Assembly: GCA_026986155.1 (NCBI GenBank) | Contig: JALSPC010000109.1 | Coordinates: 1-36,886, forward strand | DNA length: 36,886 bases | Reading direction: 5' to 3' | Source of the DNA: a bacterium | GTDB lineage: Bacteria; Desulfobacterota; S145-22 | Part shown: in pieces, positions 1 to 36,886 of the stretch | How the letters are laid out: the number at the start of each line of letters is the position of its first letter | Position numbering within the stretch: position 1 is the first letter of the stretch | Notes under the pieces: model-generated | Database searches by the model: none | The model's input: only the letters and a program-made list of their open reading frames with translations | Told to the model about the DNA's origin: nothing | Program-made: the position numbers and the translations under genes

Positions 1-1023
1 CTCGAAGTGATTGGAGGCGCCGATCATGGCGGCCGGGGCGGCGTCCACGTAGCGAAGTTTCAGCAGCTTCGCCAGGCCGTAGCCCAGCCAGAAGATGAGC
101 ATGGTCTGGATGAAGAGGGGAATGGCGATCCAGAGGATGGTCAGCGGGTTGTCGGCAATTACCTTGCCCTTGAACGAAAAAAGGAGGACCAGGGTAATCA
201 GCAGGGCCGTGATGGTGACGGGCGTGAGCATGTGGATGAACCGCTCCTTGAACCACGCCTCCCCCTTGGCGCCGATAATCCACTTGCGGGAGCCGTATCC
301 CGCGACAAGGGGAAGCGCTACGTAGATGGAGATGGAAAGAAGCAGCGCCTGCCAGGGCACGGGGAGTCGGCCGACCCCGAGGAGAAATTCGCCGAGAAGG
401 CCATAGAGCAAGAGCATGGTCAGGGAATTGATAGCCACCATCACCAGGGTCAGCCCGTCGTTGCCCCGGGCAAGGGTGCTCCAGACCAGCACCATCGCCG
501 TGCAGGGAGCGATCCCCAGGAGGATGCAGCCGGCGAGGTAACTCCGCCAGAGCGGCACTTGGAGCATCTTGATCCCTTCATGAAGGACCACGATCCCCGC
601 CCCGTGGTGGGCCCCAAGGGGAAGGTTCAGCCCAAACGGCATCTTGACGTAATCCACGGCTCCGGGACCGATGAGCCCCTTGAAGAGGACACCGAGAAAG
701 AAGGTGGCGATGGCATACATGGTGAAAGGTTTCACCGCCCAGTTGATGAAAAGAGTCAGGAAAACCGGCTTGCCGCTCTTTCCCGCCTGAATGACCTCCG
801 CGAAGTCGATCTTGACCATGATGGGATACATCATGAAAAAGAGGCAGACGGCGATGGGGATGGACACGACGGGCGCGCCGTTGACCGTGATGTTCATCCC
901 GTCCAGCGCACGGGCAAGGTTTGGAACAAACCTCCCGAGGAGAATTCCCGCCAGGATGCAGAGTGTCACCCAGGCGCTCAGGTAGCGTTCGAAAAACCCC
1001 ATGCCTCTTTTTTCATCACCCAT
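1..1023 (-). CDS. acr3: ACR3-family arsenite efflux permease (3' end outside window)
   Basis: Inner-membrane carrier that exports arsenite, the final step of arsenic detoxification. The 341 residues visible are almost entirely hydrophobic helices. The ACR3 signature [10 protein letters not shown] carries the family's essential thiolate at Cys174, and the window ends inside the conserved GASNHFE stretch whose Glu is the other key residue, so about 40-60 C-terminal residues are missing. The start at 1023 is preceded by AAAGGAA; a second Met seven codons later is possible. It lies 120 bp behind arsG on the same strand and probably shares its transcript. It is identified from the complement, since the opposite strand also carries a long open frame. 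No ArsR regulator or ArsC reductase is visible in the window. Confidence 0.93.
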
Positions 1024-1143
1024 GAACGATTCCTTTCAAAATACGTTGTGAGTTTCCGTCAATACTGTTTCTGCTCCCGCCAATATCGGGACGGCACCCC
1101 CCGCGCGTGGGTTTACGTCAGGGCGGGTTTGTTGAAAACCTTT

Positions 1144-1830
1144 TCACGAAAATTCGAAGATATAGATCAAACAATAATAAACGCCGACTCCTATGAAAAG
1201 GATACCGGTGACTCGTCGCGCCCAAGATTCAAATGCGCCGATTTTATTGTATGCGGCGGCCATATTTTTCGTTCCGATGGCGATAAAGACGGAAAAAGCG
1301 AAAACAGGCAACCCCGTGCCAATACCGTAAATTGCCGGCAATGTGATTGCCGATTTTTGCGCGAAGGCCACGGGGATGAGGCTCCCGAAAAAAAGGGCGG
1401 CGGACACCGGACAGAAAGAGAGGGCAAAAAGAGAACCCAACAGCAAGGCCCCCCAGGGTCCCGTTGTCTGGAAGCGTCTTCCTATCCTATCCTGGAAAGT
1501 TATGCCGTGGCCCGGCAGTGTCAACAAGTTCAGAAGGACCATGCCTGTCAAAATCAACAGGGGGCCCAAGGCCACGTTGATATACTTTTCCAGAAAATGA
1601 GAGAGAGATGGCAGCGAGAAAAGACTCGAAATAATGACGACGGCGATTCCCATGTAAGCCAGCGAGCGTCCAAACGTATAGAAGAGACTCGAGAAAAAAA
1701 CCTTCCAGGGGTTTGCCATTCCGCGGCTGATAAAAGAAACGGCGACAATGTTCGTTGCCAGGGGACAGGGGCTGATAGAGGTAAGAATTCCCAGCCACAA
1801 GGCGGAAAAGACGACCGGCATGGAAGGCAT
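1144..1830 (-). CDS. arsG: ArsG-type (CcdA/DsbD-like) membrane permease
   Basis: Polytopic membrane protein of 228 residues with about six hydrophobic segments, resembling the CcdA/DsbD transmembrane fold. Two Cys-Pro motifs, SPCPLATN (Cys22) and LSFCPVSAAL (Cys140), sit at the starts of the two three-helix halves, as in that superfamily. In the arsEFG system described from Shewanella, ArsG exports trivalent aminophenyl arsenicals made by ArsEF. The start codon overlaps the arsF stop by one base (TAATG), so translation is likely coupled. The ArsG call rests on the Trx-Trx-CcdA-ACR3 gene order. By fold alone it could be a generic thiol-disulfide electron carrier that reduces the ArsF thioredoxin-like domain. 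Confidence 0.75.
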   Translation of the reverse strand: MPSMPVVFSALWLGILTSISPCPLATNIVAVSFISRGMANPWKVFFSSLFYTFGRSLAYMGIAVVIISSLFSLPSLSHFLEKYINVALGPLLILTGMVLLNLLTLPGHGITFQDRIGRRFQTTGPWGALLLGSLFALSFCPVSAALFFGSLIPVAFAQKSAITLPAIYGIGTGLPVFAFSVFIAIGTKNMAAAYNKIGAFESWARRVTGILFIGVGVYYCLIYIFEFS

Positions 1831-2348
1831 TATGGGCCCTTTTTTTGGAGCATGACGGCGGTTTCCTGCTTGATATAGCGGAAGAATTTATCCCTGTTCC
1901 CAGAATATTTCCAAACATCCTTGAGGTTTTTCCAGGCCACTTCTTTTCCATTGACTCGCCTGGATAGGATAACCGTCTGAAACGTAAGGGCATAATCCCT
2001 GACAAAATGATTATTTTCATCATTGTCCACGTTGATGACTTTTAGTTTAAGCCTGCCGTCCGCTAACGCCTCGGAGAAATATTTCTTCATGGCCTCTCTC
2101 GTGAAGGCCTCAATTCTCCGGCACGTAACACACCGAATGTTTCCATGAAAGTAATACGCGACCACGGAAACCCCTTTCCCGGTTCGAGACGTAGAGGCTT
2201 TTCTTCCGGCAACGTGAACGGTGTCGGATGAAGAAGCCATTTCCTGTCGCGTAGGCGAGCTTCTCAAGGCCTTTCCCGCAACGAGATACAGGAGGCACAG
2301 GGCCAGGAAGAGAAGCAGTCCCAGGGTAATCCAAGCTTTCGTTTTCAT
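1830..2348 (-). CDS. arsF: ArsF-like membrane-anchored thioredoxin-fold protein
   Basis: 172 residues: one N-terminal hydrophobic helix (about 7-24), a Ser/Thr-rich linker, then a thioredoxin-like domain from about 60 with YYFHGNIRCVTC carrying Cys73 and Cys76. The predicted topology puts the CxxC domain outside the cytoplasmic membrane. In arsEFG operons, ArsE and ArsF together support reduction of nitrophenyl arsenicals such as roxarsone to the amino form, which ArsG exports. The start overlaps the arsE stop by four bases (ATGA). No flavin-binding nitroreductase domain is visible, so the reductase role comes from the literature on the system, not from this sequence. A thiol-redox partner of the neighbouring CcdA-like protein is the main alternative. 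Confidence 0.7.
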   Translation of the reverse strand: MKTKAWITLGLLLFLALCLLYLVAGKALRSSPTRQEMASSSDTVHVAGRKASTSRTGKGVSVVAYYFHGNIRCVTCRRIEAFTREAMKKYFSEALADGRLKLKVINVDNDENNHFVRDYALTFQTVILSRRVNGKEVAWKNLKDVWKYSGNRDKFFRYIKQETAVMLQKKGP

Positions 2349-2599
2349 GAACCTTGCGTCCCCGCAAGCTTGACTAAGATTTTTTCCAGTTCCCCGGCCG
2401 AGGGAACCTTGCCCATCAGCACGACCTTCCCGTCCACCGCCAGGGCGGGGGTCATCATGACCCCGTAGGAGACAATATCCTTGATATCGGTAACCTTTTC
2501 TATCACGGGTTTCCTATCAAAGCTTTGGGTGGCGCTCTTTACGTTTTCCTCAAGCTTCCTGCATTTCGGACATCCCGTTCCCAGCACCTGAATCTTCAT
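2345..2599 (-). CDS. arsE: ArsE-like small thioredoxin/glutaredoxin (TM0996/MTH895 type)
   Basis: 84-residue soluble redox protein. The first strand is followed by GTGCPKC (Cys10, Cys13), and the cis-proline loop is at MMTPALAVDG, both typical of the short archaeal/bacterial TM0996/MTH895 thioredoxin family. GGGAGGAAAAAG directly precedes the ATG. It is the first of the three overlapping genes arsE-arsF-arsG, supporting a role as electron donor or subunit in organoarsenical reduction. The small thioredoxin fold is clear; the ArsE name depends on context. Confidence 0.78.
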   Translation of the reverse strand: MKIQVLGTGCPKCRKLEENVKSATQSFDRKPVIEKVTDIKDIVSYGVMMTPALAVDGKVVLMGKVPSAGELEKILVKLAGTQGS

Positions 2600-2670
2600 C
2601 TTTTTCCTCCCAAATGATTTTTAACAAAAACTTGACATTATAAGTCTTTATCGTAAGTTGCTAATATTTA

Positions 2671-2685
2671 CATATTCTTCATATG
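2671..2685. promoter_or_regulatory. Operator-like perfect inverted repeat upstream of arsE
   Basis: CATAT-TCTTC-ATATG is a perfect 5-5-5 inverted repeat in the 160-bp gap before arsE. A TATAAT box reading toward arsE lies at 2642-2637, so the repeat would fall just upstream of its weak -35 region (ATTAGC). ArsR/SmtB repressors bind AT-rich inverted repeats of this kind, but no arsR gene is in the window, so the link is an inference. Confidence 0.3.
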
Positions 2686-2759
2686 GCTCATTTGTCGAAC
2701 CTCCGCAAACATTCAAAATCTTTCCTTTTCGAAAACCCGTGACGTTGGCGGGCTGCCTG

Positions 2760-2963
2760 TTAAAAGCCGTTTTTCTGCCCGGGATGATAAGAAACCTCGA
2801 AAACAGGGACACAATGGGAACGCAAGCGATCCTGGATTTTCTTTTCAAGACAATCTTTAAGGAATTGGTAGGCCTCCTCCCGATCCTCGTCCATCACCGC
2901 GGCTAAAAGCCGGATTACCTCAATCGGTGTCAATTCAATGACGATGTTTCCTTTTAATTCCAT
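2760..2963 (-). CDS. Small protein of unknown function, first gene of the ars operon
   Basis: 67 residues, not recognised. The N-terminal two thirds is amphipathic and acidic (LTPIEVIRLLAAVMDEDREE), followed by a Lys/Arg-rich stretch and a short tail with one Cys (HCVPVFEVSY). The ATG is preceded by AAGGAG at a rather long distance of about 15 bases. It sits between a good promoter (3040-3067) and arsE, on the same strand. Codon sense and position argue for a real gene. It could be a small cytosolic arsenic-linked or regulatory protein, but nothing in the sequence proves a function. Confidence 0.55.
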   Translation of the reverse strand: MELKGNIVIELTPIEVIRLLAAVMDEDREEAYQFLKDCLEKKIQDRLRSHCVPVFEVSYHPGQKNGF

Positions 2964-3039
2964 GGATATCTTCTTCTACTCCTTGAAACGGTTTTGAGCC
3001 CTAACTTTTTGTTATGCAACATATAAATCCCTATATAAT

Positions 3040-3067
3040 AATATATAAAATCATATTATCTTGTCAA
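3040..3067 (-). promoter_or_regulatory. Sigma-70-type promoter for the ars operon
   Basis: On the minus strand TTGACA (3067-3062) is followed after 16 bases by TATATT (3045-3040). The surrounding 50 bp are extremely AT-rich, with overlapping ATATA tracts that could also hold a repressor site. Transcription would begin about 70 bp before the 67-codon gene. Confidence 0.55.
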
Positions 3068-3087
3068 GTTCTTTTTTTATAAATACT

Positions 3088-3117
3088 TTGGGGAGAGCAT
3101 GTAACCGCTCTCCCCAA
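3088..3117 (-). terminator. Strong hairpin terminator behind the cytochrome/barrel operon
   Basis: TTGGGGAGAGC and GCTCTCCCCAA form a perfect 11-bp stem around an 8-base loop. It lies 20 bases beyond the stop that closes the restored barrel reading frame (3138), where the operon should end. The U-tract on the minus strand is modest (AAGTATTTAT). Its position supports the idea that the interrupted barrel gene originally ended at 3138. Confidence 0.75.
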
Positions 3118-3137
3118 TGTTTGAAAACACTTCATGT

Positions 3138-3597
3138 TTACAGCAGGTACTGCAACCCAATGCCAAAATAAGCGATGGACCCATCTCCATCGTAGATGTA
3201 ATATTCGTTGTCTTGAAATTTCCGGTAGTCCACGGAAAAATTCAACAGGAGATCGTTCTTTATTCGGTAGTTCGCGCTCAACCCTAAATCAATATTTTAA
3301 ATCCGAGAAATCGTTCATCTCCTCGAAGGTCGGATACTTGCTTGGCCATTCGTTTCGGAATGCGCCCCATGCGTAATTTTGAGGGGACGCAGGATTCATA
3401 GAAGTCAGTTGAGGAAGCATGTTCGGAAAACCGACGTTCCCAAAACCCGCTTTCGAATATGTGTAAGAGACGGAACCGGTAACATCGAGACGTTTAACGG
3501 GCTGATAATTCGCCGTGAGAGAAATGGAGTGATAATTAATCGTGTAGTCGACCTTATCTTCGGCCGCCCCAACCTGGGGCGTAAATGTCGAACCCGC
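3138..3597 (-). pseudogene. 3' remainder of the outer-membrane barrel gene, behind an in-frame TGA and a frameshift
   Basis: Directly after the TGA at 3600-3598 the same frame continues for about 100 codons with barrel-like sequence: alternating polar/hydrophobic strands such as SISLTANYQPVKRLDVTGSV and SVSYTYSKAGF. It then meets a second TGA. Removing one A from the run at 3295-3298 (tttt on the plus strand) restores a frame reading DLNIDLGLSANYRIKNDLLL and then NFSVDYRKFQDNEYYIYDG, ending GIGLQYLL before TAA at 3138-3140. Together with the upstream part this would give a barrel of about 870 residues. The segment may be a decayed end, two assembly errors, or partly recoded translation (see the hairpin entry and findings). 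Confidence 0.8.
3559..3592 (-). other. SECIS-like hairpin immediately after the in-frame TGA
   Basis: On the minus strand, 17 bases after the TGA, CGCCCC-AGGTT-GGGGCG forms a perfect 6-bp stem with a 5-base loop whose second base is G. Outside it TTCG (3592-3589) can pair with CGAA (3562-3559). The loop lies 22 bases beyond TGA, within the usual range for bacterial selenocysteine insertion elements, which need a short GC stem and a G among the first two loop bases. A chance GC-rich stem within coding sequence is equally possible. Confidence 0.3.
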
Positions 3598-5748
3598 TCA
3601 CCCATTAAAATAGGTAAACCAGTAATCAGTTGTCGTCTTCTCGTGGTAGAAGTTGTAGGACAAAACGAAATTGAGCTTGGGGTGTGGGGCCCACCAAGCG
3701 CTGATACCCGCGTTGAATTTCTGGCTTTTCCAGGGTGTGTCATCGTTGTCTTGATAAGAATAACTCAAAACGGGAGAGATGGAAGTGGTGGCGGAAGGTG
3801 ACCAGTTCAGGGAAAGCTCCGTCTTGTATGTATGGGATGGCTGATTGGTTCCTTCTTGGATCCTGTTTAGCGGCACGAAAAAGTCCGCGTAGTTGGAGGA
3901 ATTTCCAATATCCAGCGAAGAGGCCCCATGGACACAGACGCATCCGGGAGGATGACATGTAGGGCTGGTCGTGTTGGGATACTTTCCCGCAACCGGGTCA
4001 AAGCAGAAATTTGGAGACAATGCCGACTGCAGTGTCATCGGCCTCTCCCCCTTCGCGTGAGGATACTCGAACGGGTCGTTGTCATATTCGAAAGAAACGC
4101 CGAAGCGGCCGCTCAAATTTGATTTTGGGTAAAAATAGATGGTTCCGTCTATCGTGTGAATCGTGGGATCACCATAGCCATACTCGTTTAGATGATAATC
4201 CGCCGGAACAGGATGGATGAGATCGTCACTGTTGTCCAAGGTGATATCACGATATGACCCTGAAAGGGCCGCTTCGTTCTCCCAATACTGGAGGCCGTTT
4301 TTCCGGTTGATATCTTTGAAACGATACTCGATGCGGGCCGTAACATAGTTGTTGAAGTTGTAATTCGCTGAAGTGTCGAATTCGGTAACATCCCTGTCCG
4401 CGGCTGATTTGCGGTTGTATCCAAAATTCTGGGAAGGATTGGCGTTGATGTACCCATCATACCCCCAAAAGCTTCCTGGATTAGGAAGGAGGCTGTTGGA
4501 AGGATTTAGGGCCCCCCCGGCATCCCGCACGTAGATATCATCCGCATCGACGGTATAATATTTCAGTCCGGCGGTGAGGGTCAGTTTTTTTATCGGGCGC
4601 GAGGTGATTCTTCCCATGGCGCTCTGGGTTGTTTGGTCCAGGTCCTTATATAAGGCTTCCGTCCGGTCCTTGTCGCTCGCCTTGGAATAGACATATAAGC
4701 CGGTGATGTGGGTTTCCTTGCTCAAGTCCACTCGCGCCTTGAAGGTCTCCGTGTCTTTGTCTGTTTCCGGAACCCGAGCAAAGGGCAGGGTTGTGTATTG
4801 ATAATTCAGGCGGTTACCAAAGGTACCTTCTTCGCCCCCGGGAGGCGGAAAAGCATTTCCACCATACTGCGGGTCCCACGCGGGGGGATGGTGCGTCATT
4901 TCATAAAAATTCAAAACCCCCGCATCATCCCTTCTGAAGCGTTTACTCTTATGGGTGAAATCGAGCGTCAGAATCCCCGCTTTGAGGGTTCCCCCCGCTT
5001 TCCATACCTGCGTGGTCTGGTCCACGCGTTGGGACTGCGAAACCACGTGGCAGCTCGCGCAATGACTCATGGTCATGACCTGCCGGTATCCGGTTTTGTT
5101 TTTATAATTATATCCGCCATGGACGATAAGGTTGGGAAAAGATGGAACCTGTATTTTAAAGTTGCTTCCAAACCGCTCGATATTGTAAATGTAATCTTTC
5201 CCGACATTCAAGTCGGTATACCTGAAAGCCTTCGGGCCGTGGGTCTCCCATGCCGCGATGGAATCGTACGCCGGGTATTTTTTAAACACGAAGGAATCCG
5301 GCTGCGGGTCCGAGGGATCGTTGTTGATCCCAACTGGAATCATGAACTGGGGATTCCCAAGCGTTTGCGATTTCTTGACATAGGGGGCGTAGAATTCATC
5401 ATGATCCAGGCGGTGGATAAACTGATTGTATTTCACCTCAATCCTGAGAATTCTCGAGAAATCGAAAGCTCCGCCGGCGGCATTATCGTTGCTGTCCTTG
5501 TAGCGTCCGGTTATGTCGAGGTCGAAGTTCTGGGTGCCTCCCTTGACAAAAAGTTTAAAATCCGGGCTGGAGTCCGTCGTTTCGTACTCGGCGACCCGAC
5601 CTTTGTAGTCGTTCGTGGAATATCCATGGTATCCCGCTGAAATCCCCGCAATGAATTTTTTCTCGGGGGTCTTTTCTCCACCCGCGTACAGTAAAGCGGG
5701 AAGAAACACAACGGCGGCAAAAAGAAAAATCAAGGATCGTTTCATCAT
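3598..5748 (-). CDS. MtrB/PioB-like outer-membrane beta-barrel, partner of the decaheme cytochrome
   Basis: 716-residue open frame with a signal peptide (hydrophobic 5-22, ending LLYAGG) followed by many alternating beta strands rich in Tyr, Asp and Asn, typical of the MtrB/PioB/DmsF porins that sheathe decaheme cytochromes and carry electrons across the outer membrane. It starts 12 bp behind the decaheme gene with GGAGG before the ATG pair, so the two are co-transcribed. Unusual features are a complete heme motif CASCH at 230-234 and a Cys-rich loop (Cys582, 598, 603, 605). The frame stops at TGA 3600-3598, but barrel-like sequence continues in the same frame, so the protein is probably truncated or recoded. 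Without its last strands the barrel would not be expected to close. Confidence 0.8.
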   Translation of the reverse strand: MMKRSLIFLFAAVVFLPALLYAGGEKTPEKKFIAGISAGYHGYSTNDYKGRVAEYETTDSSPDFKLFVKGGTQNFDLDITGRYKDSNDNAAGGAFDFSRILRIEVKYNQFIHRLDHDEFYAPYVKKSQTLGNPQFMIPVGINNDPSDPQPDSFVFKKYPAYDSIAAWETHGPKAFRYTDLNVGKDYIYNIERFGSNFKIQVPSFPNLIVHGGYNYKNKTGYRQVMTMSHCASCHVVSQSQRVDQTTQVWKAGGTLKAGILTLDFTHKSKRFRRDDAGVLNFYEMTHHPPAWDPQYGGNAFPPPGGEEGTFGNRLNYQYTTLPFARVPETDKDTETFKARVDLSKETHITGLYVYSKASDKDRTEALYKDLDQTTQSAMGRITSRPIKKLTLTAGLKYYTVDADDIYVRDAGGALNPSNSLLPNPGSFWGYDGYINANPSQNFGYNRKSAADRDVTEFDTSANYNFNNYVTARIEYRFKDINRKNGLQYWENEAALSGSYRDITLDNSDDLIHPVPADYHLNEYGYGDPTIHTIDGTIYFYPKSNLSGRFGVSFEYDNDPFEYPHAKGERPMTLQSALSPNFCFDPVAGKYPNTTSPTCHPPGCVCVHGASSLDIGNSSNYADFFVPLNRIQEGTNQPSHTYKTELSLNWSPSATTSISPVLSYSYQDNDDTPWKSQKFNAGISAWWAPHPKLNFVLSYNFYHEKTTTDYWFTYFNG

Positions 5749-5760
5749 TTCGCCTCCTCC

Positions 5761-6744
5761 CTATCTCGTGAGTCTGCGCCCCATGCCCGGCCGGGTGTTC
5801 GACGGCAGATTCGAGCCGTGAACCTGGCTATGGCACTGGGTGCATTTGGTTGTCATAACCTGCTGAATGCCATTGACTTTACCGATACCATATCCCGTAT
5901 GTCCCGAGAGTCCGGAATGAAAATGCATGTGATGACACTGAAGGCAGACAAAGGGTTCATTCTGTTTCAAAAGGTTGTTGGCAACGGTTCCATGGGGATT
6001 GTGACAAATGGTGCAATTTTCAACGACGGGGGCGTGTTCGAAAACAAAAGGACCTTCCTTGTCCGCATGACAAGTGAAGCACAGGTCATTTATTCTTTCA
6101 TCCGTCTTGAGCATCCATCGGTTGCTAGCCGTGTGGGGATTGTGACAACTGGTGCAATCCATCTTACCTTCTTTGATGGGATGGTGAGACGGCATATTGG
6201 CTTCTCCCCTTTGTTTCTTGTGGCATCCATAACACAACTCGGGTTCTGATTTGGCCAGAGAAGCTTTGCTTTCTCCCTTATGGATGGTGTGACAATCTGT
6301 GCAGGCGACGTTGGACATGCTGTGCCGGGAGCCCGCCCAATCAAGTGTCTGCCCGGACGTGTGGCACCTGAGACAGATCTCTGATTTTTGGATCGGCGTG
6401 AGTTTTCTGCCCTTGAAACTGATAATTTCAGACGGATCCTCGTCTTCGATATGCTTGCTCGCGGGACCATGACACGCCTCACAGCCGTTGACAACACCCG
6501 ATACTTTTGTTTCGAACCCCTTCACCTTGCCGTGAATGGTCTTTTTAAAGGCTTTGACCGTGTCCTCGTGACAGTCAGCGCAAGCATCGCTACCCGCGTA
6601 GGCCGCCCCACTCGCAACTGCGGGAGTGGCACGATTGACGGGTTCCTCTCGAGCGGTCTTGACAATCCCCCCGGTGCAGGCAGCGAGGAAGACAGCAAAG
6701 ACCGCCAGCCCAACAAATAAAATTGTGATGGTTTTTTCCTTCAC
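5761..6744 (-). CDS. dmsE: Decaheme c-type cytochrome lipoprotein, DmsE/MtrA/PioA type
   Basis: Electron carrier expected inside or at the periplasmic face of the outer-membrane barrel encoded next. Ten CxxCH motifs are present in order: CADCH, CEACH, CLRCH, CTDCH, CYGCH, CTSCH, CFTCH, CTICH, CLQCH, CTQCH, spaced through the whole 327-residue protein as in the DmsE/MtrA family. I chose the GTG start at 6744 because AAAGGAGG stands five bases before it. This gives VKEK, a hydrophobic stretch and a lipobox LAAC with Cys23, so it is a lipoprotein; an ATG ten codons upstream has no comparable ribosome site. No outer-surface multiheme cytochrome or terminal reductase is seen here, so the electron acceptor is unknown. 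CcsB (31436) could mature its hemes. Confidence 0.93.
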
Positions 6745-7109
6745 GCGTTCCTCCTTTCCGGAAGCTTTGTCCACGAGGACAGCTTCCTATTTTATACATA
6801 CACATATAGGCTATTATAGATTTATATTTTGTCAAGCGAAAAAATTAACCTTAAGAACAGAGAACGATACTTGACAATACGTCCACCCAAAACGGGCAAT
6901 GTTGCAACCATTACGATTCTTAAGTTATAAGAATTCTATATGGATAAGATAAGATAAGCTAAGAATATTCCCGCGCAAGTTCTTTTTTATTTCTTTCATC
7001 AGGACGGGATTGACGTATCAGCAACGAAAGAAATGATATTGCAATTATCTTTATATTACGATATTTCATTTATAAATATAGACGCCCCATTGAGGTTTAA
7101 GGAGGAGCG
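6745..7109. other. AT-rich divergent control region between cytochrome operon and ArsP gene
   Basis: 365 bp without a gene. Facing the cytochrome there is a TTGACA at 6835-6830 and a TATAAT at 6818-6813 (minus strand), but they are too close to form one standard promoter, so the exact start is unclear. Facing arsP a possible TTGCAA ... TATTTC pair lies about 60 bp before the gene, and TTTAAGGAGGAGCG is an excellent ribosome site at 7098-7109. The middle holds an inverted repeat and tandem ATAAG units, listed separately. Base composition is far richer in A+T than either neighbouring gene. Confidence 0.6.
6916..6966. promoter_or_regulatory. Inverted repeat plus tandem ATAAG units, probable regulator site
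   Basis: ATTCTTA-AGTTA-TAAGAAT at 6916-6934 is a perfect 7-5-7 inverted repeat. Within ten bases follow three ATAAG units and one CTAAG, ending in another TAAGAAT half-site. The cluster lies midway between two divergent operons and could bind a common dimeric regulator. The cognate protein is not visible. Confidence 0.4.
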
Positions 7110-8285
7110 ATGAAGCGCGAATGGAAAGCCCTGGCGTTAATAACCCTTGGGTTCCTGGGAAGTTACTTTATTCCATGGGAACATCCCGTGGTTCGCCGGT
7201 CGGGCCTTGAGGCCTTTATGATGCTTCAGGAATACGCCCGGCACCATGTCCTCACGTGCCTTGTCCCGGCCTTTTTCATCGCGGGGGCCATTGCCGTGTT
7301 TATTTCCCAGGCCTCGGTTCTGAAATACTTCGGGGCCCAGGCGAAAAAGGTGCTATCCTATTCCGTGGCCGCTGTTTCCGGCACGGTGCTCGCGGTCTGC
7401 TCCTGCACGGTGTTGCCTCTCTTCGCCGGCATCTATATGCGGGGCGGGGGCATAGGCCCGGCTACCGCCTTTCTCTATTCCGGGCCCGCCATCAACGTGT
7501 TGGCCATCGTGCTGACGGCGCGGGTTTTGGGCTGGGAATTGGGGCTTGCCCGGGCGATTGGCGCGATTCTTTTTTCCGTGGTAACCGGCGGACTTATGGC
7601 CTTCATCTTTCGAAAGGAGGAGGTGGAAAGGACGGCGGGGCTGGTATTTCTGCCGGATGGCGACGATGAGACGCGGGGCCTTGCGAAGTCGGCTTTCTTC
7701 ATGGGTGTTCTGGTGCTTATCCTTATCTTTGCCGCGTTCGCCCCGCCGGCCGAAGGCGTTCATGGACTTTGGGCGACGATTTTTCGCCTGCGATGGTGGG
7801 TGGTCAGTGGTCTGCTGATTCTTCTCGCGTGGATGCTCAAGTCCTGGTTCGTGAAGGAAGAACGCGAGGAATGGGTCTCGTCCACGTGGGGATTCATGAA
7901 ACAGATTCTCCCCCTCCTCGGTGCCGGTGTTCTCGTCGCGGGCTTCATGCTTGGACGCCCCGGTCATTCCGCCCTGATCCCCCAACGGTATATTGCCGCC
8001 CTGGTCGGCGGCAACACCCTTCGCGCCAATCTCTTTGCCTCCGTTTCGGGGGCCCTGATGTATTTTGCCACCCTTACGGAAATCCCTATCCTCCAGGGCC
8101 TGATGGGTGCGGGCATGGGCAAGGGCCCCGCCCTGTCCCTGCTGCTGGCGGGTCCCGCCCTGTCCCTCCCCAATATGATCGTTATCGCCAGCGTCATGGG
8201 CGTGAAAAAAACTTTCGCCTATTGCGCGATCATCGTGGTTCTCTCCACGCTGGCGGGATTGGGGTACGGGTTTTTTATGGGGTAG
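7110..8285 (+). CDS. arsP: ArsP/YraQ-type (DUF318) permease, probable organoarsenical efflux
   Basis: 391-residue integral membrane protein with two hydrophobic halves separated by a charged cytoplasmic loop (about 165-190). The family core is clear: AVCSCTVLPLFAGIYMRGGG with Cys97 and Cys99, then FLYSGPAINVLAIVL, repeated in spirit in the C-terminal half (LLLAGPALSLPNMIVI). ArsP members export trivalent organoarsenicals such as methylarsenite and reduced roxarsone; other DUF318 proteins move other metals or are uncharacterised. It lies close to arsEFG-acr3 but is transcribed away from it, which favours the arsenic role. The start is supported by AAGGAGGAGCG just upstream. Confidence 0.75.
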   Translation: MKREWKALALITLGFLGSYFIPWEHPVVRRSGLEAFMMLQEYARHHVLTCLVPAFFIAGAIAVFISQASVLKYFGAQAKKVLSYSVAAVSGTVLAVCSCTVLPLFAGIYMRGGGIGPATAFLYSGPAINVLAIVLTARVLGWELGLARAIGAILFSVVTGGLMAFIFRKEEVERTAGLVFLPDGDDETRGLAKSAFFMGVLVLILIFAAFAPPAEGVHGLWATIFRLRWWVVSGLLILLAWMLKSWFVKEEREEWVSSTWGFMKQILPLLGAGVLVAGFMLGRPGHSALIPQRYIAALVGGNTLRANLFASVSGALMYFATLTEIPILQGLMGAGMGKGPALSLLLAGPALSLPNMIVIASVMGVKKTFAYCAIIVVLSTLAGLGYGFFMG

Positions 8286-8374
8286 TTTTACAGTAAAACA
8301 TCCATAAGGGTAACTCCATTTCTTCTGAACGTTTCGGGAGAAATTACAAATTTTAAGGCTTGCGCACACGGCGG

Positions 8375-8406
8375 GAGCGATTCCAAACGGCTCCGAGTCA
8401 TCGCTC
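8375..8406. terminator. Possible hairpin between convergent arsP and TRAP genes
   Basis: GAGCGAT (8375-8381) can pair with ATCGCTC (8400-8406), followed on the plus strand by only TTT. The position between two converging genes suits a terminator, but the U-tract is weak. Confidence 0.3.
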
Positions 8407-8432
8407 TTTGCCGGCTTACTTCTTGTCTTTCC

Positions 8433-9710
8433 TTATTTATAAAAAAACCTGGGGAGAAACAGCGAGATCTGCGGAATAAAGGTGACTAAAGCAACGCAGA
8501 AAAGCAACAACAAAATGAAGGGGGCCACAGAACGCGCCACGCGGGTCAAGGGCCATTTCGTGATACCCATGGTGACAAAAAGGTTCAGCCCGAAGGGTGG
8601 GGTGAGAAAGCCGAATTCAATAACCAGCACCATGACAACCCCGTAATGAATGAGGTCGATGTGAAACCGTTTGAGGGTCTCCAGAAAGATTGGAGAAAGG
8701 ATAAGCATGGCAGAGACATCATCCATGAAGGTTCCCATAATGAGGAAAAGGATGTTAACAGCGATGAGAAAAGTCCACCAATTATGCACATAATTGATAA
8801 CGGCATCAGCCACCTGCTGCGGAATCTGCTCTGAGGTCAGCAGCCAAACGAAGGTCATGGCGCAAGACAGGATGAAAAGGAGCGCGCCCGAGAGGACCGC
8901 TGAATCTTTCAGTATCTTTGTTAATTTCTTTAAGGTCAGTTCCTTATAAATAAAAAATTCCACGAAAAGGGCGTAGACGACGGAAACGGCGGCCGCCTCC
9001 GTGGGTGTAAAGATACCCGTGTAGATGCCACCCAAGACGATAATCGGAAGCATGAGGCCCCATATCCCTTTTTTGAGTACCGTGAATGTCTCGGAAACGC
9101 TATATTTCTTGTGGCTGCTCCAACCGTGTTGTTTTGCCTGAAAAATGGTGTAGCCCGCGAAGACAGCCCCGATCAGGATACCGGGGCCGATTCCCGCCAT
9201 GAAGAGTTTGGCCACGGAGACGTTCATCACCAGGCAATAGAGGATCATGGGAATGCTGGGGGGGATAACAATCCCCAGTGACCCCGCCGACGTGACAAGC
9301 CCTGTAGCAAAATCCTCATCGTAACCGTATTTTTTTAAGGCCGGGATCATAATGGTCCCGATGGCTACCACCGTGGCGGGGCTGCTTCCGGAAAGGGCGG
9401 CGAAGAACATGCAGGCCACTACCGTGGCGAGGGCGAGCCCGCCCGAAAACCTGCCAACGAAAACATTCATCACATCAATAAGGCGCTGCGCAATTTCTCC
9501 CTCCGTCATGATTCCTCCGGCCAGAATAAAAAAGGGAATGGCCAGGAGGATGAAATTGTCCAGGGCGTTAAAGAGCTGCTGTGGAAGGATTGTTAAGGGC
9601 GTAATGGTATGAAAGTGAATGGCGATGGTGGTAACAATGCCCAGGAGAATGGAGATAGGAAAGCTCAAGAGGAGCATGATGGCGAAGGAGATGAGGATAG
9701 TTGGAACCAA
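8433..9710 (-). CDS. dctM: TRAP transporter large permease (DctM)
   Basis: 425 residues, about 12 transmembrane helices, forming the transport channel of a sodium-driven tripartite organic-acid uptake system. Typical DctM stretches include PFFILAGGIMTEGEIAQRL, the GSSPATVVAIGTIM region and SAGSLGIVIPPSIPMILY. The frame opens with TTG at 9710, 10 bp after the dctQ stop; this start gives the usual distance to the FPISI segment, although the upstream purine run (AGAGAGAG) is a weak ribosome site. It is the last gene of dctP-dctQ-dctM. The substrate cannot be read from the sequence. Confidence 0.92.
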   Translation of the reverse strand: MVPTILISFAIMLLLSFPISILLGIVTTIAIHFHTITPLTILPQQLFNALDNFILLAIPFFILAGGIMTEGEIAQRLIDVMNVFVGRFSGGLALATVVACMFFAALSGSSPATVVAIGTIMIPALKKYGYDEDFATGLVTSAGSLGIVIPPSIPMILYCLVMNVSVAKLFMAGIGPGILIGAVFAGYTIFQAKQHGWSSHKKYSVSETFTVLKKGIWGLMLPIIVLGGIYTGIFTPTEAAAVSVVYALFVEFFIYKELTLKKLTKILKDSAVLSGALLFILSCAMTFVWLLTSEQIPQQVADAVINYVHNWWTFLIAVNILFLIMGTFMDDVSAMLILSPIFLETLKRFHIDLIHYGVVMVLVIEFGFLTPPFGLNLFVTMGITKWPLTRVARSVAPFILLLLFCVALVTFIPQISLFLPRFFYK

Positions 9711-9720
9711 GGTTCTCTCT

Positions 9721-10215
9721 CTATTGTTGGAACGGTTCGTTGCGCGCGAACGCTTTCAAGTGGAAAATTGATTTGCCAAAGAAACGCAGCCCCATGGTCA
9801 GGGAGAAAACGGGAATGGAGAGATAGGGGACATACATGGGTATCCGCATGGCCGCGGTTTTGACACCGTAACGATGCAGCTTCAAACAATGACGGATGCC
9901 AAAATAGATGACAACGACAAAAAAGAGTCCACAACAGAAGTTGACGAATGCCTTGACAAAATGGGCGGTTCTTCCGGGAATCGCCTGAACGACGGCGTCC
10001 ATGGAAAAGTGCGCCCCCGTCTTGACTGCGATGCTCGCCCCCAGGAAGGTCATAAAGATACAAATATATCTTGCAAATTCCTCAAACCAGGTGAAGTTAT
10101 AATGAAAGGCGTATCGAAGAACCACCTGCACGAAAGAGAGAAGCACAATCATAAGAAGCGTGTAAGCGAGGATCCACTCTTCGAGATGTTCAAGCCAGTT
10201 GATTATTCTCTTCAT
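9721..10215 (-). CDS. dctQ: TRAP transporter small permease (DctQ)
   Basis: 164 residues with four hydrophobic helices, the membrane partner of DctM. The N-terminus MKRIINWLEHLEEWIL and the motif FTWFEEFARYICIFMTFLGA are characteristic of DctQ. It is placed between dctP and dctM, downstream of an intercistronic hairpin that should lower its expression relative to dctP. Confidence 0.9.
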   Translation of the reverse strand: MKRIINWLEHLEEWILAYTLLMIVLLSFVQVVLRYAFHYNFTWFEEFARYICIFMTFLGASIAVKTGAHFSMDAVVQAIPGRTAHFVKAFVNFCCGLFFVVVIYFGIRHCLKLHRYGVKTAAMRIPMYVPYLSIPVFSLTMGLRFFGKSIFHLKAFARNEPFQQ

Positions 10216-10241
10216 CTATTCAGAATTCGGAAAATAAAACA

Positions 10242-10269
10242 CGGCGGAGGCATTAATTTGTCTCCGCCG
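10242..10269 (-). terminator. Intercistronic terminator/attenuator between dctP and dctQ
   Basis: On the minus strand CGGCGGAG pairs with CTCCGCCG across a 12-base loop, followed by TGTTTTATTTT. This is a good intrinsic terminator placed just after the dctP stop. Partial termination would make binding protein in excess over permease, a common arrangement in TRAP and ABC uptake operons. Confidence 0.75.
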
Positions 10270-10282
10270 CGCGCGCTTCGAT

Positions 10283-11302
10283 TTAGTGGGAACTGTAATA
10301 CTTAATCTTCTTTTCAAACAGGTTGAAAAGATCGGGACCCACAATCTTCTTGTATTTCGCGTAGACCGGGGTCATGGCCTTTTTGAAGGCCTCTCGCTCT
10401 TGGGGCGTAAGTTTGACGACCTTAATATGTTTGGCCTTGACTACCTTCCAAATCTTGTTTTTGTAAAGTTTCGCGTTGACCTCCCGATTGACCTTGATGC
10501 AGAGGTCCGCCGCTTCCCTGAATATCTTCTTTTCCTTGGCACTCAACGTGTCCCAGAAATCGGGATTGACGATGATAACGCACTCCGTAAGGATGTGATG
10601 GGTCATGGTGACATATTTGTTGACTTCCGTAAACTTCATGAGAACCGACGTCAGTAACGGGTTGTCCTGTCCGTCGATGACCCCTTGCTGCAAGGCATTG
10701 TAGACCTCGGGGAAAGGCATGGGAACCGGTTGCACGCCGAGTTGCTTGAAGGTATCGAGATAGACGGGGCTTTCCATAACGCGGATCTTCAGACCTTTCA
10801 GATCAGATGGTTTATGGATGGCTCGTTTGGAATTTGTCATATCTCTGAACTCATTTTCCGTCCACCCGATGGCGACGAATCCTTTGGGGGGGAAATATGA
10901 GAAAAACTTCTTCTGAAATTCCTTATCGTCCAAAACCTTGTAGGCGGTTTTCCTGTCAGGAAAGATGAACGGCAGATCGATCAGCGCCGCCTGCGGGACG
11001 AAGTTAGAAAGAACGGCCGTGGTAATAGCCGCCATTTGCAAGGTTCCGGACTGAACCTGCTCCGCCATGGAACGCTCGCCGCCCAACTGGCCCATCGGGA
11101 AAACCTTGATATCAATTTTACCGTTTGTTTTCTTCTCAACGTATTTTGCGAAGGCGAGGCAACCTTGATGCTGACCATGAAATGGGGGAGCCACGTGACC
11201 AAACTTTACAACAATTTTCTTCGCATGGGCTGTCGGTGCCACGACAACAACGCTGACAAGGGCAAAAGCAACGATAAGCATAAAAACAGCCAAACGTTTC
11301 AT
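10283..11302 (-). CDS. dctP: TRAP transporter substrate-binding protein (DctP)
   Basis: 339 residues exported to the periplasm by a Sec signal (hydrophobic 5-22, cleavage near AHA-KK). The mature part shows the DctP fold: FGHVAPP near the start, GELQM-like SGTLQMAAITT, KGLKIRVMESPVYLDTFKQL with the family's carboxylate-binding Arg, and FPEVYNALQQGVIDGQDNP. It binds an organic anion, typically a carboxylate, and delivers it to DctQM. AAAGGAGGAAAAG precedes the ATG. The ligand is unknown; its neighbours give no catabolic hint. Confidence 0.93.
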   Translation of the reverse strand: MKRLAVFMLIVAFALVSVVVVAPTAHAKKIVVKFGHVAPPFHGQHQGCLAFAKYVEKKTNGKIDIKVFPMGQLGGERSMAEQVQSGTLQMAAITTAVLSNFVPQAALIDLPFIFPDRKTAYKVLDDKEFQKKFFSYFPPKGFVAIGWTENEFRDMTNSKRAIHKPSDLKGLKIRVMESPVYLDTFKQLGVQPVPMPFPEVYNALQQGVIDGQDNPLLTSVLMKFTEVNKYVTMTHHILTECVIIVNPDFWDTLSAKEKKIFREAADLCIKVNREVNAKLYKNKIWKVVKAKHIKVVKLTPQEREAFKKAMTPVYAKYKKIVGPDLFNLFEKKIKYYSSH

Positions 11303-11974
11303 AGTTCTTTTCCTCCTTTAAAAGTTTTTCCGCCTTCACGGAAAGTTTGACCTCGTGTCCTCCAGTGAGAAACTCGTCCAAAGTTATCGCATATTCCGGG
11401 GTTTCTCAATCCGATGAATTTTATGACGCAACATAACACCGTCTCTAAACTCCCAAAACGAGAACAGGGTCGATGACGCGAAGACGGGCTAAAGGATCCA
11501 CAAGGATTATCCTGAGCCTCCTATTTCCTGCTGGTGTATTTGAACAAATTTGTTGGGATTTCACCTCCTTTCAATGAGATTTTTTTAATTATAGCATACA
11601 ATGATTTAGCACATAGATTTTCTTTAAGTCAAGAAGATTCGAAAACTTTAGGTCCGCAATCGGCTTCGTGTGTTCTGCGTCCTTATTGATTTTGAGATCA
11701 AAAATTTTTCCAGCAGCATTCCCCCTTTCCGGTGCAAATGTTGCTTTCCGCAAGGGTATCCACAGAGGGGTTACGTTTAATCCTCAGCAACCCCCATGAT
11801 TCTCACAAATGTGTTATGATTCGCTTCTCCGCATAACTTAACAAATAGCCTTTCGAAAAAATAGTAACCACGGAAAAAGAAAACGTCTCTCGACATTCAA
11901 AAGTTGATTTTTAATTTTAATGCTGGTATATATGTATATTCAGAATCATGCGGATTGAAGGAGGAAACTAATCA
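11303..11974. other. Long intergenic region: TRAP leader and rpmE upstream region
   Basis: 672 bp with no convincing protein gene. The minus-strand half looks like a leader for dctP of about 280 bases: an extended -10 TGCTATAAT (11596-11588), then a perfect ribosome-binding sequence AAAGGAGGTGA (11571-11561) with no good start codon behind it, then a 12-bp palindrome AACAAATTTGTT (11543-11554). A GTG overlapping that site opens a 39-codon frame of doubtful reality. The plus-strand half (about 11640-11900) shows nothing recognisable before the rpmE promoter. No tRNA or known RNA was recognised. Confidence 0.5.
11904..11932 (+). promoter_or_regulatory. Promoter of the rpmE-led housekeeping block
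   Basis: TTGATT (11904-11909), 17-base spacer, TATATA (11927-11932); transcription would start about 35 bp before rpmE. Confidence 0.5.
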
Positions 11975-12214
11975 ATGAAAAAGGGAATTCATCCGGAGCT
12001 TCACGAGGTGACGGTGAAATGCAGTTGCGGCGCCGAGTTCAAAACTCTTTCCACGAAGAAAGAGATCCATATAGAAATCTGTTCGCAGTGCCACCCGTTC
12101 TTTACCGGGAAACAAAAGATCGTCGATTCGGCCGGTAAGATAGAGAAGTTCAGAAGAAAATACGGCTCCATCAAGATGCCGACGAAGAAGAAGGCCGCCG
12201 CCCCCGCCCAATGA
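11975..12214 (+). CDS. rpmE: 50S ribosomal protein L31
   Basis: 79-residue component of the large ribosomal subunit. It is the zinc-binding (C+) type: Cys16, Cys18, Cys36 and Cys39 (CSC ... CSQC). The N-terminus [14 protein letters not shown] and the motif [13 protein letters not shown] are diagnostic. A Lys/Ala-rich tail (KKKAAAPAQ) is normal for the family. GGAGG stands nine bases before the ATG. It leads a plus-strand block that runs with short gaps or overlaps to hisF. Confidence 0.97.
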
Positions 12215-12218
12215 AAAG

Positions 12219-12959
12219 ATGGGAGAAACCCGCCTTCACGTTGAACTCCTGAAATGGACGCCTGACCCAGAGGCAACTATCGCGCTGGCGGCGCGGCTCT
12301 GTTACACCGATAGCGACATCGTCTCTCTGGCCCGATCCTTCAAACCAGGTGAAGAAAAGGTCTTCTTGAAGAAGCTGATGGCCTTTGGCCACTTTTCCCC
12401 CATCGAGCACGCGAATTTCACCTTCGGGATCGAGGGGATCTCCCGGAGCCTGCTGGCGCAGTTGACCCGCCACCGGATCGCGAGTTTTTCCGTCCAGAGC
12501 CAGCGCTACGTGGCCAAGGATTCGAGCAGGAACCCGGACGGGGTATTCAACTACGTCGTTCCCCCGCGGATCAGGGCCCTCGGCGCCCCTTACGTGAAGC
12601 GGTTCGAAGCCCAGATGCGCGAGATTCAGGGGTGGTACGACGAGTGGAACCGGCTCCTGGGAAACAAGGGAGAGGCCTCTCAGGAAGACGCCCGGTTCGT
12701 GCTTCCCAACGCGGCGGAGACGAAACTGCTGCTGACCATGAACGCTAGAGAACTTCGCTACTTCTTCCGCCTTCGCTGCTGCAACCGCGCTCAGTGGGAG
12801 ATCCGTGCCATGGCCATCGAGATGCTCAAGAAAGTGAGGGAGGTTTCCCCCGTCCTCTTCGAAGACGCCGGGCCCGCCTGCCTGACGGGTCCCTGTCCCG
12901 AGGGGGCCATGAGCTGCGGGAAGATCCGCGCGGTCCGCCGTTTCTTCAAGAATTTTTAG
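12219..12959 (+). CDS. thyX: Flavin-dependent thymidylate synthase ThyX
   Basis: Makes dTMP from dUMP using methylene-tetrahydrofolate, FAD and NADPH. The ThyX motif RHRX7S is present as [11 protein letters not shown] (84-94), and the preceding [12 protein letters not shown] stretch is also typical. Length 246 is usual. It begins four bases after the rpmE stop; no strong ribosome site is seen, so it may be translated by re-initiation. ThyX is common in anaerobes lacking ThyA. Confidence 0.96.
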
Positions 12960-12976
12960 CCGCCCGAAGACGAAAC

Positions 12977-14066
<1,090 letters not shown>

Positions 14067-14080
<14 letters not shown>

Positions 14081-14945
14081 GCCCCTGTGGACCATCATGG
14101 AGGCCCTCAACTGGACGACCGACTACTTTAAACAGCATGGGATCGCCACTCCGAGACTGGACGCGGAGGTCTTGCTCGCCCACGTACTGGGCGTGGAACG
14201 CATCGCCCTCTACACCCACTTCGACCAGCCCCTTTCCCTTGAAGAGCGCGGCCGCTACCGAGCAGTCATCAAGCGGCGCGTCGAAGGCGAACCCGTCTCC
14301 TACATCCGTAACCGGAAGGAGTTCTGGTCGCGCGCCCTGTTCGTGGACCCCCGGGTCCTCATCCCCCGCCCCGAAACGGAGACGGTGGTTGAGGTGGTCA
14401 AGGCCCGCCTGGCCGAGGCGCCGCGGGCCGGAACCCCGGCCGTCGCCGACGTGGGATGCGGCAGTGGGGCCATTGCGCTGGCGCTTTCGAGTTTCATAAA
14501 TGGCAGGTTTTTCCTCGTGGACGTGGACATGGGCGCTCTCGCCGTGGCGAAACAAAACTGCGAAACCTACGCCGCTGACGGCCCCTATTTTCTCGTCCGC
14601 GGGGATCTTCTTTCCGCCTTCCGGCCCGCCCCCCTCTTCGACCTCGTTGTCTCCAATCCCCCTTACGTGCCCCGGGAGGACCTGGACGCGTTGCCCGAGG
14701 GAATCAAAAAGTTTGAGCCGGTACGGGCCCTCGACGGGGGCGAGAAGGGCCTTGAAATCGTGAGGGCACTCGTGGCGCGGGTCTCCGAATACCTGAAGCA
14801 GGGCGGCCTCTTTGCCACGGAGATTGCGCCGGACCAGGCCGAAGCCGTCACGGAACTCGCCCGGGAGACGGGAGACTTCGAGGATATCCAGGTAACCCAG
14901 GACCTCGCCGGGCATCCCCGGGTTGTCTCGGCGTGGAGGAAATAA
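14067..14945 (+). CDS. prmC: Release factor glutamine N5-methyltransferase PrmC (HemK)
   Basis: Methylates the Gln of the GGQ motif of release factors, including the one encoded just upstream. SAM-binding motif [11 protein letters not shown] at 128-138 and the catalytic NPPY at 197-200 are intact, and VLIPRPETE (98-105) is typical. The ATG at 14067 overlaps prfA; another ATG at 14097 would remove ten residues and is also plausible. Confidence 0.95.
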
Positions 14946-14946
14946 G

Positions 14947-16200
14947 ATGGACAAGATGATTATCCAGGGTGGGGAACGCCTCATCGGCGAAATTCAGATC
15001 GGGGGCGCCAAAAACGCCGCCCTTCCCCTCTTCATGGCCTCCCTACTCACCGAGGAGCCCGTTCACCTCCACAACGTCCCCGCCCTGCGCGACGTGGACA
15101 CGGTGGAAAAACTGCTTACCAACATGGACATCACGGTGAAGCGCGGGGGCCGCGACGCGGAGGTTCAAGCGAAGGCCCTTGACACCATCGAGGCCCCCTA
15201 CGACCTTGTTCGGACCATGCGCGCCTCCGTTTTGGTCATGGGACCCCTTCTGGCCAGGGCCCACGAGGCAAAGGTCTCCCTGCCGGGGGGATGCGCCATC
15301 GGCACCCGCCCCATCAACCTGCACCTGGACGGCTTTGCCGCCCTTGGCGCCGAGATTGACCTGGAGCATGGCTACGTGCACGCCCGGGCGGGAAAGCTCC
15401 GGGGCACCACCATCGACCTGCCCATTCCCACCGTTACGGGGACGGAGAACCTGATGATGGCCGCGGCCCTGGCGGAAGGCGTCACCGTCATCGAGAACGC
15501 AGCCCGGGAACCCGAGGTGGTTGAACTGGGCAATTTTATCAACCAAATGGGAGGGAGGATTTCCGGGCTGGGGACGAAAACCCTGATTATCGAGGGCGTC
15601 AACGCCCTCCACGGGGCCGAATACACCATTATGCCCGACCGGGTGGAGGCCGCCACCTACATGGTGGCGGCAGGGATGACGCGGGGAAACCTCCTGTTGA
15701 AAGGAGCGAGGCCGGAACACCTCAAGGCCGTCATCGACAAGCTGATGGAAGCGGGTATGGAGATCAAAGCGGAAAACGGCGGGCTGCGCTGCCTTCTCAT
15801 CGGACCCATCAAAAGCGTGGATGCCAAGACCCTTCCCTACCCGGGTTTTCCCACCGACGTTCAGGCGCAACTCATGGCCATGATGAGTTTCGCCAACGGC
15901 CTGAGCGTCATCTCGGAGAGTGTCTTCGAGAACCGGTTCATGCACGTGAGCGAGCTGAAACGGATGGGGGCGGACATCCAAGTGGAGGGGCACAGCGCCA
16001 TCATCCGGGGCAAGGAGAGCCTGAGCGGCGCGCCGGTTATGGCGACCGACCTGCGTGCCAGCGCCTCCCTGGTGTTGGCGGGCCTCGCCGCCCACGGAAC
16101 CACGGAGATTTCCCGTATTTATCACCTGGACCGGGGATACGAACGGATGGATGAGAAACTCCGCGCCGTCGGCGCGAAGATAGAGCGCGTCAAATCTTAG
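14947..16200 (+). CDS. murA: UDP-N-acetylglucosamine 1-carboxyvinyltransferase
   Basis: First committed step of peptidoglycan synthesis: transfers enolpyruvate from PEP to UDP-GlcNAc. The start at 14947 has GGAGGAAATAAG in front and gives MDKMIIQGGERL, with GGAKNAAL (Lys22, Asn23) as expected. The loop Cys that fosfomycin attacks is Cys116 in PGGCAIGTRPIN. 417 residues, normal. It starts one base after the prmC stop. Confidence 0.97.
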   Translation: MDKMIIQGGERLIGEIQIGGAKNAALPLFMASLLTEEPVHLHNVPALRDVDTVEKLLTNMDITVKRGGRDAEVQAKALDTIEAPYDLVRTMRASVLVMGPLLARAHEAKVSLPGGCAIGTRPINLHLDGFAALGAEIDLEHGYVHARAGKLRGTTIDLPIPTVTGTENLMMAAALAEGVTVIENAAREPEVVELGNFINQMGGRISGLGTKTLIIEGVNALHGAEYTIMPDRVEAATYMVAAGMTRGNLLLKGARPEHLKAVIDKLMEAGMEIKAENGGLRCLLIGPIKSVDAKTLPYPGFPTDVQAQLMAMMSFANGLSVISESVFENRFMHVSELKRMGADIQVEGHSAIIRGKESLSGAPVMATDLRASASLVLAGLAAHGTTEISRIYHLDRGYERMDEKLRAVGAKIERVKS

Positions 16201-16222
16201 CAACACACATCGGGGAACCACC

Positions 16223-16810
16223 ATGGAACGGACCGTATCGCTGAAACGGACCACGAAGGAGACGGACATTACCCTGACCCTGAACCTGGACGGAAAGGGG
16301 GAGCACCGCATCGAAACGGGGATCCCCTTCCTGGACCATATGTTGACCCTGTTTGCCGTCCACGGGGGATTCGACTTAAATCTCACCGCCCGGGGCGACC
16401 TGGAGGTGGACGCCCATCACACGGTGGAGGATGTGGGTATCGTCCTGGGACAGGCCGTCTCCAAGGTCCTGGGGAACCGGCGGGGCATCGCCCGTTACGG
16501 GGGAGCCACGCTTCCCATGGACGAGGCCCTGGCGGGCGTCTATCTGGACCTCTCCAACCGTCCTTTCCTCTGCTATGAGGTAACCTTTTCCGCCCAGAAG
16601 ACGGGGACATTCGACATGGAACTCATTGAGGAGTTCTTCCGCGCCGTCGCCTTCAACGGCGGCATCACCCTGCACATCCACAAGCTTTGCGGGAAGAACG
16701 GGCACCATATCGCGGAGGCCATCTTCAAGGGGTTCGCGCGGGCGCTTCGGCAGGCCGTCGCAATGGCTGGAGACGCCAAAGCCCTCCCCTCGTCCAAGGG
16801 GGTTCTTTGA
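16223..16810 (+). CDS. hisB: Imidazoleglycerol-phosphate dehydratase
   Basis: Histidine biosynthesis, converts imidazole-glycerol phosphate to imidazole-acetol phosphate in the cytosol with manganese. The metal-binding repeats are visible: FLDHML and DAHHTVEDVGI in the first half, LCGKNGHHIAEAIFK in the second. 195 residues, the monofunctional form without a phosphatase domain. It follows murA by 22 bp and its stop overlaps hisH by one base (TGATG). Confidence 0.97.
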   Translation: MERTVSLKRTTKETDITLTLNLDGKGEHRIETGIPFLDHMLTLFAVHGGFDLNLTARGDLEVDAHHTVEDVGIVLGQAVSKVLGNRRGIARYGGATLPMDEALAGVYLDLSNRPFLCYEVTFSAQKTGTFDMELIEEFFRAVAFNGGITLHIHKLCGKNGHHIAEAIFKGFARALRQAVAMAGDAKALPSSKGVL

Positions 16811-17469
16811 TGGCCGCATTCATCGCGGTGGTGGATTACGGTCGCGGAAACCTCCGGAGCGTGGCCAAGGCCCTGGAGGCGGTGGATCTCCGGGTCCGCG
16901 TGACCCAGTCGCCTCGCGTCATCCGGGAGGCAGCCGCCCTTGTCGTGCCGGGACAGGGGGCCTTCGACGACTGCATGGCCACCCTGCGGACCCTCAACCT
17001 GTTGCCCGCCATTCAACGATTCATCCGGGCGGGGAAACCCTACCTGGGCATCTGCGTCGGCCTCCAGATCCTCTACACGGAGAGTGAGGAACACGGCCGG
17101 CACGCGGGGCTGGACATTGTCCCCGGGCATGTGACCCGGTTCCCCGAAACGCTCGCGGACCCGAAGGGGAACCGGCTCAAAATTCCCCACATGGGCTGGA
17201 ACCAGGTCGCCCAGGTCTCTCTCCCCATCCCGCTCTGGGACGACATCCCGGACAAGAGTTTCTTTTATTTCGTCCATTCTTACTACGGGATTCCCGAAAA
17301 GGAAACGCATGCGGCGGGTTGGACAGAGTACGGAATTACCTTTGCCTCCGCCGTCCATCGTGATAACCTGTTCGCCGTGCAGTTCCACCCGGAAAAGAGC
17401 CAGAAGCTCGGCCTGATCCTGCTCAGGAACTTCGGCCGATGGGTGGGAAAGGAGGTCTTTGCCTCGTGA
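16810..17469 (+). CDS. hisH: Imidazole glycerol phosphate synthase, glutaminase subunit
   Basis: Releases ammonia from glutamine for HisF, encoded about 3.5 kb downstream. Start at 16810 gives MAAFIAVVDYGRGNLRS, the family N-terminus. The nucleophile is Cys82 in YLGICVGLQILY, and the His-Glu pair is in VQFHPEKS near residue 195. 219 residues. It is separated from hisA and hisF by Kdo and carbon-metabolism genes, unlike the usual hisH-hisA-hisF order. Confidence 0.97.
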   Translation: MAAFIAVVDYGRGNLRSVAKALEAVDLRVRVTQSPRVIREAAALVVPGQGAFDDCMATLRTLNLLPAIQRFIRAGKPYLGICVGLQILYTESEEHGRHAGLDIVPGHVTRFPETLADPKGNRLKIPHMGWNQVAQVSLPIPLWDDIPDKSFFYFVHSYYGIPEKETHAAGWTEYGITFASAVHRDNLFAVQFHPEKSQKLGLILLRNFGRWVGKEVFAS

Positions 17470-18305
17470 AAACGGTCCATGTCGGCGCGATTCCCCTCGG
17501 GAAGGGGCATCCCCTTGTTCTCATCTCCGGCCCCTGCGTCATCGAGACGGAGGAGATTGCCCTGAGGACGGCGGAGGCATTGAAAGAGATCTGCGAGGAA
17601 CTAAAAATCCCCCTCATCTACAAGTCGTCCTTCGAGAAGGACAACCGGAGCGCGGCGGGGAACTACCGGGGTCCTGGCCTTCAGGAGGGACTGCGCATTC
17701 TCGAAAAGGTGAAGACGGCCTTCGGGATTCCCGTTCTGTCCGATGTCCACCGGGAGACGGACATCCCCGCCGCGGCGGAGGTCCTCGATGTCATCCAGAT
17801 TCCCGCTTTTCTCTGTCAGCAGACGAGCCTTCTGATTGCCGCGGGGAAAACGGGAAAACCCATCAACGTGAAGAAGGGCCAGTTCCTCGCGCCGGACGGC
17901 ATGAAAAGTCCCATCAACAAGCTCGAGTTCACGGGAAACGACCGTATTCTCCTGACGGAACGGGGCGCCTGTTTCGGCTACTACCAACTGGTCGCCGACA
18001 TGCGGGCCATCCCCATCATGCAGTCCCTCGGATACCCCGTGGTCTTCGATGCCACGCACATCGTCCGCATCTACGGGGTCCCGAGCAAGGATCCCCAGGG
18101 GGGACAGCCGGGATTTGTCCCCACGCTGGTCCATGCCGGTGTCGCCGCGGGATGCGACGCCCTCTTCCTGGAGACCCATCCCTGTGTGGAGGAGGCCCTT
18201 TGCGACGCCTCCAGCATGATCCCCCTGGATCGTCTGAAACCCCTGTTGAAGCGGGCCAAGGCCCTCGCCGACCTGGTTCGTTCCTGGGAGGGTCAAGATG
18301 ACTGA
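17466..18305 (+). CDS. kdsA: 3-deoxy-8-phosphooctulonate (Kdo-8-P) synthase
   Basis: Condenses PEP with arabinose-5-phosphate, first step to Kdo of lipopolysaccharide. Start is GTG at 17466, overlapping the hisH stop (GTGA), with GGAGG ten bases upstream. Hallmarks: LISGPCVIE, IYKSSFEKDNRSA, VFDATHIVR and the metal-site region FLETHPCVEEALCD. 279 residues. It is followed, with an 8-bp overlap, by kdsC, which acts two steps later (same pathway). Confidence 0.96.
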   Translation: MKTVHVGAIPLGKGHPLVLISGPCVIETEEIALRTAEALKEICEELKIPLIYKSSFEKDNRSAAGNYRGPGLQEGLRILEKVKTAFGIPVLSDVHRETDIPAAAEVLDVIQIPAFLCQQTSLLIAAGKTGKPINVKKGQFLAPDGMKSPINKLEFTGNDRILLTERGACFGYYQLVADMRAIPIMQSLGYPVVFDATHIVRIYGVPSKDPQGGQPGFVPTLVHAGVAAGCDALFLETHPCVEEALCDASSMIPLDRLKPLLKRAKALADLVRSWEGQDD

Positions 18306-18846
18306 ATCGGCCCTGCCTTTCGATAAGGTTCACGTCCTCCTGATGGACGTGGACGGGGTCCTCACGGGTGGCGGCATCTACCTGGGAAGCCAGGAGATGG
18401 AGTTCAAGCGCTTCCACGTGCATGACGGCATGGGAATCACCCTCCTCAGGACCGCGGGGCTGCGCGTGGGTATCCTGACGGGACGGACCTCCGAGGCAGT
18501 GACCCTCCGTAGCAAGGAGCTGGAAATGGACATCGTCTATCAGGGCAGCCACAACAAGCTGAAAGGCTACGCCTACCTGAAAGAACGTTACGGATTCGAG
18601 GATCACGAGGTCCTCTACGTGGGCGACGACATCCAGGACATCCCCATCATGAAACGGGTCGCCATCCCCGTCACCGTGAAGGACGGCGACGACGAGGTCA
18701 AGCGCTACGCCGCCTACGTCACGGAGAAACGGGCCGGGGACGGCGCGATCCGCGAGATTGCCAACTGGTTCCTCAAGAACCGGGGAGACTACGCGAAAGT
18801 CATTGAAAAAATGTTAAACAAGTGGGAGGAGGAGATTAAATCGTGA
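18298..18846 (+). CDS. kdsC: Kdo-8-phosphate phosphatase (HAD family)
   Basis: Hydrolyses Kdo-8-P to Kdo. The HAD nucleophile motif is LLMDVDGVLTGG (Asp17, Asp19), with ILTGRTS as motif II and VGDDIQDIPIM as motif III/IV. Small C0-type HAD of 182 residues, which usually forms a tetramer. It overlaps both kdsA and the next gene by a few bases. Confidence 0.94.
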   Translation: MTESALPFDKVHVLLMDVDGVLTGGGIYLGSQEMEFKRFHVHDGMGITLLRTAGLRVGILTGRTSEAVTLRSKELEMDIVYQGSHNKLKGYAYLKERYGFEDHEVLYVGDDIQDIPIMKRVAIPVTVKDGDDEVKRYAAYVTEKRAGDGAIREIANWFLKNRGDYAKVIEKMLNKWEEEIKS

Positions 18847-19490
18847 AAATATTCCTGGACACCGCGGATACCGACGTCATAAAGGAATTCAAGGAAATGG
18901 GCCTGGTGGACGGCATCACTACCAATCCCACCCTCATCGCCCGGACCGGCCGCAAGTTCGGTGAGGTCATCAGGGACATCTGTGCCATCGTGGACGGCCC
19001 CGTCAACGCGGAGGTCACCGCGGCCACGGCCGATGGAATCCTCGACGAGGCCAGGGAGATCCGGAAGTGGGGGGAACAGATTGTCATCAAGATACCCATG
19101 AACCGGGAGGGACTCCGGGCGGTGTGGCGCCTCTCCGAGGAAGGCATTCCCACCACGGTAACCCTCATCTTTTCCGTGCCCCAGGCCATTCTGGCGGCTA
19201 AGGCGGGGGCGCGCTATCTCTGCCCCTTCGTGGGCCGTCTTGACGATATCGCCAGCGAGGGGACGTCCCTTCTCTACGACATCACCGCGGTTCTCGGCCA
19301 GTATCCCGAGTGGGACTGCGAGGTGATGGCGGCCAGCGTGCGGCACCCCATCCACGTGGTGGAGGCGGCGCGCGCAGGGGTGGACGTGATTACTATTCCC
19401 CCGAAGGTCATCGATCAGATGCTTTCCCATCCCCTCACAGACCGGGGCATCGCGCAGTTTTTAAAAGACGCCGCATTATGTTATTCTTAA
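18843..19490 (+). CDS. tal: TalC-type transaldolase (fructose-6-phosphate-aldolase-like)
   Basis: Single-domain class I aldolase of 215 residues. Schiff-base Lys83 lies in IVIKIPMN; GITTNPTLIA near the start is diagnostic. At the position of E. coli FSA Tyr131 it has Phe129 (CPFVGRLDD). Phe at this position marks transaldolases, so pentose-phosphate transaldolase is more likely than F6P aldolase. It starts with GTG overlapping the kdsC stop. In this operon it could supply pentose phosphates toward arabinose-5-phosphate. Confidence 0.92.
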   Translation: MKIFLDTADTDVIKEFKEMGLVDGITTNPTLIARTGRKFGEVIRDICAIVDGPVNAEVTAATADGILDEAREIRKWGEQIVIKIPMNREGLRAVWRLSEEGIPTTVTLIFSVPQAILAAKAGARYLCPFVGRLDDIASEGTSLLYDITAVLGQYPEWDCEVMAASVRHPIHVVEAARAGVDVITIPPKVIDQMLSHPLTDRGIAQFLKDAALCYS

Positions 19491-19522
19491 TAAAAACGGT
19501 TTAACAAAAAGGGGGTAGAATC

Positions 19523-20191
19523 ATGAAGCGATGGAAGGCAATCTGTGTCGTCCTGGTCCTGCTTCTTCCCGTCGGTTTCATGGGAGGATGCGCGAACGAA
19601 TCGAAAAAACCCATGACGCTTTCCTCCAGCGTCTATTCCAACAAGCTCGTGGTCATCCCCTTCCAGGCCGTATCCGCCAAGGGGTCTATCGCGGCCTGCC
19701 CCATCTGCGGCGGGAACAACCCGGCGGGCCCCATCGCGCCGGATGCCACGGGCGTCTTGACCGACATGCTGGTTACGGGCCTGTCCCGGCGCGGATTCGT
19801 CATTGTCCCCATGGGTGAAGTCGACGAGGCGCTCCTGGGAATCGGCGAGAAAAAGGCGGCGGCCTATCCCATCGACGCGGCGAAGAAACTGGCCAAGAAG
19901 TTCAAGGCGAAATTGGTCATGGCGGGGGCCGTCTTCGAATACAGGTCCCGGGAGGGAAGCTCCATCGGCGTGGAAAAACCGGCGGCCGTCTCCTTCAGCC
20001 TCCACCTCATCGACGGGGAGACGGGGCGCATCCTCTGGAAGGACAGGTACTACGAGGCGCAGAAACCGCTCAGCGAGGATATCACCAACATCGGGAAGTT
20101 CATCAAGCGGAGCGGCAAGTGGGTCACGGCCCGCCGGCTGGCCTACGACGGGATGAACACCCTCCTGGACAACATGCCGGACTTTCAATGA
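19523..20191 (+). CDS. Lipoprotein of unknown function with a CPICGG motif
   Basis: 222 residues with a lipoprotein signal: hydrophobic core 7-20, then GFMGGC with Cys23. The mature part resembles periplasmic CsgG/LpoB-like lipoproteins that begin with a strand such as KLVVIPFQ, have a TDMLVTGLSRRGFVIVP helix-strand pair, and later KFKAKLVMAGAVFEYRS and GRILWKDRYYE. The insertion AACPICGGNN with Cys59 and Cys62 is unusual and might bind metal or form a disulfide. It is followed immediately (ATGA overlap) by hisA. The family assignment is tentative; an outer-membrane-assembly role is a guess from the fold resemblance. Confidence 0.8.
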   Translation: MKRWKAICVVLVLLLPVGFMGGCANESKKPMTLSSSVYSNKLVVIPFQAVSAKGSIAACPICGGNNPAGPIAPDATGVLTDMLVTGLSRRGFVIVPMGEVDEALLGIGEKKAAAYPIDAAKKLAKKFKAKLVMAGAVFEYRSREGSSIGVEKPAAVSFSLHLIDGETGRILWKDRYYEAQKPLSEDITNIGKFIKRSGKWVTARRLAYDGMNTLLDNMPDFQ

Positions 20192-20931
20192 TCCCCATCC
20201 CCGCCATTGACCTGAAAGGGGGCCGGTGCGTCCGGCTCTTTCAGGGGAAAATGAACGAAGAGACAGTCTACGGGGACGACCCCGTGGCCATGGCCCGGAA
20301 GTGGGAGCGAGAGGGGGCCGAAAGGCTTCACCTCGTCGACCTGGACGGAGCCGTGCAGGGGCGCCCCGTTCACGATACCGTTATCCGTGAAATCGCCCGG
20401 GCGGTGGATATCCCCGTGGAGGTGGGCGGGGGAATCCGCACCCTCGACCACGTCGCGGCCTTCCTGGCAGCGGGGATCCAGACGGTCATCATGGGCACCG
20501 TGGCCTTCCTGAAACCCGACCTGCTCGCGGAAGCGGCGGCGCGTTTCCCCGGCCAGGTCGCCGTCGGCATGGACACTCGGGACGACACCATCGCGGTCAA
20601 GGGGTGGCAATCGACCATCCCCGAAAAGATGGCACCCTGGATCCAACGCCTTAACTCCCTTCCCCTCTCGGCCCTTATTCACACGGACATCAGCCGGGAC
20701 GGAACCCAGCAGGGAGCCAACACCCGCGCTCTCCGGGTCGTCCTGGAAATGAGCCGGCACCCCGTCATTGCCTCGGGAGGGGTGGGAAATCTGCGTGACC
20801 TGAAGGCCCTCAAGGCCCTTGCCTCGGATGTGGGCAGGGATTTTTTCGGCGTCATCGTGGGACGGGCCCTCTACGAGGGGACCCTCAGCCTGGCCCAGGC
20901 CGCGGCCTGTCTGGAGAGAGACGCGTGTTAG
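20188..20931 (+). CDS. hisA: Phosphoribosylformimino-AICAR-phosphate isomerase
   Basis: Fourth step of histidine synthesis, an Amadori rearrangement in a (beta/alpha)8 barrel. Start at 20188 gives [17 protein letters not shown] with the catalytic Asp8; the second catalytic Asp is in [12 protein letters not shown]; phosphate loops ASGGVGN and VGRALYEG are present. 247 residues. ATG overlaps the lipoprotein stop, and its own stop overlaps hisF. Confidence 0.97.
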
Positions 20932-21680
20932 CGAAACGCATCATCCCCTGCCTCGACGTGAAGGACGGGCAGGTGGTCAAGGGTGTCAACTTCGTCAACC
21001 TGGTGGAGGCGGGAGACCCTGTTCAGCATGCCCGCTTCTACGACGCCGAGGGGGCCGACGAACTCACCTACCTGGATATCACCGCCTCTCACGAGGAACG
21101 GGACATATTCTACAATGTGGTGAGCCGGACCGCCGAGGCCGTCTTCATGCCCTTGACGGTGGGCGGCGGCGTCCGAACCATCGATGACATCCGGAAACTC
21201 CTCCTGGCGGGCGCCGACAAGGTCTCCATCAATACCGCCGCGGTGGCGCGCCCCGAGCTGGTCGCCGAGGCGGCGAGAAAATTCGGAAGCCAATGCATCG
21301 TGGTGGCGGTGGACGCCAAGTGGCGGGGGGATCACTACGAGATCTTCACTCACGGGGGACGAAAGCCCACGGGGATCGAGGCCATCGGCTGGTGCCGGAA
21401 GATGGCCGAACTGGGGGCGGGCGAGATCCTCCTCACCAGCATGGACCGGGACGGAACCAAGAAGGGCTACGACATCGCCCTGACCCGCCAAGTGGCCGAC
21501 GCCGTTCCCATCCCCGTCATCGCGTCGGGAGGAGTGGGCGCGTTGCCGCACCTTTACGAGGGCATCGTCCAGGGAGGGGCCGACGCGCTCCTGGCCGCCT
21601 CCATCTTTCACTTCCGAACCCATTCCATCCGGGAAGCCAAGCGTTACCTCGCCAAGCGGGGCGTTCCCGTCCGGCTCTGA
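20925..21680 (+). CDS. hisF: Imidazole glycerol phosphate synthase, cyclase subunit
   Basis: Uses ammonia from HisH to form imidazole-glycerol phosphate and AICAR. Catalytic Asp11 in [14 protein letters not shown] and the second Asp in [13 protein letters not shown] are intact. 251 residues, start GTG overlapping hisA by 7 bp. It is the last gene of the plus-strand block and converges with the histidine kinase gene 16 bp away. No hisI/hisE follows. Confidence 0.97.
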
Positions 21681-21696
21681 GGGCGTTCCACCGGGG

Positions 21697-22812
21697 CTAC
21701 CGCTTGGGATAGGAAGGCAAAGGCGCCTTCAGGATGAGCGGCAGGGTCAGGGTGACGGTGGTTCCCTTTCCCTCCTCGCTATCGATCTCGACGCGTCCCT
21801 GCATGTCCCGGATATGCCGGTAAACCAGGGCCAGGCCAAGCCCGATCCGATAGGGCTTGGTGGTGTAGAAGGGGTCCATCACCTTGTCCAACTCCTCGGG
21901 GGGTATCCCGATCCCGTTGTCCTTCACCTTTATCCAGAGGATCCCTTCCTCCGCGTCCAGTCCCGTCAATATCTGGATCCGTCCTTTGCGACCTTCCGGG
22001 ATGGCGTCCACCGCATTTTCGAAGAGGTTCTTGAAAACGTTTTTCAGACCCTGGATACTGGCCCGGATCAAAGGGATCTGGTCGTTTTCGGAGACTTCAA
22101 ACACGACATCCTTGCCCGGGGCCTTCCGGAGGCAGGCCACGAATTCCGTCGCTACCTCCCTGAGCAGCTTGACGAGATCCACGTATTCGTATTCCCCCCT
22201 GGCTGGAATCTCGAACTCCGTCACCTGGTCGATGATACGCTCCAGCCGATTGACCTCACGGATGATTCGATCCACGTATTCCTGGCAGAGCGGGTCGTTC
22301 GGATGTTTCTTTTTGATCCGGTGGGCGAACCCGCCGATCACCGTCAAGGGATTGCGGAACTCGTGGGCGATGCGGTCGGCCAGCCGCCCCAAGGCAGCGA
22401 ATTTTTCGCTCTCCAGGAGCTGGATCTGGAGCTGCCGGATGCTGAGGAGGGAGTAGATCTTGGCGTACAACTCCTCTACGGGAAGAAACCGGGACACGTA
22501 GGCGTCGGCGGCGAGTCCGAAGGCCTCCAGCCTTTCCGCTTTGACGTCCTTCCCGTCCAGGACGAGAATGAGGATGCTTTGGGTCTCTATCTGCCCCTTC
22601 AGAATTTTGCAGATTTCCTGGACATCGATATCGGGAGGGGAATCGTAAAGAATCACCAGGTCGGGGTGCTTCAGGCTCGTCCGGTAGATAATGTCGGCGG
22701 TTCCGCCCTCCACGAGAACCGGAGAAAAGCCGCGCGTTTTCAGGTAATTGTAGAGGCGGCGGGACTCGACGGACTGGTCGAAAGAAAAGAGAATGTTTCT
22801 TCGACGAATCAT
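21697..22812 (-). CDS. Sensor histidine kinase with degenerate N-terminal receiver
   Basis: 371 residues from the ATG at 22812 (a GTG 15 codons upstream is possible; neither has a strong ribosome site). Residues 5-120 resemble a CheY-like receiver, but the phospho-acceptor position is Tyr56 (DLVILYDSPP), only one acidic residue (Asp12) remains in the N-terminal pocket and the conserved Lys is Arg108. The kinase core is intact: H-box IAHEFRNPL (His150), N-box NLFENAVDA, DNGIGIPPEE, FYTTKPYRIGLGLAL. No membrane segment, so it is cytosolic. No response regulator is adjacent; the nearest signalling gene is the divergent HDOD protein. Confidence 0.9.
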   Translation of the reverse strand: MIRRRNILFSFDQSVESRRLYNYLKTRGFSPVLVEGGTADIIYRTSLKHPDLVILYDSPPDIDVQEICKILKGQIETQSILILVLDGKDVKAERLEAFGLAADAYVSRFLPVEELYAKIYSLLSIRQLQIQLLESEKFAALGRLADRIAHEFRNPLTVIGGFAHRIKKKHPNDPLCQEYVDRIIREVNRLERIIDQVTEFEIPARGEYEYVDLVKLLREVATEFVACLRKAPGKDVVFEVSENDQIPLIRASIQGLKNVFKNLFENAVDAIPEGRKGRIQILTGLDAEEGILWIKVKDNGIGIPPEELDKVMDPFYTTKPYRIGLGLALVYRHIRDMQGRVEIDSEEGKGTTVTLTLPLILKAPLPSYPKR

Positions 22813-23062
22813 GGTCCCGGCCGTTTCCCGTTTTGGAACATTGCCTTTTTCTACCACCTTTGCGAGGTAAAATCAAAACAGGAAGGGCAGAAAAACAAGA
22901 CCTCGCTTGTCATTTTTTCCCGGCATTACCCTAAACGTCTTGCAGTTTTGAACGTCCTGTTATACATGAATAAAAAAAGAGAAGGAAGTTTAGTTTATTC
23001 ATAACCATCCGACAAGACTGTTATGGAACGAAGAGGACCTTCCCCACATCGGGGAAGTAAGG

Positions 23063-23542
23063 GTGGTTGTGTCTGAAAGAAGGGTTTGCGCGATATTTCT
23101 CGGGAAGAAGGAGGAAGGAGAAATCGCCGCGTTTACGAGTAAATGTCCCCGAACGACACGGGTCACGAAAGGAAAGAGCACATTGCTTTCATCTGTTTTT
23201 GAATCTTTGCGGAGATACCTCCGGGGGGAGTTGAAATCCTTTGATCTCCCTACTGAATTCCTGTTCGGTTCACCTTTTCAACGAAAGGTATGGAACGCGC
23301 TTAAAACCATCCCTTACGGGAGGTGTGTTAGTTACCAGTGGGTGGCGAAAGAGATTGGACATCCTCGGGCCATGCGCGCCGTTGGCAACGCCGTCGGGAG
23401 CAACCCCCTTCCCATTCTCGTTCCCTGCCACAGGGTCATACGGAAAGATGGAAGCCTTGGAGGTTTCTCCTCGGGCCTTGAAATCAAAAAAGCCCTCCTG
23501 AAGATCGAAGGTTGTTTACAACCCATCAAGGAATCTCCATGA
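23063..23542 (+). CDS. ogt: Methylated-DNA-protein-cysteine methyltransferase
   Basis: Suicide repair protein that takes alkyl groups from O6-alkylguanine. Active-site PCHRV with Cys122, the helix-turn-helix arginine finger region RAMRAVGNA, and GGFSSGLEIKKALLKIEG are intact in 159 residues. The GTG at 23063 is the first standard start, but family-like sequence (LLWNEEDLPHIGEVR) continues upstream to a stop at 22991 without ATG, GTG or TTG. The true start may be non-standard or the N-terminus shortened. Its stop overlaps the HDOD gene (ATGA), linking DNA repair with a signalling protein. Confidence 0.9.
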   Translation: MVVSERRVCAIFLGKKEEGEIAAFTSKCPRTTRVTKGKSTLLSSVFESLRRYLRGELKSFDLPTEFLFGSPFQRKVWNALKTIPYGRCVSYQWVAKEIGHPRAMRAVGNAVGSNPLPILVPCHRVIRKDGSLGGFSSGLEIKKALLKIEGCLQPIKESP

Positions 23543-25563
23543 ATCCCCTCAAGGAAAAACTTCAATCCCTCCTCGATAAAGAGAAAGACACCCCAACGCT
23601 GCCCGAAATCGGCATCCAGGCCATGCAAATTGCCCTGGACGACAGTCTCGCGCAGAAAAAACTCGTTCGTCTCATCACGCGGTATCCCGACATTGCCTCC
23701 CGCGTAATCCATCTCGCGAACTCGCCGCTCTTCGGCCTGTCCGGACGCATTGCCTCCATCGAAAGGGCCGTGAATCTCCTGGGCATCGCCCCTATCCGGA
23801 GCCTTGTTCTAAGCCTGTCCGTTCTTATCGCCATGAACAGACAGAAGAAACAGATGATGACCCCCATTTTCAGGCAGCTTCAAGACAACTCTTTCGCGTG
23901 CGGCATCGGCGCCAGTCTCATCGCGGAATCTTCCGGATATCCCCGGCCGGACGAGGCATTTCTGACGGGCCTTCTCTGTCACATCGGGTACTTCTTCATC
24001 CTGACCCAACTTGACGAAGAATCGCACTTCAATTTGATCGAACAACACCTGAAAAATCCCTTCGATCCCAATCTGGAATCCCGAGAGAAAGAAAGTTTCG
24101 GATTCTCGCACGCCGAATTCGGCAGCCTCATCACGGCCAGGTGGTATCTCCCCAGTCATATCGTTGATTCCTTAAGGTTTCACCACGAGGATTTTCTCCG
24201 CAGCTCTCTGGAACCCAACACCCGAAAACTGATCCACATCATTCAAGGGTCGATTCGGCTCAATCACATCTTCGACGGGGTTGAAGAAAACGAGGAAAGT
24301 AAAGAATTCTTGACATTCGTGGATGAACGTTTGAGCATTTCGCCCCACGAATGCGACCGGATTCTGCTGGAATTCGATCAACATCTTTCCGAGGAAAGCA
24401 GCCTTTTCAAGCTGCCCGTCAAGCCAAGGAAGAGTTACCTCAACATCCTCAGGGAAAGCAACGAAAAGCTCTACGAAATCAGCCTCGATTATCTTCAAAC
24501 TTTGGAAGAAAATAAAAAACTTATCGAGGAGAATGAACGTATCACAAAGATACTTGAGATTCTTTTCAACAACTCTCCCGATGCCATTGTCGCAATAGAC
24601 GGGAGGGGAAGGCCCCTCATGATCAATAAAAGCATCGAGAAACTTGTCGGAATCTCCGCGGATGACTTCCTGTCCGGGGATGAAAACATCCTCGATTATT
24701 ACCCTCCGGGACTGGCTAGAAAGATTATGCGGATTCTCAAGAGTCATCAATACGGCCCGCCCGGTATTATCATGGATTACGAAACTTGTGTCCATGATCG
24801 CGATGGCAACGAAATTCCCGTGAGTTTCTCCGGCGCCCTTGTCGAGGAAGACGGAAAAGTTAAAATGACCATTGGGTTTCTCCGTGACATCAGGAAACGC
24901 AAGGCCATTCAGAAAGAATTGATAAATGCGCGGCGTTACTTCGATCTCATTTTCAACACCATCCCCGATGGTATCCGTGTCGTGGGTCATGATTTGACCG
25001 TTACGTTCGAAAACAAAAAACTCAAGGAAATGTTGGGAGAAGGGCTCGGGAAAAAATGTTATGAAACACATTTTCATGCGAATAAACCAAGGTCCAGGGT
25101 CTGTGAGGATTGCTGGCTGCCCATGGGAAAGACGGGACAGCCACAGACAAAAGAATACACTTCCAACGACGGAAAAACCTATTTGATTTCTTCATCAATC
25201 CTTGAAATGGAAGGACAGCCGCCGGCATCCGTCCAGGTCATCAACGACATCACAATGTTCAAGGAACAAAAACGCATCGAAACGGAACAACAAAAATTAA
25301 AGGCGGTCATGGAACTGGCGGGAGCCACCGCGCACGAGCTTAATCAACCCCTCACGGCCATCACCATGGGATTGGAGCTTGTTTCCAGGCAGCACCGGAA
25401 ACACCGTTCCGTTCCGGACGAAGTCATCAAGAACATCCTCGAAAACGTGGAAAAAATGAGCAAAATCATCAATCGCCTCTCAAAAATCACGCGCTATGAA
25501 ACACGAAGCTATATAAGCGCCATGAAGATCCTGGACATCGACGGTTCAAGCGAAAATTCCTAA
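23539..25563 (+). CDS. HDOD-PAS-PAS-DHp signalling protein lacking a kinase ATPase domain
   Basis: 674 residues; ATG at 23539 has AAGGA before it. Order: HDOD domain (about 20-215; LPEIGIQAMQIALDD, RVIHLANSPLFGLSGRIASI), helical linker with a coiled coil near 310-335, PAS1 (about 330-450; NSPDAIVAIDGRGRPLMINK), PAS2 (about 455-570; FNTIPDGIRVVGHDLTVTFE) with a Cys cluster KKCYE...VCEDC, then a histidine-kinase dimerisation helix pair with an H-box AGATAHELNQPLTAIT. The gene ends about 65 residues after the H-box (ITRYETRSYISAMKILDIDG), with no N, G1 or G2 boxes. The His may be phosphorylated by another kinase, or the DHp may serve only for dimerisation. Confidence 0.9.
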   Translation: MNPLKEKLQSLLDKEKDTPTLPEIGIQAMQIALDDSLAQKKLVRLITRYPDIASRVIHLANSPLFGLSGRIASIERAVNLLGIAPIRSLVLSLSVLIAMNRQKKQMMTPIFRQLQDNSFACGIGASLIAESSGYPRPDEAFLTGLLCHIGYFFILTQLDEESHFNLIEQHLKNPFDPNLESREKESFGFSHAEFGSLITARWYLPSHIVDSLRFHHEDFLRSSLEPNTRKLIHIIQGSIRLNHIFDGVEENEESKEFLTFVDERLSISPHECDRILLEFDQHLSEESSLFKLPVKPRKSYLNILRESNEKLYEISLDYLQTLEENKKLIEENERITKILEILFNNSPDAIVAIDGRGRPLMINKSIEKLVGISADDFLSGDENILDYYPPGLARKIMRILKSHQYGPPGIIMDYETCVHDRDGNEIPVSFSGALVEEDGKVKMTIGFLRDIRKRKAIQKELINARRYFDLIFNTIPDGIRVVGHDLTVTFENKKLKEMLGEGLGKKCYETHFHANKPRSRVCEDCWLPMGKTGQPQTKEYTSNDGKTYLISSSILEMEGQPPASVQVINDITMFKEQKRIETEQQKLKAVMELAGATAHELNQPLTAITMGLELVSRQHRKHRSVPDEVIKNILENVEKMSKIINRLSKITRYETRSYISAMKILDIDGSSENS

Positions 25564-25582
25564 TGGATAGAAACAATTTAAA

Positions 25583-26827
25583 ATGACAAGTCAATTCGAA
25601 AACTTTTTTCACGTCATATCCAGGGAGGCGGCGGAAAAAACCATCCAGATCCATCTAGCCCCTCTCGGAAAAGAGACGGTTTCCCTGTCGAACGCCCTCG
25701 ACAGGATCTCCGCCGAGTCCCTGACCGCGCCGGAATCCCTGCCTCCCTTCGCCCGTTCCACAGTGGACGGATTCGCCGTGAAAAGCCAGGATACCTTCGG
25801 CGCATCGGAGGGATTTCCCGTGACACTCGAGGTGGCGGGGGTAATCTCCATCGGAACCCTTCCGGAGGCATCGCTGAAAAGGGGAAAAGCCATGGCTATT
25901 CCCACGGGAGGCGCTCTTCCCGAAGGGGCCGACGCCGTGGTCATGGTGGAGCACACCGAGTCCCCCGATCCCGCTTTCGTGGAGATCTACCGCCCGGTCT
26001 CCCCGTTCGAGAACGTCGTCCGTGCGGGAGAAGACATCGAAAAGGGCCGTCCCGTCCTCGAAAGGGGGCGCAAGATCCGGCCGCAGGAATTGGGGCTCCT
26101 GGCCGCCCTGGGCATCACCCGGGTTTCCGTGACGCGGAAACCTGTCGTGGGCATCATCTCCTCGGGCAACGAAGTGGTCTCTCCCGAGCGGGTCCCCGGT
26201 CCGGGACAGATCCGGGACATCAACCGTTTCACTCTCCAGGGACTCATCGCGCGAAGCGGCGGCGAGGCCCGGTTCATCGGTCTTACGCCCGACGACGAAG
26301 CCACCCTGAAAGACGCCTGTGAGAGGGGCCTCGCGTCGTGCGACCTCCTTCTCCTGTCGGGGGGAAGCTCCGTGGGGACCCGGGACCTGACCCTGAAGGT
26401 TCTCGAAGAATTCGGCGGTTTCGAGCTTCTCGCTCACGGAATCGCGGTAAGCCCGGGGAAACCGACCATCATCGCCAGGATCGGGGGAAAAATGATTTTC
26501 GGGCTGCCCGGCCACCCCGTTTCCACCTGGGTCATCGCCCTTCTGTTCGTCACACGCGCCATCCAGACCCTCCTCGGGGGCCGCGAGAACTACGCTCTCG
26601 CCTGGGACACGGCCGTCGTTGACGGAAACATCCCTTCCGCGCAGGGTCGTGAGGATTTCATCCGGGCGAAGGTGACAGGGGTCGGGAGAGCGGCCACCGC
26701 CTTTCCCATCTTCAGCAAATCCGGCGTCATCTCCTCGCTGGCCGCCGCCAACGCCCTCATCCGGATCCCCCTGAATTCCGAGGGGGTTTACAAGGGCGAA
26801 GAAGTCGCTATACTAAGACTCCCATGA
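25583..26827 (+). CDS. moeA: Molybdopterin molybdenumtransferase MoeA
   Basis: Inserts molybdate into adenylylated molybdopterin, last step of Moco synthesis. 414 residues with the usual domain order: STVDGFAVKSQD, PTGGALPEGADAVVMVEHTE, GNEVVSPERVPGPGQIRDIN, and the MogA-like core LLLLSGGSSVGTRDLTLKVL with LPGHPVSTWV. It lies 19 bp behind the HDOD gene and overlaps the second moeA by four bases. The ribosome site is weak (GGATAG). Confidence 0.95.
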   Translation: MTSQFENFFHVISREAAEKTIQIHLAPLGKETVSLSNALDRISAESLTAPESLPPFARSTVDGFAVKSQDTFGASEGFPVTLEVAGVISIGTLPEASLKRGKAMAIPTGGALPEGADAVVMVEHTESPDPAFVEIYRPVSPFENVVRAGEDIEKGRPVLERGRKIRPQELGLLAALGITRVSVTRKPVVGIISSGNEVVSPERVPGPGQIRDINRFTLQGLIARSGGEARFIGLTPDDEATLKDACERGLASCDLLLLSGGSSVGTRDLTLKVLEEFGGFELLAHGIAVSPGKPTIIARIGGKMIFGLPGHPVSTWVIALLFVTRAIQTLLGGRENYALAWDTAVVDGNIPSAQGREDFIRAKVTGVGRAATAFPIFSKSGVISSLAAANALIRIPLNSEGVYKGEEVAILRLP

Positions 26828-28734
26828 AACGATCCGTCTATCTACGTCTGACACCGCTCCCGGAAGCGCGGGAGCGGGTACTGGCCTCTATCGAATCCCT
26901 GAATACCCCCGATCCAGAGGTGGTTCCGGCCGCCGAGGCGGAAGGACGCGTCGCGGCGGAAGGTGTCTTCGCCCGCCGGTCCATCCCCCACTACGCGGCG
27001 GCGGCCATGGACGGCGTGGCCGTTGACGCGCGGGTCACCTACGGGGCGTCCGACGCCGCCCCCGTGACCTTGAAGGTGGGAGAAACGGCCTTCTGGGTCA
27101 ACACGGGGGCCCCCATGCCCCAAGACACCAACGCCGTCATCATGGTGGAATACCTCCTCGAAACGGGGCCCGGCACCCTGGAGATCCGCCAGGCCGCCCA
27201 TCCGTGGCAGCACGTCCGTCCCGTGGGGGAAGACATCATCCGGGGAGATCTCCTTCTCCTCCCCGGCCAGGTCATCGCGCCGGCGGACGTGGCGGTCCTG
27301 CTCAACGGGGGAATCTTCGAGGTTAGGGTTCGGCCGCGGCCCCGGATCGCCATCCTTCCCACTGGCTCGGAACTGGTTCCCCCCGAGACGACACCCAAGT
27401 CAGGACAGGTCATTGAGTCCAACAGCCGGATGATGGCGGCCTACGCGCGGCGGGACGGGGCCGTTGCCGACATCCTGCCGGCGTGTCCGGACGAGAAGGT
27501 GTCCCTTATGAACGCGCTGAACGAGGCCGCCGGGAAACACGATATTGTTTTCGTCCTGTCCGGCTCCTCCGCCGGCGCCAGGGACTTTACGCAAGCTGTT
27601 CTGGAAGTATCGGGGGAGATCCTTGTCCACGGCATCGCCATGATGCCGGGAAAGCCGGCCCTCTATGGAATCGTCGAACAAAAACCGGTCTTCGGCATCC
27701 CCGGCTATCCCACCTCCGCGGCCCTTTACTACGAAGAGATCATCTCCCCGTTCATCCGCGCCATCACCGGGCTTTCCCCCGTCAAAGCGCCCACACTGAC
27801 GGCGACCCTCTTCCGGAAGGTCCCGTCGAAGCTGGGGCAGGAGGAGTTCATACGGGTCCGGCTGGGAAAGGTGGGTGAGACTTGGATCGCCGTTCCCCTG
27901 GCCCGGGGCGCGGGCATTCTGAAAAGCCTCAGCGAGGCCGACGGGATCGTCCGAATCCCCCTGGCGTCGGAGGGCGCGTCGGAGGCGACCCCAGTGACCG
28001 TCCACCTGCGCAGGGAACCCTCCACCCTGGCGGGGCAAATCGTCTTCATCGGAAGCCACGACCTGAGCCTGGACCACCTCAACGTCCTGTTGGCTAAACG
28101 ATCGACGGGGGTCTCCCTTGCCATCGGCGCCGTGGGAAGCCTGGGCGGGCTCTTCGCCCTGAAGGGCGGCAAGGCGCACCTGACGGCCGTCCACCTCCTC
28201 GATCCCAAGTCCCAAACCTACAACCTCCCCTACGTGAGAAAATACCTGGCCGGGCGGCAGGTCCGCATCGTACGCCTCCTCAAACGCACCCAAGGCCTGA
28301 TGGTGCAAAAAGGCAATCCCAAGGGCATCAACACCATCGGGGACCTCGCGCGGAACGACGTCCAGTTCGTAAACCGCCAGCGGGGAGCGGGAACCCGTGT
28401 CCTTCTTGACTTCCTCCTGGGGCAAGCGGGCATTTCGCCCGACGACGTGTCCGGATACGCCAACGAGGTGGCCACCCACGCCATGGCGGCGGCGGAGATC
28501 CAGGGGGGCATGGCCGACTGTGGCCTGGGTATCCAGGCGGCGGCGCGGGCGCTGGACCTCGATTTCATCCCCCTGACCGAGGAACCCTACGACTTGGTGA
28601 TACCGGAGGAATTCTTCTTTGACTGGAGAATCCAGACCATGCTCGAAACCATCCGCTCGGAGACCTTCAGGGAATCAGTGCGCGGCCTCGGCGGATACGA
28701 CCCCGCGGAGAGCGGAACCGAGTTACCGTCATGA
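26824..28734 (+). CDS. moeA2: MoeA fused to a periplasmic-binding-protein-like domain
   Basis: 636 residues. Residues 1 to about 395 are a second MoeA (AAAMDGVAVDARV, NTGAPMPQDTNAVIMVEYL, LSGSSAGARDFTQAVLEV, FGIPGYPTSAALYY). Residues about 400-620 form a PBP-like domain (FIGSHDLSLDHLNVLLA, VNRQRGAGTRVLLDFLLGQ, HAMAAAEIQGGMADCGLGIQ) of the type also found in MoeA/LysR-like molybdate proteins. The PBP half has no signal peptide, so it works in the cytosol, probably as a molybdate or tungstate sensor or delivery domain. A second MoeA could serve tungsten rather than molybdenum. ATGA overlaps join it to both neighbours. Confidence 0.93.
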   Translation: MKRSVYLRLTPLPEARERVLASIESLNTPDPEVVPAAEAEGRVAAEGVFARRSIPHYAAAAMDGVAVDARVTYGASDAAPVTLKVGETAFWVNTGAPMPQDTNAVIMVEYLLETGPGTLEIRQAAHPWQHVRPVGEDIIRGDLLLLPGQVIAPADVAVLLNGGIFEVRVRPRPRIAILPTGSELVPPETTPKSGQVIESNSRMMAAYARRDGAVADILPACPDEKVSLMNALNEAAGKHDIVFVLSGSSAGARDFTQAVLEVSGEILVHGIAMMPGKPALYGIVEQKPVFGIPGYPTSAALYYEEIISPFIRAITGLSPVKAPTLTATLFRKVPSKLGQEEFIRVRLGKVGETWIAVPLARGAGILKSLSEADGIVRIPLASEGASEATPVTVHLRREPSTLAGQIVFIGSHDLSLDHLNVLLAKRSTGVSLAIGAVGSLGGLFALKGGKAHLTAVHLLDPKSQTYNLPYVRKYLAGRQVRIVRLLKRTQGLMVQKGNPKGINTIGDLARNDVQFVNRQRGAGTRVLLDFLLGQAGISPDDVSGYANEVATHAMAAAEIQGGMADCGLGIQAAARALDLDFIPLTEEPYDLVIPEEFFFDWRIQTMLETIRSETFRESVRGLGGYDPAESGTELPS

Positions 28735-29714
28735 AACCGGTCTTGAAAGACAGATTCGGCCGTGTCATCGATTATCTCCGCATCTCCATCACCGACCACT
28801 GCAACCTGCGATGTCTCTACTGTGTGACGGACGACATCGCGTGGGTGCCCCACGAGGAGATCCTGCGTTTCGAAGAGATCGCCACCATTGTCTCGGCCTT
28901 CGTCGAGGAAGGCATCCGCAAGATTCGCGTCACGGGGGGGGAACCCCTCATGCGCAAGGGGCTGCCCGATTTCATCGCTGGTCTCTCCCGGATTGACGGC
29001 ATCGACGACCTGAGCCTGACGACCAACGGGGTCCTTTTGAAACGGTTCGCCGGCGAGTTGAAAGAGGCCGGCCTTAAGCGCATCAACGTGAGCCTCGACA
29101 CCCTGAAACCGGACCTCTACAAGGCCATTACCGGCAGGGATTTCTTCCGTCAGGTGTGGGAAGGCATTGAAATGGCCCGGACGGTGGGACTTTCCCCCGT
29201 GAAAATCAACGTGGTGGCCATGAAGGAATACAACGAGTCCGAGATACTTGACTTCGCGCGGCTCACCCTCAGGAAACCCTACGTGGTCCGGTTCATCGAG
29301 TACATGCCCCTCAACGAGACGTGGGACAGCCACAACTTTCTCAGCGTGGACGACATCAAGGCGAAGATAGAATCGGAATTTCCCCTGGTACCCATCGACG
29401 GAACCCACAACAATGGGCCCGCCCGTGTCTTCAAGATCCCCGGTGGGAAGGGCGAGATTGGACTGATCAGCCCTCTGAGCAACCATTTCTGCGGCGCGTG
29501 CAACCGGCTGAGGCTCACCTCCGACGGTCACCTCCGCCCCTGCCTCTTCTCCAACACCGAGGTGGACATCAAGACGCCCCTCCGCGCGGGGGCCGACACG
29601 ACGGTACTCAAAAAAATCCTTCATGAAACCCTTTCATTGAAACCCAAGCGTCACCACATGCAGTCGGTCTCCGCGCCCAAGTGCCATCGGGGCATGTGGA
29701 GCATCGGCGGGTAG
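28731..29714 (+). CDS. moaA: GTP 3',8-cyclase MoaA (radical SAM)
   Basis: First step of Moco synthesis, rearranging GTP with S-adenosylmethionine. The radical-SAM cluster is Cys24, Cys28, Cys31 (DHCNLRCLYC); the second 4Fe-4S cluster is Cys254, Cys257, Cys271 (FCGACNRLRL...RPCLF). The C-terminus ends in SIGG, the conserved double glycine needed for activity. 327 residues; ATG overlaps the preceding stop by four bases. Confidence 0.97.
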   Translation: MKPVLKDRFGRVIDYLRISITDHCNLRCLYCVTDDIAWVPHEEILRFEEIATIVSAFVEEGIRKIRVTGGEPLMRKGLPDFIAGLSRIDGIDDLSLTTNGVLLKRFAGELKEAGLKRINVSLDTLKPDLYKAITGRDFFRQVWEGIEMARTVGLSPVKINVVAMKEYNESEILDFARLTLRKPYVVRFIEYMPLNETWDSHNFLSVDDIKAKIESEFPLVPIDGTHNNGPARVFKIPGGKGEIGLISPLSNHFCGACNRLRLTSDGHLRPCLFSNTEVDIKTPLRAGADTTVLKKILHETLSLKPKRHHMQSVSAPKCHRGMWSIGG

Positions 29715-29732
29715 AACCGCCAGGGAGGTGCC

Positions 29733-30209
29733 ATGGATACCCTGACCCACCTGAACGAAACCGGCGAGGCCAACATGGTCGACGTCACGAAGAAACCGGA
29801 AACCATCCGGGTCGCCGTGGCCCGGGGGAAGATCCGGATGAAACCGGAAACCTTCCGGCTTATTCGGGAGGGCGAGATGAAAAAGGGGGACGTTCTGGGA
29901 ACAGCGCGTATCGCCGGCATCATGGCCGCCAAGCAGACCCCCCGTCTCATCCCCCTCTGCCATCCCATACCCATCAGTAAAATCTCCGTGGCGTTTGAAC
30001 TGGATGAGGACAACGCCGTCATCACGGCCACGGCGGAGGTCAAGAACCGGGGGGCCACCGGCGTGGAGATGGAGGCACTGACCGCCGTCACGATCAGCTT
30101 ACTGACCATCTACGACATGGGAAAAGCCGTGGACCGCGGGATGGTCATGGAGGACATCCACCTGGTGAAAAAGAGCGGCGGAAAAAGCGGAACGTATTTG
30201 TTTGAATAG
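29733..30209 (+). CDS. moaC: Cyclic pyranopterin monophosphate synthase MoaC
   Basis: Completes conversion of the MoaA product to cyclic pyranopterin monophosphate. Signature [15 protein letters not shown], the [11 protein letters not shown] helix and the end [13 protein letters not shown] are intact; 158 residues. GGGAGGTGCC stands before the ATG. MoaD, MoaE and MobA are not in the window. Confidence 0.97.
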
Positions 30210-30212
30210 GGT

Positions 30213-30371
30213 GGCCGCTTCGCGGCCTTGAAGGTAGAAGGTAGAAGGTAAAAGGTAAAAGTGTGTTTTACTTCAGCCTTTTGTTGTTAGTCTGAAGGTC
30301 GGGGCTTCGCCCATTGAAGTCTGAAGTCCGAAGGGTTTTTTACTTCAGTCTTCAGTCTTTGGACTTTAAAC
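30213..30371. repeat. Hairpin and short tandem/inverted repeats between moaC and the MOSC-MogA gene
   Basis: First a GGCCGC-TTC-GCGGCC hairpin (30213-30227). Then about 4.5 tandem heptamers GAAGGTA/AAAGGTA (30230-30261). Then two GAAGTC-type repeats (TGAAGTCTGAAGTCCGAAG near 30315) and their approximate complement CTTCAGTCTTCAGTC near 30345, which can fold on each other. The spacer is 184 bp and carries no gene. Such repeats usually are dispersed intergenic elements; copy number elsewhere cannot be seen here. Confidence 0.7.
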
Positions 30372-30393
30372 AAAACAAACAGGGAATTTAACG

Positions 30394-31332
30394 ATGCATG
30401 GTCACGTGATTTCGGTCAATCTCAGCAAGGTAAGGGGGGTCTCCAAGCACCCCGTGGACAAGGGAATCCTGACGCCCGACTGGGGGCTCAAAGGCGACGC
30501 CCACGGCGGCGACTGGGACCGGCAGGTAAGCCTTTTCCCCGTCGAGACGATGGCCCTGGTTCCCAAGGCCGTTCGGGCCTCCTTTGAACCTAACACCTAT
30601 TCCGAGAATCTCACCATCGAGGGGCTTCCCCCGGAAAACCTCCGGATCGGAACGGTCCTTGCCATCGGAACGGTCCGTATCAAGATCCTCCAGATAGGCA
30701 AATCTGCGTTCGAGCCGCCGGAAAGCGGCCGTCCCTACATCGTAAGCCGGGAGGGGCGATTCGGCCGCGTCCTGGCGGGGGGAACCGTGAAGGCGGGGGA
30801 TATCGTTGAGATCGTGGAAGAAGGCGCCCTTCCCCCGGACGCCCCGGGCATCGCCCTTGTGACCCTCAGCGACAAGGGCGCCGCGGGTCAACGGGAGGAC
30901 GTGAGCGGACGCTTCCTCCGGTGGTACGCCACCCGCATGGGGGGCCGGGTCCTTTTCAGCGAGATCATCCCGGACGAGAAGGCGGAAATCCGGGCGGCCC
31001 TGCGCGAGGGCGTCGCGGCGGGAGCGGATCTCATCCTCACCACGGGGGGGACGGGGCTCGGGCCCCGGGATGTCACGCCCGACGTGACCCTGGAGATCAT
31101 CGATCGGGAGGTTCCCGGGTTCGCGGAGGCCATGCGGGCCGAAAGCCTGAAAAAGACCCCCAACGCCATGATCTCCCGGGCCGTGAGCGGCGTGGCGGGC
31201 AAGTCCCTCATCATCAATCTTCCCGGAAGCCCCAAGGCGGTGGCCGAATGCATGGAGGTCATCTTCCCCGCCCTTCGGCACGCCATCGACAAGCTGCGGG
31301 GAGACCCCACGGAATGCGCGACAGAGTTGTGA
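30394..31332 (+). CDS. MOSC-MogA/MoaB fusion protein
   Basis: 312 residues. The N-terminal MOSC domain (1 to about 143) begins HVISVNLSKVRGVSKHPV and has SENLTIEGLP; the C-terminal domain (about 150-305) is a MogA/MoaB molybdopterin adenylyltransferase with TTGGTGLGPRDVTPD (216-230) and NLPGSPKAVAECME. The fusion would activate molybdopterin with AMP for MoeA, while MOSC may bind the cofactor or a sulfur carrier. The usual MOSC cysteine segment after IGK (normally GK-x-C-H-x-x-C) reads IGKSAFEPPESGRPYI here, with no Cys at all. AGGGA precedes the ATG. Confidence 0.9.
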   Translation: MHGHVISVNLSKVRGVSKHPVDKGILTPDWGLKGDAHGGDWDRQVSLFPVETMALVPKAVRASFEPNTYSENLTIEGLPPENLRIGTVLAIGTVRIKILQIGKSAFEPPESGRPYIVSREGRFGRVLAGGTVKAGDIVEIVEEGALPPDAPGIALVTLSDKGAAGQREDVSGRFLRWYATRMGGRVLFSEIIPDEKAEIRAALREGVAAGADLILTTGGTGLGPRDVTPDVTLEIIDREVPGFAEAMRAESLKKTPNAMISRAVSGVAGKSLIINLPGSPKAVAECMEVIFPALRHAIDKLRGDPTECATEL

Positions 31333-31370
31333 CACTTCACAAAAAAATAGCGCCTTTCACCGTGTCCGGT

Positions 31371-31398
31371 TTGACATTTCCCCATCGGTTGTTAGAAT
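31371..31398 (+). promoter_or_regulatory. Sigma-70-type promoter of ccsB
   Basis: TTGACA (31371-31376), 16-base spacer, TAGAAT (31393-31398), about 30 bp before the ribosome site AAGGAAGGAC. Confidence 0.7.
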
Positions 31399-31435
31399 GT
31401 AAGGGTAATTAGTCAAAACAAGGAAGGACAAGATC

Positions 31436-32287
31436 ATGCATCAGGTTCCAATGATCAGCTCGAAGCTCTTCGGGGTTGCCATGATGACCTACATCGTGGC
31501 GACGCTGCTCTACCTGGCCTTCATGGCCTTCAAGAACAAGAAGGTGGGAACCGCGGCCACCGGCGTGTTGATCCTCGGGTTCCTGGTCCATACCGCCGGG
31601 ATCGCCTTCCGGTGGCATGAGACCCACCTGACGGGATACGGGTATGTTCCCCTGTCCAACATGTACGAGTCGCTCATCTTCTTCTCCTGGACGATGGTTC
31701 TCATCTACCTTATTTTCGAATGGCGCTACAAGCGAAAGATCATCGGGGTCTTCTTCATCCCCCTGGCGTTTCTCGCCATCGCGGCCACTTCCATCATCCC
31801 CGGGGTCAGCGACCGGATCACCCCCCTCATACCCGCGCTGCAGAGCAACTGGCTCACCATCCACGTGACGACCTGTTTCTTCGGGTACGCCGCCTTCGCC
31901 GCGGCCTTCGTGGTAAGCCTCCTCTATCTCCTGCAATACAAGCGGAGCAAGGCGGGCGATCCCATCTCGTGGCTTCCCGAGGCGCGGGTCCTGGACGACG
32001 CCAACTACAAGTCCATCATCATCGGGTTTCCCATGCTGACCATCGGCATCATCACGGGGGCCATGTGGGCCAACTACGCCTGGGGCAGCTACTGGAGCTG
32101 GGACCCCAAGGAGACCTGGTCACTGATTACCTGGTTCATCTACGCCGCCTTCCTGCACGCCCGCTATACCCGCGGATGGCACGGGCGGAAGGCCGCTTAC
32201 CTTTCAGTCCTGGGATTTCTGGCCGTGCTTTTTACCTATTTCGGGGTCAACTTCCTCATCTCCGGGCTCCACAGCTACGCGACTTAG
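31436..32287 (+). CDS. ccsB: Cytochrome c biogenesis protein CcsB (CcsA/CcmC superfamily heme handler)
   Basis: 283 residues, about eight transmembrane helices. It carries the heme-presenting tryptophan motif WGSYWSWDPKETW (216-228) and histidines flanking it in the right places (His143, His241). With a ResB/Ccs1 partner, not present here, it moves heme out of the cytoplasm and attaches it to CxxCH motifs, such as those of the decaheme cytochrome at 5761-6744. It stands alone between its own promoter and a terminator. Confidence 0.92.
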   Translation: MHQVPMISSKLFGVAMMTYIVATLLYLAFMAFKNKKVGTAATGVLILGFLVHTAGIAFRWHETHLTGYGYVPLSNMYESLIFFSWTMVLIYLIFEWRYKRKIIGVFFIPLAFLAIAATSIIPGVSDRITPLIPALQSNWLTIHVTTCFFGYAAFAAAFVVSLLYLLQYKRSKAGDPISWLPEARVLDDANYKSIIIGFPMLTIGIITGAMWANYAWGSYWSWDPKETWSLITWFIYAAFLHARYTRGWHGRKAAYLSVLGFLAVLFTYFGVNFLISGLHSYAT

Positions 32288-32313
32288 CCCGCCACGAAGT
32301 CCGCGAACAATAA

Positions 32314-32345
32314 AAAAAGCCCGCCGATACGCGCGGGCTTTTCTC
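32314..32345. terminator. Bidirectional terminator between ccsB and the ACT gene
   Basis: AAGCCCGC and GCGGGCTT form an 8-bp stem (core 32319-32324 / 32333-32338) with AAAAAAA on the left and TTTT on the right, so it serves both converging transcripts. Confidence 0.85.
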
Positions 32346-32364
32346 CGTTTGCGTTCTTCGGTTT

Positions 32365-32790
32365 CTACAGGTTATAGAGTTCCTCGCCGATGAGTTTCAC
32401 CCAGTTCTGTTTCAGGACCTCCTCCGCCTCTTCAAGGTTGTCCACCCCCACGATGAGGACCGTCTTGTCCTTCGTGCCTAAGCAGGGGTAGAGGTAGGAG
32501 ACGTTGATATTCTTCTCCTTCAGCGGTTTCAGAATGGCGTTGAGCCCGCCGGGATGATGGGGGGCCTCCGCCGCCAACACGTCGGCGGGATGGATGATGT
32601 AGTGGTTGCTTTTCAATATCTCCATCGCCTTGTCCGGGTCGTTGGCCACGATCCGGATGGAGCTGATGTCCGCCGCGTCCACGACGCTAATAGCGATGAT
32701 GTTAATCCCGTTCTTCCCCAGGATCTCGCTGACTTCCGACAACTTGCCCGGGACGTTTTCCAGGCTTATCGATATCTGTTTTATCGGCAT
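32365..32790 (-). CDS. Tandem ACT-domain protein
   Basis: 141 residues made of two ACT domains: first MPIKQISISLENVPGKLSEV, second from about 72 with AAEAPHHPGGLNAILKPLKEKNI and then NVSYLYPC. ACT domains bind amino acids and regulate partner enzymes. The start overlaps the stop of the oxidoreductase gamma subunit by one base (TGATG), so it probably adjusts the oxidoreductase to amino-acid supply. No catalytic domain is attached. Confidence 0.9.
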   Translation of the reverse strand: MPIKQISISLENVPGKLSEVSEILGKNGINIIAISVVDAADISSIRIVANDPDKAMEILKSNHYIIHPADVLAAEAPHHPGGLNAILKPLKEKNINVSYLYPCLGTKDKTVLIVGVDNLEEAEEVLKQNWVKLIGEELYNL

Positions 32791-33341
32791 CAGGCCTTTC
32801 CTCCGTTGTTCCTCATGTAATCGAACCCCACGTCGAGGGCCTTGAGGTTCATTTCCTTCGCTTTCTTTTTCTCCTTGAAAACGTCACCTATGGCGCTTCG
32901 GACGCTTTCCATTTTGACCAGCCCCGTCTTTTCGATGAATCCCCCGAGCATGACCATGTTGGCGCTCTGGTCGCTTCCCAGGTCGTGTGCCAGGTCGTTG
33001 CAGGGAATCTCATAGAGAACGATGTCGCCGCGGACCGGCCGGGATTCCACCAGGTTGGTATTGATGAACATCACCCCGCCCGTGAGGATCTGGTGCTGGA
33101 ACTTTTCAAGGGAGGGATTGTTCATGACAACCACGTTGTCGGGCGCCGAGGCGATGGGAGAGGCGATCTCCTCGTTGGAGATGGCCACGGTGCAGTTGGC
33201 CGTTCCGCCCCGCACCTCCGCGCCGTAAGAGGGAAGGTAGGTTACCTGGAGCCCCTCCACCATGGCGGCGTATGCCAAGACGTAGCCCATGGAAAGGACA
33301 CCCTGTCCCCCGAATCCGGCGAATATGGTTTTAATGAGCAT
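32790..33341 (-). CDS. vorC: 2-oxoacid:ferredoxin oxidoreductase, gamma subunit
   Basis: 183 residues from the ATG at 33341, which has GGAGG six bases upstream (the frame is open further). The gamma-domain motif FAGFGGQGVLSMGYVLAYA and PSYGAEVRGGTANCTV are diagnostic of POR/VOR/KOR gamma subunits. It overlaps the beta-subunit gene by 11 bp. Its role is structural and in CoA-dependent catalysis within the multi-subunit enzyme. Confidence 0.92.
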   Translation of the reverse strand: MLIKTIFAGFGGQGVLSMGYVLAYAAMVEGLQVTYLPSYGAEVRGGTANCTVAISNEEIASPIASAPDNVVVMNNPSLEKFQHQILTGGVMFINTNLVESRPVRGDIVLYEIPCNDLAHDLGSDQSANMVMLGGFIEKTGLVKMESVRSAIGDVFKEKKKAKEMNLKALDVGFDYMRNNGGKA

Positions 33342-34095
33342 TTTTGCCCTCCTCCGGCGCGGTGACATCCTTGATCACGCCCAGGGGGAAGTAGTTGACC
33401 ATCTCCGTGTCCACCCACCGGCACGCCTCGATGGGACTCATCTTCAGGTTGGTGGGACACGGCGACAGAACCTCCACCAGAGTAAAGCCCAGACCCTTGA
33501 GCTGGATCTCGAAGGCCTTCCGGACAGCCTTTTTCGTGGCCCGTATCCCCGCCGGGGAGGTGACGGAGGTCCGTTCGATGTAGGCGCTCCCCCGCGTGAC
33601 GGCCAGCATCTCGCTCAGGTTGAGAGGAAAGCCGTCCCGGTTTCCCACCCTCCCGCCGGGAGAGGTGGTCGTCGTCTGTCCCAGGATGGTGGTAGGGGCC
33701 ATTTGTCCCCCCGTCATCCCATAGACGGCGTTGTTGACGAAGATACAGGTGATGCGTTCGCCCCGGTTCGCCGCGTGGACGGTCTCCGCCGTCCCGATGG
33801 CCGCGATGTCTCCGTCTCCCTGGTAGGTAAAGACCAGGTGATCCGGCAAGACCCGCTTGACACCCGTGGCCAGCGCGGCGCCGCGGCCGTGGGCGGCCTC
33901 GCCCATGTCCACGTCGAAATAATTATAAGCCAAAACGGCACATCCCGCGGGCGGCACGCCGATGGCAATCTCCTCCACGCCCATCTCCTCGATCACCTCC
34001 GCCACGATACGGTGCAGCAGGCTGTGGCCGCACCCCGGGCAGTAGTGATAGGGAACTGGCTTGAGGGTCTTGGGCCTCCCAAAAACCTTCTTCAT
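33331..34095 (-). CDS. vorA: 2-oxoacid:ferredoxin oxidoreductase, beta (TPP-binding) subunit
   Basis: 254 residues. Binds thiamine diphosphate through GDGDIAAIGTAETVHAANRG ... NNAVYGMTGGQ, and a CPGCGHS motif (Cys19, Cys22) contributes to the 4Fe-4S cluster. It oxidatively decarboxylates a 2-oxoacid to its acyl-CoA with ferredoxin. 2-Oxoisovalerate and 2-oxoglutarate types cannot be separated reliably by eye; VOR is favoured because of the ACT partner and subunit order. Confidence 0.92.
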   Translation of the reverse strand: MKKVFGRPKTLKPVPYHYCPGCGHSLLHRIVAEVIEEMGVEEIAIGVPPAGCAVLAYNYFDVDMGEAAHGRGAALATGVKRVLPDHLVFTYQGDGDIAAIGTAETVHAANRGERITCIFVNNAVYGMTGGQMAPTTILGQTTTTSPGGRVGNRDGFPLNLSEMLAVTRGSAYIERTSVTSPAGIRATKKAVRKAFEIQLKGLGFTLVEVLSPCPTNLKMSPIEACRWVDTEMVNYFPLGVIKDVTAPEEGKNAH

Positions 34096-35175
34096 TTAAC
34101 CAATCTCCTTCTGAAAGAACTGGCGCGAGACGATCCGGGATATCTCGGCGGGGTTGGGAACGACGCCCCCCGGCCGGCCGTAAAAGAAGACATCCGATTG
34201 CCCCGAAAGCGCCAGCTGGACATCCTCCACCATCTGCCCCGCGTTCAACTCGAACACGAAAAAGTGCTTGACGCGCTTCGCCACCTCCTGGAGGGGCTTC
34301 TTGGGGAAAGGCCAGAGAGTGATGGGCCGGAACAGACCCACCTTGAGCCCCTCGTTGCGCGCCCGCTTGACGGCCGCTTTCGCGATGCGCGCCGCCGTTC
34401 CGAACGCCACGATGACCAAGTCCGCGTCATCTGTCTTGAACGATTCGAATCTCACCTCGGCATCCGCTATCTGCTCGTATTTCCGCATCAGCTTCCAGTT
34501 GTGTTCTTCCATCTGGCCGGGATCGAGGATCAACGAGCGGATGAAATGGCTTTTTCGCCCCTTCGCGCCCGTGATAGCCCAGGGCTTCCTTGGGAGTTTC
34601 CCCACGTCCCGCAGGACGGGGAAGCGAACCGGTTCCATCATCTGCCCCATCATCCCGTCGGCCAGGATGAGAACCGGCGTCCGATAATGATCCGCCAGGT
34701 CAAAGGCTTTGTAGGTCAAATCACAGAGCTCCTGCCCGGAAGCGGGCGCCAGGACGATGGTGCGGTAGTCGCCGTGGCCGCCGCCCCGGGTCGCCTGAAA
34801 GTAGTCCGACTGGGAGGGCGCGATGTTGCCGAGTCCCGGCCCTCCCCGCATCATGTTCACGATGACGGCGGGAAGCTCCAGGCCGCCCAGGTAGGAGATC
34901 CCCTCCTGCTTGAGGCTGATGCCGGGTGACGAGGAAGAGGTCATGACCCGGGCCCCTGCCATGCTGGCCCCGATGACCATGTTGATGGAGGCGATTTCGC
35001 TCTCCGCCTGGACAAAGACGCCACCCACTTCTGGCAACCGTCTCGACATGTACTCCGGCAGTTCGTTCTGGGGAGTAATGGGATAGCCGAAGTAGTAGCG
35101 GCACCCCGCGCGAAGGGCCGCCTCCGCCACGATATGGCTTCCCCGCATCAGGGAAGGTTTTTCATCTCTCTTCAC
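34096..35175 (-). CDS. vorB: 2-oxoacid:ferredoxin oxidoreductase, alpha subunit
   Basis: 359 residues. N-terminal pyrimidine-binding domain with GCRYYFGYPITPQNEL and the conserved Glu region VQAESEIASINMVIGASMAG, then TSSSSPGISLKQEGISYLGG, and a C-terminal transketolase-like domain with VIVAFGTAARIA. It follows the ferredoxin subunit with 14 bp overlap and abuts the beta subunit. Confidence 0.93.
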   Translation of the reverse strand: MKRDEKPSLMRGSHIVAEAALRAGCRYYFGYPITPQNELPEYMSRRLPEVGGVFVQAESEIASINMVIGASMAGARVMTSSSSPGISLKQEGISYLGGLELPAVIVNMMRGGPGLGNIAPSQSDYFQATRGGGHGDYRTIVLAPASGQELCDLTYKAFDLADHYRTPVLILADGMMGQMMEPVRFPVLRDVGKLPRKPWAITGAKGRKSHFIRSLILDPGQMEEHNWKLMRKYEQIADAEVRFESFKTDDADLVIVAFGTAARIAKAAVKRARNEGLKVGLFRPITLWPFPKKPLQEVAKRVKHFFVFELNAGQMVEDVQLALSGQSDVFFYGRPGGVVPNPAEISRIVSRQFFQKEIG

Positions 35176-35404
35176 GATACACCTCTATCGCAACCTCGGG
35201 ACACATGACGGCGCACAGGGTGCATCCCGTGCATCCCTTGCCGTCCTTCGCGCCATCCTTCTTCACCACGGCGTAAAAATACCCCATGGCGTTCCGCTTC
35301 GCGCCGATCTCAATCACGCCGTTGGGGCATGCCTCGACGCAAAAGGCGCATCCCTTGCATTGACTTGAATCGATTTTGATGGATCCTTTCAAAAACACCT
35401 CCAA
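35162..35404 (-). CDS. vorD: 2-oxoacid:ferredoxin oxidoreductase, ferredoxin-like delta subunit
   Basis: 80 residues with two 4Fe-4S binding sets: Cys16, 19, 22, 26 (CKGCAFCVEACP) and Cys58, 61, 64, 68 (CTGCTLCAVMCP). It passes electrons from the TPP site to external ferredoxin. First gene of the vorDBAC-ACT operon. GGAGG stands upstream of the ATG. The insertion between the clusters (KRNAMGYFYAVVKKDGAKDG) is usual for this subunit. Confidence 0.93.
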   Translation of the reverse strand: MEVFLKGSIKIDSSQCKGCAFCVEACPNGVIEIGAKRNAMGYFYAVVKKDGAKDGKGCTGCTLCAVMCPEVAIEVYREER

Positions 35405-35464
35405 TTAAAGAAAATAATCAAACACATTTTCCGGGTGATGTCAATCCACGCGCGGCGGATTTCC

Positions 35465-35890
35465 TCATTCCCCGATAATCTTGACGAGGACCCGCTTGCG
35501 CCGGCGGCCGTCGAACTCCCCGTAGAAGATCTGCTCCCACGGCCCGAAATCGAGCCGCCCTTCCGTCACGGCCACGACCACTTCCCTGCCCATGACCTGC
35601 CGTTTCAGGTGGGCGTCGCCGTTATCTTCCCCCGTCCTGTTGTGCAAATATTTGGAGACGGGTTCGTGGGGCGCCAGCCGCTCGAGCCAACGCTCGTAGT
35701 CCTGGTGCAGGCCCGATTCGTCGTCGTTGATGAAGACCGAGGCCGTGATATGCATAGCGTTGACCAGGCACAGTCCCTCCCGGATGCCGCTCTCCCGGAG
35801 GCACGCCTCGACCTGGGGGGTAATATTCACAAAGGCCCGGCGGCTCGGGATGTTGAACCATAATTCCTTCCTGTAACTCTTCATAACCAC
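35465..35890 (-). CDS. YjbQ/UPF0047 family protein
   Basis: 141 residues. Family marks are [15 protein letters not shown] and the His-rich region [19 protein letters not shown], followed by [15 protein letters not shown]. YjbQ members have weak thiamine-phosphate-synthase activity in E. coli complementation; the real role is unsettled. The start is taken as GTG at 35890 because GGAGG is seven bases upstream; an ATG two codons later is possible. It stands between the cobalamin genes and the vor operon, on the same strand as both. Confidence 0.9.
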
Positions 35891-35904
35891 TTATATGCCT
35901 CCTG

Positions 35905-36807
35905 CTACACCATTCCCTTTTTTTTCACGATCATGAGGGAGAGATACCGTTCCTGCTCCTCCTCCAGGGCCTCATGGTTCAATTCCTTCACGACCCTCTG
36001 TCCGGGGAGGCAGCACTTCTGGATCCAGATGGCATGATGCAGAAGTCCCTCCGCCTCGAGGCTTTTGATGAGTTCCTGGGCGTCGCTGGGAATCTTCATG
36101 AACACCAGGTTGTCCGAATCCCGGAGCAGATCCCGAAGATGGGCGGGCGCCACCTGGGCCGAGGGGATAAGGGTCAGGCTCTCCCCGTCGATGGCGAGGG
36201 GAACGTTCAGAAGGTTCGCCGCGGCCGTTACCATCGACACCCCTGGAATAATCTCCAGCCTCACGGCCGGCTCCATCTTCCGGAGGTTCCGGGCCAGGTG
36301 GGAGAAGGTGCTGTAAAGCGAGGGATCCCCCAGGGTGATATATCCGCAGTCTTTCCCGGATTTCAGAGCCTCGAGAACCACCTTCGCGTTTTTCGCCCAC
36401 TGGGCGTCGAAGGCCTCCCGGTCGTAGGTAGCCTCGAATTCGAGAAATCGGACCTCCGCCGCGGGGGGGAGATGGGGCTTCGCGACGGTATGGGCGATGC
36501 TCTCCTCCACGCCCGCCTTCTTGGAGGCGAAAATAATGTCCAGTTTCTTCAGCCGCTCCACGGCCTGGAGGGTGATCATGGCGGGATCTCCCGGCCCCAC
36601 TCCGACCCCGTGGAGAGTTCCCAGGCTGGGCGCATGGGCCTCGGCCGCGCGCTTCCGCCGCCGGTTTTCCTTTCCAAGCTCGTTGATGAGGCAAGACGGC
36701 CGGAATTTACAGTATTCGCGGGGATGGACGCATTCCGCGTTCTCGTCCAAGAGGATCTTTTTGTTGTATTTCTGGCAGTAACCGTATTCCAGGCCGTTTT
36801 GACTCAA
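35905..36807 (-). CDS. cbiL: Precorrin-2/cobalt-factor-II C20-methyltransferase with N-terminal Cys-rich extension
   Basis: 300 residues. The methylase core begins at about 63 with GTLHGVGVGPGDPAMITL and has GYITLGDPSLYSTFSHLARNL, both typical of CobI/CbiL, which adds the C20 methyl in corrin synthesis. Residues 1-50 are an extra module with Cys11, Cys26, Cys33 and Cys39 (ECVHPREYCKFRPSC), resembling a small metal-binding domain. The start is TTG at 36807, supported by its overlap (TTGA) with the stop of the upstream adenosyltransferase gene. Whether the pathway is aerobic or anaerobic is not shown; the anaerobic CbiL form is likely from the setting. Confidence 0.88.
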   Translation of the reverse strand: MSQNGLEYGYCQKYNKKILLDENAECVHPREYCKFRPSCLINELGKENRRRKRAAEAHAPSLGTLHGVGVGPGDPAMITLQAVERLKKLDIIFASKKAGVEESIAHTVAKPHLPPAAEVRFLEFEATYDREAFDAQWAKNAKVVLEALKSGKDCGYITLGDPSLYSTFSHLARNLRKMEPAVRLEIIPGVSMVTAAANLLNVPLAIDGESLTLIPSAQVAPAHLRDLLRDSDNLVFMKIPSDAQELIKSLEAEGLLHHAIWIQKCCLPGQRVVKELNHEALEEEQERYLSLMIVKKKGMV

Positions 36808-36886
36808 AACTCCACCCCCCGCTGCGCCTTGATCCCCTTTTTATAGGGATGTTTTATCTCGCGCATCTCCGTAACCAGGTCCGCCG
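36804..36886 (-). CDS. cobO: Corrinoid adenosyltransferase CobO/BtuR, C-terminal end only
   Basis: The last 26 codons read ADLVTEMREIKHPYKKGIKA followed by QRGVEF and TGA. This is the conserved tail of the P-loop cob(I)alamin adenosyltransferase, which attaches adenosyl to cobalt. The rest lies beyond the right edge. It is translationally coupled to cbiL. Confidence 0.8.
   Translation of the reverse strand, partial: ADLVTEMREIKHPYKKGIKAQRGVEF

Follow-up and report, generated by a model that had tools for sequence, protein, structure and literature searches.

The window, meaning the whole 36,886-nucleotide stretch of DNA analysed, contained on its minus strand two adjacent genes related to OmcK and OmcL, which have been proposed to form a porin-cytochrome conduit (PMC10553843). 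In Geobacter, GSU2203 (OmcK) and GSU2204 were up-regulated on hematite and magnetite (PMC4070692), and an OmcKL conduit is expressed in a partner of methane-oxidising archaea. The features of the locus were as follows.

5761–6774, minus strand: partner decaheme lipoprotein-like cytochrome OmcK/GSU2203 (NF041028; ten CXXCH)
3601–5748, minus strand: OmcL/GSU2204-like barrel, part before the predicted selenocysteine (Sec), 716 codons, one CXXCH (NF041027, PF11854)
3598–3600, minus strand: predicted Sec UGA codon (TGA in 40 homologues, Cys in 2, TAA or TAG never)
3565–3581, minus strand: putative bacterial SECIS hairpin, 7 pairs, GGU loop at 3574–3572 (covariation; covariance-model match)
3292–3597, minus strand: barrel part after the predicted Sec, in frame, 102 codons (homologous in relatives; dN/dS 0.10–0.12 in window pairs)
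3289–3301, minus strand: second lesion, an 8-nt deletion that brought TGA 3291–3289 into frame (comparison with L100 and L080)
3138–3296, minus strand: leftover barrel tail, conserved, in the +1 frame (translation matches the L100 C-terminus)
3088–3117, minus strand: terminator-like hairpin past the original gene end (12-pair stem, then T-rich; consensus match only)

Gene, reading frame and family

The ORF of the barrel gene (5748–3601) closed at TGA 3600–3598, and the frame then remained open for 102 further codons up to the second TGA (3291–3289), in agreement with the first-pass annotation, which had described an MtrB-like frame that stops at this TGA and continues for about 100 codons. The NF041027 profile matched residues 12–716 of the ORF with 432.6 bits (cut-off 350), covering model positions 4–580 of 580, and the end of this curated model was the exact point at which the window ORF stops at the TGA. 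NF041027 is named 'GSU2204 family CXXCH-containing (seleno)protein' and corresponds to OmcL of Geobacter sulfurreducens. The MtrB_PioB profile PF11854 matched with 30.1 bits (gathering cut-off 23). The single CXXCH motif of the window barrel, C230-C233-H234, was invariant in 18 sequences. The upstream gene (6774–5761) matched the GSU2203 family profile NF041028 with 436.7 bits (cut-off 325) and encoded ten CXXCH motifs and a lipobox-like signal.

By its sequence, the window gene encodes a divergent OmcL (GSU2204) paralog, predicted to be an MtrB/PioB-like outer-membrane barrel. It shared with the NF041027 family the barrel, the CXXCH motif, the Sec position and the GSU2203-type decaheme partner. 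Unlike the canonical members, to which it showed 26–33% identity, it formed with L010 a separate long-branched clade, had a Trp seven residues ahead of Sec where many NF041027 members have Cys, and carried a later frameshift. MtrB/PioB barrels (PF11854; MtrB 6R2Q) were similar in barrel type and decaheme pairing and gave the best structural match, whereas the OmcL-type family has its own CXXCH and Sec, and its cytochrome is lipoprotein-like. The ExtKL selenocysteine cytochrome of Geobacter (NF040886) is likewise a predicted selenoprotein in an outer-membrane electron-transfer cluster; unlike the window gene, it is a multiheme cytochrome and has no barrel.

The TGA column in homologues

When 395 genomes of the phylum were searched with the NF041027 profile, 43 matches exceeded the cut-off. 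The codon after each match lay outside the search target because NF041027 ends before Sec, and this codon was TGA in 30 of 30 cases among the best 30 of the 43 matches. Ten more genes had TGA at this column (the window gene, L010, L011, L013, L081, L082 and L084–L087), which gave 40 in total against no TAA or TAG among the homologous genes examined. All 40 ran on into homologous barrel sequence, and most were otherwise intact. The same TGA was present in separately assembled relatives.

Two homologues, L078 (G050) and L079 (G327), had TGC (Cys) at the Sec column, in the contexts FVG-C-FSES and YIG-C-FSES compared with FNG-U-AGST. In a tree computed with the columns around Sec left out, these Cys forms branched from within the Sec forms (SH-aLRT support 100%). 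The exchange of Sec for Cys is a classic comparative mark of a selenoprotein. Neither Sec nor Cys was present at the column in two divergent homologues, namely L077 and the first of the genes in L080. In L080 (G001:C34), from a sister species, this complete homologue was located about 2 kb from a truncated Sec copy. L078 (G050:C87) also carried an in-frame TGA of its own at codon 569, where relatives have Arg; this TGA seems likely to be a nonsense mutation or a sequencing error and not Sec.

Putative SECIS hairpin

The hairpin downstream of the TGA, CGCCCCA-GGT-TGGGGCG, was formed by arms 3581–3575 and 3571–3565 of the minus strand. Bacterial SECIS elements are described as having a loop of 3–9 nt, a stem of 4–16 bp, a G in loop positions 1–2, a distance of 16–37 nt from the UGA and an energy of at most -7.5 kcal/mol (PMC13188914). 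With a GGU loop, 7 bp, a loop start 23 nt past the UGA and a hairpin energy of -11.9 kcal/mol, the window hairpin lay within these published limits on all five counts. The first-pass annotation had placed a perfect stem with an AGGTT loop 22 bases after the TGA. The hairpin itself was real, but the details were refined: AGGTT follows after 22 intervening bases and the GCCCC stem after 17, and the loop is GGT. The outer TTCG/CGAA pairing proposed there was present in the window letters but broken in the closest relative, L010, and therefore probably lies outside the element.

Taken alone, the hairpin was only mildly unusual. The fold of the single 50-nt sequence was uninformative (z = -0.73), and a hairpin by similar rules followed 76 of the 1184 TGAs of the window (6.4%), among which this one ranked tenth. 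What sets the predicted element above chance is its conservation and covariation across relatives. No structure emerged when RNAalifold was run ungapped on the full set of 38 sequences, because in some clades the hairpin was shifted by a base or had another loop size; pairs were afterwards counted on the in-register set only. In these 23 sequences the seven pairs were formed in 88.8% of cells, and one stem pair was G-C in 10, A-U in 9 and C-G in 3 sequences. The covariation score was 0.281 compared with 0.117 ± 0.021 after shuffling, none of 500 shuffles scored as high, and the score dropped when the pairing partners were slid by one base. The conservation of the hairpin is partly coding because its bases also encode protein.

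A SECIS covariance model trained without the window, L010 and L080 gave 3597–3553 as the only clear match in the 36.9 kb (23.4 bits, E 9.2e-5; next 0.51), so that the hairpin was recovered by an independently built model as well as by the published rules. This model also found L010 and L080, but it matched neither of the two Cys homologues (L078, L079) nor L077. L060 was also searched and corresponds to a training sequence. The predicted SECIS hairpin has been lost in the Cys homologues. The Rfam scan returned nothing convincing at the hairpin site. An 18-row protein alignment contained no stretch conserved enough for a scan of the collection; a scan with a seven-row protein alignment yielded six named loci.

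Selenocysteine machinery and predicted decoding of the TGA

All four genes of the Sec pathway, selA, selB, selC and selD, were present in the same genome. The tRNA-Sec (selC) had the anticodon TCA and scored 78 bits, and SelA, SelB and SelD matched with 615, 357 (cut-off 242) and 376 bits, respectively. The selD gene had its own in-frame TGA (L091, G000:C17:1590-2513), so SelD is probably a selenoprotein itself, as is the case in many bacteria.

The first-pass suggestion that the TGA may encode Sec was borne out by the TGA column, the Cys exchange, the covarying hairpin and the Sec machinery, and the window TGA is almost certainly a selenocysteine codon. SelB and tRNA-Sec would decode the UGA at 3600–3598 as selenocysteine, guided by the bacterial SECIS hairpin just downstream, and we infer from these comparisons that Sec is actually inserted there.

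Were the gene instead a decaying pseudogene, its TGA a nonsense mutation and the hairpin a product of chance, the second lesion 300 bp downstream and the truncated copy in the sister species would be in keeping with this. The first-pass annotation had indeed counted that lesion as favouring decay; the lesion is real, but it is distinct from the TGA and arose later. The conservation of the same TGA in 40 homologous genes, including distant intact ones, Cys as its only replacement in close forms and the selection that persists past it led to rejection of the nonsense mutation, which is very improbable. A changed genetic code in which TGA encodes an ordinary amino acid would likewise leave the frame open across the codon, but the relatives exchange to Cys and a full Sec system is present. 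Moreover, TGA serves as an ordinary stop within the window, where other genes end in it (e.g. the ArsG gene ending at 1144); this reading was rejected and has a negligible probability.

Selection and fate of the window copy

From the TGA to the second lesion, the approximate dN/dS values, obtained with synonymous sites near saturation in these pairs, were 0.12 (window and G003), 0.10 (window and G001) and 0.27 (G001 and G003). The stretch after the TGA was therefore maintained as protein. At the second lesion, near 3300, the window was 8 nt short compared with the intact relative L100/L010 of a related genus, and the deletion left the barrel end (3296–3138) in the +1 frame, with the tail still well conserved. 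In L080, from a sister species of the same genus, the 5' part was lost and one base was missing at another spot. At G000:C140, the genome from which the window comes still has an undamaged canonical Sec copy, accompanied by a decaheme partner of its own.

Judged from these relatives, the second lesion arose separately from the TGA, at a later time and in this copy only. With its last strands out of frame through the 8-nt deletion, the window copy is probably inactive, and a finished Sec protein may not be made from it. Read most simply, the sequences suggest that this genus is in the course of losing its second copy and that the loss in this species is recent.

Two other explanations of the lesion keep the Sec codon. 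If it came from misassembly or from a minority variant, the copy would be intact and functional, and the conserved tail and the draft state of the genome (197 contigs) suit this explanation. An 8-nt deletion is atypical of base-calling, and the sister species shows independent damage in the same paralog; an artefact is accordingly possible but the less probable account. The conservation of the tail in the +1 frame could also reflect a programmed +1 frameshift by which the end of the barrel is regained. However, 8 nt are missing compared with the intact relative, the sister copy is damaged differently, and L100 and the canonical copies all lack a shift at that place, on which ground this very unlikely mechanism was rejected. 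It is highly probable, taking the sequence comparisons as a whole, that the UGA is decoded as Sec through a SECIS element in an OmcL paralog, that this copy was later frameshifted and that the canonical copy is intact.

Structural models and predicted position of the selenocysteine

The structures of two relatives were modelled with low confidence, also near Sec (mean pLDDT of 49 and 55). The best fold match of both models was Shewanella MtrB (6r2q_B), with E values of 1e-14 and 1e-12; no relative turned up when solved structures were searched by sequence. For the topology, strands were counted back from the periplasmic C-terminus, with short turns assigned to the periplasm and long loops to the outside. 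Sec was residue 718 in the L100 model, between strands 693–713 and 729–752, and residue 583 in the L096 model, between strands 558–578 and 594–617. In this topology Sec would be located in an extracellular loop and the CXXCH heme site in another.

The OmcL barrel and the decaheme OmcK (GSU2203) would together carry electrons across the outer membrane, and Sec, near the outer mouth, may serve as a redox or ligand residue. That a surface Sec by the barrel's own covalent heme joins electron transfer, as a heme ligand, a metal-binding or a redox residue, is a speculative and rather unlikely proposal; the surface selenol beside the heme is an idea and not a result because model confidence is low near Sec. 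If true, the outermost redox site of the conduit would be a selenol within the barrel itself. The Trp at minus seven in the window clade makes a fixed Cys-Sec pair unlikely as a general rule. The literature searched gave no description of what Sec does in this barrel.

The MtrB/PioB-type selenoprotein appears in reviews of 2022 (PMC9312934) and 2026 (PMC13188914). Since these reviews and the NF041027 name already record the family, there is little novelty in the Sec assignment. The present analysis adds to the family a second, divergent clade and Cys homologues that lack the hairpin, supports the SECIS element by covariation, and indicates that the two 'stops' of the window gene differ in nature, one recoded and the other damage. 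Gene callers that halt at the UGA drop the final portion of the barrel, and an OmcL-type protein is thus easily annotated as a truncated or broken one. Decoded as Sec, the UGA gives back the full barrel and singles out one residue for testing in a conduit for extracellular electron transfer that is found across the phylum.

Neighbouring genes

Just downstream of the conduit genes, the minus strand at 1144–2599 gave matches to an ArsE-type thioredoxin (TIGR00412), ArsF (NF040494) and ArsG (NF040495; 274.6 bits, cut-off 200). The gene after ArsG, below 1040 on the minus strand, resembled an arsenite-type permease by eye only. Between the conduit gene and these genes, just downstream of the former, was an AT-rich promoter-like stretch, TTGACA...TATATTATTATATAG (3067–3038, minus strand). 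Similar stretches occurred near L080 5650 and L100 5060, three species in all, and they are possibly a promoter or regulator site of the next operon. On the plus strand, a permease gene (7110–8285) showed below-cut-off similarity to SaoE and to SO_0444-type Cu/Zn efflux transporters.

Follow-up and report, generated by a model that had tools for sequence, protein, structure and literature searches.

Genes and domains at the locus

We analyzed a 36,886-nt stretch of a Desulfobacterota genome (contig JALSPC010000109.1 of assembly GCA_026986155.1, GTDB lineage S145-22), referred to here as the window. On its forward strand, an open reading frame that runs from the ATG at 23539 to the stop at 25563 encodes a 674-residue protein of HDOD-PAS-PAS-HisKA architecture without a HATPase domain, as identified from Pfam, NCBIfam, and orthologues. 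The HDOD domain occupies residues 19 to 217 (23593 to 24189; PF08668, E value = 2.2 × 10−40), and the first PAS domain occupies residues 343 to 455 (24565 to 24903; PF08448, E value = 8.9 × 10−11). The second PAS domain (residues ~466 to 571; 24934 to 25251), which holds C507, C522, and C525, was seen by the NCBIfam sensory_box model alone, in two stretches, and not by Pfam; its limits are rough estimates, for which a low-confidence full-length structural model (mean pLDDT 56, pTM 0.27) served and for which alone it was used. The HisKA (DHp) domain (residues 592 to 652; 25312 to 25494) contains H599 in the H-box HELNQPL and scored 36.5 bits against a gathering cutoff of 26.9 (PF00512, E value = 5.2 × 10−9); its predicted structure, of high confidence (mean pLDDT 82.8), is a hairpin of two helices. 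Residues 653 to 674 (25495 to 25560) form a C-terminal tail that replaces the ATPase domain and that, according to an alignment of 63 sequences, defines the class of proteins described below. In the monomer DHp model this tail had no confident fold.

The original prediction, made from the nucleotides and their translations, was that a complete HELNQPL box is followed by only about 65 residues, a stop, and a closely spaced next gene, with no frame holding N or G boxes behind it. The H-box spans residues 599 to 605, the stop comes 69 residues later (76 from the His), and moeA begins 20 nt on, as predicted in essence. Pfam found no HATPase_c in the protein, which is thus not a complete sensor histidine kinase. 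Searching all six frames of the genome for HATPase_c gave 30 matches, and the sole one on this contig (21736 to 22053) lies in a neighboring kinase, so that no frame behind the H-box encodes an ATPase, again in agreement with the prediction.

The start of the gene is overlapped by 4 nt by the stop of an O6-methylguanine-DNA methyltransferase-like gene (MGMT, 23063 to 23542, forward strand; PF01035, E value = 1.3 × 10−35), and on its 3′ side lies moeA (25583 to 26827, forward strand), a gene order repeated in the orthologous loci, followed by a moeA/PBP fusion and then moaA. From 23063 to 29714 these five genes are codirectional, several joints overlap by 4 nt, and the signaling gene sits within a molybdenum-cofactor operon. 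On the reverse strand, 0.7 kb away, is a complete histidine kinase (21697 to 22857; pseudo-receiver, HisKA, and HATPase_c, from Pfam, a receiver profile, and orthologues), a candidate partner. The coordinates first given for it, 21697 to 22812, need correction, since the open reading frame from the first possible start is 21697 to 22857 and 22812 would be an internal start.

Elsewhere in the genome, 28 HisKA matches were found, and three have no HATPase in the same frame: the protein described here, C144:8090-8278, which is 170 bases from a contig end, and C126:9512-9679. The last belongs to a 236-residue HisKA protein (L159:3036-3746) with an ATPase-sized C-terminal part unmatched by the HATPase profile, possibly a Spo0B/ChpT-like protein.

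The ending is shared by orthologues

The family comprises six genomes, five besides the source genome. Four of these five (G002 to G005) have an orthologue that ends at the same place, with the tail ETRxYxxxMKILD, and all family orthologues stop ~76 residues past the H-box His. Identity over the whole length is 64% in G005 and 62% in G003; the G002 orthologue is split over two contig pieces and that of G004 consists of PAS-PAS-HisKA only, with the HDOD domain missing, both with the same end. A moeA-like gene then follows in all four, recognized from sequence in G002 and G004 and from its position and length in G003 and G005 (cut by the contig end in G005). The remaining genome, G001, is of the same genus and is without the gene: in its contig stretch L138, 16 nt separate the end of MGMT (11106) from the start of moeA (11122), and although a run of N lies within the MGMT gene, the MGMT-moeA junction is free of N. 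Because G001 and G004 are metagenome-assembled genomes, absence could reflect incompleteness; in G001, MGMT and moeA are contiguous. The missing gene in G001 and the lost HDOD domain in G004 indicate that the gene is not essential.

A truncation or frameshift is ruled out by the orthologues that share the ending, and the ATPase-less ending is, judged from these comparisons, natural rather than a recent truncation. The original prediction had proposed a search for the same C-terminal ending in other genomes, and this search points to a natural domain end in 4/5 other family genomes and in a wider class. Homologues of the HDOD-PAS-PAS-HisKA architecture that run into a HATPase_c domain, named there as the sign of a truncation, were sought and none was found.

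A class of DHp proteins with a conserved tail

We defined the class by a HisKA domain, a stop within ~70 to 200 residues of the His, no HATPase, a tail of the form YxTxxYx(4-5)IxD, and a DHp domain on the tail side of a phylogenetic tree. The protein described here has 76 residues to the stop, no HATPase, and Y653, T655, Y658, I664, and D666 in the tail, and its own DHp (tree row T_L014) falls on the tail side. Profile A3, built from the final 91 residues, matched in 54 of 297 Desulfobacterota genomes at an E value of ≤1 × 10−14. From its list, which held 59 places outside the family, 25 were fetched (L025 to L049): the strict tail motif was present in 22, two (L042 and L047) had a looser motif, and one (L049) was a fusion.

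A scan of named genomes with a DHp alignment yielded 365 confirmed relatives, of which 80 loci were kept; most of these carried the label Myxococcota or Deltaproteobacteria, and Nitrospirae and Anaerolineae were represented by single records. The same kind of scan with the full HDOD-PAS-PAS-HisKA protein as the query gave no matches in the named genomes. In the phylum of Sorangium, profile A5 matched 36 of 112 genomes at an E value of ≤1 × 10−20.

We scanned 66 class members, hand-picked from tail-bearing open reading frames with near-copies left out, against Pfam. HisKA was found in 66/66, HATPase_c in 0/66, Response_reg in 36/66, and HDOD in 3/66; the protein described here is among the 30 without a receiver by this measure. 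Where tail proteins carry receivers, 46/60 of these retain the D, T/S, and K residues. In the 63-sequence class alignment, the invariant columns include H25, E26, Q29, and P30 in the H-box and Y79, T81, Y84, and D92 in the tail, the latter corresponding to Y653, T655, Y658, and D666. There thus appears, from these alignments, to be a class of DHp proteins without a catalytic ATPase (CA) domain that carry the short conserved tail YxTxxYx(4-5)IxD in its place.

The tail and the ATPase domain exclude each other in loci drawn by the H-box

The class profile includes the tail and so favors tails, and loci were therefore also drawn by the H-box alone. The DNA pattern for HELNQPLT matched 35 times across 34 of 297 genomes, and 30 loci were fetched. 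Twelve had a tail and no HATPase, 15 had a HATPase and no tail, three had neither, and none had both (Fisher test, P value = 1 × 10−5), a value to be read with the loci not being independent, because 5 of the 12 tail loci are the family's own genes; without these five, the counts are 7, 15, and 3 for tail, HATPase, and neither. The three loci with neither are L183, L184, and L186, the last of which ends 31 residues on.

An earlier DHp tree had compared mainly partner kinases and was repeated with HELNQPL kinases. In the repeated tree, all 47 complete-kinase rows lay on one side of a branch with 100/99 support, and all 47 tail rows lay on the other, together with L183 and L184, whose DHp domains nest among the tail-type ones; the tree (96 domains, 83 columns, tail columns omitted) is unrooted and was built after thinning of its rows by identity, and its bootstrap had yet to converge. 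A profile-profile alignment of the class against complete kinases covered columns 16 to 88 and stopped short of the tail, and a profile search of the PDB entered the tail for one kinase, 4jas (profile positions 17 to 92 on chain residues 20 to 97). From the resemblance of KILDID in the tail to the ..VDL.. pattern of kinases, the tail may be a remnant of the DHp-CA linker plus the first CA strand.

Kinases and receivers near class members

A complete kinase was present at 59 of the 80 loci from the named-genome scan. In 58 it was the next gene after the tail gene, in the same orientation, and in L115 it was divergent; these 58 pairs are not independent and mostly represent a single inherited operon of Myxococcota. 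Five of the remaining loci had <800 nt of downstream sequence, and 16 had room yet no complete kinase. In Sorangium (L170), the tail gene and the next-gene kinase overlap by 4 nt. A REC-GAF-PAS-DHp-tail protein paired with such a kinase is found in Sorangium cellulosum So0157-2 (L170/L092) and in Polyangium fumosum DSM 14668 (L057). At L049 (742 to 2592, reverse strand), a single chain joins a PAS domain to a tail-type DHp and then to another DHp, complete with HATPase, and this protein is a fusion of two genes that adjoin in Myxococcota.

Receivers were found in other arrangements. At L142:5095-7096, a REC-DHp-tail protein (H-box HNLNQPL), a REC-GGDEF protein, and a lone REC stand in a row, a candidate relay to c-di-GMP; at L144, a PAS-PAS-DHp-tail gene is followed by a single receiver gene. 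L183:724-2652 and L184:856-2631 each encode REC-DHp-REC-GGDEF in one chain, with no tail and no HATPase. By eye, the phospho-Asp site in the second receiver of each is occupied by S or N, and since the Asp is seemingly lost from this C-terminal receiver, conformational signaling is possible.

Among 19 stretches from Desulfobacterota, 202 kb in total, three held complete kinases (five genes, three of them in L145), against ~2.3 kinase genes expected from the density in the source genome, and a separate receiver gene was present in 4 of the 19. Kinase proximity to the Desulfobacterota class members is hardly above chance, and these members are mostly alone.

Proposed role of the protein

In four HisKA kinases (CrdS, HK1190, HK4262, and HK853), kinase but not phosphatase activity depends on the acid adjoining the His, and phosphatase but not kinase activity depends on T or N at position +4 (PMC3510030). 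H599 and E600 are kept in 66/66 aligned members, a figure biased for the E in that 47 of those rows came from a scan for which AHELNQ was part of the key. The residue at +4 is Q in 66/66 and T in L049; the Q makes phosphatase the least likely role and trans-phosphorylation plausible. Two members found by profile, L027 and L046, have HNLNQPL, with N at +1, and look, from this residue, more like receiver-fed carriers; L027 adjoins the REC-GGDEF gene at L142.

We propose, with a probability of about one in two, that the protein is a sensor-gated phospho-His carrier of a CA-less lineage that is charged by another protein and delivers to receivers. HDOD-PAS-PAS would form a cytoplasmic input joined to a dimerizing DHp domain with no ATPase of its own. 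Another protein, either a complete kinase in trans or a receiver already phosphorylated, would phosphorylate H599; the recipient of the phosphoryl group from H599 would be a receiver elsewhere in the cell, and the PAS domains would set the timing of the transfer. From the conserved His onward, that is, for the phosphorylation of H599, its source, and its target, we infer these events. Against this reading stand the 30/66 members without a receiver by Pfam, the mostly solitary Desulfobacterota members, and G001, which does without the gene. More tentatively, and with somewhat less confidence, we suggest that the tail is a functional replacement of the ATPase domain, used for docking or gating, and that the class is an old, separate DHp lineage of several phyla, phosphorylated by others and relaying to receivers such as REC-GGDEF. 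If true, bacteria would have a third type of phospho-His module in addition to Hpt and Spo0B/ChpT/PhyT.

The DHp domain could instead carry no phosphate and act as a regulator, altering the activity of a complete kinase by heterodimerization or that of a receiver by binding. RetS and DivL, which retain whole kinase cores, differ from the tail class in that its ATPase is absent. RetS-GacS and DivL-CckA are precedents, in which a kinase-like partner modulates a complete kinase (PMC12189002). The linkage to kinases fits such a regulator, the conserved tail could be its docking element, and the REC-DHp-REC-GGDEF proteins whose second receiver has seemingly lost its Asp are consistent with it; docking alone, however, needs neither an invariant His nor a nearly invariant acid, and we consider this reading rather unlikely.

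A split kinase, in which the product of 21697 to 22857 phosphorylates H599 in trans, is less probable still. The kinase lies 0.7 kb away and is the same neighbor in G002, G003, and G005, kinase linkage is seen at the level of the class, and the acid at +1 is retained. Orthologues of this kinase occur in G001 (83% identity), G002, G003, and G005. None was found in G004, where the best match was 33% and a heptosyltransferase-like gene occupies its position. G001 thus keeps only the kinase and G004 only the orthologue of the HDOD-PAS-PAS-HisKA gene, so the two genes are not retained together, and this mixed presence makes the kinase a frequent neighbor and not an obligate partner; near-chance kinase proximity in the Desulfobacterota argues in the same direction. 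The general part of the original prediction, cooperation with a separate complete kinase, remains plausible for the class (58/80 next-gene pairs and the L049 fusion), whereas the kinase that it named is disfavored by the G001/G004 mismatch, by its pseudo-receiver, and by the near-chance proximity. The N terminus of this kinase is matched by a receiver profile, with no receiver called there by Pfam, and in the family sequences the phospho-Asp is replaced by Y or F, the T by D, and the K by R; by these residues, it is a pseudo-receiver conserved in the family.

DHp domains in HisKA proteins are capable of phosphatase activity, and HELNQP kinases such as FixL may still be phosphatases. A role in which the DHp domain dephosphorylates the receiver of a response regulator could draw on this capacity (PMC3510030), but the Q at +4, where the tested kinases require T or N for phosphatase activity (PMC3510030), makes it very doubtful. 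A recent truncation or decaying pseudogene, to which the missing gene of G001 and the missing HDOD part of G004 might point, is scarcely credible given that G003 and G005 have intact full-length orthologues at 62 to 64% identity, that the copies in G002 and G004 end alike, and that an old class has the same tail.

Relation to known systems

Spo0B keeps a degenerate C-terminal ATPase-like domain. ChpT and PhyT likewise keep one (PMC5898713 and PMC3433190), whereas the tail class has none: a 22-residue tail stands here, and with only 69 residues past the H-box a domain of the Spo0B/ChpT/PhyT type was not found. All three resemble the proposed carrier in having a DHp hairpin whose phospho-His relays phosphate without ATP, and they are described as phosphotransferases probably derived from kinases (PMC5898713 and PMC3433190). 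The class profile matched 23 PDB chains, among which no chain named Spo0B or ChpT was present; the matches were kinases, LvrB and FixL chimeras being the best. FixL-type kinases share the H-box HELNQPLT and PAS inputs with the protein described here; the HELNQPL kinases differ in having HATPase_c and no tail (15/15) and in falling on the opposite side of the tree.

The P2CS census of incomplete histidine kinases and phosphotransfer proteins (PMC3018481) counts HisKA without HATPase as a category. That category, however, is a census bin without a defining sequence, and the tail class is marked by a tail of its own and by a separate side of the tree. No description of the tail class was found in the open-licence literature, including PMC3018481, PMC5898713, PMC3433190, PMC12632262, PMC5108060, PMC12189002, and PMC3510030, and this is weak evidence that the class is undescribed. 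HisKA proteins that lack an ATPase are commonly classed as incomplete or broken kinases; a class defined by sequence lets them be recognized and their partners predicted, and among the orphan "incomplete kinases" of Desulfobacterota and Myxococcota some may be functional relay components. The tail class appears to consist of natural, widespread, and little-described relay proteins and not of broken kinases.

Cysteines of the second PAS domain and other observations

The second PAS domain had been credited with a CX17CX2C-like cysteine set that might sense redox or metal. The cysteines are there, but the spacing is CX14CX2C, with 17 residues between the first and the last; C507, C522, and C525 are invariant in 5/5 family sequences. 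A similar set, CX10CX2C, occurs in a PAS domain of L007, a complete kinase from the same genome. The cysteines are therefore not special to the HDOD-PAS-PAS-HisKA protein, although they may still sense redox or metal. Also in this genome, an HDOD relative at L003:1501-2529 carries one internal TAA. In the window, a reverse-strand open reading frame at 5764 to 6786 has the cysteine-histidine motifs RCHTSG and CTDCH and is cytochrome-like.
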